Positions 1 through 64,000 of a DNA stretch of 64,000 bases are shown piece by piece. The notes beneath the pieces were generated by a model. That model made no database searches and was not told where the DNA came from. It saw only the letters and a list, made by a program, of their open reading frames with translations. How positions within the stretch are numbered: position 1 is the first letter of the stretch; each line of letters opens with the position of its first letter. The DNA is from Veillonella sp. VA137 (GTDB lineage: Bacteria; Bacillota; Negativicutes; Veillonellales; Veillonellaceae). The DNA lies in assembly GCF_003992015.1 (NCBI RefSeq), contig NZ_RQVK01000001.1, positions 62,001 through 126,000 of the forward strand, written 5' to 3'. A program made the translations under genes and the position numbers.

Positions 1-205
1 CACCCATACGTACCAATCGTTGCAGACGCAATCCATCAAAGTACATTCCTAAAGCAAGTGCTAATATTGCCAACAATAAAGATGTAATGTTGAATGTACC
101 TAGCGTAGCTAATGAATCTAAATCAATTGTAAAATAAATTGTTATTCCTGACACAATCAGAAGCAACAATCCAATTAAGATTCCTCGCTTTATCATGGTA
201 CTCAT
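1..205 (-). CDS. Partial membrane protein, lysylphosphatidylglycerol synthase/flippase-like TM family (N-terminus only)
   Basis: Only the first 68 codons lie in the window; the gene continues past its left edge. The protein begins MSTMIKRGILIGLLLLIVSG. It shows one hydrophobic helix (residues about 8-24), a short polar loop, and a second hydrophobic segment leading into DGLRLQRLVRMG. A small hydrophobic-then-basic pattern of this kind is typical of the N-terminus of the LPG-synthase transmembrane (UPF0104/AglD-like) family. The ATG overlaps the stop of the upstream deacetylase gene in an ATGA, so the two are almost certainly co-translated. Family assignment rests on a short piece and is tentative. 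Confidence 0.5.
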   Translation of the reverse strand, partial: MSTMIKRGILIGLLLLIVSGITIYFTIDLDSLATLGTFNITSLLLAILALALGMYFDGLRLQRLVRMG

Positions 206-1068
206 GAATGGTCTCCTTCATTCCATTGTCCATAATGAATCAGACTAATATCTTGAGTACCAATATATTCTTTCACTCTAGTCGAAGTCATAGCAGATCG
301 TTCCTCATCCCAATGATATCCCCACTCATATAAGGATCGAAGTGTATTATTATCTTTGCCAGGATGTGTCATAATTTCATGGACCCCTTGTTTCTTAGCA
401 ACCTTTCCTAAAATTGCTAATAAGGCATCTTCTTTCAACTGTCCACCATTCATCATGCCCCAAAAATATAAAGGCGATGAAAATCCTAAGTCTCTAGATG
501 TAGCATAAGCTTGTTGTGTAATGACCGTAAGCCCAACTTTACCAATCCAACGTCCTAATGAAGACACACCATTCAATAAAAATGGAGTTTCATCAGGCAT
601 ACGAATCTTAGTTAAACCATAGCGCTTCATTTGTTCTGCCACTATAGGCAATACTTGTGGTAGCACATGCATATGTTGATGTCCATCCACATGAGTAATC
701 GGTAATCCTGTAGACATTACTTTTTGAAATTGTGCTTCAATTTCTTTTCGTAATTCATTTCCCTTTATTTGCCCTGTAAAAAGCCGTTTTATAAATTCTG
801 TATGTGTCATAGGAAATTTGCCATCTATGAGCAGACTTGGAACTTCTTTAGGGTCACAAATTGGTAAAAGACCACCAACCAAGCATATATGTATACCTAC
901 GCCCAATGTAGGTGTTGTCTTAGCTAATGAGACGGCATCCTCAAAATACTCTCCAGATGCCAATAAAGACGTACTTGTTACTATTCCTTGTTGATGACTT
1001 TCTAAGATTCCTTCATTAATAAGAGGATGCAAACCGAAGTCATCTGCATTCACAATTAGACGTTTCAT
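202..1068 (-). CDS. YdjC/ChbG/HpnK-family carbohydrate deacetylase
   Basis: This 288-residue protein matches the ChbG/HpnK family of metal-dependent deacetylases, which remove acetyl groups from N-acetylated sugars or glycolipids. The N-terminal NADDFG motif (residues 7-12), the GVGIHI strand with a metal-ligand His, and HVDGHQHMHVLP (around residues 126-137) are the expected metal and catalytic segments. No signal peptide is visible, so it should act in the cytoplasm. It is preceded by AAGG five bases before the ATG and overlaps the next gene, a lipid-flippase-like membrane protein, by four bases. That pairing suggests a glycolipid or envelope glycan substrate, which is an inference. The substrate cannot be read from sequence. 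Confidence 0.85.
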   Translation of the reverse strand: MKRLIVNADDFGLHPLINEGILESHQQGIVTSTSLLASGEYFEDAVSLAKTTPTLGVGIHICLVGGLLPICDPKEVPSLLIDGKFPMTHTEFIKRLFTGQIKGNELRKEIEAQFQKVMSTGLPITHVDGHQHMHVLPQVLPIVAEQMKRYGLTKIRMPDETPFLLNGVSSLGRWIGKVGLTVITQQAYATSRDLGFSSPLYFWGMMNGGQLKEDALLAILGKVAKKQGVHEIMTHPGKDNNTLRSLYEWGYHWDEERSAMTSTRVKEYIGTQDISLIHYGQWNEGDHS

Positions 1069-1127
1069 AGTTACCTTCCTGTACGCACTAAATGGATAAT
1101 TGTATTCTTATTCTACCAAAATTATTG

Positions 1128-1934
1128 CTATTTGGATAGACAAAGTTTTCTTTCTTGTACTTTATACATGCACAAAGCTCCAGCTATGGCAACATTCAGA
1201 GATTCCATAGGACCATACATAGGGATAGAAATTCGCTGTGTAACCAACTGTAATATATCCTCTGTAATACCATTTGCTTCATTTCCTAAAGCAATCATTG
1301 TGGACCCTTCATAGGTTGGTTGTCCATAATCTATACTCTCTTCTAATACGGTTCCATACAGTGTAATTCCTTGCTCTTCTATAAGCCTTACTACCTCATT
1401 TTTTGTGACATTTGTATAAATTGGTAATTTACACAATCCGCTCATAGTACTTCGTACTGTTTTTTCATTGTATATATCTACCGTATTAGACGTTAAGAAC
1501 ATAGCCTCTACACCAGCACCAACAGCAGTTCGTATTAAAGTTCCTAAATTGCCTGGATCTTGTACCCCATCAATCAGCACATATAAACCATTCTCTTTTA
1601 CACGAAAATCTTCTAATCGTCGTACTTTTTGACATACTACAGCAATTACACCTTGCCCATGAACTGTTGTTTCAATCCCTTTCCATAGGCTATCTGAAAT
1701 GGAAAATACCTGAACATCATAGGTGTCACATAAAGATAGCAATAGATTTAACTGTTCCTGTTTTATGGATTCAATATTGACAATGACATACCGTACTGTA
1801 CCAGTAGGCAATATATCCATTACAGTGCGATATCCTTCGGCTACAAATTCCTGATGCGTAGTACGATATTTTCGTTTATATAATTGTACAATGTGTTTAA
1901 TTTTTTTATTATCTCTTGAAGTAATTTCTTCCAT
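1128..1934 (-). CDS. TrmH/SpoU-family RNA 2'-O-methyltransferase
   Basis: A 268-residue SpoU-type (SPOUT) RNA methyltransferase, probably modifying rRNA or tRNA ribose. The N-terminal substrate-binding region (residues 1-90, beginning EEITSRDNKKIKHI) is of the type seen in 23S rRNA G2251/TrmH-like enzymes. The catalytic knot carries the three SpoU motifs: DGVQDPGNLGTLIRTA (motif 1, with the conserved N and R), IALGNEANGI (motif 2) and IPMYGPMESLNVAIAGAL (motif 3). Family members of this length are normally rlmB/ysgA-like; the exact target nucleotide is not deducible. The start has AAAGGG four bases upstream. It precedes no obvious partner gene; the ABC exporter pair lies just upstream on the same strand. 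Confidence 0.9.
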   Translation of the reverse strand: MEEITSRDNKKIKHIVQLYKRKYRTTHQEFVAEGYRTVMDILPTGTVRYVIVNIESIKQEQLNLLLSLCDTYDVQVFSISDSLWKGIETTVHGQGVIAVVCQKVRRLEDFRVKENGLYVLIDGVQDPGNLGTLIRTAVGAGVEAMFLTSNTVDIYNEKTVRSTMSGLCKLPIYTNVTKNEVVRLIEEQGITLYGTVLEESIDYGQPTYEGSTMIALGNEANGITEDILQLVTQRISIPMYGPMESLNVAIAGALCMYKVQERKLCLSK

Positions 1935-1946
1935 ATTACCCTTTCT

Positions 1947-3680
1947 TTATGCATTCCATAATTGATAGAACAAACCTTGTTTATCTAACACTTCCTCCAA
2001 GGTACCTTGTTCTACAATTTCACCATCAGATATGACAATAATTTTGGTAGCATCACGTAAGGTTGATAACCGGTGTGCTATGGCAATCATCGTTTTTTCA
2101 CCTTTCATATCTGCAATCGATTGTTGCAATAATTCTTCTGTGTGACTATCTATATTGGAAGTAGCCTCATCGAATACCAATAATGATTTATTCTGTACCA
2201 AGGTTCTAGCTAAGGACAATAGTTGACGTTGCCCCTGTGAAAGTAAAGATCCCAAATATCCTACAGGTGTATGATATCCCTCTTCCAAACGCTGTACAGA
2301 GCTATCTAAATGAGCCCGTTTAGCAGCTTCTTTTATCATTTCTTCTGTAATAGAACTATCAAACAAAGAAATATTCTCTTCAATAGAACCTTTAAACAAA
2401 TGGGAGTCTTGGAATACATAGCCCATAGATTGGCGTATAATTCTTGGGTCCAACGTACTCAAATCGTGTCCATTAATACGAATACATCCTTTGGTAGGCT
2501 GTTCAAAACCAAGTAATAATTGCATCATAGTTGACTTACCGCCACCGGATGGACCTGCTATTCCTAAGAATTCTCCCTCCTGTAAGGACCAATTAATATT
2601 TTTTAATACGTAATTTTCTGTTCCATCATAAGAAAAATAGACATGATCAAACTCGATAGAATGAATCGCAGAAAATTCTTTAGGCACCACAATATTCTTT
2701 TGTACCTGCTTAGTTTCACTTTCCAACATAGGTAAAATACGTTCTGCTCCTGCTAAGGCAGACTGTAAGTTACCATATTTCTCAGCAATTTCTTTGATAG
2801 GTTCAAAAATCCGATTAATATATTGTAAAAATGCAAATACTGTGCCTGCCTCCGTAATAGAATCAAAATATCCAGTTACAGTAAAAATAGCAATCAGAGC
2901 TACAAAAAATAATCCATCTACAATCGGCCTAAAAATAGCAAATGTTTTTACCTCAAATAGGCCTGCCTCTAGAAATTCTCGACTTACCTTATCGTAGCTT
3001 TTTTCCATGATAATTTCACCCACATAGGTTTTAATCATCAAAATAGCATTTAACATTTCTTGTACGGATGCATTGGATGCAGCCACTTTACTACGAACAC
3101 CTCTGAAAGCTTTTCTAGCATACTTACGATAGATAAAAATAACCCCAGCAAATACAGGTACTAATAGTAATACTATGGTAGCTAATGTAGTGTCTATAAG
3201 GAACATAAATGCTAAGATACCAATAATCTGAAGGATACTACTACTTATTTTTACTAGTACCTCTGTATATAAGGTACGAATTGACTCTGTATCATTGGTA
3301 ACTCTTGTCACTAAATTTCCTACAGGATACGCCGTAAACTCTCTAGGACTCATAGTTAATATATTTTCAAAAATTTTATTTCTAATATCATAGATGATAC
3401 GTTGTCCAAAACTTTGCAAAGCATAGTTTTCAACACCTAATGCAATCATTCCAAACAAAATTAATCCAATATAAGCCACTGCATAATTCGTTATGAGCCC
3501 CATATCTTTAGTTGCCACACCGACATCGATAAATTCTTTCATAATAACTGGGCGTACTAGTTGTACACCGAGCACTAACAGCAACATACAAACGCCAAGA
3601 CACATATAAGCCATATAGGGTTTGATAAATGTGCACAAATGTAATAGCACATGATAATCTGTTTTTTGTTTAGTTCTCAT
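1947..3680 (-). CDS. ABC exporter half-transporter (consensus-site ATPase subunit)
   Basis: A 577-residue half-transporter: six transmembrane helices (residues about 20-310), then a nucleotide-binding domain. Visible motifs are Walker A GPSGGGKST, signature LSQGQRQ, Walker B LLVFDEATS with the catalytic Glu, and the switch His in IAIAHR. The signature is LSQGQ rather than LSGGQ, a change expected in the subunit that donates its signature to a degenerate ATP site. The gene overlaps its upstream partner by 11 bases, and the two should form a heterodimer of the BmrCD/LmrCD/TM287-288 type in the inner membrane. Substrate is unknown; multidrug or lipid export is usual in the family. The start has GAGGAG six bases upstream. 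Confidence 0.9.
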   Translation of the reverse strand: MRTKQKTDYHVLLHLCTFIKPYMAYMCLGVCMLLLVLGVQLVRPVIMKEFIDVGVATKDMGLITNYAVAYIGLILFGMIALGVENYALQSFGQRIIYDIRNKIFENILTMSPREFTAYPVGNLVTRVTNDTESIRTLYTEVLVKISSSILQIIGILAFMFLIDTTLATIVLLLVPVFAGVIFIYRKYARKAFRGVRSKVAASNASVQEMLNAILMIKTYVGEIIMEKSYDKVSREFLEAGLFEVKTFAIFRPIVDGLFFVALIAIFTVTGYFDSITEAGTVFAFLQYINRIFEPIKEIAEKYGNLQSALAGAERILPMLESETKQVQKNIVVPKEFSAIHSIEFDHVYFSYDGTENYVLKNINWSLQEGEFLGIAGPSGGGKSTMMQLLLGFEQPTKGCIRINGHDLSTLDPRIIRQSMGYVFQDSHLFKGSIEENISLFDSSITEEMIKEAAKRAHLDSSVQRLEEGYHTPVGYLGSLLSQGQRQLLSLARTLVQNKSLLVFDEATSNIDSHTEELLQQSIADMKGEKTMIAIAHRLSTLRDATKIIVISDGEIVEQGTLEEVLDKQGLFYQLWNA

Positions 3681-5406
3681 GGCTATCTCCTCGCTTTTGC
3701 AACATCACCAACTGATGATACATACCTTTTTGTTGTAATAATTCTGAATGCGTACCGGATTCAACGATATGACCTTCATGGAACACATAAATACAATCTG
3801 CACCTTCTAAGGCCTCTAGACGCTGTGAAATGCATATAATAGTTTGTTCTGTATTAGATCGCAGTGTGTCTAAGATATGACATAAACTATGAGCATCTAA
3901 AGCAGAGAAAGCATCATCTAACAGCAAGTAGGGAGCATCTTTAAAGAATGCACGAGCCAAAGAAATTCGTTGTCGTTGTCCTCCAGATACATCGGTACCA
4001 CCTTCTTCTAAGTTGTCAAACTTACGATTCCCTTCAATACGTTCCTCTAAATCTCTAAATAACCCCGCCCGTTGAGCAGCTTCTTCAATAGTCATTGACA
4101 AATCTTTTCCATTTGTATAGCCAAATTGAATATTATCTCGAATAGATACACTTAGTAAAGAAGGCGTGGATGGTGCATAGGCAATACTATGACGCAATGT
4201 ACTAAGAGGAATATCTTGAATATCGGTAGAGCCGAAATAGATACTATCTTTAGGTGCATGTTGAATATCCAATAATAATTTAAATAAAGTAGATTTCCCC
4301 GACCCCGGACCACCAACAATACCAATAAATGACCCTTTTGGAATATGCATAGATACATCTTTTAAAATTGGTTCCTTACTACTAGCATAGGTAAAATTCA
4401 ATCCTTGAATATGTATATCTTCTAATGGTAAGTACCCTACTTGTTCTTGAATTTCTTCCTGCGGAAGTTCAAAGAATTCTTCCATTCGTTCCAAGGAGGC
4501 CAAGCCTTTTTGCAATACAGATGTTAAAGAGCCAATTGCCATGATAGGTCCTATAACAAGCATGACATAGCCGTTAAGCGCCACAAATTCGCCTACTGTT
4601 AGTTCTCCATTGATGATAGCTTGACCACATACATACATATTGAGAGCATAGCAGACAAAGGGTGCCATATATGTTAATGGAGTCAGTAAGGAATCAATAC
4701 GCACCACATCTAGATTGTTTTCATAGTTCTTTTCATTCACTTTTATAAACCGTTTCCAGCTTGTATACTCCTTGTTGAATGCACGAATGACTGCCATACC
4801 TAAAAATAACTCTTGGGCATATTCTGTCACATCACTGTAGGAACTTTGCGCTTTCTTTTGACGACTTCGTAAATGTTTTGAAAGTTTCAACATGCCATAC
4901 ACAATAAATGGCATCGGCAATATAGTCACCACTGCTAACCATAGGGACATCTTTTGAACGAGGATACAAAATGCAATGACCCCAAAGAATAAGACATCTA
5001 CAAATAACATAACCCCTAATCCCAGAGATACACGTAAAGAGGTTACATCATTTGTCATCAAAGCCATAACTTTTCCTGGACCATGTTCATCGTAATACGA
5101 AGTAGGAATGCGTAATGCATGATGAAATAACTCACGACGCAAATAGAACTCGAAATTGCGTATAGATCCTAAGAGCATGTGACGTGAAATAAATTTCAAC
5201 ACAGTAATCACAATAGCTAGCAGTACAAACAAACTAACGTAATACCAAATTCCATCTTTTCCCACATATAATGTATTGATGGCTTCCCCCATCCAAGTAG
5301 GCACTAACAAGAATAATCCATTAATTGTTAGAAGTAGAATGATACCAATGATATATTTATAGGAATGTTCTTTAAAAAAGTATCGGAATAAGTGAAAACC
5401 TTTCAT
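3670..5406 (-). CDS. ABC exporter half-transporter (degenerate-site subunit)
   Basis: A 578-residue half-transporter with six predicted transmembrane helices and a nucleotide-binding domain. Walker A is GGPGSGKST and the signature is VSGGQRQ. Walker B reads LLLDDAFS, so the catalytic Glu is replaced by Asp. The switch position reads CISQRL, so His is replaced by Gln. Both are hallmarks of a non-hydrolysing ATP site in heterodimeric exporters, complementing the partner encoded immediately downstream. I start at the ATG at 5406 (MKGFHLF), which has GGGGG just upstream; an ATG four codons earlier lacks an RBS. A TTGACA-16-TAAAAT promoter lies upstream at 5461-5488. Confidence 0.9.
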   Translation of the reverse strand: MKGFHLFRYFFKEHSYKYIIGIILLLTINGLFLLVPTWMGEAINTLYVGKDGIWYYVSLFVLLAIVITVLKFISRHMLLGSIRNFEFYLRRELFHHALRIPTSYYDEHGPGKVMALMTNDVTSLRVSLGLGVMLFVDVLFFGVIAFCILVQKMSLWLAVVTILPMPFIVYGMLKLSKHLRSRQKKAQSSYSDVTEYAQELFLGMAVIRAFNKEYTSWKRFIKVNEKNYENNLDVVRIDSLLTPLTYMAPFVCYALNMYVCGQAIINGELTVGEFVALNGYVMLVIGPIMAIGSLTSVLQKGLASLERMEEFFELPQEEIQEQVGYLPLEDIHIQGLNFTYASSKEPILKDVSMHIPKGSFIGIVGGPGSGKSTLFKLLLDIQHAPKDSIYFGSTDIQDIPLSTLRHSIAYAPSTPSLLSVSIRDNIQFGYTNGKDLSMTIEEAAQRAGLFRDLEERIEGNRKFDNLEEGGTDVSGGQRQRISLARAFFKDAPYLLLDDAFSALDAHSLCHILDTLRSNTEQTIICISQRLEALEGADCIYVFHEGHIVESGTHSELLQQKGMYHQLVMLQKRGDSHEN

Positions 5407-5453
5407 ACGTACCCCCATTCTATGATAATTTCGATTTTTTTCGATAAAGTTTA

Positions 5454-5483
5454 TTTACTAATTTTATTGTACCATGTTATAAT
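5454..5483 (+). promoter_or_regulatory. tpx promoter with extended -10
   Basis: TTTACT (5454-5459), an 18-base spacer and TATAAT (5478-5483) preceded by TGT, giving an extended -10. It lies about 45 bases before the tpx start. It overlaps the divergent promoter for the ABC exporter. Confidence 0.65.
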
Positions 5484-5488
5484 GTCAA
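5461..5488 (-). promoter_or_regulatory. Promoter for the ABC exporter pair
   Basis: On the minus strand TTGACA (5483-5488) and TAAAAT (5461-5466) are separated by 16 bases, about 50 bases before the exporter start codon. Its -35 overlaps the -10 of the divergent tpx promoter, so the two promoters should compete. Confidence 0.6.
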
Positions 5489-5530
5489 TATACAAAAGAT
5501 ATTATTCCGTATTTTAAGGAGGAACATACA

Positions 5531-6046
5531 ATGGAAAAACGTACAGGTGTAGTAACATTTGCTGGTAACCCAATCGCTTTATTGGGCAAAGAAGTTAAAG
5601 TAGGCGACAAAGCTCCTGCTTTCACATTATTAGACAATGGTTTAGGTGAAAAAACATTAGCAGATTATGCTGGTAAAGTAAAAGTTATCTCCGTAGTACC
5701 ATCTTTGGATACTGGCGTATGTGATGCGCAAACTCGTTGGTTCAACCAAAACGTTTCTAAATTAGGTGACAATGTGGTTGTATTGACTGTATCCGTAGAC
5801 TTACCATTCGCTCAAAAACGTTGGTGTGGTGCTGCTGGTATCGACCAAGTAGAAACTTTATCTGACCACCGCGATCTTTCTTTCGGTGAAAATTATGGTT
5901 TCATTCTTGAAGGCTTACGCTTATTATCTCGTGGTATCGTTGTCATCGACAAAGACGACGTAGTTCGTTACGTAGAATACGTGCCAGAAGTAACATCTGC
6001 TGTTAACTTCGACGCAGCTGAAGCGGCAACTAAAGCCTTAGTTTAA
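5531..6046 (+). CDS. tpx: Thiol peroxidase (atypical 2-Cys peroxiredoxin Tpx)
   Basis: A 171-residue cytoplasmic peroxiredoxin that reduces hydroperoxides using thioredoxin. The peroxidatic cysteine is Cys64 in [15 protein letters not shown] and the resolving cysteine is Cys99 in QKRWCGAAG; both match the Tpx family pattern and spacing. Length is normal. AAGGAGG lies upstream of the ATG, and codon use looks optimised (many GCT, GTA, AAA), suggesting high expression. It is monocistronic: its own promoter is at 5454-5483 and a strong hairpin terminator follows at 6069-6100. Likely part of oxygen-stress defence in an anaerobe. Confidence 0.96.
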
Positions 6047-6068
6047 TTGTTACTAAGTAAATACATAA

Positions 6069-6100
6069 GGGTGCAGTGATTCGTCACTCCACCCTTTTTT
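6069..6100 (+). terminator. Intrinsic terminator of tpx
   Basis: GGGTG-c-AGTGA pairs with TCACT-c-CACCC around a TTCG loop (6069-6094), followed by TTTTTT. Only one internal mismatch is present. Confidence 0.9.
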
Positions 6101-6115
6101 ATTGGAAAGGTCCTT

Positions 6116-6535
6116 ATGAATTATTTTTTGCAACAAATATCTACATTTTTTCAGTGGGTTCTAAATTTCACTTTATTTTCTATTGGTATCGTATTAACCG
6201 TAGCTGTGTTGAATACAGCGTTTTATATTGTGACGCTCATACCGGGTTTATTTACAACTGATGTAGCATATACTACATTTTTAGAAGAAATTATTAACTT
6301 CTTCCTCTTTTTTGAATTCTTATCCTTAGTAGTGAAATATTTTAAAAACAACTTCCACTTCCCTCTTCGCTACTTTATCTACATCGGCATTACTGCCATC
6401 ATTCGACTGATCATCGTATCCCATGAGTCATCACTGGATCTATTTTTATGGTCTGCTGCTATTTTAGCATTAGTCATTAGTTTGGTCTTAGTTGTACGAT
6501 ATGGTAAAGAGCCATATAGCAACGAGCGTTTATAA
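6116..6535 (+). CDS. psiE: PsiE-family phosphate-starvation-inducible membrane protein
   Basis: A 139-residue protein with four predicted transmembrane helices. The family-diagnostic core [20 protein letters not shown], followed by [15 protein letters not shown], closely follows PsiE as I recall it. E. coli PsiE is an inner-membrane protein induced by phosphate limitation, with no established biochemical function. Here the ATG has AAAGG seven bases upstream and sits just after the tpx terminator. Expression may come from read-through or from an unseen promoter. A bidirectional terminator follows at 6622-6659. Confidence 0.85.
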
Positions 6536-6621
6536 AAATGAATCGCTTGTATAGCGTTTTGACTTCTCTATATTAGAGTTGTATCATATACAAATTATTC
6601 ATAGTAACTCAATACTACATA

Positions 6622-6660
6622 AAAAAGGACTGTTCACGATTTCGTGTTCAGTCCTTTTTA
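6622..6660. terminator. Bidirectional terminator between psiE and glnA
   Basis: A 10-bp stem AAAAAGGACT/AGTCCTTTTT (6622-6631 with 6650-6659) encloses a smaller CACG/CGTG helix. The A-run and T-run flanks let it serve convergent psiE (+) and glutamine synthetase (-). The rest of the 6536-6823 gap shows nothing else that I recognise. Confidence 0.85.
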
Positions 6661-6823
6661 TTTAAGCCTTTAGTTATATTGTAAGTCAAACTGTATGATA
6701 TGCTATTTTCCATATAAATATACCTTGGGGGCTATTGTCACCCCCAAAATATATATATTAGAACTCTTATTACATGCCATACCAATAGAATAGGCCTATG
6801 TAAAAACACTACATAAAAATCTA

Positions 6824-8719
6824 TTATAAAATGTTACGAGTATATTCTGCATACAATGTTTCTAATTCAACTACTTTTTCGTTCATTTCTACTTGTAATG
6901 CAGACGCTATATCATAGTCGCCTTTCACCAATGCATCAGTGATACGTGTGAATAAAGATTTGCTGTCTACACTATCTTTTGCTAGATATAAGCGCAAGGT
7001 ATTCACTTTGTTCCAGTTCGCACTGTCAAAACCATCTGTTGCATCATGGATAGCTTGTAAGGAACGCACTAATTGAATATTAGCTGGAACAATACGGTTC
7101 GCCAATTCTAATTTCCAACGATTGATTACACCAGCCATGAAAGAATCCATCAAATCTTTTTCGAAAGCACCACCCAAAGTTAAGGAAGCTACTTTTTCTG
7201 GATTGTTTGTATAGCCTTGGATATTTTCCCATACAGTAGCAGGGGCTTTACCAAATTTACGATCACGCTCTTCTGCTGTGAAATCATCAAATACGTCCAC
7301 TTCAGAACGATATTCACGAGATGCTTCTAAATAGTCTGCAGCTTCCCCTTCTTTTTTTGACAATTCCGCCAAAATTGCTTCTGGTGCTTTACCAGATGTA
7401 ATGACATATTTCATTCCATCGAAAGCAGATAAGTAGATCAGTGCCAATGCTGTGTATGTATTTGTATATGGGTTTGGAGAACGCAATTCAAAACGAGTTG
7501 CCATTGGTGTATCCACATCGCGAATCAAACCACAAAGAATAGTACGGTTACGGCTTGGCAACGCAGGATCTGTACCCAAGGATGTAACGATACATACAGG
7601 TGCTTCAAAACCTGGTTTTAAGCGGTTTAAGGAGTCTGTTGTGGATGAAATGAATGGGTTAATCGCTTCGTAGTGTTTTAATAGCCCCATAATAGCACCA
7701 TATGCCAATGGACTAGCATGTTCTTTGCGTAAATCCGCTGGGGAGAACAAGTTGTGCACTTTGCCATTTTTCATTTTTACCATCACACCGAAATGCGTAT
7801 GTTCACCAGAACCTGCTACACCGATGATTGGTTTCGCATTGAAAGTAACATCTAAGCCATTTTCACGGAATACTTCACGAACGATGATACGAGCTTGCAA
7901 TTCATTATCCGCTGTTTGTAATGGATTATTTGTGTATTTCCAGTCAATCTCTAATTGTTCTAATACCCAGTCTACATTACCCTCGTCATCTAGTTTCGCT
8001 TTTACACCGCCAACTTCTTTATGGCCCATCTCTGCATGCAAACCATATTTATCTAGCAAGGATACTGCTTTCTCTAAGGCTGTACGAACGGAACCATGTG
8101 TACGTTGCCAATATTGTTCTTGTAGTTTTTGAGATACGGATAACGCTTTTGCATCTACATTTCTGGACGGCGTTTTCACCCAAAATTCCAATTCTGTAGC
8201 AGATGTAAAGATAACGTCAGCGATTTCATTAGCATCGATAAATTCCATGCCTTTCACTTGGTTCGTTTGTAATAATTTCATCAATTCTTCTTTTACATAT
8301 TCACAGCTACGTTTTAAGATAGAACGAGAATCTACATAGCGATCGCAGTGCTTTAAGAATGCTGGAATACGAAGTGTACCTGTTGGTTTGCCTGTTGCCT
8401 CATCAATGTGTTCATAGTTATAGTCTACAAACCAGTTTACACTTGGGTCACCCCACATATCTACACGAGCATTATTCAAAGTAGCAATATTCGTCAGTAC
8501 AACAGAAGATCCATCTGTTTGAACGGCACGACCTTCAAAGAAAGATTCATAATCATCAAAGAATTGCTCCATTGGAATTTTTTCATCTGTATCATTACCA
8601 GCAAGGTCAACCCCTACTAAAGATACAAAACGAATTTCTGGATGTTGTTCTAGTAAGGCAAGAACACCTTCTTTACCATATTGGCCTGCTGGAATGTAAT
8701 ATAATAATTCTTTGCTCAT
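6824..8719 (-). CDS. glnA: Glutamine synthetase (long divergent form)
   Basis: A 631-residue protein that should make glutamine from glutamate, ammonia and ATP. Recognisable GS landmarks, in order, are TELEFWVKTP (metal-binding Glu strand), GVAGSGEHTHFGV (equivalent to the GSGMH-type ammonia/ATP segment), PSRNRTILCGLIRD (Arg-rich nucleotide/glutamate segment) and RFELRSPNP. It is about 180 residues longer than classical GSI, with an extra C-terminal alpha-helical region (residues about 480-631). It is also shorter than typical GSIII, so I do not assign a class. The start at 8719 is fixed by AGGAGG six bases upstream; an in-frame ATG eight codons earlier has none. A promoter and a terminator-like hairpin lie in its short leader. 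Confidence 0.82.
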   Translation of the reverse strand: MSKELLYYIPAGQYGKEGVLALLEQHPEIRFVSLVGVDLAGNDTDEKIPMEQFFDDYESFFEGRAVQTDGSSVVLTNIATLNNARVDMWGDPSVNWFVDYNYEHIDEATGKPTGTLRIPAFLKHCDRYVDSRSILKRSCEYVKEELMKLLQTNQVKGMEFIDANEIADVIFTSATELEFWVKTPSRNVDAKALSVSQKLQEQYWQRTHGSVRTALEKAVSLLDKYGLHAEMGHKEVGGVKAKLDDEGNVDWVLEQLEIDWKYTNNPLQTADNELQARIIVREVFRENGLDVTFNAKPIIGVAGSGEHTHFGVMVKMKNGKVHNLFSPADLRKEHASPLAYGAIMGLLKHYEAINPFISSTTDSLNRLKPGFEAPVCIVTSLGTDPALPSRNRTILCGLIRDVDTPMATRFELRSPNPYTNTYTALALIYLSAFDGMKYVITSGKAPEAILAELSKKEGEAADYLEASREYRSEVDVFDDFTAEERDRKFGKAPATVWENIQGYTNNPEKVASLTLGGAFEKDLMDSFMAGVINRWKLELANRIVPANIQLVRSLQAIHDATDGFDSANWNKVNTLRLYLAKDSVDSKSLFTRITDALVKGDYDIASALQVEMNEKVVELETLYAEYTRNIL

Positions 8720-8741
8720 GATAAACCTCCTCATAATAAAC

Positions 8742-8775
8742 AAAAAGACTCCAAGAAACTATGTTTCTTAGAGTC
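8742..8775 (-). terminator. Terminator-like hairpin in the glnA leader
   Basis: On the minus strand GACTC-t-AAGAAAC pairs with GTTTCTT-g-GAGTC around a 3-base ATA loop, followed by TTTTT. It lies about 24 bases after the predicted transcription start and about 15 bases before the glnA Shine-Dalgarno. It can terminate rpsU-yqeY transcripts, but it would also stop glnA's own promoter, so it may be an attenuator. Confidence 0.75.
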
Positions 8776-8805
8776 CTCATTGACTTAGTATTATATTATA
8801 TTATT

Positions 8806-8834
8806 ATAGTAACATAATCAATTAAGTCTGTCAA
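8806..8834 (-). promoter_or_regulatory. Candidate glnA promoter
   Basis: TTGACA (8829-8834), a 17-base spacer and TACTAT (8806-8811) on the minus strand. It begins just after the yqeY stop codon and upstream of the leader hairpin. Confidence 0.65.
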
Positions 8835-8838
8835 CACA

Positions 8839-9291
8839 TTAGTTGACTTTTGCAAGTTCTTCTTTGACAATCGCATTGACTAACTTGCCATCCGCACAAC
8901 CCTTAGTCTTTGGCATAACCAACGGCATAAGGTCACCCATCTTAATTGGTGCAGTTAGAGTGGAAATCGCTTCTACCACAATGTGACGAATTTCTTCTTC
9001 ACTTAATTGGGCAGGCAAATATTTGGCTAATACTTCCATCTCTGCTTTCACTTGAGTCACTAAGTCATCACGACGACCTTTCTCAAACTCAGCTAAAGAA
9101 TCTTGGCGAATTTTCATCTCTTTCGCTAATATAGCGAGAATGTCTGAATCTTCTAATTCAATTTTCTTATCGATTTCTGTATTTTTTATGGCGCTATTTA
9201 CCATGCGAATGACTGAAAGAGCCACTTTACCCGCTTCGCGAGCTTTCATAGCTTCTTTCATATCTGTTTTAAGCTGATCTTTTAAGGACAT
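8839..9291 (-). CDS. yqeY: GatB/YqeY domain protein
   Basis: A 150-residue soluble protein of the YqeY family, which resembles the tRNA-binding tail of the GatB amidotransferase subunit. The start (SLKDQLKTDMKEAMKA), central IRHIVVEAIS region and GDLMPLVMPKTKGCADGKLVN tail are typical. It directly follows rpsU with a 20-base gap, the standard rpsU-yqeY arrangement of Firmicutes. Exact biochemical role is not established. Length is normal for the family. Confidence 0.93.
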   Translation of the reverse strand: MSLKDQLKTDMKEAMKAREAGKVALSVIRMVNSAIKNTEIDKKIELEDSDILAILAKEMKIRQDSLAEFEKGRRDDLVTQVKAEMEVLAKYLPAQLSEEEIRHIVVEAISTLTAPIKMGDLMPLVMPKTKGCADGKLVNAIVKEELAKVN

Positions 9292-9311
9292 GTTGTACCT
9301 CCAAGATTGAC

Positions 9312-9491
9312 TTACGCTTTGAATTTGCGTTTTCTTGCTGCTTCAGATTTTTTCTTTCTTTTTACGCTTGGTTTTTCGTAATGTTCGCGTTTGCGTACTT
9401 CAGATAAAACACCTGCTTTTTGGCAGGAGCGTTTAAAACGACGAAGTGCACTTTCAAGCGATTCATTTTTACCGACTTTAATTTCTGACAT
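9312..9491 (-). CDS. rpsU: 30S ribosomal protein S21
   Basis: A 59-residue basic protein translated from ATG at 9491: it begins [20 protein letters not shown] and ends in an Arg/Lys-rich tail ([14 protein letters not shown]). This is S21, which binds near the 3' end of 16S rRNA in the small subunit and aids initiation. A GGAGGGGG Shine-Dalgarno precedes the start, and a consensus promoter lies at 9555-9583. It is the first gene of an rpsU-yqeY operon. Confidence 0.96.
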
Positions 9492-9554
9492 CTATATCCC
9501 CCCCTCCAAAACGTATAATGGAAGTGCAGGTAATTTATATACGCACATACAGAT

Positions 9555-9583
9555 ATTATAAGCAGTTGACATATATTTGTCAA
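9555..9583 (-). promoter_or_regulatory. rpsU promoter (perfect sigma-70/A consensus)
   Basis: TTGACA (9578-9583) and TATAAT (9555-9560) separated by exactly 17 bases on the minus strand, about 65 bases before rpsU. Both hexamers match consensus completely, in keeping with a highly expressed ribosomal protein gene. Confidence 0.85.
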
Positions 9584-9615
9584 GCCTAGTCCCCTATAGT
9601 TTCTAGGAATTTATC

Positions 9616-11763
9616 TTATAATTTCATTTCTATGCCAATTCGATACATACGACCATCGATATATAAATCATGTACTTCACGGTTTAATAAGTTATCAATT
9701 CCTACATAGGCAGATAATCCATTATTCCATTTTTTATTGACATTGAAGTTTAATGTGTTAAAAGAGTATTCATTATAACTATTAGCGCCGCGATTTCGCG
9801 CTTCTTCAAAACCATATTTATGTGTAAAGCTATTCCACAATACAGCACTATATCCATTGGATTTATGGTCATCATACATAAGTTGTAACGTGCTTACTGA
9901 TCTTGGACGATTACCTAAGCGTTCGTCAGTTGTCATATCTTTCACATCGATATAGTTGAAGGTTCCTTTTACAGTAAGACGGTCAGTTACTTTATGACCT
10001 AGACTCAACTCTACCCCTTGAATTTTCGCTTTACCTACATTGTAATATTGATGACGTTGTGATACACCTGGCACATCAGATTGTATCCGATGACTATCAA
10101 TTAGATTACTTACACGTGTATGGTAATAGGATGCTTTACCAAATGTTTTACCCCGTTCTGCTTCTAAAGCAACATCAAAAGATGTAGAAGTTTCAGGTTT
10201 TAAGTTTGGATTTCCTATAATATTTAACACTCCCATTGGTGTTGTATGGAACATATTTAAGTATAATTCTGAAATACTTGGAGCTTTGTATCCTTTACCA
10301 AAGTTGAATTTCATCCGTGTATGAGTATCGATTCCATAAACTAAACCCAGCTTTGGTGTTACATTATGTCCAAATTGACTATTGTGTTCATAACGAATGG
10401 CTGGTGTAAAAGAAAGTTTTGCATTGACTTGCCACAAATCTTCTACGTATGTTGCCCAAGAATCATAATGAAATTTTTTAGTTTGTTTTATTTTATGTGC
10501 ATCCAACCCACCTAGACGCGTACCTTCATAGATAACACGTCGGTACTCACCGCCAAATGTTACATTATGATGATCCCCTACATACATAGTGTCTTTTCCT
10601 TCGAGGACAATATTTTTGTACTTAGCCGCATCATAATCACTAGCAGGATATAAAGATTGATAATCAAACTTCAATGATGTTGGTGGTGTTGGTGGTTTAC
10701 TTGGCATCATCACATTGATAACGCCTTCAGGTAAAGTGCGGCCATCTGTCATACGGTAAGATTTGTCTAATTGACTATAATAAGTAGAAATTTCATAGGC
10801 ATTTCTTGCTGTTTTACCTGTATAGGTAATACCAGTTTGAATACTCTTATTATCAAACAGCTCTTGCTTATTCAAATTGACTGGAACCATTTTGGGACCC
10901 GCCATAAATACCATTCCACTTTTATGGAATACAGTAGCATATTTATCGGCATTATCAGTTTGCAGCTTTTCTTTAAAATAACTGAAATCTACTTTAATTG
11001 TATTTTGGTTTGAATTTTTGAAATCATATGTAACACTACTATTATAGGATTGTTTATGACCATACATAATACGGCGATAACCTTCTGTATATCCTGTTAA
11101 TTGTTTTGTTCTCGTATTGAAAGTCTGATCTGACATATGTCGATTGATAGGTCTTTCTTTTGTGACGTTCACATTGAAAATTGCATTCCAACGATCTTGA
11201 TTTCCACTATTAAGTGTATAATGTACTTGCTCATGTTTAGTGCCGCTAGATACACCAAAAGATTGTGACATACGGGTAGGCTGTTTGGTAATAATATTAA
11301 TGATACCACCCATAGCATCTGATCCATATAAAGCAGAGGATGAGCCACGGACAATTTCAATGCGATCCACTTGATCTAAATTAATTCGACGCAAAGTGTA
11401 CACATTCGTCGTATTGGATGCATCTTCACCTGCCAAACGACGACCGTTCACAAGAACTAAAGAATGCCGAGATTCCATGCCTCGAATCATCACTTGATTA
11501 CCAGTCATTCCTGCTTCTGATAGATTAATATTATCAGCTAGTTGTAAAGCACTTTCTACAGTATCTGCACCTAATCGTTTCATATCTGCTTGAGTAATAA
11601 CTTGCACCGCCGCTGGGCTATTTTTAATAGTTTCTGCTCGCTTTGACGCCGTAACAACCACTATATTATTATCACTGGCATCCATCGCATGTGTTACATA
11701 TGTAGGCGCTACTAAAGTACTGAAAATAGCTCCATATAAGGATGCTTTTACTAGTTTATTCAT
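9616..11763 (-). CDS. TonB-dependent outer-membrane receptor (CirA/FepA type)
   Basis: A 715-residue receptor. It has a Sec signal peptide (residues 1-26, cleavage after THA), a TonB-box-like segment (NNIVVVTAS), a plug domain (residues about 45-155, including IRGMESRHSLVLVNGRR and VRGSSSALYGSDAMGGIINI), then a 22-strand-type barrel ending in an aromatic/hydrophobic C-terminus (YRIGIEMKL). It should import a ferric siderophore, haem or cobalamin using TonB energy; the ligand is not clear. ATG at 11763 has AGGAGG upstream; an in-frame ATG nine codons earlier does not. It follows the binding-protein gene by 19 bases, so the two are co-transcribed. Its presence demonstrates an outer membrane. 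Confidence 0.93.
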   Translation of the reverse strand: MNKLVKASLYGAIFSTLVAPTYVTHAMDASDNNIVVVTASKRAETIKNSPAAVQVITQADMKRLGADTVESALQLADNINLSEAGMTGNQVMIRGMESRHSLVLVNGRRLAGEDASNTTNVYTLRRINLDQVDRIEIVRGSSSALYGSDAMGGIINIITKQPTRMSQSFGVSSGTKHEQVHYTLNSGNQDRWNAIFNVNVTKERPINRHMSDQTFNTRTKQLTGYTEGYRRIMYGHKQSYNSSVTYDFKNSNQNTIKVDFSYFKEKLQTDNADKYATVFHKSGMVFMAGPKMVPVNLNKQELFDNKSIQTGITYTGKTARNAYEISTYYSQLDKSYRMTDGRTLPEGVINVMMPSKPPTPPTSLKFDYQSLYPASDYDAAKYKNIVLEGKDTMYVGDHHNVTFGGEYRRVIYEGTRLGGLDAHKIKQTKKFHYDSWATYVEDLWQVNAKLSFTPAIRYEHNSQFGHNVTPKLGLVYGIDTHTRMKFNFGKGYKAPSISELYLNMFHTTPMGVLNIIGNPNLKPETSTSFDVALEAERGKTFGKASYYHTRVSNLIDSHRIQSDVPGVSQRHQYYNVGKAKIQGVELSLGHKVTDRLTVKGTFNYIDVKDMTTDERLGNRPRSVSTLQLMYDDHKSNGYSAVLWNSFTHKYGFEEARNRGANSYNEYSFNTLNFNVNKKWNNGLSAYVGIDNLLNREVHDLYIDGRMYRIGIEMKL

Positions 11764-11782
11764 GATACAACCTCCTAATAAT

Positions 11783-12733
11783 TTATTCATATAATGCTTT
11801 GTACATTAATTCTAGTGTTTGTGTAATTCGTGTACCAGGATTTAATGCAAATAATCCACCTGGAACATAGTGAATCTGACCTGTTTCCACTGCTTGTACA
11901 TGTTGCCAAGCTGGATTCGATTGCATTTCTTTTACAAAGGACTCTTTAATAGAAGGATCAGGATACATAACTACAAAAATAATACGTTCTGGATTCTGTT
12001 CTTGAACGAATTCTAAACTTAATGGTACATAAGGAGCCTCACCACCTATATTTTTACCAATATTATTAGCCCCTAAGCTATCCAATAATTTACCACTAAA
12101 AGAACGGTCTGTACTCACATTCAAGTTACCTGGTGTTCCTAGTAATAATAAGGTTTTGGGGTGTGGTTTATCTTTAATTTTTTCTTTATACATAGTAAAT
12201 GTTTGGTCTATATTCTCTATTTCTTTCTTACTTATGTCTTCATGGTTTGTAAGTTCACCAAATAATTGCAAGGACCGATTGACATCCTCAAAGGAGTCTA
12301 AATCATTAATATACAAAGGAATGTTCGCCGATGTTAAAGCCTCCCGAAGTTTTATATGATTGGCTATATTCATACCAATCACCAAATCAGGATTTAAACT
12401 AATAATCTTTTCTACATCAGGATTATATGTATTCCCTACAGAAGGGATATCTTTCACCTTATCTTTTAACTCTCCTGATAAGGAAGCCGCATCCATACGG
12501 CCCACAATGGTTCCTTCTACGGCCAAATACATATCAATATTGGCTGTATTTAAGATCACAACCCGTTTGGGATGACTTGGCATGGTCACAGAAGTTCCCA
12601 TCCTGTCAATTTCCGTTCTTGTTGCCGCCTCTTGTGTTACTGCTGTTGGCGTATCAGCAGTCCAAGAACACCCTGATAGTGCCATCAAACCGCATAGAAC
12701 AGAGGTATAAGCTACTGCATTCCACAATCGCAT
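11783..12733 (-). CDS. Periplasmic binding lipoprotein of a Fe-siderophore/B12-type ABC importer
   Basis: A 316-residue substrate-binding protein of the FecB/BtuF (TroA-like) fold. The N-terminus is a lipoprotein signal with lipobox ALSGC (Cys24 or so). The conserved RVVILNT strand, NPDLVIGMN segment and the long central helix are typical. It should hand an iron complex or cobamide from the TonB receptor encoded next to it to an inner-membrane permease. No permease or ATPase gene is present in this window, so it must use one encoded elsewhere. The start at 12733 is set by AGGAGG six bases upstream. The leader carries a promoter, a 14-base palindrome and a terminator hairpin. Confidence 0.9.
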   Translation of the reverse strand: MRLWNAVAYTSVLCGLMALSGCSWTADTPTAVTQEAATRTEIDRMGTSVTMPSHPKRVVILNTANIDMYLAVEGTIVGRMDAASLSGELKDKVKDIPSVGNTYNPDVEKIISLNPDLVIGMNIANHIKLREALTSANIPLYINDLDSFEDVNRSLQLFGELTNHEDISKKEIENIDQTFTMYKEKIKDKPHPKTLLLLGTPGNLNVSTDRSFSGKLLDSLGANNIGKNIGGEAPYVPLSLEFVQEQNPERIIFVVMYPDPSIKESFVKEMQSNPAWQHVQAVETGQIHYVPGGLFALNPGTRITQTLELMYKALYE

Positions 12734-12748
12734 TAGTTTCCTCCTAAT

Positions 12749-12778
12749 AAAAAATCCATTTTCCCTAAGGAAAATGGA
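12749..12778 (-). terminator. Terminator hairpin in the leader of the binding-protein/TonB operon
   Basis: On the minus strand TCCATTTTCC pairs perfectly with GGAAAATGGA around a TTAG loop, followed by TTTTTT. It ends only about 5 bases before the AGGAGG of the binding-protein gene and lies downstream of that gene's promoter, so it looks like a transcription attenuator. Confidence 0.8.
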
Positions 12779-12799
12779 ACTTATCCGAACACTATATAT

Positions 12800-12813
12800 T
12801 GAGCACTTGCTCA
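12800..12813. promoter_or_regulatory. Palindrome TGAGCACTTGCTCA, candidate operator
   Basis: A 6-bp inverted repeat with a 2-bp centre, located between the predicted transcription start (about 12848) and the leader terminator. Its symmetry suits a dimeric repressor such as a TetR-type protein. It could also form a small RNA hairpin. Confidence 0.45.
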
Positions 12814-12854
12814 CTTGTTACTTAAATTTACAAATTGTTAAATCAATTTATTCC

Positions 12855-12883
12855 ATAGTAATATAAATAAAATTTTTTGTCAA
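12855..12883 (-). promoter_or_regulatory. Promoter of the binding-protein/TonB receptor operon
   Basis: TTGACA (12878-12883), a 17-base spacer and TACTAT (12855-12860) on the minus strand. The leader to the start codon is about 115 bases and contains the palindrome and hairpin described separately. Confidence 0.7.
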
Positions 12884-12915
12884 TTAAAAGAGAGGCCATA
12901 GAGACCTCTCTTTTA
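12884..12915 (-). terminator. Terminator of the riboflavin-to-WG-repeat operon
   Basis: AAAAGAGAGG and CCTCTCTTTT form a 10-bp stem (12887-12896 with 12906-12915) with a T-rich 3' side on the minus strand. It lies about 110 bases after the WG-repeat gene stop and immediately before the next promoter. Confidence 0.75.
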
Positions 12916-13024
12916 TTTCAAATATCCATAGCTAATTAAAATTAACTTCGGACAAGCTAGACTAGTTTTATCTAATCAATTCATATCTATTGATAATACT
13001 ATACGTTAGATCTTATAGTGTATA

Positions 13025-14812
13025 CTAATTGCTTTTACCAACAAATACTTGTATAGACTCATACTTTGGCTCAATAATAGTGTTTCCTGTAAAATCTAGA
13101 ACACCATATTTACCATGTTGTTTATAAACTACACTTTCTAAAGTAGCTGTATCCACCTTAGATGTGTCCGATGGTAATTGCAATAGACTTTCGCCTGTTA
13201 ATGGATTGACAAGGTATATATTATTTCCTCGTTTACCAATTAATCCACTGTAAACACCATAGAATGGTTTAGGCGCCGTGATGGAATCATAACTTTCACC
13301 AATTTCACGGAATGTATCTAAGGAAATCATTCGATAAGCGGATCCAGATTTACCAACCAAAACCGTAGGAGCTACTACTTCTAATTTTGAATACGCAAAT
13401 GGAAGCATAGTACTATTATCTTGACGTTTTACACCCCAACGCCCTTCTTCATCTTGTAAGAGAAAGGCTCCTAGTTCTGGCATATATGTAATATTTTTAT
13501 AGACCATTGGGAATACTTCAACACCCTCTTTGGTATACAGTCCAAAACGGCCATCTTTATAGGTCATAATCCCGGCTTCAGTTAATGGGCTGACCATCTG
13601 ATTTTTAGAAGAAATAACTTCTTTGCCTGTTTTGTCAATATACCCTCGTTTTAATTTAGAGGTTGTCCAAGCATAGTCAGTTTCACCATAGCTTGCCTGA
13701 TGATAGAATGCACCTTTCACCAAAGCAGCCGCCAATGTATTAAAAATTCCACCAAAATTTAACCCATGAGCCTTTCTTGTTACACGAGCTATCCCATTTA
13801 GGTAGGGTTCAATTTCATCATACTCTTTCACAGAAAATAGTATTTTTCCGCTTTCATCAATAGCTACCTTTTGTTTATTGCCTAATAATACAAAGGCAAT
13901 TCCTTCACTGAAAGGAGCTAATACGCGTTGAATCCGCTCACCCTCAACTTGTTGTGGCATTTGTATTTTACGGGGTTGAGTACCTTCCGTTTGTGAGATA
14001 ATTTTCAAAGCTGTAGCTGACTCTACATGATTACCTTCATCATCAAAATATAAAATAGATCCATCTCTTTGATAACCGGAAATAAGACCTGTATTTTGAT
14101 TCCAACTTAGAGAGGTAAATATCTCATCCGATTTATATTCTCCTGTTCGAGCATTAAATATTGCTACTAATTTATTGCTTGTACCTACGCTATGCAAGTC
14201 ACCATATAATTCTTTATCAAATTTAAAGGGCTTACTATGCAACATTTGACCTTGCAGATTATAATAGCTAGTTGCCTCGCCTTTCATAGCATAGATTAAT
14301 CCTGTAGGTGATACTTCTACATGCTTTGTCGGCATGACAATAGAAGAACCCGTATTCACAGTTTCTAATACTGTTTTACCTGCCTCTTCATATAGTACAA
14401 CGTCTAGCTTTCCTGTACTATCTAAGCGACCTATATGTAACTCTTTTTTAGGTCCCATTACAGGTTGTCCTTCTGATGATAGGATACTATTACCATCTTT
14501 AGATTTACCAATGTAATAGTACGGTTCATGGCTAAGTTTTTCCATTTGTGATTGCACATCACCCAGTGCCTTAGCCTCATTTGCAACTTTATAACTCTTT
14601 GTAGGATGGTCAATATGTTTACTAAAAGCCCCCAATACAAAGGCCCTTCCCTCATAGTATCCACGCATATAATCCATGCCACGATAGTAGCCTACACCGT
14701 GATAACCAACGCCACCAGATACATGTTTTTCTGCTTGTACTATAAACGGTGTCACCATGGTAGATACACTTGCCAAAACAAGTCCCAGTGCTAACTTTTT
14801 ACATACTTTCAT
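13025..14812 (-). CDS. Exported WG-repeat protein
   Basis: A 595-residue protein with a Sec signal peptide (residues 1-27, ending VQA). The mature N-terminus is a Gly/Tyr-rich stretch (GGVGYHGVGYYRGMDYMRGY). The body contains degenerate WG/beta-propeller-like repeats, clearest near the C-terminus: GRFGLYTKEGVEVFP, GRWGVKRQDNSTMLP and GKYGVLDFTGNTIIEPKYES. WG-repeat proteins usually mediate binding at the cell surface or in the periplasm, but no specific function is known for this one. AGGAG precedes the ATG. It lies 11 bases after mtaD, so it is the last gene of the long operon begun by ribD, an odd partner for metabolic genes. Confidence 0.75.
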   Translation of the reverse strand: MKVCKKLALGLVLASVSTMVTPFIVQAEKHVSGGVGYHGVGYYRGMDYMRGYYEGRAFVLGAFSKHIDHPTKSYKVANEAKALGDVQSQMEKLSHEPYYYIGKSKDGNSILSSEGQPVMGPKKELHIGRLDSTGKLDVVLYEEAGKTVLETVNTGSSIVMPTKHVEVSPTGLIYAMKGEATSYYNLQGQMLHSKPFKFDKELYGDLHSVGTSNKLVAIFNARTGEYKSDEIFTSLSWNQNTGLISGYQRDGSILYFDDEGNHVESATALKIISQTEGTQPRKIQMPQQVEGERIQRVLAPFSEGIAFVLLGNKQKVAIDESGKILFSVKEYDEIEPYLNGIARVTRKAHGLNFGGIFNTLAAALVKGAFYHQASYGETDYAWTTSKLKRGYIDKTGKEVISSKNQMVSPLTEAGIMTYKDGRFGLYTKEGVEVFPMVYKNITYMPELGAFLLQDEEGRWGVKRQDNSTMLPFAYSKLEVVAPTVLVGKSGSAYRMISLDTFREIGESYDSITAPKPFYGVYSGLIGKRGNNIYLVNPLTGESLLQLPSDTSKVDTATLESVVYKQHGKYGVLDFTGNTIIEPKYESIQVFVGKSN

Positions 14813-14823
14813 AAGAGCTCCTA

Positions 14824-16101
14824 TTACGCTTGAAATACAGCCTGTGCTTGAGCTATTTCATAACGCAATTTTTCTTCATCAATAGTCAATAATTCTTTAT
14901 CTTTCATCACCACTTTACCGCCTACAAGAACGGTAGTAGCATCTGATGAATTAGCCGCATACACTAGGGATGCTACATCATTATACCGTGGTTGCCAATG
15001 CAATCCAGACGTATCATACAAAACAACATCTGCCCGATATCCTACGTCTAATATGCCCAAATCATTATAATCTAATGCTTTAGCTCCCATGACTGTACCA
15101 AGCTCCCAAGCCGTTTGAGCAGGTATCGCCAATGGATCGTATAAACGAGCTTTATGTAGCATAGCTGCTAAACGTACTTCTTCTAGCATATCTGCATTAT
15201 TGTTACTAGCAGAACCATCTGTACCCAAACCAACAACAATTCCTTTTGAAAGCATTTCTGGCACTGGTGCAATGCCACTGGCTAATTTTAAATTCGATTG
15301 TGGATTATGAGCTACGCGAACAGATTTTTCTTTCATAATATCCATATCTTCATCAGTAACATGCACACAATGGGCTGCTAAACATCCTAAATCAAATAAA
15401 CCCAAGTCATTCATATGTGCAATAGGAGTTTTACCAGTAGCTTTTATAACATTTTCCACTTCTCCTTTGGTTTCGCTTAAATGCATATGAACTTGTGCTC
15501 CTAACTCGTGACCTAATTGAACCACTCGTTCTAAATACGCATCAGGGCATGTATATGGTGCATGAGGTCCTAGCATCACTTTAATTTGATTTTGGTTATA
15601 ACCGTGATACGTTTCAAACAATTCTTTACTTTCTATTAACGCTTGCTCTGCTGTAGGCGCTACACCAGCCATACCCCGTGATAATACAGCACGAATACCT
15701 GTTTCTTTCACAGCCTCAGCCGTTTGATCCATAAAGAAATACATATCACTAAAACAAGTAGTACCAGAACGGAACATTTCTGCAATGCCTAACTGTGTAC
15801 CCCAATAGACTAAGTGATTATTCAATTTAGCTTCCGCTGGCCAGATGGCAGTTTGTAACCAATCCATTAACTCCAAATCATCTGCGTAATTACGCAATAG
15901 GCCCATAGCAATATGAGTATGCGTATTTACCATTCCTGGGGCTGCTAGCATACCTTTACCATCAATCACTTCTTTAGTTTGAGGTATAGCATCATTAGAA
16001 ACAAATTCTTTAATGTATCCATTTTCAATGACAATAGCAATATCTCTTGCAATTGAATTTTCTTGTAACACATCTACATGTGTGATAACAACATCAACCA
16101 T
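14824..16101 (-). CDS. mtaD: 5-methylthioadenosine/S-adenosylhomocysteine deaminase
   Basis: A 425-residue amidohydrolase-superfamily enzyme. Metal-binding HTHIAMGLLRNYADDLELMDWL, HAPYTC, HMHLSET and LGTDGSASNN segments (each part given is the visible core) match the MtaD family. MtaD converts methylthioadenosine to methylthioinosine and S-adenosylhomocysteine to S-inosylhomocysteine. ATG at 16101 has AGGAG six bases upstream; an alternative TTG two codons earlier overlaps the RBS. It lies nine bases after mtnA, which supports a shared role in recycling the methylthioribose moiety. Other ATZ/TRZ-type amidohydrolase substrates remain possible. Confidence 0.87.
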   Translation of the reverse strand: MVDVVITHVDVLQENSIARDIAIVIENGYIKEFVSNDAIPQTKEVIDGKGMLAAPGMVNTHTHIAMGLLRNYADDLELMDWLQTAIWPAEAKLNNHLVYWGTQLGIAEMFRSGTTCFSDMYFFMDQTAEAVKETGIRAVLSRGMAGVAPTAEQALIESKELFETYHGYNQNQIKVMLGPHAPYTCPDAYLERVVQLGHELGAQVHMHLSETKGEVENVIKATGKTPIAHMNDLGLFDLGCLAAHCVHVTDEDMDIMKEKSVRVAHNPQSNLKLASGIAPVPEMLSKGIVVGLGTDGSASNNNADMLEEVRLAAMLHKARLYDPLAIPAQTAWELGTVMGAKALDYNDLGILDVGYRADVVLYDTSGLHWQPRYNDVASLVYAANSSDATTVLVGGKVVMKDKELLTIDEEKLRYEIAQAQAVFQA

Positions 16102-16110
16102 GTTCAACTC

Positions 16111-17163
16111 CTATTTCTTTTTCTTTTCTTGTAAACTGCGAATACTTTCGTTAAACGGAGGTCGTAACACGCCTTCTTCTGTGATAATAGCGGTCACTAA
16201 ATCATGAGGTGTGACATCAAAAGCTGGATTCAATACTTCAATATCTTGTGGTGCAGAAGGCACGCCTTGGAATTGCAACACCTCTAGAGGATTACGCATT
16301 TCAATAGGAATATGTGCTCCTTGTTCCATGGAGAAATCAAAAGTACTATACGGCGCTGCTACATAGAAAGGAATATTGTGATGTTTGGCCAATACGGCTA
16401 CACTATAGGTGCCAATTTTATTCGCCACATCACCTTCTAGAGTAATACGGTCAGCTCCTACAATAACTGCATCAATAAGACCTTGTTGCATAGCGTAACC
16501 AGCCATATTGTCAGTTTGCAATGTCACAGGAATACCGTCTTCATGTAATTCAAAGGCCGTTAACCGAGAGCCTTGCAATAATGGTCTTGTTTCATCTGCG
16601 TAGACACGATCTAGCCTACCTTGTGCGTGAACTTCACGGATCACCCCTAAGGCAGTACCGATTCCTGCTGTAGCCAAAGCTCCTGCATTGCAATGTGTCA
16701 AAATGCGATAAGATTCTTTATCTTGGAATAAGGTAGCACCATGTTTTGCCATACTTTCATTTAAGGCAACATCTTCAGTATCAATGGCGATAGCTTCTTT
16801 TACAAGAACCGCATCTAACTCGCCAATATCGCCTGTGAAAGTATCTACAACACGCAATACTCGATCAATAGCCCACATTAAATTCACCGCTGTCGGTCTC
16901 GTTTGTCGCAATGTTTCCGCAAAGGCTCTAAACTCGGATAAAATCTCTGCCCTAGCGCCTCCTCTATGGTGACTTTCACGGAAGGCAAGAATTAAACCAT
17001 AGGCCGCTGCTACACCAATCGCAGGAGCACCACGGACACGAAGCATCTTAATAGCCTCTGCCACTTGACGCCAATCTGTACAATGTACATACTCCACAGA
17101 TGTAGGTAATTTCGTTTGATCTAAGATAATAACTTCTGATCCATTCCATTCAATACTTTTCAT
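16111..17163 (-). CDS. mtnA: S-methyl-5-thioribose-1-phosphate isomerase
   Basis: A 350-residue member of the eIF2B-like MtnA family, which isomerises methylthioribose-1-phosphate to methylthioribulose-1-phosphate. Key segments visible are RVRGAPAIGVAAAYGL, HCNAGALATAGIGTALG (catalytic Cys) and IVGADRITLEGDVANKIGTY (catalytic Asp). ATG at 17163 has GGAGGG six bases upstream; in-frame codons further upstream have no RBS. It sits between hslO and mtaD in the riboflavin operon. No mtnB, mtnK or mtnP gene is in the window. Confidence 0.94.
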   Translation of the reverse strand: MKSIEWNGSEVIILDQTKLPTSVEYVHCTDWRQVAEAIKMLRVRGAPAIGVAAAYGLILAFRESHHRGGARAEILSEFRAFAETLRQTRPTAVNLMWAIDRVLRVVDTFTGDIGELDAVLVKEAIAIDTEDVALNESMAKHGATLFQDKESYRILTHCNAGALATAGIGTALGVIREVHAQGRLDRVYADETRPLLQGSRLTAFELHEDGIPVTLQTDNMAGYAMQQGLIDAVIVGADRITLEGDVANKIGTYSVAVLAKHHNIPFYVAAPYSTFDFSMEQGAHIPIEMRNPLEVLQFQGVPSAPQDIEVLNPAFDVTPHDLVTAIITEEGVLRPPFNESIRSLQEKKKK

Positions 17164-17191
17164 ACTGTTCCCTCCATAGAAACAAGTAGCA

Positions 17192-18064
17192 TTAATGTGT
17201 TTCTTCAATTAATAAGGTTTGCATGTCTTCCTTAGAAAAGTGATATTTTTCATTACAGTAGTGACAAGTTAATTCTGTGACTTCATCTTGGGCTAACTCT
17301 TGTTTATCATGCATTGGCAAACTTGCTAATCGATCAAAAAATCGTTCTCGACTACAAGGACATGCAAAATGAATATGCTCACTATAGACTTCTTGGACAG
17401 TAAATCCATCCAAAATGCGTTCCATTAAGTGTTCCGCATTAGGATTTGCTTTCAAATAATTAGTCACAGGCCCAATGGTTTTCAGATTTGCTTCAATTTT
17501 ATCAAATGCATCATTTGTCACATCTGGTAAAGCTTGTACTAAAAAGCCACCTGCTACAATCGTATGGTAATCTGGATCTACTAATACACCTAGGCTTAAT
17601 ACAGATCCCACTTGTTCAGACATAGCAAGATAATAGGCTAAATCTTCCGCCACTTCACCTGTTTGAATAGGGCTTTGGGAAGTATAGTTTTGACGAAGTT
17701 TAGTAAAGCGAGTCACTTGAACCTCTCCATTACGCCCTACAGCAGCCCCTACATCAAGCTTTCCTTCTCGCAATAGTGGTACATCTACATGCGGATGGTC
17801 CACATATCCTCGTACAGTGTTATTACTGAATGCATCCACATGAACAATGCCCAAAGGTCCATCACCACGCAATCGGATACTTACATTTTCATCATTTTTA
17901 AAATCACTAGCCATTAGCATAGCCCCAGTCATAGTACGACCTAACGCAGCTGTTGCCACCGGCCACAAATCATGGCGAACTCTCGCCTCTTCTACGGTAT
18001 CAGTAGTTACGGCAATGGATAGCCGCAATCCTTCTGCTGTTGTATAACGTTTAATAAAATCCAC
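17192..18064 (-). CDS. hslO: Hsp33 redox-regulated chaperone
   Basis: A 290-residue Hsp33. The C-terminal zinc/redox switch has both cysteine pairs, CPC in HFACPCSRERF and CHYC in LTCHYCNEKYHF. On oxidation these release zinc and activate holdase activity in the cytoplasm. I place the start at GTG 18064, which has AAGGA five bases upstream and gives the normal family length; the longer frame has an implausible N-terminus. It follows ribH by 14 bases. Confidence 0.93.
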   Translation of the reverse strand: MDFIKRYTTAEGLRLSIAVTTDTVEEARVRHDLWPVATAALGRTMTGAMLMASDFKNDENVSIRLRGDGPLGIVHVDAFSNNTVRGYVDHPHVDVPLLREGKLDVGAAVGRNGEVQVTRFTKLRQNYTSQSPIQTGEVAEDLAYYLAMSEQVGSVLSLGVLVDPDYHTIVAGGFLVQALPDVTNDAFDKIEANLKTIGPVTNYLKANPNAEHLMERILDGFTVQEVYSEHIHFACPCSRERFFDRLASLPMHDKQELAQDEVTELTCHYCNEKYHFSKEDMQTLLIEETH

Positions 18065-18078
18065 GCATATCCTTCTTT

Positions 18079-18537
18079 CTACATAGATTCCAATAGATTG
18101 ATCATTTCGATAGCACCCATAGCGCAATCAAACCCTTTATTACCAGCTTTTGTACCAGCACGTTCGATAGCTTGTTCAATGTTTTCCGTTGTGACTACAC
18201 CGAACATAACAGGTACGCCAGAGTCTAACGACACATGGGCAATACCTTTTGCTACTTCATTACAAACATAATCATAATGGGTAGTAGCACCACGAATGAC
18301 TGCACCTAAACAAATAACAGCATCATATTTTCCACTTTTAGCCGCTTTTTGTGCGATTAAAGGAATTTCAAAAGCACCTGGTACCCAAATAGTAGTAATG
18401 TCACTATCTTGCACGTCATGACGCAATAATGCATCTTTCGCACCGCTAATTAATTTAGATGTGATGAACTCATTAAAACGGGAACCGATAATAGCAAATT
18501 TCTTACCTGTACCTATTAATTTACCTTCTTGAATCAT
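18079..18537 (-). CDS. ribH: 6,7-dimethyl-8-ribityllumazine synthase
   Basis: A 152-residue lumazine synthase that joins the pyrimidine from RibD with 3,4-dihydroxy-2-butanone 4-phosphate from RibBA. The motifs [30 protein letters not shown] and [15 protein letters not shown] are diagnostic. AAAGGAG lies seven bases before the ATG. It is 76 bases downstream of ribBA with no terminator between. Confidence 0.97.
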
Positions 18538-18613
18538 TGTAATTCTCCTTTATTCATATAAGACATATATGGACCTAAGCACACTGTTTATTAGGTGTTA
18601 TTTTCATATATTA

Positions 18614-19810
18614 TTACAGCATATGACGCATTTTTTCTTTTTTTGTATTTAAATATTTTGCATTAATACTATTGGCTTTAATCACAATAGGAACTCGCTT
18701 AGATACAGTGATTCCCCAACGCTCTAAATCCTCTTTCTTTTCTGGATTGTTCGTTAACAACTTAACACTTTTTACATCTAATTCACGTAACATTTGTGCT
18801 GCTAAGGAATATTCACGCATATCTGGAGGAAAACCTAATTTTACATTTGCTTCCACTGTATCATACCCTTGATCTTGTAGTGTATAGGCTTTAATTTTAT
18901 TCGTTAATCCAATGCCACGCCCTTCTTGGCGCATGTAGATAACGATGCCTTCTCCTTGCTCTTCAATAGAGCGCAATGCATTTTCCAATTGTTCCCCACA
19001 GTCACAGCGATGAGAACCAAATACATCTCCTGTTAAGCACTCAGAATGAATACGCATCAACACATCAGATTTTCCACGTACATCACCTTTTACAATCATA
19101 AGATGTTCTTTATGATCTACTTCATTTTTAAACACAATGATGCGGAACTCACCGAACTTTGTAGGCAGTTTTGTTTCTGCTGCAATGCTTACTAATCTAT
19201 CGTGTCGCTTTCTGTATTCCACTAAAGCTTCTACAGAAGCAATCTTTAAATTATGTTTTTTACTGAAAGCCAATAAATCATCCATACGTGACATATAGCC
19301 TTCATCATTGGTAATTTCACAAATTGCTGCCGCAGGATATAATCCAGCTAGTTTACAAAGGTCAATAGATGCTTCTGTATGGCCCTGGCGTACTAATACT
19401 CCACCTTCTTTGTAACGCAACGGAAATACGTGTCCAGGACGTCTAAAATCTTCTGGTTTTGCATTTGGATCAATGAGTTTTTGCATCGTTACAGCACGTT
19501 CTTCTGGAGAAATACCTGTGGTCGTATCCACATGGTCTACTGATACAGTAAACGCTGTTTCATGATTATCCGTATTCTTTTCTACCATTTGAGGAATACC
19601 AAGTCGTAGCAAATCACCTTCCAACATCGGTGTACACAATAAACCTCGAGCCTCTTTGATGATAAAGTTAATGCTTTCACGAGTAGCAAATTCAGCAGCC
19701 AAAACTAAATCACCTTCGTTTTCACGACTTTCATCATCTACAATAATCACAGGCTTTCCTGCTTTTAAGTCTTCAATTACTTCTTCAATAGAGTTTAATG
19801 TATAGGACAT
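18614..19810 (-). CDS. ribBA: Bifunctional DHBP synthase / GTP cyclohydrolase II
   Basis: A 398-residue fusion. Residues 1-200 are RibB, which makes dihydroxybutanone phosphate (DDESRENEGDLVLAAE, GHTEASIDLCKLAG). Residues 205-398 are RibA, GTP cyclohydrolase II, with zinc ligands in CLTGDVFGSHRCDCG and the catalytic MRQEGRGIGL. Both halves look complete. ATG at 19810 has AAAGGATG at good spacing; the ATG three codons earlier is too close to it. It follows ribE by 14 bases. Confidence 0.97.
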   Translation of the reverse strand: MSYTLNSIEEVIEDLKAGKPVIIVDDESRENEGDLVLAAEFATRESINFIIKEARGLLCTPMLEGDLLRLGIPQMVEKNTDNHETAFTVSVDHVDTTTGISPEERAVTMQKLIDPNAKPEDFRRPGHVFPLRYKEGGVLVRQGHTEASIDLCKLAGLYPAAAICEITNDEGYMSRMDDLLAFSKKHNLKIASVEALVEYRKRHDRLVSIAAETKLPTKFGEFRIIVFKNEVDHKEHLMIVKGDVRGKSDVLMRIHSECLTGDVFGSHRCDCGEQLENALRSIEEQGEGIVIYMRQEGRGIGLTNKIKAYTLQDQGYDTVEANVKLGFPPDMREYSLAAQMLRELDVKSVKLLTNNPEKKEDLERWGITVSKRVPIVIKANSINAKYLNTKKEKMRHML

Positions 19811-19824
19811 AAATATCATCCTTT

Positions 19825-20478
19825 CTATAAAAAGCCGTTACGCACTAAAGTATCCATCGTCACTGTACTAGTATTAGTAGACTCCAGATGAGTTTCTTTC
19901 ATAAAATGCTCAATATAACGGCCAAAAATATCTGTTTCTAAATTCACTGTAGTACCAATAGTAGCATATTGCAAAATAGTGTTTCCAATCGTATGAGGTA
20001 TAATAGAAATTTCAAACCAACCAGTTCCCACCTTGGAAACAGTCAAACTAGCTCCATCCACAGTGATAGACCCTTTGTATATAACATAGTGTAGAATAGC
20101 ATCATCGGCAGCGATACGGAACACAATGGAATTACCTACATGATCTTTACCGATAATCTTGCCTTGACCGTCCACATGCCCTGCCACTACGTGGCCACCG
20201 AAACGACCGTTGGCAGCCATAGCTCGTTCTAAATTTACCTTACTTCCTGCTGAAAGATTTATTAATGATGTCATTTTAACTGACTCTGGCATCACATCTG
20301 CTGTAAATCTTTGGGCTCCTATGTTCGTGGCTGTTAAGCATACACCATTGACCGCTACGGAATCACCAATTCTTAAATCATCAAAAATGATAGTTCCTGC
20401 AATTTCAAGGGTAAGCGAGCTTTGGGAACGTTTTACACTCTGTATGGTCCCTATTTCTTCAATGATCCCCGTAAACAT
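19825..20478 (-). CDS. ribE: Riboflavin synthase, alpha subunit
   Basis: A 217-residue enzyme that dismutates two lumazines to riboflavin. The internally duplicated fold is visible: each half has a lumazine-binding segment, the first MFTGIIEEIG and SVAVNGVCLTAT, the second VAGHVDGQGKI and SITVDGASLTVS. Its start overlaps the end of ribD by 20 bases, so the two are translationally coupled. Length is normal. Confidence 0.96.
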   Translation of the reverse strand: MFTGIIEEIGTIQSVKRSQSSLTLEIAGTIIFDDLRIGDSVAVNGVCLTATNIGAQRFTADVMPESVKMTSLINLSAGSKVNLERAMAANGRFGGHVVAGHVDGQGKIIGKDHVGNSIVFRIAADDAILHYVIYKGSITVDGASLTVSKVGTGWFEISIIPHTIGNTILQYATIGTTVNLETDIFGRYIEHFMKETHLESTNTSTVTMDTLVRNGFL

Positions 20479-21598
20479 AAACGCCTTCTCTTCCTCTTCG
20501 ATAACTAATTATTTTCATATTATCACCAACAGCCATCACTTCATCAATATCTAGCTGTACTGCTTCGTCTAAACTAGAAAAGCCTAAACCACCCACGGCT
20601 GGTGTAGCTCCAATACCTCCAATAATACGATTCCCAATATAGGTTACCAATTTATCAAAAGATTTAGTTTCTACAAAACTAGCCACCACTTGGCTTCCAC
20701 CTTCAATGAGTAAACTCATACATTGACGAGCACCTAGTTCTTCCAAAATAAAGGAAATATCTAAACCTCTTTCATTGGATGGCGTCACAATAACTTCTGC
20801 TCCCTTATCACTGAAAGCTCCCATTTGTTCTAGCCCACACTCTTCGCCAACAAATATTGTTATATTGCGATTAGGTACTGTCCAAATGGTTGCATCTAGT
20901 GGAGTTCTACCTTTAGAATCTAGAATGTATAAATGCGGTTGATTTTCTATTGTTTCTTGTGGTAATCGACAGCTCAACAATGGATTATCAGCAATAATGG
21001 TACCTACACCTACAAGCATGCCATCTACCTCCTTACGGATGCGATGTCCATCGAGTCTCGCTTCTTCATTGGTAATCCATTTTGATTCACCACTAGCCGT
21101 AGCAATCTTTCCATCCATAGACATGGCAGATTTTAAAATCACAAAAGGCTTTCCTGTTTTAATGTATGTAATAAATGCTTCATTCATTTCCACACATTGT
21201 CGCTCTAATACACCAACCTCGCCTTCTATGCCCGCCTCTCGTAGCATCTCTAAGCCTTTACCGGCAACTAAAGGATTAGGGTCAATCATACCGATGACAA
21301 CCCTTGAGATACCTGCGGCTATCACACGTTTAGCACAAGGCGGTGTTTTTCCATAATGTGAACATGGTTCAAGTGTTACATACAAGGTAGCGCCTCTGGC
21401 ATCCATACCTGCTTGATGCAAAGCATACACTTCTGCATGAGGTTCACCTGCTTTTTGATGATATCCTTCACCAATGATGCGACCATCTTTTACAATAATA
21501 GCCCCTACCATTGGATTTGGAGATGTACATCCCCTTGCTTTCTCTGCTAATTCAATCGCTTTTGCCATATATTTTTCATCAGTTGTCATATGTGTCAT
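20459..21598 (-). CDS. ribD: Bifunctional diaminohydroxyphosphoribosylaminopyrimidine deaminase / reductase
   Basis: A 379-residue bifunctional enzyme. The N-terminal deaminase (residues 1-145) shows the zinc motifs HAEVYAL and PCSHYGKTPPC. The C-terminal reductase (residues about 150-379) shows KSAMSMDGKIATASGES and the LIEGGSQV strand. It catalyses the second and third steps after GTP ring opening. The first ATG (21598) has AGAGGTGA upstream. It is the promoter-proximal gene of the operon, under the FMN riboswitch. Confidence 0.96.
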   Translation of the reverse strand: MTHMTTDEKYMAKAIELAEKARGCTSPNPMVGAIIVKDGRIIGEGYHQKAGEPHAEVYALHQAGMDARGATLYVTLEPCSHYGKTPPCAKRVIAAGISRVVIGMIDPNPLVAGKGLEMLREAGIEGEVGVLERQCVEMNEAFITYIKTGKPFVILKSAMSMDGKIATASGESKWITNEEARLDGHRIRKEVDGMLVGVGTIIADNPLLSCRLPQETIENQPHLYILDSKGRTPLDATIWTVPNRNITIFVGEECGLEQMGAFSDKGAEVIVTPSNERGLDISFILEELGARQCMSLLIEGGSQVVASFVETKSFDKLVTYIGNRIIGGIGATPAVGGLGFSSLDEAVQLDIDEVMAVGDNMKIISYRRGREGVYVYGDH

Positions 21599-21611
21599 GG
21601 CTCACCTCTAC

Positions 21612-21643
21612 ACAAAAAAGGGACTATATACATAGTCCCTTTA
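21612..21643 (-). terminator. Expression-platform terminator of the FMN riboswitch
   Basis: AAAGGGACTAT pairs with ATAGTCCCTTT around a 4-base loop, followed by TTTTTT on the minus strand, just before the ribD RBS. It should form when FMN binds. Confidence 0.9.
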
Positions 21644-21688
21644 GCATTCCAAATATTTGATAGCCTATACAATAGCCATCAATATACT

Positions 21689-21811
21689 GTCTTTTCCCAT
21701 CCAGACTTTACTGTCGGTTCCGGAATATTACCGGATCTGCTCCTAAAAGCTTGCGGACTACTATACCGCCGGTCAGGAATTGAGGTTTCCCTCGCACCTT
21801 GCCTCAAAGAC
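21689..21811 (-). promoter_or_regulatory. FMN riboswitch (RFN element)
   Basis: The conserved RFN blocks appear in order on the minus strand: GTCTTT (P1 5' side), GAGGCAAGGTGCGAGGG, CCTGACCGGCGGTATAGTAG, CCGCAAGC, GGAGCAGATCCGG, CCGACAGTAAAGTCTGGATG, and GGGAAAAGAC (P1 3' side). This is the aptamer that senses flavin mononucleotide and represses riboflavin genes. It is placed between the promoter at 21853-21881 and the terminator at 21612-21643. Confidence 0.96.
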
Positions 21812-21852
21812 TCCATTATTTGATGTTTATTCTTATTTCCTAAGATGAGTTT

Positions 21853-21881
21853 ATTGTATCATAGATTTCTTGATATAGCAA
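21853..21881 (-). promoter_or_regulatory. Promoter of the riboflavin operon
   Basis: TTGCTA (21876-21881), a 17-base spacer and TACAAT (21853-21858) on the minus strand, about 40 bases before the RFN element. Confidence 0.65.
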
Positions 21882-21903
21882 TGAAAGTTGCCATTCACCC
21901 TAA

Positions 21904-22881
21904 CTATATCACAGACTTTCTAGTATAACTTGTTACATCAGTGCCAAGTTTTTCATATAACTCTTTTACAGTAAGTTCTTTTTTCATAACGGCTTGTAAC
22001 TCTTGTTCCGTTACGCCAATAAAGGCAATAAAATCTACGCGTCCATATGGAGTCTCTAAAGATTGAAGTTCTCTATCAGGAATCGTAATAAAACCAACAA
22101 TATTAGATTTACGATTTACGTCCATCCCCTCAGTTTGTCCAGTATAAATGTATTCATAAGGCTTAAAGATTTCTCCATCTTCTATAGTATTTCTACCAAG
22201 AATCTGTAAAATTTGAGCTACATTTTTGAGTTCTCTTTCTTCATCCTTATAGGCAGCTTTTTTTAATTTAATCGTAAATTCCATACCAAACCCACTTTTT
22301 GTTTTATCTTTACTTTCTTTATCATAAAGTTCAGTTATTCCATAGGTGACATATTTATAATAGTCCCCTCCGTCATGAATCGTTACTCTATCTATTGGAT
22401 CTGGACCTCCAAGGTCCCAACGTATTAGAGCCACATAGTTTGTATGTAGCGAATAGCTTGGATACACAGAGTTTACTTCCGCTTCTATTGCCTCCATACC
22501 ATATAGATTCGTTTTTTTAGCATTTGAGATAGTATGGTCATCACTCGCTTCTAAAGGTTCAATAGTTGCAAATTTATGGTTTGAGTCATTTAACTTAACT
22601 GTGTACATGTAGTGCTTTTCACCAGCATCATTTTTTTCCTCTGATTCAGCGTCGATACTAGAAGTGCTACTAACTGCACTAACGCTAGGCCTTTCCTCGG
22701 ATTCATCATGGATAATGGAAGCGCTACTAACTCCACTCCTCTCCTCAGATGCGACACCATTCATTTCAGTATTTGCGACACCATTTCTCTCATCATATGA
22801 GATCCCATTATTCGCAAAAACCCCAAACCAAGTCATCCCCATAATGGCTGTTAATAGTAACATTTTTTTACTTACTTTCAT
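21904..22881 (-). CDS. Exported SUFU-domain protein (paralogue 1)
   Basis: A 325-residue protein with a Sec signal peptide (residues 1-23, ending VFA). A low-complexity Ser/Glu-rich linker (residues 24-95) contains three 8-residue repeats, DERNGVAN, TEMNGVAS and EERSGVSS. The C-terminal part (about 120-325) resembles the suppressor-of-fused (SUFU) domain: MEAIEAEVNSVYP, YVTYGITELYDKESKD, SGFGMEFTIKLKK, and TPYGRVDFIAFIGVTEQEL. Bacterial SUFU proteins are mostly thought to be immunity proteins for secreted toxins and are usually cytoplasmic; export is unusual. The C-terminus is very like its upstream neighbour, so the pair arose by tandem duplication. Function here is unknown. Confidence 0.72.
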   Translation of the reverse strand: MKVSKKMLLLTAIMGMTWFGVFANNGISYDERNGVANTEMNGVASEERSGVSSASIIHDESEERPSVSAVSSTSSIDAESEEKNDAGEKHYMYTVKLNDSNHKFATIEPLEASDDHTISNAKKTNLYGMEAIEAEVNSVYPSYSLHTNYVALIRWDLGGPDPIDRVTIHDGGDYYKYVTYGITELYDKESKDKTKSGFGMEFTIKLKKAAYKDEERELKNVAQILQILGRNTIEDGEIFKPYEYIYTGQTEGMDVNRKSNIVGFITIPDRELQSLETPYGRVDFIAFIGVTEQELQAVMKKELTVKELYEKLGTDVTSYTRKSVI

Positions 22882-22991
22882 TCTAACTCCTTTTTTCTAC
22901 GTTCACAAAACAGTCGATATGTCTATTTTATTATATTAGCACAAGGCTATAATTATTGGACTGCATATAATTTAATATTCTCAGCAAACTA

Positions 22992-23909
22992 TTATATGAC
23001 AGATTTTCTCCTGTAACTTGTCACATCAGTGCCAATTTTTTCGTACAATTCTTTTTCAGTAATCTTTCGGTTCCTAATCGCTTGTAACTCTTTTTTTGTA
23101 ATACCAATCAGTGCAATAAAGTCAACTCGACCATATGGTGTGTCAAGAGATTGTAAGTCCTTATCGGGAACTGTAATAAATGCAACAATGTTAGATGTAC
23201 CTGCAATATCTATACCGATATTTTTCCTTAAAGAACTCCCCTTCACTAAATAAGTATCTTCATAAGGCTTTACTATATTATTTTCTTGTATAATATATTT
23301 TGCAAAATTCTGTAAAAGCAAAGCTATATAAAGCAGTTCTTTTCGTTCCTCTGATTGATTTTTATATTCACCACGTTTTAATTTTAATGTTAATTCTGTA
23401 CCAAATCCACTTTTTGTTTGGTCCTTACTCTCTTTATTATGCAATTCTGTTAATCCATATGTAATGAAGTGAAAATAATCTTTTTCTTTATGTATGCCAA
23501 TTTGCTCTAAAGGTTCTGTTCCGCCTGATTCCCAAGTTATTTTCGGTGTGTAGTATCTTGCATTCTCCCACAAGGGATGTATACGTTTCACTTCGTTTTC
23601 TATAGCATCCATCCCATAGCGGTGTGTTTCTTTTGCAACAGGAGTTCCTTCATCCTCTTTTTGTTCCCTAGGGGCAATATTAGCAAATTTGCTATTAGGA
23701 TAGTTTGACTTAAAATCAAAGAAAGAAAGTCTACTTACACCAGCATTGAGTGTTTCTTCTCCCTCTTCAGTACCATATGCACTAGCAGAAGAACTTGTAC
23801 CTGTAGCACTATGAACTGTTTCAGATATTATACCATCCATAGCAAAAGTCCATAAGCAGATTTGCCCCATCACAGCTGCTGATACAAATATTTTTGTACT
23901 TATTTTCAT
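22992..23909 (-). CDS. Exported SUFU-domain protein (paralogue 2)
   Basis: A 305-residue paralogue of the downstream gene, with its own signal peptide (residues 1-23, ending TFA) and a shorter Ser/Glu-rich linker. The SUFU landmarks are MDAIENEVKRIHPLW, FITYGLTELHNKESKD, SGFGTELTLKLKRGEY and TPYGRVDFIALIGITKKEL. The last 15 residues are nearly identical to those of paralogue 1 (KIGTDVTSYRRKSVI against KLGTDVTSYTRKSVI). Both genes have the same AAAAAAGGAG ribosome binding site context. The 110-base gap holds no terminator that I can see. No recognisable toxin gene is adjacent, so an immunity role is only an inference. Confidence 0.72.
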   Translation of the reverse strand: MKISTKIFVSAAVMGQICLWTFAMDGIISETVHSATGTSSSASAYGTEEGEETLNAGVSRLSFFDFKSNYPNSKFANIAPREQKEDEGTPVAKETHRYGMDAIENEVKRIHPLWENARYYTPKITWESGGTEPLEQIGIHKEKDYFHFITYGLTELHNKESKDQTKSGFGTELTLKLKRGEYKNQSEERKELLYIALLLQNFAKYIIQENNIVKPYEDTYLVKGSSLRKNIGIDIAGTSNIVAFITVPDKDLQSLDTPYGRVDFIALIGITKKELQAIRNRKITEKELYEKIGTDVTSYRRKSVI

Positions 23910-23992
23910 AATATCTCCTTTTTTAATATTTTAGAAAAACCTTCTATTTATCTAATATATAGCTATTACCATCTTCTCACACTATCTTCTAA

Positions 23993-24152
23993 TTATTCTA
24001 TTCGTTGCAGTAATACTTCTTCCATTGCTTTCATACGTTCTGATGTGACTAACTCATATTGTGAGTATACTTTATAAATTAATTCTAAACCATTTTTGTG
24101 TATTAATACATGTTATTTCTCTATCCTAATATTCTTCTATATCTTCTGTCAT
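23993..24152 (-). pseudogene. Possible decayed small gene
   Basis: A 39-codon open stretch ending at 23993 (tail SQYELVTSERMKAMEEVLLQ) has no start codon and reads like real protein. Just upstream, from an ATG at 24152, another frame reads MTEDIEEY and then stops. Together these look like pieces of a small gene broken by stops or frameshifts. I do not recognise the family. It lies directly upstream of the SUFU pair on the same strand. Confidence 0.3.
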
Positions 24153-24545
24153 TTTTAACTTAAGTATACGTTGTTTACTAGAAAAAATCTATCTATTTCA
24201 TATGTATCGATAACTAGAAATGATTTTTATCACATAATAGCATTCTATATATTACAATTTAGCATAGCAATTGTTTGTATATTTATGTCTTTTACCAATA
24301 CTATTCTTCACAACGTTATCATTATATCAAACTTAATTGATAAAAAGTTGATATTTTAGGTATACTTTAAGCATTACGTATATTTTAAGCTATTTATAGA
24401 ATATAAATTCAACAGAACTTAATGAAGCATCTTATAAACACCTATAAAATGATTAATCGATATGCGTAATAACTGAGAATATATGCTATGATGAGGACAT
24501 AGTAAAGGTCTACTATCAACATCATTGTGAAAGGAGTGTATTTTT
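24153..24545. other. AT-rich intergenic region before the adenine permease, with candidate promoters
   Basis: Nothing here looks coding. On the plus strand there are two promoter-like sites: TTGATA (24337-24342) with an 18-base spacer to TATACT (24361-24366), and an extended -10 TGCTATGAT ending at 24492. A hairpin ATAGTA/TACTAT (24499-24504 with 24511-24516) lies in the leader. I looked for a purine riboswitch before the adenine genes and do not see one. An AAGGAG RBS lies nine bases before the permease ATG. Confidence 0.4.
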
Positions 24546-25879
24546 ATGAACACCAGTCCAACTATTGGTAGTAACAACAGTTTTTGGGATCGTAAATGTA
24601 ATGTAACGGAGCGCGGTTCCACCATTAAGCGAGAAATCTTTGCAGGTATTACAAGTTTTCTCTGTGTCTCTTATGTATTAGCAGTTAATCCTATCATTTT
24701 AGGTGCTAGCGGTATGAATGAGGGAGCTGTGTTTACAGCTACTGCTATCTGCGGTATTATCATTACTTTATTATTAGGTTTTTACACGAATATGCCCTAT
24801 ATTGGCATTTCAGGGATGGGGATTAATGCGTATTTTTCCTACACCGTCGTTATCCAAATGCACCACTCATTTATGTTTGCTTTGACTGCTGAACTAATTG
24901 CGGGTCTATTGATTTTACTCATTGCACTTACACCTATTAAGGATTACATTTTTGAGGCTATTCCACACAATTTAAAATTAGCAGTAACCGCCGGTATCGG
25001 TTTATTCATCGCCTTAATCGGTCTTAGTAGCGTTGGCATTGTTGTTGCGAATCAAGGCACGATTGTGGGATTAGGTAGCTTTACAGATCCAAATGTCATC
25101 ATCGCCATGATTGGTGTCATTTTAATTACAGCAATGACCGCTCGTGGCATAAAAGGAACCATGTTCATCGCTATCATTGTCTGTGCCATTTTAGGTGTTT
25201 TTTAGGTATCACTAAGATTCCAGATAGTATTCTATCATTGCCACCTAGTATGGCTCCTGTTTTTATGAAGTTTGACTTTTCTGAATTAGTAACAGCAGAC
25301 ATGTTCTTCGTGGTTTTCACCTTCTTATTTGTTAACTTATTTAACATCGTAGGTGTATTGATTGGTCTCAGTGAACAAGCAGAAGTTCCAGAAGCAGATC
25401 GTCAACGAGTGAATGGCAAGTGTATGAAAGTAGCTGCTCTAGGTACTACTATTGCTGGTATATTTGGAGCCTCTCCACATATCGTAGCTGTAGAATCCGC
25501 CGCTGGTATTGCTGAGGGTGGGCGTACTGGTATTGCCGCCATTACATCTTCTATCTTGTTTGTAGTTGCTTTATTTTTTGCTCCATTATTGATGGTAATT
25601 CCAGCTGCAGCCACTGCACCAGTCTTAATTGTTGTAGGCTTATTCATGCTTATGTGTATTAAAACAATTAATTTTGAAGATATCACAGAAGGGATTCCCG
25701 CATTTCTAACAATTATTATGATGCCATTTACCTACTCCATCGGTGTTGGTATTGAATGGGGTCTTGTAAGTTATGTGGTTGTCAAAATATTAGCAGGACG
25801 ACAAAAAGATATTTCCCTTATTATGTATGTACTAGCACTTATTTTTATCGTAAAAGAAGTTATGCCATTTATTATTTAG
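24546..25879 (+). pseudogene. NCS2-family adenine/purine permease, frameshifted at a T6 tract
   Basis: The first part (24546-25205, 219 residues) starts like AdeP/PbuG-type NCS2 permeases (EIFAGITSFLCVSYVLAVNP, then GISGMGINAYF) and stops at TAG 25203-25205. The second part (to 25879) continues the same family (FVNLFNIVGVLIGLSEQAE and EGGRTGIAAITSS). At 25198-25203 there are six T's; one more T, or a -1 shift, would read through VFLGITKIP and fuse the parts into a normal-length protein of about 444 residues. The gene is immediately upstream of adenine deaminase, so the likely substrate is adenine. It may be a true pseudogene, slippage-expressed, or a sequencing error. Confidence 0.85.
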
Positions 25880-25898
25880 TTGGTAAAGGAGCCTTTTT

Positions 25899-27581
25899 AT
25901 GATTAACTATAATTCTTACAGTCAAATGTCCAGTGTGGCATTGGGCAAAGAAAAAGCAAGTTTAGTATTAAAGCATGGCACAGTGTTAGATGTATTTAGT
26001 GAAAAGTGGGTTCAAACAGATGTGGCTATTGAAAATGGTGTCATTGTTGGTCTTGGATCCTATGAAGGTAAAGAAGAATTAGACTTACAAGGAAAATATA
26101 TCGTACCAGGCTTCGTAGACAGTCATCTTCATTTAGAATCCACACTAGTTAATCCATCAGAGTTAATTCATCAGGCCCTACAATTTGGTACTACTACTTT
26201 CATTGTCGACCCTCATGAGGCTGGTAATGTAGCAGGGCTTGAAGGGATTCAATTTATCATTGATGAAACTAACGATGTGGAGGGACATGTGTATGTAATG
26301 GCACCATCTTGTGTTCCTGCCATCGATGGTGAAGAAACTGGTTGCATATTAGAAGCGCCAAAATTGAGCGAGCTTAAACAAAACCCTCGCATCTTAGGAT
26401 TAGGTGAAGTGATGGATATTCCTCGTGTCATCAATGGAAATATTCCTATGCTGAAAAAGTTAGAAGTCTATGAGGACCGTGTTATCGATGGTCATATCAT
26501 TGGTGTAAGTGACAAGGAACTACAAGCCTTTGTATTGGCAGGTGTACGTACGAATCATGAAGCCGGATCTTATGAAGAAGCAAAAGCTCAAGTCATGGCT
26601 GGTGTGCAAGTGTTAATTCGTGAAGGTAGCGCTGCTCATAATCTAGAAGCCATTGTAAAAGGCATCATTGAAGATGGTGTTTGTTGTGATAAATACTCTT
26701 TCTGTACTGACGATAAACATATTGAGGATATTATTGCTAAAGGACATATTAGTTACAATGTAAAACGCTCCATAGAACTTGGTCTAGACCCAATTCAAAC
26801 TTATAAAATGGCCTCTTATAATTCCTGTGTAGCCTATCACCTTCGTGATCAAGGCGCCATTGCTCCTGGTTATAAAGCTGACCTTATTATACTAGATGAC
26901 TATAAGGAAGTAACAATTCACGATATATTAATAGGTGGTAAAAAAATTTCTCGTACCTATACACATGAGAAGAAAACACCTACTCACCTATTACATACTA
27001 TTAACATTGGTGAATTTAAACCATCTCAACTAGATTTACCTGTCACTGGTCCAATGCCAATCATTAATTTAATTCCTGGCACGTTGTTAACCAAGATGAC
27101 ACACGAAGAAGTTCCTGTATCCAATGACCTTTTCATAGAAAATGGCACATTTAATAAGATCACATGCATTGAACGTCATCATGCAACAGGACACAATGGT
27201 GTAGGGATTATCAAAGGCTATGATATTAAAAATGGTGCTATTGGTACTTCTGTAGCGCACGATGCACATAATGTCATCGTAGTTGGAGACAATGACCGAG
27301 ATATGCTAGTAGTTATTGAGCGTCTGAAAGAAATCGGCGGTGGTTATGTCATTGCTAGTGAAGGAACAGTAATAGCAGAACTTCCCCTTGAAATCATGGG
27401 GCTTATTACAAATGAAAGCCATGAAGTTGTGGATGCAAAAGTTGCAGAAATGAAAGAAATTGCCTATTCTATGGGGGTAAACCGTGGATTAGATCCTTTT
27501 ATTAATTTAAGCTTCCTATGCTTAACAGTGATTCCAGAAATTAAAATTACCACAAAAGGAATTGCTATTTTTGGTGAGTAA
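25899..27581 (+). CDS. ade: Adenine deaminase
   Basis: A 560-residue amidohydrolase of the bacterial adenine deaminase (AdeC) family, converting adenine to hypoxanthine and ammonia. The metal-binding SHLHLESTLVNPSELIHQAL and VDPHEAGNVAG segments, the central CTDDKH motif, and the second domain with HHATGHNGVGIIKGY and SVAHDAHNVIVVG are characteristic. AAAGGAG lies seven bases before the ATG. It lies 19 bases after the adenine permease and is followed by a terminator. Together they form an adenine-scavenging unit. Confidence 0.96.
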   Translation: MINYNSYSQMSSVALGKEKASLVLKHGTVLDVFSEKWVQTDVAIENGVIVGLGSYEGKEELDLQGKYIVPGFVDSHLHLESTLVNPSELIHQALQFGTTTFIVDPHEAGNVAGLEGIQFIIDETNDVEGHVYVMAPSCVPAIDGEETGCILEAPKLSELKQNPRILGLGEVMDIPRVINGNIPMLKKLEVYEDRVIDGHIIGVSDKELQAFVLAGVRTNHEAGSYEEAKAQVMAGVQVLIREGSAAHNLEAIVKGIIEDGVCCDKYSFCTDDKHIEDIIAKGHISYNVKRSIELGLDPIQTYKMASYNSCVAYHLRDQGAIAPGYKADLIILDDYKEVTIHDILIGGKKISRTYTHEKKTPTHLLHTINIGEFKPSQLDLPVTGPMPIINLIPGTLLTKMTHEEVPVSNDLFIENGTFNKITCIERHHATGHNGVGIIKGYDIKNGAIGTSVAHDAHNVIVVGDNDRDMLVVIERLKEIGGGYVIASEGTVIAELPLEIMGLITNESHEVVDAKVAEMKEIAYSMGVNRGLDPFINLSFLCLTVIPEIKITTKGIAIFGE

Positions 27582-27611
27582 TACATATTTTTATATACAT
27601 CCCTTATACCT

Positions 27612-27642
27612 AGGAGGGACTTCGGCCCCTCCTTCCTTTTTT
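27612..27642 (+). terminator. Terminator of ade
   Basis: AGGAGGG pairs with CCCTCCT (27612-27618 with 27627-27633), followed by a T-rich tract. Confidence 0.75.
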
Positions 27643-27737
27643 ACAGTATCTACTTGTACAGTAGTAATCCACATACTTATTATAGAAACAATATGTTTCC
27701 CATGGTATTTAATCGTTCAATATATTATGATATGCAG

Positions 27738-27767
27738 AAAAGCAGCCCCCAAAAGGGCTGCTTTTTT
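27738..27767. terminator. Bidirectional terminator between ade and the FAD/Fe-S dehydrogenase
   Basis: AAAAGCAGCCC and GGGCTGCTTTTTT form a stem of GCAGCCC/GGGCTGC with A- and T-run flanks, so it can act on both strands. It sits 14 bases from the dehydrogenase stop codon. Confidence 0.88.
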
Positions 27768-27781
27768 CATTGTATACGGAG

Positions 27782-30598
27782 TTATTTAGAACATGCATCT
27801 AATAGGTAGGCAATGCCAATAAATGGAATGCCTGCACGTTCGCCTAAGCCGATTTCACATGTGGAGCTAGAGCTTACTCCTAGTGTTGCTCCATACTCTT
27901 TCACTTCATCTCCCAAATCGCGTGTAGCGGAATGGTTCAATTCAGGTGTGAAGAAACCTTTTTGCCCCGCGAAACCACAGCACGCAAAGGATTTAATATT
28001 GAATACTTCATCAGTACATGCTCGTGCAATAAGTTCAATATATTTTTCCTTACCAGCTTTTTTGATTTTACATTGTTTATGAACGATAACTCGTTCTTTA
28101 CATTTCACAATGTCTAATTTAGGCACGATATGAGTATATAAAAATTCAGATACATCAAGAATCGTAACAGATTTGATATGTTTGAAAGCATGGGAGAAAC
28201 ATGCAGAATGATCAATAACAACTGGATATACTCCACCACAGCTTGCTTCTAATAAAGCATTTTCTAAATCGCGTAATGCACGTTTATCAATGTCTTCATA
28301 GTTTTCAAAGCTCAAACCACAACATAAGTTTTCAATATGAGGTGGATAAATGACATTATAACCTGCTTTTTTACATAAATTTTCCATCACTTGTTGCAAG
28401 CTACGAGTATCTTTTTGACCTTGATTTGGTTTGAATGCACGATTTGCACAAGTACTGAAATACACAACATTATCATTGCCTACAGTATTACGTTGGCTTT
28501 TCAATGTGTGGCGGTTAGCTTTTGGCAATGTAGTTGGAGCATATGGTGTCACACCTGTTAGTTTGTGAGCACCTTTTGTAATTTTAGAGATTAACTTATT
28601 AGTAATCACTTTACCTGCTGCACCACCTAATGTCACACCCATGCGGGCTGCAGCTAAGGTAGCTGGGAAATTGTCATAAATCGCTTCTGCAATACCATGA
28701 CCTTTTGCTGTCACTTTACGAACAGATAAGGCGATTTGTGCTGTATCAATGCCTAATGGACATAGCATGGAACACATAGAACATGCTGCACATGTATCTA
28801 CGCCATAGTATTGATAACCTTCAGATAATGCATCTGCTTCCGCATGTTTACCTTCTTGACGAAGACGTGTTTCTTCACGTACCAAGGAAATACGTTGACG
28901 AGGTGTCAATGTTAAATTTTTAGATGGACAGTTCTTTTCACAGAAGCCACATTCAATACACATATTGAACAATGGATCAATAGCAGCCATCGCTTTCAAG
29001 TTCTTTTTATATACATCTGGATCATCTGTAATGATAACATCAGGGTTGATTAGGTAATTAGGGTCAAATAATTCTTTGATGCGACGGTTAACTTGGTAAG
29101 CTTTAACACCCCACTCTAATTCTACAAAAGGCGCTACCATACGACCTGTACCATGCTCTGCTTTGATACTACCTTCCACAGCAGCGACTTGTTCTGCCAT
29201 TTCTTTCACTAGTCCACTGAAATTATCACGTTCTCTTGGGTCGTTCAAATCTGGAGTAATGATAAAATGAACATTACCGCTTAAAGCATGACCAAAGATG
29301 ATACCATTATCCATGAAATCATATTTACGGAATAATTCTGTAATGATACCGATGCCTTTAACAAAATCTTCAATTTTAAAACACACGTCTTCTGTAATTA
29401 CCGTAGAACCAGATTTGCGTTGTCCTGCTGCAATTGGCAACAATCCTTTACGGATATACCACCAAGAATTATATTCTTCTGGATTCGTAGAGTATAAGCT
29501 AGGAATGATAGTTGGAATATCTTTTAATTGTTCTTTAATATATTCCACTTGTTCCTCTAATTCTTGCTCATTGTTACTTTCAGATTGGAATAGAATACAG
29601 CTAGTACCCTCTGGCACTCCACGTACAAAGTCCGGTACTTGTTCTAACTTTTGTACACTCTTAAGGCTGAGATAGTCCATCATTTCCGCAGATACTACAT
29701 ATTGACGTCCCATATTCGCTAACGTTACAACTGCGCGAGATGCATCGGATAGCTCTTTATAGAACACAAGGCCACAAGCCTTGAATTTTTTATCCTCTAC
29801 TGTGTTGTAGACTACTTCGGATACAAATCCTAATGTACCTTCAGAACCGATAAAGATATGATTTAAAATATCCACAACATCTTCAAAGTCAACTAAGGTA
29901 TTAATGGAATAGCCAGTAGTGTTTTTAATTTTAAATTTACGTTGGATTAATTCTACTAATTCAGGATCATCAAAAATCCATTGACGAAGGTCTAATAGGC
30001 CTTTTACAAGGTCTGCACGAGAGGTCATGAAAGCTTGTACACTAGATGGATCGCTAGTATCTAAAATCGTACCATCCACCAACACAACACGAACAGATTT
30101 TACTGTTTGATAAGAGTTTTCTACAGTCCCACAGCACATACCAGAAGAGTTATTGTTAAAAATACCCCCTACCAAAGCGCTAGCAATGGTAGCTGGATCA
30201 GGACCAATTTTACGTCCATAAGGAGCCAATTTTTCATTAGCATCAGATCCGATGACACCACAGTCACACCGTAATGCTTTACCCCCATCCAATACTTCCA
30301 TACGTTTAAAGCCATCATTAGCCACCACTAACACATGTTCACTAGAAGCTTGACCAGATAAAGATGTACCTGCAGCTCTAAAAGTAACAGGTGTACCATA
30401 TTGATTTGCTAATTTTAAAATACGAATGACTTCTGCTTCATTATTGGCTTTCACCACTACTTGTGGTACATAGGAATAACAAGAAGCATCTACACCATAG
30501 GCATAGCGGTGTAAAAAATCTGTAAATACTCGTTCAGGGCATACGGCCTGCGCTTCTGTAGAAAAAGAAGCAAAATCGTAACGTAACGGTGCTTTCAT
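27782..30598 (-). CDS. FAD-linked 2-hydroxyacid (D-lactate-type) dehydrogenase fused to Fe-S/CCG domains
   Basis: A 938-residue fused enzyme. Residues about 40-290 are an FAD-binding PCMH/GlcD domain (VTFRAAGTSLSGQ, IGPDPATIASALVGG). Residues about 290-540 are the FAD-linked oxidase C domain (AEHGTGRMVAPF). Then come two [4Fe-4S] motifs (CIECGFCEKNCP and CAACSMCSMLCP) and two CCG repeats (NLCCGLSFENY and FACCGFAGQKG). This is the YdiJ/Dld-II architecture, oxidising D-lactate or related 2-hydroxyacids and passing electrons to the quinone pool or other carriers. ATG at 30598 has AGGAGG seven bases upstream. Lactate is the natural guess if this is Veillonella; D-2-hydroxyglutarate is an alternative. 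A palindrome lies in its upstream region. Confidence 0.87.
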   Translation of the reverse strand: MKAPLRYDFASFSTEAQAVCPERVFTDFLHRYAYGVDASCYSYVPQVVVKANNEAEVIRILKLANQYGTPVTFRAAGTSLSGQASSEHVLVVANDGFKRMEVLDGGKALRCDCGVIGSDANEKLAPYGRKIGPDPATIASALVGGIFNNNSSGMCCGTVENSYQTVKSVRVVLVDGTILDTSDPSSVQAFMTSRADLVKGLLDLRQWIFDDPELVELIQRKFKIKNTTGYSINTLVDFEDVVDILNHIFIGSEGTLGFVSEVVYNTVEDKKFKACGLVFYKELSDASRAVVTLANMGRQYVVSAEMMDYLSLKSVQKLEQVPDFVRGVPEGTSCILFQSESNNEQELEEQVEYIKEQLKDIPTIIPSLYSTNPEEYNSWWYIRKGLLPIAAGQRKSGSTVITEDVCFKIEDFVKGIGIITELFRKYDFMDNGIIFGHALSGNVHFIITPDLNDPRERDNFSGLVKEMAEQVAAVEGSIKAEHGTGRMVAPFVELEWGVKAYQVNRRIKELFDPNYLINPDVIITDDPDVYKKNLKAMAAIDPLFNMCIECGFCEKNCPSKNLTLTPRQRISLVREETRLRQEGKHAEADALSEGYQYYGVDTCAACSMCSMLCPLGIDTAQIALSVRKVTAKGHGIAEAIYDNFPATLAAARMGVTLGGAAGKVITNKLISKITKGAHKLTGVTPYAPTTLPKANRHTLKSQRNTVGNDNVVYFSTCANRAFKPNQGQKDTRSLQQVMENLCKKAGYNVIYPPHIENLCCGLSFENYEDIDKRALRDLENALLEASCGGVYPVVIDHSACFSHAFKHIKSVTILDVSEFLYTHIVPKLDIVKCKERVIVHKQCKIKKAGKEKYIELIARACTDEVFNIKSFACCGFAGQKGFFTPELNHSATRDLGDEVKEYGATLGVSSSSTCEIGLGERAGIPFIGIAYLLDACSK

Positions 30599-30641
30599 AA
30601 TAGGACCTCCTAGCATTACTATATGTAGTATCATTTACGTG

Positions 30642-30660
30642 TTTGAACAACTCGTTCAAA
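30642..30660. promoter_or_regulatory. Inverted repeat TTTGAAC-N5-GTTCAAA, candidate operator
   Basis: A perfect 7-bp inverted repeat with a 5-base centre, about 45-60 bases upstream of the dehydrogenase start. The size and symmetry suit a dimeric repressor. No clear promoter hexamers could be fixed beside it. Confidence 0.45.
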
Positions 30661-30767
30661 AGGACATAGCTCTCTATATCTTATATATAGCTTACCATAG
30701 TAGTAGAGTTTAGTAAATTCTATAATTAATTTTTATAATTAGTACTATTACAAAAAAGTATAACAAA

Positions 30768-30796
30768 TTTACAAAATTAAAATTATCTTATATAAT
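30768..30796 (+). promoter_or_regulatory. Promoter of the SpeD-like gene
   Basis: TTTACA (30768-30773), a 17-base spacer and TATAAT (30791-30796). Transcription should begin near 30803, leaving a leader of only about 20 bases. This favours the start codon at 30824. Confidence 0.7.
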
Positions 30797-30823
30797 AGAC
30801 TATGAATGAAAGTAGGTGAAAAC

Positions 30824-31318
30824 ATGCACGTTTTAGGTGAGCACGTCTTAATTGATTTATATTCTTGCATCGATGAAAAAATAGAATCCCCTGCTGTATT
30901 ACAAGATGCTATTGTAAACGCCTTAGCAATTACGAATCAATGTGTTGAGGAAATTGATTGCCAAATTTTAGAAGATGAAATCTTCTTGGTAGCCGTATCC
31001 CATCATTGCCATGTAATTCTTCATGCGTACCCACAATTAGGCTATGTAGCGGCAGATATATATACATTTGAAAAATCTGTAGAAACCAAAGTAATTATGA
31101 AAGAGTTACAACGTTCTGTAGGTTCTGAAAAAGTAAAGGCTACTAGTATCCGTCGTGGCGACTTCGGTAATGAAAGAGACATGAAGCCTCGCAAACAGTC
31201 TTCTCTGACTGCTATGGGTAGAGTCACACGCACTCGAACACGATTGACAAAAACTGGTAAAAATATTACTTCTAAGGGCGTAAAAGCTATCAAAAAAGTA
31301 ATAGGAAATAACAAATAA
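30824..31318 (+). CDS. SpeD-like protein lacking the AdoMet decarboxylase catalytic residues, with a basic tail
   Basis: A 164-residue protein. Residues 1-108 resemble prokaryotic S-adenosylmethionine decarboxylase (GEHVLIDLYSCID, HAYPQLGYVAADIYTF, RRGDF). The residues that make the enzyme work are changed: the pyruvoyl-forming Ser of the SESH motif is Cys62 (SHHCH), and the proton-donor Cys of DVFTC is Phe82 (DIYTF). His67 is kept. Residues 109-164 are a Lys/Arg/Thr-rich extension absent from normal SpeD. I start at 30824, which has AGGTGA five bases upstream; an ATG six codons earlier is almost at the transcription start. It is monocistronic with its own promoter and terminator. It is probably not a standard decarboxylase; its role is unknown. 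Confidence 0.75.
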   Translation: MHVLGEHVLIDLYSCIDEKIESPAVLQDAIVNALAITNQCVEEIDCQILEDEIFLVAVSHHCHVILHAYPQLGYVAADIYTFEKSVETKVIMKELQRSVGSEKVKATSIRRGDFGNERDMKPRKQSSLTAMGRVTRTRTRLTKTGKNITSKGVKAIKKVIGNNK

Positions 31319-31320
31319 AC

Positions 31321-31374
31321 ATCGAACATACTAACGGCTAGGTCATAATTGGAACTAGCCGTTATTTTGTTCGA
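31321..31374 (+). terminator. Terminator of the SpeD-like gene
   Basis: TAACGGCTAG and CTAGCCGTTA form a perfect 10-bp stem (31332-31341 with 31355-31364), followed by TTTT. An outer ATCGAACA/TGTTCGAT arm extends the palindrome. Confidence 0.85.
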
Positions 31375-31392
31375 TATTATACTGTTCCAACA

Positions 31393-31433
31393 TAAAAGGC
31401 TGAACCTAGGAATATCTCCTCAAGTTCAGCCTT
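31393..31433 (-). terminator. Terminator of the leuS-comEB transcript
   Basis: AAGGCTGAAC and GTTCAGCCTT form a 10-bp stem (31396-31405 with 31424-31433). On the minus strand the 3' side runs into TTTTA. It is about 25 bases after the comEB stop. Confidence 0.8.
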
Positions 31434-31459
31434 ATTATATACAAATGTAGTCAATTCAA

Positions 31460-31939
31460 TTACAGTTGTAACGATAATTGTCTACCGCTTGGTTCATAAG
31501 CCGTAATCGTTACTCCCGCAGTTTGAAACAATCGTTTTGATGCTTGCACTTCTCGTGTATCTTTGTAATCATCACGCCAATAAATTACTTCTTTAATGCC
31601 ACTTTGTATAATGGCCTTGGCACATTCATTACAAGGGAATAAAGTGACATAGATTTTACTGCCCTCTAAGGAACCACCACGATAATTTAATATGGCATTC
31701 AATTCACTATGAACGATATAAAAGTATTTATTGTCTTCGTCCCGGTTACGATTCCAAGAGAAATCATCATCATCACAACCTAAGGGCATACCATTGTATC
31801 CGATAGATAAAATTTTATTATCATCACTTACAATGCAAGCTCCTACTTGGGTATTAGGATCTTTAGAACGTTGCCCTGCTAACATAGCAACACCCATAAA
31901 GTATTCATCCCAACTAATATAGTCCTTACGTTTTTCCAT
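31460..31939 (-). CDS. comEB: Deoxycytidylate (dCMP) deaminase, ComEB type
   Basis: A 159-residue zinc-dependent deaminase that converts dCMP to dUMP for dTTP synthesis. The zinc-binding HSELNAIL (with catalytic Glu) and PCNECAKAIIQSGI motifs are clear. The N-terminal MEKRKDYISWDEYFMGVAMLA is typical of ComEB/dCMP deaminase rather than cytidine deaminase. ACGAGG precedes the ATG. It follows leuS by 12 bases. Confidence 0.92.
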   Translation of the reverse strand: MEKRKDYISWDEYFMGVAMLAGQRSKDPNTQVGACIVSDDNKILSIGYNGMPLGCDDDDFSWNRNRDEDNKYFYIVHSELNAILNYRGGSLEGSKIYVTLFPCNECAKAIIQSGIKEVIYWRDDYKDTREVQASKRLFQTAGVTITAYEPSGRQLSLQL

Positions 31940-31951
31940 AGGAACCTCGTT

Positions 31952-34420
31952 TTACTTGACTACAATATTAATTAACTTTTTAGGTACTACAATCACTTTC
32001 ACAACAGTTTTACCCTCTGTAAACTCTTGTACACGTGGTAATGCTTTTGCAGCGGCTTCTAGTTCTTCCTTAGATAATGAAACAGATACTGTCAATTTAT
32101 CCCGCACTTTGCCATTCACTTGAACTGCCACTTCTACCTCGTCTACCACTAGAGCAGATTCTTCATAAGTCGGCCAAGATGCAGCATGGACAGAGCCATC
32201 AAATCCGCATTCATGCCAGATTTCTTCAGTAATATGTGGTACAAATGGTGCTAGTAATAAAGTTAATTTTTCAACTAATTCTTTTGCTAAATCGCTTTGT
32301 ACAGAGTCATGGCTATCTTTAAATTGGTACATAGCATTTACCAACTCCATAACAGTACTGATGGCAGTGTTAAAATTGAATTTACCATCTAAGTCTTCTG
32401 TTACTTTTTTGATAGCACGATGTAATTCACGACGTAATGCTGTTTCATCTTTGGATAAGCTATCATGATGACCTGTTGTACCTAATTGTTGGTATGTATC
32501 GATAATACGCCATACACGACCTAAGAAACGATAGGAACCTTCTACCCCTTGGTCACTCCAATCCAGATCACGATCTACTGGTGCTGCGAATAAGATAAAT
32601 AAACGAGCTGTATCTGCACCGTATTTGGCAATGATTTCTTCCGGAGATACTACATTGCCTTTAGATTTAGACATTTTAGAACCTTCTTTTAACACCATAC
32701 CTTGTGTTAACAAGGCTTTGAAAGGTTCATCCACTTCTACTAAGCCGATATCATGTAGTACTTTCACAAAGAAACGTGCATATAATAAGTGCAAGATCGC
32801 ATGCTCAATACCACCAATGTATTGGTCTACATTCATCCAGTATTTTGCGATTTCTTTGTTGAATACTTCTTGATCATTACGAGCATCTACATAGCGTAAG
32901 AAATACCAAGAGGAATCAATGAATGTATCCATTGTATCAATTTCACGTCGAGCAGGACCACCGCAGCATGGACATGTTGTGTTTAGGAAGTTTTCAGATG
33001 TAGCTAATGGAGAAATTGCACCACCATCAAAGGATACATCTTCTGGAAGCTTTACTGGTAATTGATCTTCTGGAACTAATTGCTCTCCACATTTTTCACA
33101 GTACACCACAGGAATTGGACAGCCCCAATAGCGTTGGCGAGAAATCAACCAGTCACGAAGACGGAAGTTTACAGTTTTACGACCTGTTCCCTGTTCAGTG
33201 AAATAATCACCCAATGCTTGGCGTGCTTCTTCGGAAGTTTTGCCACTGAAGTCGCCGGAGTTCACCAATATACCATCTTCTGTAAAGGCAGCATCTAACG
33301 TTTGGAAGTCCAAATCTTGAGCACTATTTTGAATCACCCAATTCACAGGTAAATCATATTTTTTAGCAAAGGCATAGTCTCTTTCATCATGAGCTGGAAC
33401 ACCCATAACAGCACCAGTACCATAGTCTGCTAGTACATAGTTAGCAATCCAAATTGGCACTTCTTTGCCAGTGATTGGATGTGTCGCATAAGAACCTGTG
33501 AACATACCTACTTTTTCTGCTTCTGTAGAAGTACGCTCAATATCACTTTGGTTGCGCAATGTTTCAATGAAAGCTTCCAATTCTGCTTTATTGGATGCAT
33601 CTTGAATCAATTCTTTTACATACGGATGCTCAGGTGCCAACACCACATAGGACACACCAAACAAAGTATCTACCCGTGTTGTATACACTTCAAAAGTTTT
33701 ATCAATTTTAGGTACATGGAACGCAAATTGTGTACCTTCGCTACGACCAATCCAATTGCGTTGCATTGCTTTTACACGGTCAGGCCATTGGTCCAATGTA
33801 TCTAAATCGTCTAGCAAACGATCTGCATAGTCTGTAATTTTAAAGAACCATTGCTTTAAGTCTTTTTTCACTACATCATTATCACAGCGCCAGCATTTAC
33901 CATCAATAACTTGTTCATTAGCCAATACTGTATGGTCATGTTCACACCAGTTTACTTTGGCTTCTTTTTTATAAGCCAAGCCTTTTTTATAAAATTGTTG
34001 AAATATCCATTGTGTCCAACGATAGTAATCTTCTTTACAAGTCGCAACTTCACGGCCCCAGTCATAGGACAAGCCCAATTCTTTTTGTTGGCGCGTCATA
34101 TTAGCAATATTATCTAATGTCCAATCTTTAGGAGATACGCCATTTTTAATGGCTGCATTTTCCGCAGGCATACCAAATGCATCCCATCCCATTGGATGTA
34201 ATACATTAAAACCGCGCATTTTTTTGAAACGTGCCACTACATCACCGATGGAGTAGTTACGCACATGACCCATGTGTAAGTTACCAGATGGGTATGGGAA
34301 CATCTCTAACACATAATATTTTTCTTTACTTGGGTCATACTCTGTTTTAAACACTCCAGACTCTTCCCAATATTGTTGCCATTTTTTCTCAATGTCTTGT
34401 GCCACGTATTTCTCGTACAT
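31952..34420 (-). CDS. leuS: Leucyl-tRNA synthetase
   Basis: An 822-residue class I synthetase. The HIGH-type motif is [15 protein letters not shown] (residues about 41-55), the CP1 editing domain follows in the middle ([20 protein letters not shown]), the signature KMSKSKGN lies near residue 575, and the anticodon-binding and C-terminal domains complete it. Length is normal. ATG at 34420 has GAGGAGG upstream. The 51-base gap to the gene upstream is too short for a T-box, so leucine attenuation is not encoded here. Confidence 0.98.
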
Positions 34421-34471
34421 GTTATGCCTCCTCAATTGTATGTATTAATACTCTTAAGTATACTCCAAGTC

Positions 34472-35899
34472 TTAGTCTTTAGGCAAAGACTTTTTTTCTT
34501 TTGTAATCGTTACAACACCTGTTTCATCAGTGTCTTTATGCGTTTTCTTAAACTGTAACACAATTTCTTTACCGTCTTTAGAAATCTTTGTCACTTCTGA
34601 AGTATCTGTATGTTTAGATTTTTTCTTCTTATCTTTCTTTTTCTCTTGTTTTTTTAGTTCTTTTTTATAATCTTTTTTGTCTGAAATTGCTTTCCCCTTT
34701 TCAGTACTATTTGTATTAGCACCATCTAGAGCAAAGCTCAGTACCGGCCACACATTACTAGCTTCAAAACCTTTGCGCCAAGCCGCGACTCCTGCAAGTT
34801 GTAATTCTTTTACAAGACCCACTTTATAGCTTAACGACTGTGGATCTTCAAACCAAATTTTTGTGAGTGTCCCCTCATATGGTTTCTTTTCATCATAAAT
34901 ACCATAGACACCATTTTTATTCGTCAACGTTAAATAATTACCTTTTAATCGCTCATCCCAGCGCATCACATCTCTGTATTCACGTTCTAAGTCCAACGCT
35001 TTGGACATGGCTAGTGTTTTACTTTTTGCTTTTCCTTCCCAAGAACCTTTCACCGGTATAGACCACTCACGCATATAAAATGGGATGCCCAATACAATTT
35101 TTGATGCTGGTACTTCTGAAAGCATTTGCTCTGTATGCTTTCTCACCCATGGATAGGAGGCCACTGGTCCTGCTGTATCACTAGATGCCCAAGTTTCATC
35201 ATACGCCATAAGTACTACATAATCTACTGCATCTGCGTAGGCCTTGCGGTCATACACTAAAGACCAGTTTTCACTACTAGAATAGCCCGTTACATCAATA
35301 GAACTATGTAGGTTATAATCTCTCAATCCCTTAGCAAGAAAATCCACAAACTTAGTTAGCTGTGCTTTATCTTTGTAATGAACATTTTCAAAATCAAAGT
35401 TATATCCATCATAACCATACTCTGTAGCATAATTAATAAGACCTTGTTTGTATCGTTCCCACATCGATTCATTAGCGAGTATTTTACTAGTCATATCTGG
35501 ATCGAATTGGTTTGTAATCAAAGGCCATACGCGATAGCCTTTTTCCTTATAACTATTCACATAGTCATACGATAGCTTAGAACTAGCTTTTAGACCAGTC
35601 GTAGTCAATTCAAACCAGCTGGGAGACATAATTGATGTACCATTCTGTACATACTTTTTATCATACGCCGTTTCTGATACTATAGGATCAAATACCATGG
35701 TGATAGGTAATGTAACTTCTTGTTTTTCTGGAATATACAACATAGGACCTACATATTGTGTAGCTTCAACTGCTGTTGTTGTATTGGAAAGTGCTGGAAA
35801 GGGAATATGGATTGCTGCCTCTGCTACTGGATAAGAAGCAAACAAACTAAATGCCGATATTCCTAGCACCATATGTTTCATAAATTGTAAGTGTTTCAT
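34472..35899 (-). CDS. Exported glycosyl hydrolase family 18 (YaaH/SleL-like)
   Basis: A 475-residue protein with a signal peptide (residues 1-28, ending AEA). A GH18 barrel follows (about 60-390), with catalytic DGYNFDFENVH, where the final Glu is the acid/base. YVVLMAYDETW and GIPFYMREW are further GH18 landmarks. This subgroup usually cleaves peptidoglycan or other N-acetylglucosamine polymers. After the barrel is a Lys-rich tail (KKELKKQEKKKDKKKKSKH), perhaps binding anionic polymers. AAAGGAG precedes the ATG. It lies 51 bases upstream of leuS and may be co-transcribed. Confidence 0.88.
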   Translation of the reverse strand: MKHLQFMKHMVLGISAFSLFASYPVAEAAIHIPFPALSNTTTAVEATQYVGPMLYIPEKQEVTLPITMVFDPIVSETAYDKKYVQNGTSIMSPSWFELTTTGLKASSKLSYDYVNSYKEKGYRVWPLITNQFDPDMTSKILANESMWERYKQGLINYATEYGYDGYNFDFENVHYKDKAQLTKFVDFLAKGLRDYNLHSSIDVTGYSSSENWSLVYDRKAYADAVDYVVLMAYDETWASSDTAGPVASYPWVRKHTEQMLSEVPASKIVLGIPFYMREWSIPVKGSWEGKAKSKTLAMSKALDLEREYRDVMRWDERLKGNYLTLTNKNGVYGIYDEKKPYEGTLTKIWFEDPQSLSYKVGLVKELQLAGVAAWRKGFEASNVWPVLSFALDGANTNSTEKGKAISDKKDYKKELKKQEKKKDKKKKSKHTDTSEVTKISKDGKEIVLQFKKTHKDTDETGVVTITKEKKSLPKD

Positions 35900-35921
35900 A
35901 AGCGCTCCTTTTAACCTTTAT

Positions 35922-35930
35922 ATTATATCA
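35922..35930 (-). promoter_or_regulatory. Extended -10 promoter of the GH18 gene
   Basis: TGATATAAT on the minus strand, about 25 bases before the start codon. There is no convincing -35. A similar extended -10, TGGTACACT (35978-35986), faces the other way toward lgt. Confidence 0.45.
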
Positions 35931-36038
35931 CATTCAGCCTATATAGTGGGAACACTATACTATTTCTCTAAAATTTATGGTACACTACAAAGGTAGGATT
36001 TGTTAGAAACATTTTAAATAGAAATAATAGGAGGTTCT

Positions 36039-36851
36039 ATGCATCAATATTTATTTTTTATTGGAGGCTTTCCAGTACGCGCCTACGGTTTACTTCTAGC
36101 TTTAGGTATTATTAGTGCTGCTATTGTAGGCTACTTCATTATGAAAAAAGATGGCCGTGGATGGGAAAAACATATGGTGGATTTTACCATTACTGTTGCT
36201 ATAGCTGGTATCATCGGTGCTCGACTATGGGATGTATTCTTCTTTGACTGGGGATACTATCATAATCACTTATTAGAAATTCCATACGTATGGCAAGGTG
36301 GCATGGCTATCCAAGGTGGCGTACTATTAGGTGCTATTGCTGGAATTTACTATTTAAAGAAACAGCAGGTAGACCCTTGGGCATTTGCTGATTTATTTGC
36401 ACCAGCCCTTATGGTAGGTCAATCTGTGGGACGTATGGCGAATGTCATGAATGGTGATGCATTCGGTCATCCTACTGGGGGAAATTTCGGTATTCTCTAT
36501 CCAGAAACTACTTTGGCATACCGCACTTATGGTAATCAACCATTATGGCCTGCTGAAATATGGGAAGGTCAAGTAGATATTATTTTGTTTGTTATCTTAC
36601 TATTGGCTAACGTGTTCCCTCATAAAAAAGGACAAATTTTCTGCTTATATGCATTCTTGTATTCTGGCTTGCGCTTCTTCCTAGAATTCCTGCGTGGAGA
36701 TTATGTAAACCTAACATTAGGCTTTAAGTCAGCACAGGTTACAAGCTTAATTGTCATGGCCATATCCTTTGGTATCTGGCTATACCTTCATTATAAAGGA
36801 ACAACGGATACGCATATATTCCCTACAGAGAAAGGCAAAAAAAGAAAATAA
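36039..36851 (+). CDS. lgt: Prolipoprotein diacylglyceryl transferase
   Basis: A 270-residue integral membrane enzyme that transfers diacylglycerol from phosphatidylglycerol to the lipobox cysteine of prolipoproteins. Seven hydrophobic segments are visible. The family signature is GRMANVMNGDAFGHPTGG; RAYGLLLALG near the N-terminus and GLRFFLEFLRGD near the C-terminus are also typical. AGGAGG precedes the ATG. It stands alone, with a terminator downstream. It would process the binding lipoprotein encoded at 11.8 kb. Confidence 0.97.
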   Translation: MHQYLFFIGGFPVRAYGLLLALGIISAAIVGYFIMKKDGRGWEKHMVDFTITVAIAGIIGARLWDVFFFDWGYYHNHLLEIPYVWQGGMAIQGGVLLGAIAGIYYLKKQQVDPWAFADLFAPALMVGQSVGRMANVMNGDAFGHPTGGNFGILYPETTLAYRTYGNQPLWPAEIWEGQVDIILFVILLLANVFPHKKGQIFCLYAFLYSGLRFFLEFLRGDYVNLTLGFKSAQVTSLIVMAISFGIWLYLHYKGTTDTHIFPTEKGKKRK

Positions 36852-36908
36852 TGATTCATTAGTTTCAACACAAAGTGATGCCTATACAATCAAACTAATA
36901 ACAAATAT

Positions 36909-36949
36909 AAAGAGGAAAGGATGCGCATAGCAAATCCTTTCCTCTTTTT
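36909..36949. terminator. Bidirectional terminator between lgt and trmFO
   Basis: AAAGAGGAAAGGAT and ATCCTTTCCTCTTT form a 14-bp stem with an 11-base loop, followed by a T-run. It serves lgt on the plus strand and can also end the trmFO transcript. Confidence 0.88.
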
Positions 36950-37034
36950 CTTATCTATAAAATTTCAAATATCGCAAAATTCTCTTGCCTTTGCATATGT
37001 AAAGCACTATATCTATCAAGTACAAAACTATTCA

Positions 37035-38354
37035 TTAAAACAGTAATTCTTCTGCTACAATTAATGCCTCTAGTTCTTCTAATGCACGTTGAGCAATTAA
37101 TGCATTCTTTTCTTTTTTCTTACGTACTTTAGCTCCCCAAGGTTCCATGATTCCGAAATTGACATTCATTGGCTGGAAATTAGAACCTTCATAGGCACTG
37201 ATATAATGACTTAGACCTCCAAGAGCTGTTGTTTTTGGGAATGTAACAAATTCTTTATCCTGTAATACACGTGCCACTTGGATGGCTGCCATCATACCCG
37301 CCGCTGCTGATTCTAAATACCCTTCCACACCTGTCATTTGACCAGCAAAGAACAATCGTGGGTTAGATTGCAATTGAAATGCGTGGTTTAACAGTTCTGG
37401 AGAGTTAATATACGTGTTCCGATGCATCACGCCATAGCGAATAAATTCTGCATTCTCTAAACCTGGAATCATTTGGAATACTCGCTTTTGTTCGCCCCAT
37501 TTTAAATGCGTTTGAAAGCCCACTAAATTGTACATAGTAGCTTCTTTATTTTCCTTGCGTAACTGCACTACTGCATGCCACTCAATATTGTTCCGCGGAT
37601 CTACGAGACCAACCGGCTTCAAAGGTCCATAGCGCAATGTATCTACCCCACGGGATGCCATAATTTCCACAGGCATACAACCTTCAAAATAGATTTCTTT
37701 CTCAAAATCTTTTGGTTGTACTACATCGGCTGTAGTTAACGCTTCATAGAAAACATCATATTCTTCTTTCGTCATAGGGCAATTTAAATAATCTGCATCC
37801 CCTTTATCATACCGTGAGGCTGCAAATACTTTATCGTAATTTAAAGACTCTGCTGTTACAATCGGCGCTGCCGCATCATAGAAATAAAAATCTTTAGAAC
37901 CAGTTAACTCTTTAATCTTAGTCCCTAACGCTTCTGATGTGAGTGGACCACTTGCAAAAATAACAATACCTTCATCTGGAATCTCTGTCACTTCTTCATG
38001 AATCACTGTGATTAAAGGGTGTTCTTTAATACGTTCTGTGACTCTTTTGCTAAAAGCATGACGATCTACAGCCAAGGCACCACCTGCTGGAACTTGAGTA
38101 GCATCGGCAGATTCCATGATTAAAGAGTCTAAACGACGCATTTCTTCTTTCAAAAGCCCCACTGCATTTTCTATCGTATTCGCACGCAAAGAGTTAGAGC
38201 ATACTAACTCTGCAAATTGATCTGTATGGTGAGCCGGTGAAGACACTTTGGGACGCATTTCATATAAGTGCACAGGAATACCACGCTTAGCCAGTTGATA
38301 AGCTGCCTCAGATCCAGCAAGACCAGCTCCAATAATAGTTACAAAATCTTTCAT
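37035..38354 (-). CDS. trmFO: Methylenetetrahydrofolate-tRNA (uracil-5-)-methyltransferase
   Basis: A 439-residue folate- and FAD-dependent enzyme making ribothymidine at tRNA position 54. The N-terminal FAD site is [18 protein letters not shown]. Family segments include [20 protein letters not shown] and [18 protein letters not shown]. Its start overlaps the topA stop as ATGA, so it is translated by coupling; its own RBS is weak. It is the last gene of the yraN-comM-dprA-topA-trmFO run. Confidence 0.97.
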
Positions 38355-40600
38355 TCTTTATCTTCTTTCTTTGTTCTAGGTTTACGTTTTGGCCTTGTTT
38401 CACAGTCAGGATTGGAACAAAACTCTTTTTTATTTCCATTTTTATATACTTTTTCAGCCATTAAGCTACCACAAACGGGACAAGTTTTATCAATAGGTTT
38501 ATCCCACATTGTAAAATCGCAAGATGGATACCCTTCACAACCATAAAAAACACGACCTCTCTTGGATTTACGTTCTAAAATCTCATGAGATTTACATTTA
38601 GGACATGTCACTCCCGTGCTAACTGTAATGGACTTAATATTTCGACAATCTGGAAAGTTAGAACATGCTAAATATTTACCATAAGGCCCTAATTTATAGA
38701 CCATATCATGTCCACATTTTTCACAAAGGATACCACTCTTCTCTGCCTCCAGCTCTATCTTCTCAGCCGATTCAGCTGTGTATAATTCCTTTTCAAAACT
38801 ATCATAAAATGAATGGATAACAGCTTCGTAGAAGTTAGTCCCTTGTGCAATATGGTCTAAATCTTCCTCCATAGAGGCAGTAAATTTCGTATTAATGAAC
38901 TTTTCAAAATGAGTTGTTAAAAATTCCACCACGGCAAATCCTAAATCAGTAGGAATAAATTGTTTATCCTTACGCTCCACATAATTCCGTTTTAAGATCG
39001 TATCAATGGTAGCTGCATACGTACTTGGTCGACCAATTCCCTGTTCTTCTAATACTTTGATAAGACCTGCCTCAGAATAACGGCTTGGAGGTTGCGTAAA
39101 ATGCTGTATACCATCCATAGAGATAGGCATAATAGCTTGCCCTTCCTCTAGGGCTGGCAGTATATGGTCATCCTCTTTTTTAGCGTCTTCATAGACTTCT
39201 GTAAAACCTTTAAATATTACACGATTTCCAGAAGCCTTCAATGTATACTCATCTACGTGAAATTGCATAGTTATCGTTTCACTTTTCTGTGGAGCCATTT
39301 GACTCGCTAAAAATCGATTCCAAATCAAGGTATATAATTTTAACTCATCACTAGATAGATAGGACGCTACCGCTTTAGGTGGTAATTCCAACATGGTAGG
39401 ACGAATCGCTTCATGCGCATCTTGAGCATTCGCCTTCGCTCCAAATGCATTTGGTTTACTCGGATAAAACTCCTTCCCAAAGGTCTTGAGAATATAGACT
39501 TTAGCCGCTTCTTGCATTTCCTTTGATACCCGAGTGGAATCCGTACGCATATAGGTAATTAAACCTACATGACCATAGCCCCCAATTTCTTTACCTTCAT
39601 ATAAATGTTGTGCTGCAGACATAATGCGCTTTGCATTCATATTCAGTTTGCGTACACCTTCTTGTTGCATCGTCGACGTCGTAAATGGAGCTGGTGCTTT
39701 GCGACTACGTTGCCGTGATTGTACAGAACTAACTACACTTTCACGGTCACGAATAACACGTAACACTTCATTACTTTCTATCTCATTAGAAATCGTTAGC
39801 TTTTCATCACCTTTGTGTGTCACTACCACATCAAATTGTTCATTCTTAGCTGTTTGATACACACCTTCAATAGTCCAATATTCTTCTGGAATAAATGCTT
39901 GGATTTCTCGTTCCCGATCGCAGATAATGCGTACAGCTACAGATTGAACACGTCCGGCACTAAGTCCTTTGCAAATCTTTTTCCACAACAACGGACTTAA
40001 TTTATAGCCTACAATACGGTCCAACACACGACGAGCCTGTTGAGCATCCACCATATGCATATCAATCGGTCTAGGTGTTGCCATCGCCTCTTGAATAGCA
40101 TGCTTGGTAATTTCATTAAATGTCACTCGACATGGCGTAGTACCATCTATATTTAAAATATGTGCTAAATGCCAAGAGATGGCTTCTCCTTCACGGTCAG
40201 GGTCAGTTGCCAGATACACAGCCTTCGCCTTATCTGCTTCTTTGCGCAAATCTTCAATAACAGCCTTTCTACCTGGTACATTCAAATATCTAGGTAAAAA
40301 ACCATTAGTTATAGATACACCCATTTGCATTTTAGGTAAATCCCTTAAATGGCCCATGCTAGCTTTTACCACATAATCATCACCTAAAAACTTTTCAATG
40401 GTTTTTGACTTTGCTGGTGATTCCACGATGATTAAAGTTTTTCCATCTTTTTTGAAAGTTCGTTTATACTCTATTTCAATCGGTTCTGGACGCATGACCA
40501 AAGGTCTAGACTCTGGTACGTTGGCGCTTGTTTTGACAGTTTCTTTTGTATCTTTGTCTTTTTTCTTCTCCCCTGTAACGAAGGATCTAGTAATGGCCAA
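38351..40600 (-). CDS. topA: DNA topoisomerase I
   Basis: A 749-residue type IA topoisomerase that relaxes negative supercoils. The Toprim domain begins at about residue 52 ([19 protein letters not shown]) and includes [17 protein letters not shown]. The catalytic Tyr is in [14 protein letters not shown]. Three C-terminal four-cysteine zinc ribbons are present, starting CEKCGHD, CPKCKSH and CPVCGSL. The start is a TTG at 40600 with AGGAGG seven bases upstream. This adds about 50 charged residues before the Toprim domain, longer than in most TopA proteins. It follows dprA by 13 bases. Confidence 0.96.
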
Positions 40601-40613
40601 AAATCTTCCTCCT

Positions 40614-41717
40614 CTAAGTATGTAGCACGTACCCCTGAGGGGTGTGTGTAATCATTTGTTTTAGCTCTAATTGTAACAGCAATGTATGAAGATTTGATAA
40701 AGGCAATTGCGTGGTATGTACAAGTTCTTCAATCGTTGTATTTCCACCAGGATTCATAGCCTTCAACACACTTTGTTCTTCTTCATTCACTATGTTTACT
40801 TTATTACTATCCATGTTACTATACTTTGCGACTTTTTGCCAACCATATTCACGCAATACTTGTTCAGGATCTGTTAATACTGTAGCTCCTTGTTGAATCA
40901 ACCAATGATTTCCATCACAAGTATGCGTCAATACATTACCAGGTATGGTAAATACATCTCTCCCTTCATTAATCGCCATATCAGCAGTAATCAACGATCC
41001 GCTACTAGCTTTTGCTTCCACCACAATAGTGCCTCTCGTCATACCGCTGATAATTCGATTTCGTGAAGGAAAGTGATGACTCTTTGCTTGCATATGCGGT
41101 CCATATTCTGATACTAGCAATCCATCTTTTTCTAAAATTTCTAAAAATAAATTCCGGTTTGTTCTTGGATAGGTTACATTTAAACCGCAGCCCATAACAG
41201 CAATCGTTGGAGTTTGTCCTTGCAAGGCCCCTTCATGGCTAGCACGATCGATCCCCATGGCGCCTCCACTAACAACAATAATGCCTAAATTAGATAAAGC
41301 CCGTCCAAAGTGTCTAGCTACTTGTACACCATAGGTAGAGCACTTTCTAGCGCCTACCATCGCCAAAGAACGATCCGTATGTTGCAACACTTCTATATTC
41401 CCACGTCCATACAACACTCGGGGACTATTATAAATTTCTAATAAAGATTTTGGATAGTATGGAGATTCCCAAGTAAGCACTTCCATATGATAACGCTCTA
41501 AATCTTCTTCTAATTGTAATAGAAAGCTTTCATTGATAGGACGGCGAATTTCATCAAATAATTCATATTTACAACCCAATGATGGTTCCACATTGTGATG
41601 TAACACATGATGCCAAGCTTCTTTGGCACTTTCGTAATAGGTAAACAAATTACCTAAGCTTGCATTTCCTAATCCTACTACATGTTGGAGAGCACTCGCA
41701 TAAATTTCATCTTTCAT
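40614..41717 (-). CDS. dprA: DNA-processing protein DprA/Smf
   Basis: A 367-residue protein that loads RecA on incoming single-stranded DNA during transformation. The Rossmann core has VVSGGAMGIDRASHEGALQ and FPSRNRIISGMTRGTIVVEA. A C-terminal winged-helix-like DML1 domain follows (residues about 300-367). Its ATG directly abuts the comM stop codon, with AGGAGGG within the end of comM. With comM next to it, this supports natural transformation ability, an inference. Confidence 0.96.
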   Translation of the reverse strand: MKDEIYASALQHVVGLGNASLGNLFTYYESAKEAWHHVLHHNVEPSLGCKYELFDEIRRPINESFLLQLEEDLERYHMEVLTWESPYYPKSLLEIYNSPRVLYGRGNIEVLQHTDRSLAMVGARKCSTYGVQVARHFGRALSNLGIIVVSGGAMGIDRASHEGALQGQTPTIAVMGCGLNVTYPRTNRNLFLEILEKDGLLVSEYGPHMQAKSHHFPSRNRIISGMTRGTIVVEAKASSGSLITADMAINEGRDVFTIPGNVLTHTCDGNHWLIQQGATVLTDPEQVLREYGWQKVAKYSNMDSNKVNIVNEEEQSVLKAMNPGGNTTIEELVHTTQLPLSNLHTLLLQLELKQMITHTPQGYVLHT

Positions 41718-43289
41718 TTACAATCCCTCCTGTACCTGCCGATAACTCAAGGCTTCTGACACATGCTCTGTTAAAATCTCCTCAGATTCTGCTAAATCAG
41801 CGATTGTTCTTGCCACTTTAATAATGCGGTCATAGCTACGTAAACTCAAATGTAATGTAGTAAAAGCTGAATCTAGCAATTCTTTAGCTTGCTCAGAAAG
41901 TTTCACATACATTTCTATATCACTATGACTTAAATGTGAGTTCACCCCAATATTCGTCCCTTTATATCTTTCAGTTTGCATAGATCTAGCACGGATAACA
42001 CGGCTACGTACTTGCTCTGTACTATCTTCATCCTTAGGGGCATATATCTCTGTTAAAGTAGGTCTTTCTACGGGTACTACTAGATCCATTCTATCCAAAA
42101 TAGGTCCTGATAACACTCGTTGGTATCTTTGAATTTGCGTAGCTGTACAAGTACATCGATGATCTTCTTCCGTTCCAAACCATCCACATGGACATGGATT
42201 CATAGCCATGACAACAATACAATCACTAGGATAGATGGTTGCCATTCCAATCCGTGCAATATGTACTTGTCGTTCTTCTAAGGGCTGTCTCAGAACCTCT
42301 ATGACAGGCCTACGAAATTCTGGTGCTTCATCCAAAAATAAAACGCCTTTATGTGCCAAGGTAATTTCTCCTGGTTTGGGCGGTTGTCCTCCTCCCGCCA
42401 TAGCTACTAATGTACTCGTATGATGAGGACTGCGAAATGGTCGTTGTTCCATTAATCGGCCACTTTTTAATAAACCCATTACACTATAAATGTGGCTTAC
42501 CTCTAGTTGCTCCTCCCGTGAAAGAGGAGGCAATAAAAACGGCAATCGTTTAGCTAACATGGTTTTTCCCGAACCTGGAGGTCCTGTCATCAGTAAATGA
42601 TGACCACCAGCAGCAGATATTTCTAAGGCTCGTTTTGCCATTACTTGCCCTTTTACATCTTGTAAATCTAGTATTTCCGTACTATATTTTGATGGCACTA
42701 TAGCTATCTGTGCACATAGATTTTCTTTCTTTTCAGGATGCTCTAATACTTCCACAACTGCAGCTAATGTAGATAGTCCATATACAGGTATAGAGGCCCC
42801 ACTAATAGCCTCTTCATGATTTCCTATAGGCACAATAATGTCTTTTACCATAGAAAGATAATTATTGTCATTCCTTAACTCCTGATTTGTCACTCCCATC
42901 ACCATAGATAACATCCCCATCACTGGTTGCAAGGAACCATCTAGCGATAATTCTCCTATAAATATATGGTGATTCCAATGTATAGACTCCTTTTTCTTGT
43001 GTTTTCCCGATTCTTGAGCGGCCAAAATTCCCATGGCAATGGCTAAATCTAAAGAAGACCCATCTTTACGAATATGGGCAGGTGCTAGATTGACCACAAT
43101 TCTCTTCATAGGAAACTCAAAGCCACCATTTTTGATAGCCGATCGCACTCTCTCCTTTGCCTCTTTCACAGAGGTCGCTGGTAAACCAACAATATCAAAG
43201 CTTGGTAGACCTGGGCTAATATCTACTTCTACGGTCACCACATATCCATCAATACCATTCACACATACTCCATAGGTTTTTGCATACAT
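41718..43289 (-). CDS. comM: ComM/YifB-family Mg-chelatase-like AAA+ ATPase
   Basis: A 523-residue hexameric helicase-like ATPase. The N-terminal Lon-like domain (residues 1-165, with GLPSFDIVGLPATSVKEAKE) is followed by an AAA+ core with Walker A MTGPPGSGKTMLAKRLP and Walker B GVLFLDEAPEF. The C-terminal Mg_chelatase_C region follows, and a cysteine set MNPCPCGWFG is present. ComM promotes branch migration of recombination intermediates during transformation. GGAGGAG precedes the ATG. It lies 15 bases after yraN. Confidence 0.95.
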   Translation of the reverse strand: MYAKTYGVCVNGIDGYVVTVEVDISPGLPSFDIVGLPATSVKEAKERVRSAIKNGGFEFPMKRIVVNLAPAHIRKDGSSLDLAIAMGILAAQESGKHKKKESIHWNHHIFIGELSLDGSLQPVMGMLSMVMGVTNQELRNDNNYLSMVKDIIVPIGNHEEAISGASIPVYGLSTLAAVVEVLEHPEKKENLCAQIAIVPSKYSTEILDLQDVKGQVMAKRALEISAAGGHHLLMTGPPGSGKTMLAKRLPFLLPPLSREEQLEVSHIYSVMGLLKSGRLMEQRPFRSPHHTSTLVAMAGGGQPPKPGEITLAHKGVLFLDEAPEFRRPVIEVLRQPLEERQVHIARIGMATIYPSDCIVVMAMNPCPCGWFGTEEDHRCTCTATQIQRYQRVLSGPILDRMDLVVPVERPTLTEIYAPKDEDSTEQVRSRVIRARSMQTERYKGTNIGVNSHLSHSDIEMYVKLSEQAKELLDSAFTTLHLSLRSYDRIIKVARTIADLAESEEILTEHVSEALSYRQVQEGL

Positions 43290-43304
43290 GATACTCCTCC
43301 CATC

Positions 43305-43661
43305 TTATAAATGACACGCTTTCATATGCCGTAATTCAGAATCTCCCATTTGAGGCACATATACTTCTATGACATCAAATCGTATAGATTCATACTCTAT
43401 ATCACGGGTTGCCAAAAACATAGATATGACATGACGTATGTGTTGTTTCTTTTTCCAATGCACCGCCTCGCAGGGCATTCCATAGGTTTGGGTCCGTCTT
43501 GTTTTCACCTCTACTACAATGAGCATATTCTCTTTTTTAGCGATAATATCTACTTCACCAAATCGATAGCGTATATTTCGTTCCAATACATCATAGCCTT
43601 GGCTTTTCAAATAGTTGGTAGCTAGGTCTTCACCGTATCTTCCTAATTCAATGTGGTTCAT
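43305..43661 (-). CDS. yraN: YraN/UPF0102-family nuclease-fold protein
   Basis: A 118-residue protein of the YraN family, with a Holliday-junction-resolvase-like fold. The nuclease core GEVDIIAKKENMLIVVEVKTR (Glu, Asp and ExK residues) is visible, after GRYGEDLATNYLKSQGYDVLERN. Function is not established. ATG at 43661 has GGAGG five bases upstream; an earlier GTG overlaps the RBS. It leads the comM-dprA-topA-trmFO run. Confidence 0.92.
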   Translation of the reverse strand: MNHIELGRYGEDLATNYLKSQGYDVLERNIRYRFGEVDIIAKKENMLIVVEVKTRRTQTYGMPCEAVHWKKKQHIRHVISMFLATRDIEYESIRFDVIEVYVPQMGDSELRHMKACHL

Positions 43662-43779
43662 AGGCACCTCCTTAGTTCTACATTACTTTCATTACAAAAG
43701 AATGTAAACCGTACAACCCACACTGTTAGGAGTGTACTATACCAAGAGTGTTATAATCCATATACAATTATCGATATGC

Positions 43780-43819
43780 AAAAAAGCATCCTCATAGAAT
43801 ACTCTATAAGAATGCTTTT
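43780..43819 (-). terminator. Terminator of the rbgA-rnhB transcript
   Basis: On the minus strand AAAAGCAT pairs with ATGCTTTT, with an inner ATAGA/TCTAT helix, followed by a T-run. The remainder of the 43662-43925 gap shows no gene; it should hold the yraN promoter, which I could not fix. Confidence 0.75.
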
Positions 43820-43925
43820 ATAAGTAATATAATATTATAACCATTTTCAAACAATGGAATCGCTATAGGCAGAGATATCTTTATAGGTATCCTAAGCATG
43901 TATAACCTAAACGATATACTAATAC

Positions 43926-44732
43926 TTAGATTTCTTCTACAGGCTTACCTGCCACAATCGATTTGATAGGTTCAAAACTATGACGATGTAATGGTGTAAT
44001 GCCAAGGTCTTTTATCGCCTGCTTATGTACATCTGTATAATATCCTTTATGAATCGCAAACCCAAATCCTGGATACTCTTCGTCCATAGATTCCATGAAG
44101 CGGTCACGTGTTACCTTTGCTACAATGGAAGCAGCCGCAATAGATGCACTTTTAGAGTCTCCTTTAATCAAAGATTCTACAGGTACCTCTAAATCTGGTA
44201 ATTTCATCGCATCCGATAATACAGCCTCTGCCTGTACTGGCAAATTACGAATCGCCTCATACATAGCTTGTCGTGTAGCCTCATAAATATTGAGTGTATC
44301 AATGACTTCTGCCTCATAGGACACACAGTGTACCGCTACTGCTACCTCCATGATTTGATCAAATAAGGTATCTCGTTTTTCTGGCGTTAGTTTTTTGGAA
44401 TCGTTCAACCCTACTAGCTTGCAATGAGGTGGTAAGATAACAGCTGCTACTGTCACAGGACCTGCAATAGGACCTCTACCTACTTCATCTACACCAGCGA
44501 TTAGGTATTTGCCTTCCTCGTAAAAGCTTTCTTCATAAGCGTACATAGCTTCTAAACGCTGTTGCTCTTCTAGGAGTTTTTTCTGCTTTCGTAAATACAC
44601 ACCAGCAGCGTTCTTCACAGATTCACGGGAATCCTCCAATGCCCATTGTATATAGTCAAAGGGACATTCTCCTTGCAATAGGTCTTTAATTTCTTTTACT
44701 TTTAAATCGTGAAACTCACTCTTCGTCAACAT
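43926..44732 (-). CDS. rnhB: Ribonuclease HII
   Basis: A 268-residue enzyme that nicks RNA in RNA:DNA hybrids and removes misincorporated ribonucleotides. The active-site segments are VDEVGRGPIAGPVTVAAV, LNDSKKLTPEKRD and the HKGY near the C-terminus. It carries an N-terminal extension of about 70 residues common in Firmicute RnhB. ATG at 44732 has GAGGAG seven bases upstream. It overlaps rbgA by 17 bases. Confidence 0.95.
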   Translation of the reverse strand: MLTKSEFHDLKVKEIKDLLQGECPFDYIQWALEDSRESVKNAAGVYLRKQKKLLEEQQRLEAMYAYEESFYEEGKYLIAGVDEVGRGPIAGPVTVAAVILPPHCKLVGLNDSKKLTPEKRDTLFDQIMEVAVAVHCVSYEAEVIDTLNIYEATRQAMYEAIRNLPVQAEAVLSDAMKLPDLEVPVESLIKGDSKSASIAAASIVAKVTRDRFMESMDEEYPGFGFAIHKGYYTDVHKQAIKDLGITPLHRHSFEPIKSIVAGKPVEEI

Positions 44733-45609
44733 AGTACGGCTCCTCATCGACGCCATCAAAGGTAATATATCCCAATTTATTATTGCGGTAATCGGTTAAG
44801 ATCACACGACGTACCTTGTCATAATCTACGACGCCACCGCTTACTAGACAACCACGACGACGACCAATAGCCTCTAACATCGTATCTACAGATGTACGCT
44901 CTTCTTCCGTCAATTTATAGCGTTCATGCAATAATGTCGGTTCATGCTCTTCTAAATATGCCAATAACTGCTTGATAACAGAGTCTAAATCATATACATC
45001 ATCGGAAATAGCTCCTGTCATCGCTAACCGTGCAGCCGCTCGTTGGTCTTCAAACTTAGGCCACAACACACCTGGAGTATCCAACAGTTCCAAATTCTTA
45101 CCTACTTTCACCCATTGTTGACCTCTTGTATGACCAGGTTTATTGGCAGTTCTTGTCGCCGCAGAACCAGCTAATTTATTAATTAAAGTAGACTTTCCTA
45201 CATTGGGTATCCCTAGAATCATAGTGCGCACTGTGCGACCTTTGATACCTTTTTTTAGCCATCTATCGATGATCGGCTGTGCTAAGGATTCTACGGTTTT
45301 CACGAGTTGCTTATTTCCTTTTCCATTTTTAGAATCAATAGCAATAGCATGAATACCTTCTTTTTTGAAAAATTCAATCCATTCTTTTGTAGCTTTCGGA
45401 TTCGCCAAATCGCATTTATTTAAAATCACTACATGTGGCTTATCTCCGATCAATTCTCGGATGACTGGGTTGGCACTACTCCGTGGAATACGCGCATCTA
45501 ATAATTCGATAACCACATCTACTTTCTTTTTATGTTCCGTAATCATGCGAGTGGCTTTGGCCATATGGCCTGGGAACCACTGCACGACTGGAAAAATTTC
45601 TTGACTCAT
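44716..45609 (-). CDS. rbgA: Ribosome biogenesis GTPase A (YlqF)
   Basis: A 297-residue circularly permuted GTPase needed for late 50S assembly. The motifs run in permuted order: NKCDL (G4) near residue 62, then GIPNVGKSTLINKL (G1) and DTPGVLWPKF (G3). The N-terminus WFPGHMAKATRMI is a family signature. It is downstream of rplS and overlaps rnhB, the classic rplS-rbgA-rnhB order. The RBS, GGTGAAG, is weak. Confidence 0.96.
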   Translation of the reverse strand: MSQEIFPVVQWFPGHMAKATRMITEHKKKVDVVIELLDARIPRSSANPVIRELIGDKPHVVILNKCDLANPKATKEWIEFFKKEGIHAIAIDSKNGKGNKQLVKTVESLAQPIIDRWLKKGIKGRTVRTMILGIPNVGKSTLINKLAGSAATRTANKPGHTRGQQWVKVGKNLELLDTPGVLWPKFEDQRAAARLAMTGAISDDVYDLDSVIKQLLAYLEEHEPTLLHERYKLTEEERTSVDTMLEAIGRRRGCLVSGGVVDYDKVRRVILTDYRNNKLGYITFDGVDEEPYYVDEE

Positions 45610-45810
45610 ACTTCACCTATTCGTCTATTATCTATATCATATGCTCATTTTACTGTTATTTTTTCTGCTAATCTAATATCTTTTATGACATACTACTATC
45701 AAACTATATTCATTTTATGAAAGTATATAAAATCGACTATCAAGTAGCAAACTCCCATCTATGATTTCATAACTAATATGCCCTACTATTTAGCAGTTTC
45801 TAAAGGAAAT

Positions 45811-45856
45811 AAAAAAAGGCTAGCCATAGACTTACGTCTCATGGCTAACCCTTTTA
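45811..45856 (-). terminator. Terminator of rplS
   Basis: On the minus strand GGGTTAGCCATGAGAC pairs imperfectly with GTCTATGGCTAGCC, followed by TTTTTTT. The gap from 45610 to 45810 is AT-rich with no gene and should hold the rbgA promoter. Confidence 0.85.
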
Positions 45857-45858
45857 AA

Positions 45859-46200
45859 TTAGCGTTTTTCGCGAATACGAGCAGCTTTACCAGTAAGGTT
45901 ACGTAAGTAGTACAATTTAGCACGACGAACGATACCGCGACGAGTTACTTCGATTTTTGCTAGACGTGGGCTGTGAAGTGGGAATACACGTTCAACACCA
46001 ACGCCAGAAGCGATACGACGAACTGTGAAAGTTTCACGAACGGAACCACCTTGACGGTTGATTACCAAACCTTCGAAAACCTGAATACGTTCACGGCTAC
46101 CTTCCACAACTTTTACGTGTACTTTTACAGTATCACCAGCGCGGAACTCAGGAATGTCAGAGCGAAGCTGTTCTTTTTCTAATACATCAATAATATTCAC
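45859..46200 (-). CDS. rplS: 50S ribosomal protein L19
   Basis: A 113-residue ribosomal protein at the 30S-50S interface. [39 protein letters not shown] and [16 protein letters not shown] are diagnostic. The start is GTG with AGGAGG eight bases upstream. Codon use is ribosomal-protein-like. It ends in a strong terminator. Confidence 0.98.
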
Positions 46201-46370
46201 GATTTTTTCCTCCTATTTTGCAGACGTTCATTACTTACACCTTATAAGCAGAGGACCATCTCAAATTAACAGTATTATTCTATCATAAATAAAAGTTTTT
46301 ATGCAAGTAGGAATTTTAAGAATATAAAAAAACACTCAGGTCTATTTAGAATTTAATAAATTCAGTTTTC

Positions 46371-47264
46371 CTAGTAAAATTCTCCTAATCTCTTCCACCA
46401 AGACTTCTTTTTCTTCTTTTTATAAGAAATCTTCAGTGTGTCCTGATCAGGAAGAGCAACACCTTTACTCCGTGTGATTTGATGAATATCATCTGTAGAA
46501 AGTCCTATTGTTTCTCCATCCTTAAATTCCACATCATCTTGCAATACATATGATGAAATTGAAGATATAAACGATAGCAATTTTCCTGCTTCTTCATCGA
46601 CATCTAAGATTTCAAGCTCTAATTTTCCAAAAGTTTTCATTCCATAAGTGTAGGTAGATAGCCCATTTTTACTCCTATATAAGCCGAACCATACCCAGGT
46701 AAAAATTGGAAGCTCCCCATCTCTAATCATCTCAGCAGATTGCATATAATAACTAGGCTCAAATACTACACCACATGTGAATACGCCAATGGCGTTTTCT
46801 TGCTTGCAGCAAGTAGCCATAATTTTCGTATAAAGTATACCCCTTGATATTACATCTTCTTCATCCCCCAAAATAGCTACAAAAATGTGAGCCTTATGAG
46901 TCTTTGTAACCTCTACAGCCTCTTCCCACATCCAATTATTTTCTGCGTTTATTTCAGCTTCTTCATTTGGTACAGGTGCAGGGAAATTACTGATTATAAT
47001 GCTACATTTATCAAAATAGGCAACGATTGTATCTTCATCTTCAGTATCTTCTTTTGATAGTTCAATTTCCCAATCCGCTTTTAAATCGCTGATTAATTTT
47101 TCTTTATCCCATACATCTTCTGAAAGTAAAACACTTCCACAAAATGAGCCTACAGCTTTCTCTTCTGATGCAGAACCTTCTTCGTTAGCATAGTCAGAAT
47201 ATATATTGTTTTTCTCATCTTCTTTTAATGAATTAAATTCGTTATTCGTTACTTCTTCGTTCAT
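46371..47264 (-). CDS. DUF4261 domain protein
   Basis: A 297-residue acidic protein of the DUF4261 family. After a variable acidic N-terminus (residues 1-40) come family segments: SVLLSEDVWDKEKLISDLK, PAPVPNEEAEINAENNWMW, HKAHIFVAILG, YGMKTFGKLELEILD and LKDGETIGLS-like FKDGETIGLS. No signal peptide or membrane helix is present, so it should be cytoplasmic. The C-terminus is Lys/Trp-rich (KKKKKKSWWKRLGEFY). Function is unknown. It lies 70 bases downstream of the M48 protease gene on the same strand, with GAGAGGAT upstream of the ATG. Confidence 0.75.
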   Translation of the reverse strand: MNEEVTNNEFNSLKEDEKNNIYSDYANEEGSASEEKAVGSFCGSVLLSEDVWDKEKLISDLKADWEIELSKEDTEDEDTIVAYFDKCSIIISNFPAPVPNEEAEINAENNWMWEEAVEVTKTHKAHIFVAILGDEEDVISRGILYTKIMATCCKQENAIGVFTCGVVFEPSYYMQSAEMIRDGELPIFTWVWFGLYRSKNGLSTYTYGMKTFGKLELEILDVDEEAGKLLSFISSISSYVLQDDVEFKDGETIGLSTDDIHQITRSKGVALPDQDTLKISYKKKKKKSWWKRLGEFY

Positions 47265-47334
47265 AAGTGGGCATCCTCTCTTACACTATAGATGCGATAC
47301 ATCCATCATATTTTCAGCACCAATACGTGAGACC

Positions 47335-48228
47335 TTACTTTCCCTCCACATATTGTCGCAATCGTTCAATACGTTTTTCTGTGGCTGGGTGTGTGCTATA
47401 GAGTTTACTCATGAGACCACTTTCACTACTTTCAGCAGTATAATTACGCAAGGTAACTAATGCATTATGTAATTCAGCGCCTAAGCCGATTTCATAAGCA
47501 TATTTATCCGCCCGATATTCGGCTCGTCTACCAGTGAATAAGTCAATAATAATCAAAGGCGCTTTAATAACCCACTGCATGAAAAGTATCTGCAATACCA
47601 CGCATAGGTAGAAGATTTGTACAATAAATGTAATTATCGGCAATCGCAAATATTGAATCCATAATATGACACGCGCAAATAGTTCGTACACACGAATGCA
47701 CATTTGTCCCAAATAGTTCATATAGAAACAAGAAAATCCATAGGCCCCATCTTTATGATGAATATGTCCCATTTCATGAGCCACTATGCCCAATAATTCA
47801 TCATAAGGCAACTGTATGATAGCCCCCGTATTGATACAAATTCGATTATGCCCCATTGCAAAAGCATTGATAGAATCATCATTTTTGATAAACCAGTCGA
47901 ATTGAGACATATCGATGCCCGTATGATTTTGTATATCCTTCTGAATCATCTGCAGAATCTCTACCTCTTGCCCTAGGGGACGACGTCCCCCATAGAGCCA
48001 CATGGTAATGCGATGAAACCAAGGAATTTGCGCTAGTGCCGCCACAAGTAACACAGAGGTACCTGCTACGGCATAGCTAATATTTTCCAGGTTAATACGC
48101 ACATGAAAGAGGTCCATCGCTTTCATCAGAAAAGGATGATCAATAGGTCCAAAGATGACTTGATACATATACACAATGCTACCAATGATGAACAGATTGG
48201 CAAAAAATGTTAATACCGTAACAATCAT
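47335..48228 (-). CDS. M48-family membrane zinc metalloprotease
   Basis: A 297-residue HtpX/Ste24-like protease. Two N-terminal transmembrane helices (residues about 5-28 and 50-70) precede the zinc motif VAHEMGHIHH. A further hydrophobic region (about 180-215) is followed by EYRADKYAYEIG, which supplies the third zinc ligand Glu. It ends in a typical STHPATEKRIERLR. It is six bases after glyS, so it is expressed from the glycine T-box transcript or by read-through. Role is probably membrane protein quality control. Confidence 0.9.
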   Translation of the reverse strand: MIVTVLTFFANLFIIGSIVYMYQVIFGPIDHPFLMKAMDLFHVRINLENISYAVAGTSVLLVAALAQIPWFHRITMWLYGGRRPLGQEVEILQMIQKDIQNHTGIDMSQFDWFIKNDDSINAFAMGHNRICINTGAIIQLPYDELLGIVAHEMGHIHHKDGAYGFSCFYMNYLGQMCIRVYELFARVILWIQYLRLPIITFIVQIFYLCVVLQILFMQWVIKAPLIIIDLFTGRRAEYRADKYAYEIGLGAELHNALVTLRNYTAESSESGLMSKLYSTHPATEKRIERLRQYVEGK

Positions 48229-48234
48229 AAGAAC

Positions 48235-50268
48235 CTACTTCAATTTGCCTAAGTTACTTACTTCATAAGTCATACGCAATAATTGAAGACGATTTTGTTT
48301 CACAGCTTCGTCTTTATCCATAACCATAACATGTTCAAAGAATGTTTCAATATACGGCACCAAGGATTCTGCTAAACTTACAGCTTTCACATAGTCCCCC
48401 GCCTCTAAGGCATTGCGATTCGTTGTATATACTGGCAATGCAGCTTTGTACAAGGCTTGTTCAGAATCTTCTTTTAACAAGGATTCGTCAACACCTGTGA
48501 AAGTCACGTCTTTTACCATATTAAAAATACGTGTGTAAGCCTGCATTAATGGTTCGTTTTCATCAAGGCGATTAGCTGTTAACGCTTGTCCTAAACCTTC
48601 TGCTAGTGCTACAGTCACAGTATCTTGGCTCAATACGATATCCACTACTTGGTATGGCATACCTTGTTCTAACAAGATATTTTTCAAGCGAAGGATGAAG
48701 AAGTTTTCTAATTGACCTAGTAATTCTTCTTGTTTTTCACTAGCCACGCCTAATAATTCCATTGCTTTCACCCAGATTGGACGCATGGATAAGGACCATT
48801 TGCTGTCCATCAAGATGTTGATGATACCGATTGTTTGGCGGCGCAATGCATATGGATCTTGAGAACCTGTTGGAATTAAACCACGGCTGAACGTTGCTAC
48901 GATAGTATCTACTTTGTCAACAATACTTAAAATGCGTCCTGCATCGGTACTTGGCAAGATATCCCCAGCAAAACGAGGTAAGTATTGTTCAAAAATAGCC
49001 TCCCCTACAGCTGGTGTTTCGCCATCTAGTAAAGCATATTCTTTGCCCATAATGCCCTGTAATTCAGTAAATTCACTTACCATACCTGTCGTTAAGTCTG
49101 TTTTAGCAAGGTGTGTAGCGCGTTCTAAGGTAACTGTATCTGTAAAGCCTACTTCTTTTGCTAACGCAACACCTAATGTTAATAGACGTTCTGTTTTATC
49201 TTTTAAATTGCCCAATCCTTCTTGGAAGACAATTTTTGTCAATGCTTCATAACGACCTGCTAATGGCGTTTTACGGTCTTCGTTAAAGAAGAATTTCGCA
49301 TCGTCTAAGCGAGCACGAAGTACACGTTCATTACCAGCTGCTACTACTTCTAGAGATTTGCTATCCCCATTGCGAACTGTTAAGAACATAGGAAGCAATT
49401 TACCTTTGCCGTCCACCATCGGGAAGTAGCGTTGATGGTCTTTCATTGGTGTAATAATGCAATCAGATGGCAAAGTTAAGTAGCTTTCATCGAAAGTACC
49501 ACAAAGAGCTGTTGGATATTCTACTAGGAATGTAACTTCATCCAATAAATCTTCATCCCATACCACAGTAGCCCCTTTTGTGGCTGCTAGTTCTGTTAAT
49601 TGTTTACGGATTGTTTCACGGCGTACGTCTTGGTCGATCATAATGAAGTTCTTAGTTAGTGTATCTAAGTAATCTTTTGGTTCTGCTATGGTCAATTCAG
49701 ATTCACCTAAGAAACGATGTCCACGGCTTACATTTGAGCTAGTTACATTAGCGAATGTTACAGGTACTACGTCTTGACCAAATAATGCCACCAACCAACG
49801 TGCTGGACGAACGAAACGTTCTTCTAAATCGCCCCAATGCATGGATTTAGGGAAGCTTAATCCTGTAATCAAGGATGGTAACACGTCAGATAAGACTTCT
49901 TTTGTATCTAAACCAGCTGTCGTTGTGTCAGCAAAGATGTATCCATCTACTACTTTCAATTCAGATACGTCTAATCCTTTACCGCGAGCAAAACCGATAG
50001 CTGCTTTTGTAGCATTGCCGTCAGCATCATAGGCAATAGACACAGATGGACCTTTATGAGTTTCGTGTACATCTTCACCACGTTCTGCTACGTCATTGAT
50101 AAGTAATGCAACACGGCGAGGTGTAGCATACACTTTCACAGAGCCATGTGGAATGTGACGCTCTGCCAATGCAGCTGTTGCTAATTCACCTAATTGTTTG
50201 ATAATATTTGGCAAAAATCCTGCAGGAATTTCTTCTGCCCCAATTTCAAAGAGTAAATCCTTAGCCAT
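48235..50268 (-). CDS. glyS: Glycyl-tRNA synthetase beta subunit
   Basis: A 677-residue beta subunit of the tetrameric bacterial glycyl-tRNA synthetase, which recognises tRNA-Gly. The N-terminus LLFEIGAEEIPAGFLPNIIK, the central FPKSMHWGDLEERFVRPARW and QDPYALRRQTIGIINIL are diagnostic. AAAGGAG precedes the ATG. It starts one base after glyQ. Confidence 0.98.
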   Translation of the reverse strand: MAKDLLFEIGAEEIPAGFLPNIIKQLGELATAALAERHIPHGSVKVYATPRRVALLINDVAERGEDVHETHKGPSVSIAYDADGNATKAAIGFARGKGLDVSELKVVDGYIFADTTTAGLDTKEVLSDVLPSLITGLSFPKSMHWGDLEERFVRPARWLVALFGQDVVPVTFANVTSSNVSRGHRFLGESELTIAEPKDYLDTLTKNFIMIDQDVRRETIRKQLTELAATKGATVVWDEDLLDEVTFLVEYPTALCGTFDESYLTLPSDCIITPMKDHQRYFPMVDGKGKLLPMFLTVRNGDSKSLEVVAAGNERVLRARLDDAKFFFNEDRKTPLAGRYEALTKIVFQEGLGNLKDKTERLLTLGVALAKEVGFTDTVTLERATHLAKTDLTTGMVSEFTELQGIMGKEYALLDGETPAVGEAIFEQYLPRFAGDILPSTDAGRILSIVDKVDTIVATFSRGLIPTGSQDPYALRRQTIGIINILMDSKWSLSMRPIWVKAMELLGVASEKQEELLGQLENFFILRLKNILLEQGMPYQVVDIVLSQDTVTVALAEGLGQALTANRLDENEPLMQAYTRIFNMVKDVTFTGVDESLLKEDSEQALYKAALPVYTTNRNALEAGDYVKAVSLAESLVPYIETFFEHVMVMDKDEAVKQNRLQLLRMTYEVSNLGKLK

Positions 50269-50269
50269 C

Positions 50270-51145
50270 TTATTTATCTCCTTTCAACAATGGGAAACCA
50301 AGTTCTTCTCGTTTCGCCAAATAGTTTTGCGCACAAATACGAGCCATGTTACGAACACGACCGATGAAAGCTGTTCTTTCAGAAATAGAAATGGCACCAC
50401 GTGCATCTAGCAAATTAAATGTGTGGGAACATTTCAATACATAATCGTAAGCCGGCAATACAAAGCCTAATTGACATACACGTGTAGCCTCAGCTTCGTA
50501 CATGTCGAACAATTTGAACAACATATCTGTATCAGCTAATTCAAAGCTATATGTAGATTGTTCTACTTCGTTCGCATGCCATACATCGCCGTATGTGTAT
50601 TGTTCATTCCATTGTAGATCATACACATTTTCTACACCTTGAATGTACATAGCCAAACGTTCTAAACCATATGTGATTTCAACGGACACTGGTTTTACAT
50701 CGATAGATCCCACTTGTTGGAAATAGGTAAACTGCGTTACTTCCATACCGTCTAACCATACTTCCCAACCAAGACCCCAAGCACCTAATGTTGGAGATTC
50801 CCAGTTATCTTCTACGAAACGGATATCATGATCTTCTGCATGAATGCCAAGAGCCGCCAAACTTTGCAAGTATAATTCTTGAATATTATCTGGAGACGGT
50901 TTGATAATCACTTGGAATTGATGATGTTGGAATAAACGGTTTGGATTGTCACCATAACGGCCGTCTGCTGGACGACGGGATGGTTCTACATAGCATACAG
51001 ACCAAGGTTCAGGTCCTAAGGCATGTAAAAATGTAGCAGGGTTCATGGTACCTGCCCCTTTTTCAATGTCATATGGTTGTTGTAAAATACAACCTTGTTC
51101 ACCCCAAAAGTTTTGGAGTGTAAAAATCATCTCTTGAAATGTCAT
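50270..51145 (-). CDS. glyQ: Glycyl-tRNA synthetase alpha subunit
   Basis: A 291-residue class II catalytic subunit. The N-terminal segment [20 protein letters not shown] leads to [16 protein letters not shown], the family signature. ATG at 51145 has AGGAGG seven bases upstream; the ATG two codons earlier nearly touches the RBS. It is controlled by the T-box leader upstream. Confidence 0.98.
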
Positions 51146-51175
51146 TTCCATTCCTCCTTATGTTTTACAGGGAAT

Positions 51176-51400
51176 AAAAAAAGTCCCTGCAACGAAAATC
51201 GCTACAGGGACGAGATATACCCGCGGTTCCACCCTAATTGGCTAATGCCCTCTTTTAAAAAATAGCCTTTACTAATTGTCCATACCTAGTATGATACAAC
51301 GTTCCTGCTCATACTCCACAGCGCCTTCTACTCCATTGTGAGCTTTCACCATCCTCACTCGCTAAGGGGAGTATACTCCTCTGCTTCATCGCCTATGTAT
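51176..51400 (-). promoter_or_regulatory. Glycine T-box leader of glyQS with terminator
   Basis: The minus strand carries the conserved T-box bulge AGGGTGGAACCGCG (51222-51235) followed by a terminator: GTCCCTG pairs with CAGGGAC (51183-51189 with 51205-51211), then a T-run. Upstream is a long Stem I region beginning GCGATGAAGCAGAGGAGT. A GGC triplet in the context GAAGGCGCT is a plausible glycine specifier. Uncharged tRNA-Gly should stabilise the antiterminator and switch on glyQ, glyS and perhaps the protease gene. From 51437 to 51523 I see nothing. Confidence 0.93.
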
Positions 51401-51407
51401 ATATACT

Positions 51408-51436
51408 ATTGTATGGATAAAAGTGGTTAGTGTCAA
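51408..51436 (-). promoter_or_regulatory. Promoter of glyQS
   Basis: TTGACA (51431-51436), a 17-base spacer and TACAAT (51408-51413) on the minus strand, immediately before the T-box leader. Confidence 0.8.
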
Positions 51437-51523
51437 GGTGTATCCGCTGAATCAACGATGTAAGTTTTTCATTACTTTAACTATACCCATATTCTTCAAT
51501 AATCCAGCAATATGTTCTGTACA

Positions 51524-52195
51524 TTATTTTTCCAAGAACATCTTACACCATTCCATGTTCTCTATCCACATGGCAGTTTCATATTCGATGTCTTCCATTT
51601 CCGTAATGGCTGAGATCACCGCAATACCGTCCACTGGCTCCGCTAAGACATCATCAAAGTTATCTCGATTAATGCCACCAATAGCCACCATTGGGATAGT
51701 CGGATTATGAGCACGTAACGCCAAAATTAATTCTGGGCCTCGCACAGTTTTGGCATCTTTTTTTGTGCTTGTTTCATACATAGGACCTACACCAATATAA
51801 TCCACATAGTCCAACTTTGTGTTCTCTAACTCTTCTACAGAGTTAATAGACGTCCCCACAAGGGCGTTAGGCAATCGTTTGCGTACTTCGTCAAGGTCCA
51901 TATCGTCTTGTCCCACATGGACGCCATCAGCGTCTATCTTTTCAGCTAATTCTACATCATCATTAATGATGAAAGAAACTCCATATTCCTTACAAATGTG
52001 TTGTAACTCTCGTGCCAACTGTTCTTTTTCGTCACCTACTAAAGCACCTTCTCCTTTTTCACGAAGTTGAAAGCAAGTAATACCCCCTTTACAAGCTTCT
52101 GTAAGGGTCTTGTGAATATCCTTCGTATTCGGTGTTCCACAAATGAAGTACAACCCCATCATGGAGCGCACTGTATCTATATCATGATGTTTCAA
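51524..52195 (-). CDS. thiE: Thiamine-phosphate synthase
   Basis: A 223-residue TIM-barrel enzyme joining HMP-pyrophosphate with the thiazole phosphate. FQLREKGEGA, INDDVELAEKIDADGVHVGQ and VGTSINSVEE are family signatures. The start appears to be TTG at 52195 with CGAGGA five bases upstream; the first internal ATGs lack an RBS. It lies 94 bases after thiD on the same strand and belongs to the TPP-riboswitch transcript. Confidence 0.93.
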   Translation of the reverse strand: MKHHDIDTVRSMMGLYFICGTPNTKDIHKTLTEACKGGITCFQLREKGEGALVGDEKEQLARELQHICKEYGVSFIINDDVELAEKIDADGVHVGQDDMDLDEVRKRLPNALVGTSINSVEELENTKLDYVDYIGVGPMYETSTKKDAKTVRGPELILALRAHNPTIPMVAIGGINRDNFDDVLAEPVDGIAVISAITEMEDIEYETAMWIENMEWCKMFLEK

Positions 52196-52289
52196 AATAA
52201 TCCTCGTTTCTTATATAACAACCAAAACAGATTACTTATAGTATACCACGACACTAAGTATGGTTGATATGATATGGATCATACCTGTA

Positions 52290-53096
52290 TTACTCAGAAT
52301 ATTCATCCCCATAGGCCATATGATTCACTGGTCCATTGCCTGTGCCCAACCCTGGATTATGCAAGATAGCTAATCGGATATATTCTTTACCAATGGTAAT
52401 GGCATCTTCCAAGGATTTCCCTTTAGCTAGTTCTGCTGTTATAACAGCAGAGAATGTACAACCTGTGCCATGGGTGTGTACTGTGTCATATTTAGGACTT
52501 GTCCAAGAGCGACGCATGGACATGGTATCTTTTGTAAACAAGTAATCTGTAGCCTCATCTCCAATGTGACCACCTTTGATGATTACCGCTTGAGGGCCTA
52601 ATTCTTGTAATATACGCACTCCAGCGGTATGCAAAGCTTCTACCGTATCAATTTTCATCTCTGCCAATACCTCAGCTTCACTACGATTCGGTGTAATCAA
52701 GGTCGCTTTCGGAATCAATTTGCTTTGTAAGGCTTTCACAGCCTCATCGGAAATTAAACGATCCCCACTGGTGGCAATCATCACTGGGTCTAATACATAG
52801 GGTACCTTAGGATCTATGTAGGTGCCGATTAGTTCCATCATCTCTGCTGTGGCTAACATACCCGTTTTCACTGCTTCCGGCACAATATCTGTATACACCG
52901 ATTGTAACTGTGCTTCAATCATGGATACATCCATATGGGCAATTTGCGTTACACCTCTTGTATTTTGTGCCACCACGGATGTAATAACAGCCATTCCATA
53001 GACATGACGACTTTGAAAGCTTTTTAAGTCCGCCATCACCCCTGCACCACCTGTTGGGTCTGTTCCTGCAATCGTTAATGCTCTATGTAATTTCAT
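52290..53096 (-). CDS. thiD: Hydroxymethylpyrimidine (phosphate) kinase
   Basis: A 268-residue ribokinase-fold enzyme phosphorylating HMP to HMP-P and HMP-PP. The N-terminal IAGTDPTGGAGVMADLKSF and C-terminal HGTGCTFSAVITAELAKG motifs are diagnostic. ATG at 53096 has AAGGAG six bases upstream. It is the first gene behind the minus-strand TPP riboswitch. Together with ThiE and the HMP transporter it salvages pyrimidine for thiamin; no thiC is in the window. Confidence 0.95.
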   Translation of the reverse strand: MKLHRALTIAGTDPTGGAGVMADLKSFQSRHVYGMAVITSVVAQNTRGVTQIAHMDVSMIEAQLQSVYTDIVPEAVKTGMLATAEMMELIGTYIDPKVPYVLDPVMIATSGDRLISDEAVKALQSKLIPKATLITPNRSEAEVLAEMKIDTVEALHTAGVRILQELGPQAVIIKGGHIGDEATDYLFTKDTMSMRRSWTSPKYDTVHTHGTGCTFSAVITAELAKGKSLEDAITIGKEYIRLAILHNPGLGTGNGPVNHMAYGDEYSE

Positions 53097-53118
53097 AGGT
53101 ATCTCCTTTACTAGTAAC

Positions 53119-53148
53119 AAAAAAGAACCAATCCTTTGGACGGTTCTT
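53119..53148 (-). terminator. Expression-platform terminator of the thiD TPP riboswitch
   Basis: On the minus strand AAGAACC pairs with GGTTCTT (53142-53148 with 53123-53129), followed by TTTTTT, just before the thiD RBS. Confidence 0.85.
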
Positions 53149-53166
53149 GTACAATGTCTAGTATTC

Positions 53167-53259
53167 GATGCCATCCACTTTCCTCCGCCAGCATTATCTG
53201 GTTCAGGTCTAGGGTTTTGATACTCATCAATCTCAGCATAAGCACCCCTAGTGGTTCTT
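53167..53259 (-). promoter_or_regulatory. TPP riboswitch upstream of thiD-thiE
   Basis: Conserved THI-box segments appear in order on the minus strand: AGGGGTGCTTATGCTGAGAT, then ACCCTAGACCTGAACCAGAT and AATGCTGGCGGAGGAAAGTG. This aptamer binds thiamin pyrophosphate and should favour the terminator at 53119-53148. Confidence 0.95.
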
Positions 53260-53270
53260 ATATTAATTTA

Positions 53271-53299
53271 GTTATAACATGAAATATACTCCAATGCAA
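53271..53299 (-). promoter_or_regulatory. Promoter of the thiD leader
   Basis: TTGCAT (53294-53299), a 17-base spacer and TATAAC (53271-53276) on the minus strand, about 12 bases before the riboswitch. Confidence 0.6.
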
Positions 53300-53411
53300 T
53301 ATAATAAATTACAGCTAAGCTACTTTCACTAAAAGATATTTCCTCTCAATATAGATATTCAAATATTCTATGTATTTCATATAATATATTACATTCACCT
53401 ATACATTCCTA

Positions 53412-53440
53412 TTGACGTAGTATCATTCAATTCGTATAAT
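53412..53440 (+). promoter_or_regulatory. Promoter of the cytX leader
   Basis: TTGACG (53412-53417), a 17-base spacer and TATAAT (53435-53440), placed just before the plus-strand TPP riboswitch. Confidence 0.75.
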
Positions 53441-53445
53441 ACATC

Positions 53446-53533
53446 TATAAGGGGTGCTCACTAAAGTGGGCTGAGAAGTGGCTACGTGCTACTAACCCAT
53501 AACCTGATTTGGATAATGCCAACGTAGGGATAT
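53446..53533 (+). promoter_or_regulatory. TPP riboswitch upstream of cytX
   Basis: Conserved segments run AGGGGTGCTCACTAAAGTGG, GCTGAGAAGTGG, AACCCATAACCTGATTTGG and ATAATGCCAACGTAGGGATA. It is divergent from the thiD riboswitch, with separate promoters between them. Confidence 0.95.
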
Positions 53534-53633
53534 ATTAGTATATTTTTGTAGTACCTATACAAACACATAAGGACACATTACCATATGGTTCCTGTTTGCA
53601 ATACTAGGTATCTTAAGAATATCTATCATCTAT

Positions 53634-53662
53634 AGGCTAATCGTTTCAGATTAGTCTTTTTT
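53634..53662 (+). terminator. Expression-platform terminator of the cytX TPP riboswitch
   Basis: AGGCTAATC and GATTAGTCT form a stem (53634-53642 with 53649-53657) around GTTTCA, followed by TTTTT, about 20 bases before the cytX RBS. The 53534-53633 linker presumably carries the antiterminator strand. Confidence 0.85.
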
Positions 53663-53690
53663 GTTCCCACTGGCATAGTTAGGAGTATTC

Positions 53691-54872
53691 ATGACAGAAT
53701 CAAAACTTTCATCATCGCGGTTGTCCCTCATTTGGTTCGGCGCCGCTCTTTCCATTGCGGAAATTATGACGGGCACCTATTTTGCGCCCCTAGGATTTTC
53801 CGACGGCCTATTAGCCATCATCATAGGTCACGTCATCGGCTGTTTGTTATTATTTGGTGCAGGACTCATCGGCGCTCGTGAACACATGAGTTCTATGCAA
53901 ACTGTATCCACTGTCTTTGGCAATGGGGGCATGAAATTATTTTCCATTTTAAACGTTCTACAACTGATTGGTTGGACCGGTATTATGATTTATGACGGTG
54001 CTCTTGGTGCCGTAGAATTATGGAATCTACCATTCACTGCATGGACTATCATTATCGGTGCTCTCATCATTGTATGGCTCTTCATCGGTATCCGTAATAT
54101 GGGCTACATCAACAGCATCATGGGCTACGGCTTAGGTATTCTGTGCATCTATTTGCTAATTAGCTTGTTACAAGAAAGTTCCATTCATAGCCAAGGCATC
54201 ATCACTGATGAAATGACTTTCACAGCGGCTTTGGAATTATCCATCGCTATGCCATTGTCTTGGCTACCATTGATTAGTGATTATACTCGATTATCCAAGA
54301 ACCCAGTGGCAGGTACTGCATCTAGTGCCATCGTATACGGCGTAACTAGTTCTGTCATGTATGTATTAGGCCTCGCTGCGGCCCTCTATACAAATGAAAG
54401 CAACATTGCGAAGGTTCTTCTTCATGCTGGCTTAGGATTTGGTGGGTTAATTATCATCGTATTCTCTACTGTCACAACTACTTTTATGGATGCCTTATCT
54501 GCTGGTATTTCCTCTGAAAGCTTGCAGACTAAATATTCTGGTCGCACCATCGGTATTATCGTTACGATCATTGGCACTATCGGTGCATCCATCTATCCAA
54601 TGGATAATATCATCCCTTTCTTATATATGATTGGATCCGTGTTTGCCCCCATGATTGCTATTTTATTAACTCACTATTTCTTATTGCGCAAATGTCCGCG
54701 CCTTGACCATGGTCCTACCCTATACATCATTTGTTGGGCATCTGGTACTTATATGTACCATCAATTCCTTGATAGCAACCCATTCTTAGGGGCTAGCCTA
54801 TCTACTATCGTAGGAACAGCATTAGCAGCCATTGCAACGGCCTATATCATTAGCAAATTGAGCAAAAGTTAA
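53691..54872 (+). CDS. cytX: Hydroxymethylpyrimidine transporter CytX (NCS1 family)
   Basis: A 393-residue inner-membrane permease with about 12 hydrophobic helices. The start LSLIWFGAALSIAEIMTGTY and the central MPLSWLPLISDYTRLSKNP are characteristic of the CytX branch of NCS1 permeases. In this branch TPP regulation predicts uptake of the thiamin pyrimidine moiety. AGGAG lies five bases before the ATG. Function is inferred from family and riboswitch context. Confidence 0.92.
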   Translation: MTESKLSSSRLSLIWFGAALSIAEIMTGTYFAPLGFSDGLLAIIIGHVIGCLLLFGAGLIGAREHMSSMQTVSTVFGNGGMKLFSILNVLQLIGWTGIMIYDGALGAVELWNLPFTAWTIIIGALIIVWLFIGIRNMGYINSIMGYGLGILCIYLLISLLQESSIHSQGIITDEMTFTAALELSIAMPLSWLPLISDYTRLSKNPVAGTASSAIVYGVTSSVMYVLGLAAALYTNESNIAKVLLHAGLGFGGLIIIVFSTVTTTFMDALSAGISSESLQTKYSGRTIGIIVTIIGTIGASIYPMDNIIPFLYMIGSVFAPMIAILLTHYFLLRKCPRLDHGPTLYIICWASGTYMYHQFLDSNPFLGASLSTIVGTALAAIATAYIISKLSKS

Positions 54873-54904
54873 TATTCCCCTTATTATTTTATAATTACAT
54901 TTAA

Positions 54905-54933
54905 TTTACATTGTAAACTGAATGTAGTAAAAT
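54905..54933 (+). promoter_or_regulatory. Promoter and operator of the DinJ/YafQ pair
   Basis: TTTACA (54905-54910), a 17-base spacer and TAAAAT (54928-54933). The -35 is part of a perfect palindrome TTTACA-T-TGTAAA (54905-54917). Further TACATT/AATGTA half-sites flank it. This is typical of autoregulation by the antitoxin or the antitoxin-toxin complex. Confidence 0.7.
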
Positions 54934-54953
54934 AAGAAAAAGGAGGTAAGACT

Positions 54954-55226
54954 ATGGCTACAATTCCTACACAAATACGTATCGACGAACATGTAAAAAA
55001 AGAAGCTACTGAACTTTTTGGATTACTCGGTTTAGATATGTCTAGTGCTGTAAATATGTTTTTAAACCAATGTATACTACGAGGTGGAATTCCATTTTCA
55101 ATAGAAGTACCAAACTATTCCACTAAAGTTCTAGATGCCATGAATGAAGCCCGACATATATCTAAAAATCCTAACGTAGTTGGTTATACTACCATGGAAG
55201 ATCTAAAAGAAGCATTAGAGGCATAA
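54954..55226 (+). CDS. dinJ: RelB/DinJ-family antitoxin
   Basis: A 90-residue protein with an N-terminal ribbon-helix-helix (TQIRIDEHVKKEATELFGLL, then LDMSSAVNMFLNQCI) typical of DinJ, and a C-terminal toxin-binding tail. It should neutralise the toxin encoded one base downstream and repress its own promoter. AAAGGAGG precedes the ATG. Small type II pairs like this are often horizontally acquired. Confidence 0.92.
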   Translation: MATIPTQIRIDEHVKKEATELFGLLGLDMSSAVNMFLNQCILRGGIPFSIEVPNYSTKVLDAMNEARHISKNPNVVGYTTMEDLKEALEA

Positions 55227-55227
55227 T

Positions 55228-55506
55228 ATGTTTACAATTAAGTTTACTACTGCATACAAGAAAAGTTATAAACTTATGAAAAAAAGAGGTCTAAATCTTT
55301 CCCTCTTAGATTCAGTGGTGTACATGCTTGCAAATGGAGATACACTTCCAGAAAAATATCATGATCACGCCCTCAAAGGTAAGTTCAAAGGGTTTAGAGA
55401 ATGTCATATTCAACCAGATTGGCTACTAATCTATATGTTAGAAGATGATATCTTAACTCTTACATTAGTAGATACTGGTACCCATACCGATTTATTAAAT
55501 ATTTAA
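55228..55506 (+). CDS. yafQ: YafQ-family mRNA interferase toxin
   Basis: A 92-residue RelE-superfamily toxin that cleaves mRNA on the ribosome. The catalytic segment is close to YafQ: HALKGKFKGFRECHIQPDWL and TGTHTDLL, retaining the expected histidines, Asp and Trp; the last family Phe is Leu here. It is one base after the antitoxin stop. It is followed by a strong bidirectional terminator. Confidence 0.92.
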   Translation: MFTIKFTTAYKKSYKLMKKRGLNLSLLDSVVYMLANGDTLPEKYHDHALKGKFKGFRECHIQPDWLLIYMLEDDILTLTLVDTGTHTDLLNI

Positions 55507-55574
55507 TACTTTATTATACATTACTTTTAGAAACTACATTTTATCATAGAACTATTTTAGTATCTTATAATAAC

Positions 55575-55604
55575 AAAACGCGGTCACATGACCGCGTTTT
55601 TATT
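55575..55604. terminator. Bidirectional terminator between yafQ and recO
   Basis: AAAACGCGGTCA and TGACCGCGTTTT form a perfect 12-bp stem with a two-base (effectively four-base) loop and a T-run. Confidence 0.92.
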
Positions 55605-55606
55605 AA

Positions 55607-56299
55607 TTATATCATCGTCTCTAAAAACTCAATGCTATGCAATGTATATCCTAGTTGATATGTCAAAAGTTTCCGTAATAGAATTTCTAATTGATCCCAT
55701 TGATTCGCAGTAAGACGTAAAGGCTTTGTAGGAATCCAATCATAGTTCAAAAGCATTGTTATACCTTGTTGTAACTCTTGTTTCACTACATACTGACAGG
55801 CTTCATAGAATTCATCACAAAGAATTGCCATTACCTCAGGGTCTTCACAATGTTGCCCTTGTGGCACAAATCCCGCTAGACTTAACATATGCCAACCTAA
55901 TACAATAGAGCCTAAGCGAATGGGTTTATCCTGTATAGATTGTAAAAATCGGCTCATATTTGTATATACACTGCGGTCTAATTTACCTTTTTCAAACAAA
56001 GCACTTACTAGTTCACCGCTAAAGGTAGCATAGGAAATATCTTCTAAACTTTCATAATCACGTGTAGAAATCCCATCTATCTGGATAATATCGTACATGT
56101 CTCCGTTAGGAGCTACGGTCAAATATAAACGGCTTAAAGGTTGCAAATACGCCCCTTCTTTATAGTTAGCTTTACGTTTATGAGGCACAGAACAAAGTAT
56201 AATGCCTTCTAACTTTGTGAGGAATGCATAGATACTATAGTATTTTCGTTTTTTACGCCACAGTACGATGGCTTCACTAGTAAACGTATTTGCTTTCAT
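55607..56299 (-). CDS. recO: DNA repair protein RecO
   Basis: A 230-residue protein that helps load RecA on SSB-coated gaps. The N-terminal OB-fold start (FTSEAIVLWRKKRKYYSIYA) and the helical C-terminal domain fit RecO. I do not see the four-cysteine zinc finger found in some RecO proteins. GAGGA precedes the ATG. It lies downstream of the era/corC genes, a common neighbourhood for recO. Confidence 0.85.
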   Translation of the reverse strand: MKANTFTSEAIVLWRKKRKYYSIYAFLTKLEGIILCSVPHKRKANYKEGAYLQPLSRLYLTVAPNGDMYDIIQIDGISTRDYESLEDISYATFSGELVSALFEKGKLDRSVYTNMSRFLQSIQDKPIRLGSIVLGWHMLSLAGFVPQGQHCEDPEVMAILCDEFYEACQYVVKQELQQGITMLLNYDWIPTKPLRLTANQWDQLEILLRKLLTYQLGYTLHSIEFLETMI

Positions 56300-56449
56300 C
56301 TAGAAATCCTCACACTTAACGGTATATTAATACTAATTTAGCAATACATGTATCATCCTTGTATATACTCTTAATATTCTGCTACATATACATACTCTAT
56401 GTAGTCTACACAAACTTAAAATCTGCATGATTCTTGCATACAGTATCTA

Positions 56450-57751
56450 TTAATTTGATTCGTCATCTATTTCTTCTTCAACAGGCACTGGCACGGCATA
56501 TACACGTTCGATACGATAGCCTTGCATTTCTGTGACTGTGAAAGTATATCCATCTACGGTAATGACGTCACCAATGGCAGGTGTTCGCTCTAACATACCG
56601 AAAATAACACCACCAATAGTATCTTCGTCCACATCACCAAAGGAAATATCCAATAGATCTTCTACCTCATCCACCAGCACTTTACCGGCAAAGTTATAAG
56701 TTCCATTAGGATTTTGAACAATGGCAGGCAAGTCACGTTCGTGTTCGTCTTGAATATCACCCACCAGTTCTTCTAGGATATCTTCTAAGCCAACTAAGCC
56801 CACCATACCACCGTATTCATCCACCACAACAGCTTGATAAATACGACGTGTCCGCATGTGCTGTAATAGAACCGATAATTTCATCACTTCTGGAATGACA
56901 AGAATATTACGACGTATGGAACGTAAATCTTTACTCGCCTCTTCACGGCGTTCCATTAAATCCTTAATATGCACCAAGCCGATAATATGATCTTTATCTT
57001 CTAAACACAATGGATATCTTGTGTGGCTTGTAGACGATACGATATGCATGGTCTCTTCAAAACTATCTTGGGTATATACACACACCACATCTTGTCGAGG
57101 AATCATAACTTCCTTCGCAATACGATCCACAAAATCGAATACATTATCGATAAGCTCACCTTCCACATGGTCAATTTCACCTTGTTGATGACTACGGCTT
57201 ACCAAGGCACGGATTTCTTCTTCTGTATGAACTAAGTCAATTTCTGTACGATACGGCGCTTTGAAAGCTTTCAGTACTGTATTACCAATTTGTTCCGCAA
57301 GATATACAAAAGGAATTACAATTTTTCCAGCTAACCGAACAATCGTCACTGTAGTCCCTACATAGCGTTCAGGGAATGATAATGCTAGTCCTTTTGGGAT
57401 AATTTCTCCGAAAATAAGTATTACCACAGCAAATAAAGCTAGCACAATCCATTCCACTACAATGGCATACATAGAATCATAGAAACCGAACCACTGTAGC
57501 AGAGTATCAGCACCATCTTCTAAATAGCGTCCTACATAGACTGCTAAAACGACTATAAAGAAGAGAATAAAGAAAGTGGATGTATTCATAAACCGTTCAG
57601 GTCGTTGGTATAATTCACGTAATTCTTCTTTTTTTCCATCACTCAAGGAGTCCATATCTTCTAGATGTTCTTCTCGTAATCGAGCAAAGGAGAATTTACT
57701 TATAACAAACAAACTAATGATTAAAATACAAAAGATGGCAAATAGAATCAT
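56450..57751 (-). CDS. HlyC/CorC-family membrane protein (DUF21-CBS-CorC)
   Basis: A 433-residue protein with an N-terminal DUF21 membrane domain (helices at about 1-20, 57-77, 95-115, 130-150), a pair of CBS domains (about 210-330, including IPRQDVVCVYTQD and VVVDEYGGMVGLVGLEDIL) and a C-terminal CorC_HlyC domain (340-425, DEDTIGGVIFGML). The family is linked to magnesium or cobalt efflux. The ATG chosen has only a weak RBS (GGGTGG very close). An AAAGGA 30 bases further upstream hints at a slightly longer N-terminus using a rare start. The era gene lies 100 bases upstream. Confidence 0.88.
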   Translation of the reverse strand: MILFAIFCILIISLFVISKFSFARLREEHLEDMDSLSDGKKEELRELYQRPERFMNTSTFFILFFIVVLAVYVGRYLEDGADTLLQWFGFYDSMYAIVVEWIVLALFAVVILIFGEIIPKGLALSFPERYVGTTVTIVRLAGKIVIPFVYLAEQIGNTVLKAFKAPYRTEIDLVHTEEEIRALVSRSHQQGEIDHVEGELIDNVFDFVDRIAKEVMIPRQDVVCVYTQDSFEETMHIVSSTSHTRYPLCLEDKDHIIGLVHIKDLMERREEASKDLRSIRRNILVIPEVMKLSVLLQHMRTRRIYQAVVVDEYGGMVGLVGLEDILEELVGDIQDEHERDLPAIVQNPNGTYNFAGKVLVDEVEDLLDISFGDVDEDTIGGVIFGMLERTPAIGDVITVDGYTFTVTEMQGYRIERVYAVPVPVEEEIDDESN

Positions 57752-57851
57752 GCCACCCGTGACGGGGGTATCGATATAAATCAGTCCTTTCTATATACAC
57801 TATTTTAACAATGCCATACTCTATCTCAAGGTATGTGATTTTTCATACGTA

Positions 57852-58751
57852 CTAATTACGGTATCCCAATTCAGATAACATACCAGATTTATTGCGCCAG
57901 TCTTTTTTTACTTTTACCCATAAATCTAGGAATACTTTTGTAGCCAATAAACGCTCTACATCACCACGAGCTTGGCGGCCAATAGTTTTTAACATGGCTC
58001 CTTGTTTACCAATGATGATACCTTTTTGGGAATCTCGCTCTACGTAAATAGTAGCTCGTACATAGGTAGTGCCATCCTCTCTCGTTTTCATTTCATCTAC
58101 ATCGACAGCAATGGCATGAGGAATTTCATCATGAGTCTGTAACAGGATTTTTTCACGCACAATATCAGAGATAATCAAACGTTCCGGTTGATCTGTAATC
58201 ATATCATCTGGGAAGTATTTTGGACCTTCCGGTAAATGTTTTTCTAGTAAATTCACCACTTCTTCAATATTGTCTTTTTCCTTTGCAGAAATCGGCACTA
58301 CTGCCTCAAAAGGATAGCTATTTTCATAGGATACGATAGCCTCTAACAAGTCTTGTTTTTCCATCGTATCAATTTTATTCACAATTAAGAATACTGGTAC
58401 ATTAACCTTACGAAGTTGTTCAATGACGAAGTTGTCCCCAGGACCACGTTTTTCATTCGCTGCTACTACAAATAAAACAGCCTCTACTTCACGTAAAGAA
58501 TCTACCGCTTGGTCTACCATAAATTCACCTAACTTATGTTTTGGCTTATGTATACCCGGTGTATCCATGAACACAATTTGTTTCTTTTCATCTGTATAGA
58601 CACAAACAATACGATTTCGCGTCGTTTGCGCTTTATCAGAAACAATAACAATTTTATCATCAATTAAGGCATTAATTAACGTAGACTTCCCTACATTAGG
58701 ACGTCCTACAACGGCTACAAAGCCTGACTTAAATCCTTTTTCACTATTCAT
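57852..58751 (-). CDS. era: GTPase Era
   Basis: A 299-residue GTPase that binds the 3' end of 16S rRNA in 30S assembly. G motifs are GRPNVGKST, DTPGIHKPK and NKID. The C-terminal KH domain contains IIIGKQGAMLKTIG and KVKKDWRN. I start at ATG 58751, which gives the normal length and overlaps ybeY by eight bases; RBS spacing is long, so coupling is likely. Confidence 0.97.
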   Translation of the reverse strand: MNSEKGFKSGFVAVVGRPNVGKSTLINALIDDKIVIVSDKAQTTRNRIVCVYTDEKKQIVFMDTPGIHKPKHKLGEFMVDQAVDSLREVEAVLFVVAANEKRGPGDNFVIEQLRKVNVPVFLIVNKIDTMEKQDLLEAIVSYENSYPFEAVVPISAKEKDNIEEVVNLLEKHLPEGPKYFPDDMITDQPERLIISDIVREKILLQTHDEIPHAIAVDVDEMKTREDGTTYVRATIYVERDSQKGIIIGKQGAMLKTIGRQARGDVERLLATKVFLDLWVKVKKDWRNKSGMLSELGYRN

Positions 58752-59220
58752 TATATGGCATATCCTCTCGTACATAACCTAAATTACCAAGCACAAATTC
58801 TTCCTCTGTGCGCATTTCTTTCTTATCGTCTTCTGTCATATGGTCATAACCTAAAATGTGTAAACAGCTATGAACAGTTAAATAGGCAAGTTCACGAATA
58901 AAATCATGATTATACTCTTTTGCTTGTTCTGCTGTACGCTCTAGGGAGATAACAATATCTCCTAATAATTGACCTTCTTCCTCGATAGAAGCTTCATCTC
59001 CTTCATTGAGGGCAAAGGATAACACATCTGTAGGCATATCTTTTCCACGGTATTCACGATTTAATTCCTGAATTTTTCCGTTGTTACAGAGGAGCACACT
59101 ATATTCATCTTCCTCGTGTAATCCATACACACGAGCCACTTCATTACAGCACCGTTGAATGACTTCCTCGTAAGTGCTATTCTGTTCGATTCCCTCATCA
59201 TAGGAAATACTTACAATCAT
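58744..59220 (-). CDS. ybeY: Endoribonuclease YbeY (rRNA maturation)
   Basis: A 158-residue zinc RNase involved in 16S rRNA 3' maturation and ribosome quality control. The zinc motif is HSCLHILGYDHM, and YRGKDMPTDVLSFAL is a family signature. It overlaps phoH by an ATGA and era by eight bases, giving a tightly coupled phoH-ybeY-era unit. Confidence 0.97.
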   Translation of the reverse strand: MIVSISYDEGIEQNSTYEEVIQRCCNEVARVYGLHEEDEYSVLLCNNGKIQELNREYRGKDMPTDVLSFALNEGDEASIEEEGQLLGDIVISLERTAEQAKEYNHDFIRELAYLTVHSCLHILGYDHMTEDDKKEMRTEEEFVLGNLGYVREDMPYNE

Positions 59221-60188
59221 TCTTGTTTCCCTTTCTCTGAAAGTTGATATTCTTCATAGGCTTTCACAATACGACCTACCAAATCATGACGCACCACATC
59301 TTGGTCAGAAAAATAAATACACCGAATCCCTTTGATGCGTTGTAACACTTGTTCTGCTTCGATTAAACCGGATGTGATTTTAGGAGGTAAATCAATTTGC
59401 GTAGGATCACCATTGACTACCATCTTTGACTGATAGCCTAAGCGAGTTAAAAACATTTTCATCTGTTCTGGCGTCGTATTCTGCCCTTCATCAAGGATCA
59501 CAAAGGAACGTTCCAAGGTGCGACCACGCATGTAAGCCAATGGTGCTACCTCGATAGTCCCTTGTAAGAGCATCTTCTGCACTCGTTCTACACCGAACAT
59601 ATCATGTAAAGCATCATAGAGAGGACGTAAATAAGGGTCTACTTTTTCTTGTAAATCGCCTGGCAAATACCCTAGCTTTTCCCCTGCCTCTACGGCAGGT
59701 CTCGTCAAAATAATACGATCCACTTCACGATTTTTCAAGTAAAATGCTGCCAGTGCAACAGCTAAATAGGTTTTTCCTGTTCCCGCAGGACCAATACCAA
59801 AGGTGATCGTATTGCGACGGATACTATCTATATATTGTTTTTGGCCCACTGTTTTAGGAATAATAGGATTCCCCTTCACAGTCACATTGATAGTATCTTC
59901 ATATAACTGAAAAAGTGATTCTTTTTCGCCTTTCAAGATCATCGTAGTAGCGGTTCGTACATGATGGTCTGTGATCTTAATGTGATTTTTAAATAAATAT
60001 AACAATACATCAAGAACTTCTATCGCCACATGTACAGATGTTTCAGAACCTGTCACGTCTATGGTCGTATCTCGATGTAATATATCAACTGTCAATAGTT
60101 CTTCTAATACTTTCATGTGAGATCCTTGAGGTCCCACGATAGGTCCTACCATGTCATAAGTAGGTATGGTAAATCTCTGATTAGCCAT
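59217..60188 (-). CDS. phoH: PhoH-like ATPase
   Basis: A 323-residue PhoH-family P-loop protein. An N-terminal KH-like region (GPIVGPQGSHMKVLEELL) precedes the ATPase with Walker A FGIGPAGTGKTYLAV and Walker B FVILDEGQNTTPEQMKM. It is probably an RNA-related helicase or ATPase; its place next to ybeY is conserved in bacteria. ATG at 60188 has AAAGGGAG three bases upstream; the longer frame has an implausible N-terminus. Confidence 0.95.
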   Translation of the reverse strand: MANQRFTIPTYDMVGPIVGPQGSHMKVLEELLTVDILHRDTTIDVTGSETSVHVAIEVLDVLLYLFKNHIKITDHHVRTATTMILKGEKESLFQLYEDTINVTVKGNPIIPKTVGQKQYIDSIRRNTITFGIGPAGTGKTYLAVALAAFYLKNREVDRIILTRPAVEAGEKLGYLPGDLQEKVDPYLRPLYDALHDMFGVERVQKMLLQGTIEVAPLAYMRGRTLERSFVILDEGQNTTPEQMKMFLTRLGYQSKMVVNGDPTQIDLPPKITSGLIEAEQVLQRIKGIRCIYFSDQDVVRHDLVGRIVKAYEEYQLSEKGKQE

Positions 60189-60198
60189 ATGCTCCCTT

Positions 60199-61161
60199 TC
60201 ACAGAAATTTTTGAACCGCAGCGCCATGTAAATAATCATAGCCGCTGCCTTGAGAAATATCTTCGTCTTCCATAATTTGATCAATCAAATCTTGTACACG
60301 CCACCAGCCCATAGACCAATTCGTGAAGATTGTATTTTCCTCTGGCGCACGTCCTACGAGTCGTTGTAAGACAATCATAGGATCTAGGTAACGTAAAAAT
60401 TCTACCACTCGTCGAGCGTATTCTTCCGCACTGATTAAGGTAAATTCACCAGCCTCATAATCACGTGCCATTTTCGTATTCTTTACTAAGTATAATGCAT
60501 GGAGCTTCACTTGGTCTACTTGTAAGGCTGATAAAGTTTTCGCCCCTTCAATGACATCATCCATGGTATCCCACGGAAGATTGAGTATCATATGAGTACA
60601 TACTTCAAATCCATAGCGCTTGATGCGCAGTACCGCGTCGATAAACTCCGCCATCGTATGTCCTCGATTCACCTTTTGCAGTGTATGATAGTTCACCGAT
60701 TGTAGGCCTAATTCTATGTAGATATCAATGCCATATTTATTTTGTATTTCTTTTAAAATATCTAAATACGCATCATGTACACAGTCCGGGCGTGTGGCAA
60801 TGGCAATACCTACCACATGTTCTAAACAAGCTTCCTCCACATACTGGCGAAACTTCTCTGGTGGTAAATAGGTGTTACTAAAATTCTGAAAGTACGGTAT
60901 ATATATATAGGCTTTATACTTTTTTGCGATATGCACCACAGTCTCATCAATTTGTTGTTTTACCGTCATAGAGGCTGGTCGATTTTCATAGCCTGCTCCA
61001 ATTTCACCGCAGAATGTACATCCACCTACACCAGCGGATCCGTCACGATTAGGACATGTCAAAGGGAGTGCCACTGGAATTTTATAAGCCTTTTCTCCAT
61101 ATCGTTCTTTATAAAACGCAGATATCATACGATACCGCTTTGGTTTTGTCGTATCGCTCAT
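60199..61161 (-). CDS. TIGR01212-family radical SAM protein (YhcC-like)
   Basis: A 320-residue radical SAM enzyme. The cluster-binding cysteines lie in CPNRDGSAGVGGCTFC, the pattern of the YhcC/TIGR01212 family, and LGLQSVNYHTLQKVNRGH is the other signature. The reaction is not established. ATG at 61161 has AGGAGG seven bases upstream. It starts one base after the next gene upstream ends and 10 bases before phoH. Confidence 0.9.
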   Translation of the reverse strand: MSDTTKPKRYRMISAFYKERYGEKAYKIPVALPLTCPNRDGSAGVGGCTFCGEIGAGYENRPASMTVKQQIDETVVHIAKKYKAYIYIPYFQNFSNTYLPPEKFRQYVEEACLEHVVGIAIATRPDCVHDAYLDILKEIQNKYGIDIYIELGLQSVNYHTLQKVNRGHTMAEFIDAVLRIKRYGFEVCTHMILNLPWDTMDDVIEGAKTLSALQVDQVKLHALYLVKNTKMARDYEAGEFTLISAEEYARRVVEFLRYLDPMIVLQRLVGRAPEENTIFTNWSMGWWRVQDLIDQIMEDEDISQGSGYDYLHGAAVQKFL

Positions 61162-61162
61162 G

Positions 61163-63133
61163 TCACACCTCCTCTCTGATCGTTGGGCTAGTAGTATCTT
61201 CGTGATGATGTATATGGTCATTTCCACATTGTTGAGGGCGTATAAAAGGTTTCGTCTCACCTTTTACGTCAATGATGATAGTATATTTTTTATCTTGGCT
61301 AGGAATAGTACCACTCAATACATGGATATTACTGTCATTCACCCCTTGGCAACTCGCACCAACAAGTATTTCTTGATTATGACATTCTCTGGTATTTCCT
61401 GCAGAACATAGATAGAAATCAGAAAGTTCCTCATCACACAATGATATTGCAGGAGTTGTAGAATCGATACACTGTTGAATCTCTAAGTATGGCAATGACT
61501 CTCCACACACCTCAATTGTATGATAATCCTGTCGGATTCTTCGCCACTCCACAAAGGAATAGTTAGGGATGTATTGTTGTACTAAACTTTCCTCACGCCA
61601 AAACACCTCAGCATCTTGCATTTCTTGCTTTCTATCTTTAGATAGACCAAATCGTTCATCACGAATTTTCCCATTGAAAGATGTCAATACATCGTAGCGA
61701 AGTAAATCACATGCCACTCGGTCCTCTTTCAAGGTGAAGAACTCATAAAGGAATGCTATTTGATCAGCATCGTTTAATTTGCGATCTTGATTCCCTTTTT
61801 CTAACCATAACTTGGTCATGTCTTCAAAATAAGCAAAGGCCGATCCTTCTTGGATTAAGCTTTCACTAATGTACCCAAAAACTGTGCGATACCGTTCACT
61901 ATTATAGAACCGTTCGAATACATCTTCAAAATGTTTCAGCATGCGTACATCATCATAAGGCAATACATGGGTTTGTAACACTTCGTAAGGTGCTTTCGGA
62001 TTCGCAATGTACTCGTACTCTGCCATGGAACGAACGCCAGAGCCTTTTAATAACTTTAAAAATCCAATCTGCAACGCATGAGGTTGCAAACTGAATAAAT
62101 CATTGAAAGATTTCTCGAAAATAGCTTTGCTTTCATAAGGTAAGCCTACAATTAAATCCATATGCACATGAGTGCGCCCCGCCTTAATAATCGGAGGGAT
62201 AACGGACTGAATACGGCCCCAATCGTTACGGCGATGGATAGCCTCTAATGTTTTATCATGCGTACTTTGAACTCCTACCTCAATCTGTATTTGACCATGA
62301 CGAGTAGAACTTAGAATATCTACTTCCTTTTCAGTCATTAAAATAGATTCCATTTCCAAGTGAAAGTTCGTTTGTCCTCCATGGTCACGCATCCACTCCA
62401 TCAATGGAATATGATGATGAGGAGCACAGTTGAACGTACGATCCACAAACTTCACCTGTTTTACATTGTGGCTCACAAACCAAGCCAACTCTTGCAATAC
62501 CCGTTCTCGAGGAAAGAATCGAACGGTGTTGCGATTACCAGATAAACAATACTGGCAACAAAACGGACAACCTCGTGAAGATTCGTAATAGACAATTTTA
62601 TTCCCTAAGGTAAGCATATCTTCTTCTGTGTATGGAAATGGTATGGTGCTTAAATCCTTCACCTCTGCCACCTCTTCAGAACCCTTAATATGACCCTGTT
62701 CTCGGCCTAAAATGCCAGGTATGATAGGATTCAAAGCAGATTGCCCCGTACGAATCGCTTTCACAAAGGAAGTGAAAGCCTCCTCAGCTTCCCCTTGCAC
62801 AATGTAATCTATATAGGGATACTCTTCTAATAATTCCCTAGCAGTATAACTTACCTCTGGACCACCTAATATAATTTTCGTGTTAGGACGAACTGCTTTG
62901 ATCATAGAACAAAGATGCAATGTCATATCGATATTCCAAATATAACAAGCAAACCCTAGTACATCTGCGTCTAAGGTAGTCACATTGTTTAAGATATCTA
63001 AAATAGGCATATTAATAGTGTACTCCACTATCTCATATGCCTCATCCTTTGTTCTTCCATAAGCCTGCAAATAGCGCAACGCTAAAGAAGAATGTATATA
63101 TTTTGAATTCAACGTAGAAATGATAACTTTCAT
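61163..63133 (-). CDS. B12-binding-domain radical SAM protein (DUF4080 C-terminus)
   Basis: A 656-residue protein. Residues about 1-130 form a cobalamin-binding-like Rossmann domain (KIILGGPEVSYTARELLEEY). The radical SAM core follows, with CX3CX2C in SSRGCPFCCQYCLSGN (residues about 190-200). A long C-terminal DUF4080-type region completes it, ending in an unusual Cys/His-containing tail (about 560-656). It probably modifies an unknown target using SAM and perhaps B12. ATG at 63133 has GAGG five bases upstream. It is co-transcribed with the YhcC-like gene. Confidence 0.87.
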   Translation of the reverse strand: MKVIISTLNSKYIHSSLALRYLQAYGRTKDEAYEIVEYTINMPILDILNNVTTLDADVLGFACYIWNIDMTLHLCSMIKAVRPNTKIILGGPEVSYTARELLEEYPYIDYIVQGEAEEAFTSFVKAIRTGQSALNPIIPGILGREQGHIKGSEEVAEVKDLSTIPFPYTEEDMLTLGNKIVYYESSRGCPFCCQYCLSGNRNTVRFFPRERVLQELAWFVSHNVKQVKFVDRTFNCAPHHHIPLMEWMRDHGGQTNFHLEMESILMTEKEVDILSSTRHGQIQIEVGVQSTHDKTLEAIHRRNDWGRIQSVIPPIIKAGRTHVHMDLIVGLPYESKAIFEKSFNDLFSLQPHALQIGFLKLLKGSGVRSMAEYEYIANPKAPYEVLQTHVLPYDDVRMLKHFEDVFERFYNSERYRTVFGYISESLIQEGSAFAYFEDMTKLWLEKGNQDRKLNDADQIAFLYEFFTLKEDRVACDLLRYDVLTSFNGKIRDERFGLSKDRKQEMQDAEVFWREESLVQQYIPNYSFVEWRRIRQDYHTIEVCGESLPYLEIQQCIDSTTPAISLCDEELSDFYLCSAGNTRECHNQEILVGASCQGVNDSNIHVLSGTIPSQDKKYTIIIDVKGETKPFIRPQQCGNDHIHHHEDTTSPTIREEV

Positions 63134-63197
63134 TGGTACCTCACTCATCGAATGAACCTAGTTCATCGGCTATTGTTCTATTATATCATATAATGCA

Positions 63198-63233
63198 AAT
63201 ACCTCACTACTGGATACCCAATAGTGAGGTATT
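63198..63233 (-). terminator. Candidate terminator after the autotransporter gene
   Basis: AATACCTCACTA and TAGTGAGGTATT form a 12-bp stem, but the T-run after it on the minus strand is short. It is five bases from the autotransporter stop codon. Confidence 0.55.
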
Positions 63234-63237
63234 ACGA

Positions 63238-64000
63238 TTAGAATCGATGTCTAAATCCTGCATTAATTTGCCAATTTTGTTTTACCTTATGTTTCGTTGA
63301 CCCTTGTGCTTCAAAATAAAATTGTTTAGTTTCATCTTTACTTATATAGGATGCACCAAATCCATAAGTAAACCAACTATCTTGTTTCGATGGTTTTTCC
63401 ACAGCCACTTCATTAAAAGTATGCGTTGTATCTCCCCATAATTCTCGTTCATGCATAATCTTAATATATGGATTAATATGTCCTGGTGTGATATTGTCTA
63501 TACCAATTCTGGCACCGATACGCAGAACTAAACCTTTAAAATCATCTGTCACTGATGTTAATCCATGTTTCATGTGCATAGGATAACTACCAATACTTTG
63601 ATACGTCAATTGTGCTTCTGGTTCTATATAATACTTGCGTGTATCATTTTTCTTGAAATAGAAGCGTCTACCTAGTTCAACTGATCCGAGATATGATACA
63701 GTGTGCATAGTATCAGAAGATACATCTGTATGAGAACGGTTTATCATGTCGAACCCACCACGGTAATTAGCGATATGTCCCACAATATCAACATACATAT
63801 TTGTTTTTGGATGCACCCAAGCGGAATACCCACCTATTGCAGCTTGTGTGAGCTTAATAGAGCCGCTGAATTCATCTAATGTGCCACGGGCCTGTAACAT
63901 ACCTACATCAAGTCCATGATAGGCAATCCATGCTCCATGCTTTCTTTGCCAATCAAACCCACCTTGTATGCCATAATAGTTATTGCTATATGTACCTACC
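63238..64000 (-). CDS. Autotransporter outer-membrane beta-barrel, C-terminal part
   Basis: The frame stays open to the right edge, so only the last 253 or so residues are seen. They form a beta-barrel of alternating amphipathic strands: YYGIQGGFDWQRKHGAWIAY, FSGSIKLTQAAIGGYSAWVH, YIEPEAQLTYQS, INPYIKIMHERELWG and SWFTYGFGASYI. The protein ends INAGFRHRF, with the terminal Phe that marks outer-membrane insertion substrates. This is the translocator domain of a type V autotransporter, whose passenger domain lies outside the window. An internal ATG at 63900 is not the start. Confidence 0.88.
   Translation of the reverse strand, partial: VGTYSNNYYGIQGGFDWQRKHGAWIAYHGLDVGMLQARGTLDEFSGSIKLTQAAIGGYSAWVHPKTNMYVDIVGHIANYRGGFDMINRSHTDVSSDTMHTVSYLGSVELGRRFYFKKNDTRKYYIEPEAQLTYQSIGSYPMHMKHGLTSVTDDFKGLVLRIGARIGIDNITPGHINPYIKIMHERELWGDTTHTFNEVAVEKPSKQDSWFTYGFGASYISKDETKQFYFEAQGSTKHKVKQNWQINAGFRHRF

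Follow-up and report, generated by a model that had tools for sequence, protein, structure and literature searches.

The closest described relatives of the protein studied here are the class 1B AdoMet decarboxylases (SpeD), such as T. maritima TM0655 and B. subtilis SpeD (TIGR03330, PF02675). Residues S63, H68 and C83 were named as essential in T. maritima SpeD (Li et al. 2023, PMC10407285). The same study describes SpeDA and SpeDC, pyruvoyl-dependent arginine and ornithine decarboxylases that arose as neofunctionalised SpeD duplicates, can coexist with SpeD, and keep the Ser, His and Cys residues and self-process, as well as SpeD-SpeDC fusions of Lentisphaerota and Desulfobacterales in which the degraded C-terminal SpeD domain has lost its active-site residues. 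Among eukaryotic proteins, the trypanosomatid AdoMetDC prozyme is a dead class 2 paralogue that is kept by selection and needs an active partner (PMC5201418), and the N-terminal AdoMetDC-like domain of human spermine synthase (3c6k) is a non-catalytic SpeD-like fold fused to an aminopropyltransferase.

We analysed a 64,000-nucleotide stretch of the genome of Veillonella sp. VA137 (the window), which encodes a tailed paralogue of SpeD. It shares with class 1B SpeD the fold and topology (TMt 0.88), a gapless active-site region, His63/His67 and the pocket residues, but it lacks the pyruvoyl Ser and the catalytic Cys, scores below the TIGR03330 cut-off and carries a conserved 53-residue basic tail that canonical SpeDs do not have. 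SpeDA and SpeDC keep Ser, His and Cys for self-processing, whereas the window protein has lost Ser and Cys and most members of its family lack the self-processing residues. Like the prozyme, the window protein is dead by sequence, but its family persists without an active AdoMetDC partner. The degraded SpeD domains of the fusion proteins are joined to an active SpeD, whereas the tailed protein is free-standing and class-wide, and unlike the spermine synthase domain it is also found in genomes without SpeE. The main finding is larger than Veillonella: a class-wide, tail-bearing family of probable SpeD pseudoenzymes.

The features of the locus are collected in Table 1. By reading of the open reading frames, the upstream neighbour is a FAD-linked oxidase gene and the downstream neighbour a dCMP-deaminase-like gene; since both lie on the opposite strand, the tailed gene is a single-gene unit. 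An alternative in-frame ATG is present at 30806, and the start at 30824 is favoured because of the positions of the promoter and the Shine-Dalgarno sequence. A strong promoter of its own had been claimed for the gene in the initial annotation. A well-matched candidate does precede it, but promoter-like sites in the region are no more numerous than in shuffled sequence, that is, at chance level, and therefore the promoter is plausible and not more. The downstream hairpin has a loop too long for the terminator scan and came from a separate fold of 31319-31378 (-27.3 kcal/mol). No credible known RNA element was found in the leader of the gene.

Table 1. Features of the tailed SpeD paralogue locus (window coordinates)
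Feature	Position	Strand	Basis
Gene for tailed SpeD paralogue, 164 aa + stop	30824..31318	+	ORF list, PF02675 match, family profile
AdoMetDC-fold core, residues 1-111	30824..31156	+	PF02675 residues 7-112, AF2 model, Foldseek
His61-Cys62-His63-Val64, in place of the lost Glu-Ser-His self-processing motif	31004..31015	+	Alignments
Phe82 codon, equivalent of catalytic Cys83 of T. maritima SpeD	31067..31069	+	Alignments
Conserved tail R111-G-D-F-G-N-E-R-D-M-K-P-R, then basic helix (about 130-160)	31154..31315	+	Alignment of 88 relatives, models
Shine-Dalgarno AGGTG	30814..30818	+	5 nt before ATG 30824, read from sequence
Candidate sigma-70-type promoter TTTACA-17-TATAAT	30768..30796	+	11/12 consensus matches
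Candidate terminator: hairpin AACGGCTAG/CTAGCCGTT + flanking pairs, then ATTTTG	31333..31366	+	Fold of 31319-31378

The window protein has the full class 1B SpeD fold. It was matched by PF02675 (AdoMet_dc) with 63.5 bits (E 2.8e-17, cut-off 25) and missed the TIGR03330 equivalog cut-off (54.8 vs 75.65 bits). In the AlphaFold (AF2) model, which was built from 88 family members, pLDDT is mostly 95-98 in the core and 85 for the first ten residues, and a Foldseek search with this model returned T. maritima SpeD (1vr7, TMt 0.88, E 1.6e-9). The two sequences align without gaps around the active site, where S63, E62, H68 and C83 of the T. maritima enzyme correspond to Cys62, His61, His67 and Phe82. 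The initial annotation had read the gapless alignment and the replacement of Ser, Glu and catalytic Cys correctly, and the structure prediction and SpeD-family alignment that it proposed returned the SpeD fold with these substitutions. Its statement that only His67 remains was wrong. Besides this processing and catalytic His, which is present in 86 of 88 relatives, the pocket residues D11, Y13, C15, His63, Y69 and D78 are also kept; His63, which directly follows the lost Ser, is conserved in 86/88 and D78 in 87/88. The Lys/Arg-rich C-terminal tail that it described is real, with a length of 53 residues (112-164). Conservation across Veillonella, which it had named as a check, holds for the tail and does not hold for Cys62, as residue 62 is Phe in human Veillonella, V. 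parvula included. Cys62 is consequently one among several residues tolerated here, and we rejected it as a meaningful conserved nucleophile: sister taxa have Phe, Gly, Ala or Thr at this position, and Gly occupies it in numerous further members of the class.

A profile of Veillonella sequences searched against Negativicutes genomes found the tailed paralogue in 358 of 381 genomes and 97 of 102 genera. About 80 loci were fetched and their proteins aligned; the family alignment used below has 88 rows. The family is defined by a SpeD core, an RGDFGxxxDMKP-like tail and membership of one clade, and the window protein belongs to it on each count. In a search of the phylum, matches inside Negativicutes scored 129-200 bits and reached model position about 150; in 384 Bacillota genomes outside the class they scored at most 113 bits and ended at model positions about 114-129, bar two that are read through a stop codon. 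Twenty of the outside proteins were translated (124-147 aa), and their C-termini are unrelated to the tail. Veillonella peptides, scanned against a genome collection, matched nothing but Veillonella itself and one Negativicutes MAG. A phage or plasmid source of the tail was also considered and rejected: the matches examined carry SpeD annotations, are 112-139 aa long and end before the tail, and the longer tblastn matches in one phage and two plasmid records run past the annotated SpeD stops. Within the range sampled (Bacillota, phages, plasmids), the tail is thus confined to Negativicutes. The tailed gene is missing from four genomes at 91-100% completeness (G007, G016, G280 and G284); therefore it can be lost and is not universally needed. 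In the open-access literature on SpeD with Negativicutes or Veillonella, we found no published account of the family.

In the window protein the tail carries a net charge of +12 at residues 124-164, versus -8 for the core. The family ending consists of RGDFGxxxDMKP, somewhat variable in its D-F-G part, followed by a basic segment with RRVxNTGxK; R111 and P122 are invariant in 88/88 relatives. The distal tail has a mean net charge of +9.8, and the hydrophobic moment of its helix is about 2 sd above that of shuffled sequences. The tail of the window protein, helix included, was modelled at low confidence (pLDDT 47-65), and in a Sporomusa-type member (L117) the model has a strand at 124-129 and a helix at 131-149 in a block with pLDDT 71-84. 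No match was found between the tail and known domains, so its identity as a known domain was rejected, and comparison with solved natural proteins gave no convincing resemblance.

Phylogenetic analysis placed the tailed rows in one clade against 26 canonical SpeDs (SH-aLRT 100), and this monophyly was unchanged with the active-site and tail columns left out. At the Ser position, the 88 rows have Gly (36), Ser (28), Cys (8), Phe (7), Thr (4), Ala (4) or Val (1), and the complete Glu-Ser-His...Cys set is kept in 16 rows, all Sporomusa-type members. The trees require as a minimum about 8-10 changes of Ser state and 5 of Cys state, counts that are approximate because many forks are weakly supported. 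From these trees, the likeliest order of events is that the tail was gained first and catalysis was lost later and repeatedly. Part of the family, the Sporomusa-type members with a complete active site, may still be enzymes. One Sporomusa-type protein (L114, from G309) shows an independent Ser-to-Cys change with the catalytic Cys kept (His-Cys-His...Cys) and is a natural test of self-processing by Cys.

The repeated loss of catalytic residues might be taken to mean that the paralogue is drifting without function, and to this we give a negligible chance. The dN/dS of the window gene against close relatives is about 0.03 (0.02-0.05), which rejects a decaying pseudogene, and the tail motif is almost invariant across the class. 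In human-Veillonella comparisons the tail is the most constrained part of the protein, with dN of 0.03-0.08 in the more divergent pairs compared with 0.18-0.26 for the core, about 2.5-7 times lower; with synonymous sites close to saturated in several of the pairs, dN itself is the safer measure. By these measures the window protein is functional and under strong purifying selection.

Could this function still be decarboxylation? Ser-to-Cys mutants of human AdoMetDC can still be processed slowly. The window protein might accordingly be an active pyruvoyl decarboxylase of the SpeDA/SpeDC type, acting on AdoMet, Arg or Orn through Cys62 or another nucleophile; neofunctionalisation of SpeD into arginine and ornithine decarboxylases is known (PMC10407285), and Glu, Ser and Cys are kept in 16 of the 88 family members. 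We consider this very improbable, given that two of the three residues reported to be essential, Ser and Cys, are both gone and that in sister species with the same tail the Ser site is occupied by Phe, Gly, Ala or Thr.

The distribution of spermidine genes also bears on the role of the protein. The window genome has an intact E. coli-type SpeD elsewhere (TIGR03331, 441 bits, 262 aa) and a spermidine synthase (SpeE). The initial annotation had named the lack of a second full SpeD, together with complementation of a speD mutant by this protein, as counting against its proposal that the protein was recruited to a new role. With that SpeD present, the pyruvoyl Ser and catalytic Cys gone and purifying selection strong, the part of the proposal that concerns a non-decarboxylase role is well supported. 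The novelty was wrongly placed in Veillonella and Cys62, as the tailed paralogue is class-wide, with members whose active site is intact, and residue 62 is Phe or Gly elsewhere.

A dead paralogue and an active SpeD together in one genome recall the trypanosome system, in which the prozyme heterodimerises with the active enzyme and switches it on (PMC5201418), and the T. brucei AdoMetDC/prozyme complex was among the Foldseek matches. Such an allosteric partnership is nevertheless quite improbable here. In Veillonella the active SpeD belongs to another subclass, the E. coli type (262 aa), and in about 70 genomes (counted by hand from search tables; at least 90% complete, at most 5% contamination) the tailed gene is the only AdoMet_dc match; the tailed members read from such genomes all lack Ser. 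A similar argument applies to a structural subunit of SpeE, modelled on the dead N-terminal domain of human spermine synthase. Only the SpeDs of T. maritima and A. aeolicus matched better in structure than spermine synthase, and SpeE was found in 45 of 50 sampled genomes, many without another SpeD, but five genomes (G018, G049, G068, G286 and G288) have the tailed gene and no SpeE, and we see little prospect for this explanation. Four of the five (all except G068; 98-100% complete) have no second SpeD, SpeE or true nspC, and their tailed proteins all lack Ser. The persistence of the gene without SpeD, SpeE and carboxyspermidine decarboxylase argues against AdoMet decarboxylation as the shared role, and equally against prozyme-type SpeD activation or SpeE partnership, both of which were rejected as general explanations.

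Several genomes without a second SpeD seem, from their gene content, to make spermidine via the carboxyspermidine route, the operon of which comprises an arginine-type decarboxylase, SpeE, a carboxynorspermidine-synthase-like gene, nspC, aguA and aguB. Such operons, most with aguB, were observed at L177, L181, L183 and L185 (G250, G264, G268 and G041), in genomes with no Ser-bearing SpeD, where it is not obvious what would supply SpeE with decarboxylated AdoMet. In V. parvula RNA-seq data, the SpeD gene Vpar_0438 was 18-fold down. The genome of strain SKV38 (about 2.1 Mb) has the E. coli-type SpeD at 562 kb and the tailed gene at 1017 kb, and from this gene order Vpar_0438 is probably the canonical SpeD gene; the expression change was left out as evidence on the tailed gene. 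On a Leptospira interrogans replicon (L229, 1501-2853), two adjacent SpeD-annotated genes are followed by speE, the second (867 bp) being annotated as S-adenosylmethionine decarboxylase.

The genomic neighbourhood varies. Of the 89 loci at which a family gene was assigned, 45 (L054 among them) have a ctsR, mcsA, mcsB or clpC gene inside the fetched stretch. In human Veillonella the tailed gene is directly divergent from ctsR, in f3 it lies right after clpC on the same strand, and in the clade of the window it adjoins the FAD-linked oxidase gene and not ctsR-mcsA-mcsB-clpC. At the Sporomusa-type loci L117, L118 and L130 the fetched stretch also has rRNA genes, which may explain the frequent contig breaks at such loci. 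Assignment of function by operon or association was rejected, as the gene stands alone and neither the ctsR-clpC nor the rRNA neighbours are constant.

Taken together, a different, non-enzymatic job is most likely for the tailed SpeD-like protein. We give roughly even chances to a SpeD-derived pseudoenzyme that retains its pocket and docks on an anionic partner through the strand and basic amphipathic helix of its tail. An ancient duplicate of class 1B SpeD would have gained a C-terminal extension (RGDFGxxxDMKP, strand, basic amphipathic helix) that became the important part of the protein, after which the self-processing and catalytic residues would have been lost repeatedly, in the window genome as elsewhere. 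The core, which keeps the SpeD fold and most residues of the pocket wall (Asp11, Tyr13, Cys15, His63, His67, Tyr69 and Asp78), probably still folds, and its pocket may bind a small ligand, AdoMet-like or a polyamine. The partner of the tail would most likely be nucleic acid or the ribosome, and less likely a membrane. The basic tail and the pocket residues still present make plausible the binding of SAM or nucleic acid that was initially suggested.

The same basic and amphipathic helix could instead lie on the inner face of the membrane, making this a membrane or envelope protein, possibly one tied to polyamine-modified peptidoglycan. Polyamine modification of peptidoglycan is a trait of Negativicutes, whose outer membrane is anchored by OmpM to peptidoglycan that bears cadaverine or putrescine (PMC10628300). 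The case is circumstantial, with no signal peptide evident in the window protein sequence and no envelope gene constantly adjacent among the loci, and we hold an envelope role to be unlikely. A possible, if tentative, extension of the docking pseudoenzyme is a class-defining non-enzymatic regulator, in which the SpeD pocket would sense AdoMet or polyamine and the strand and basic helix would signal to RNA or the ribosome, DNA or the envelope, independently of spermidine synthesis; polyamine supply to the modified peptidoglycan is one example of what it might govern.

These results also affect annotation. Two tailed members with Gly for Ser, L123 (105.6) and L162 (77.3), pass the NCBI TIGR03330 equivalog cut-off of 75.65 and would thus be named adenosylmethionine decarboxylase. 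Annotation pipelines can therefore give this label to tailed proteins, and polyamine pathways may be reconstructed wrongly for Negativicutes of the gut, rumen and mouth. If the pseudoenzyme interpretation is correct, the family would be a bacterial counterpart of the trypanosome prozyme, though one that is class-wide and not coupled to SpeD. The tailed family provides a marker, and a point of entry for experiments, in a bacterial class that ties its outer membrane to peptidoglycan modified with polyamines.
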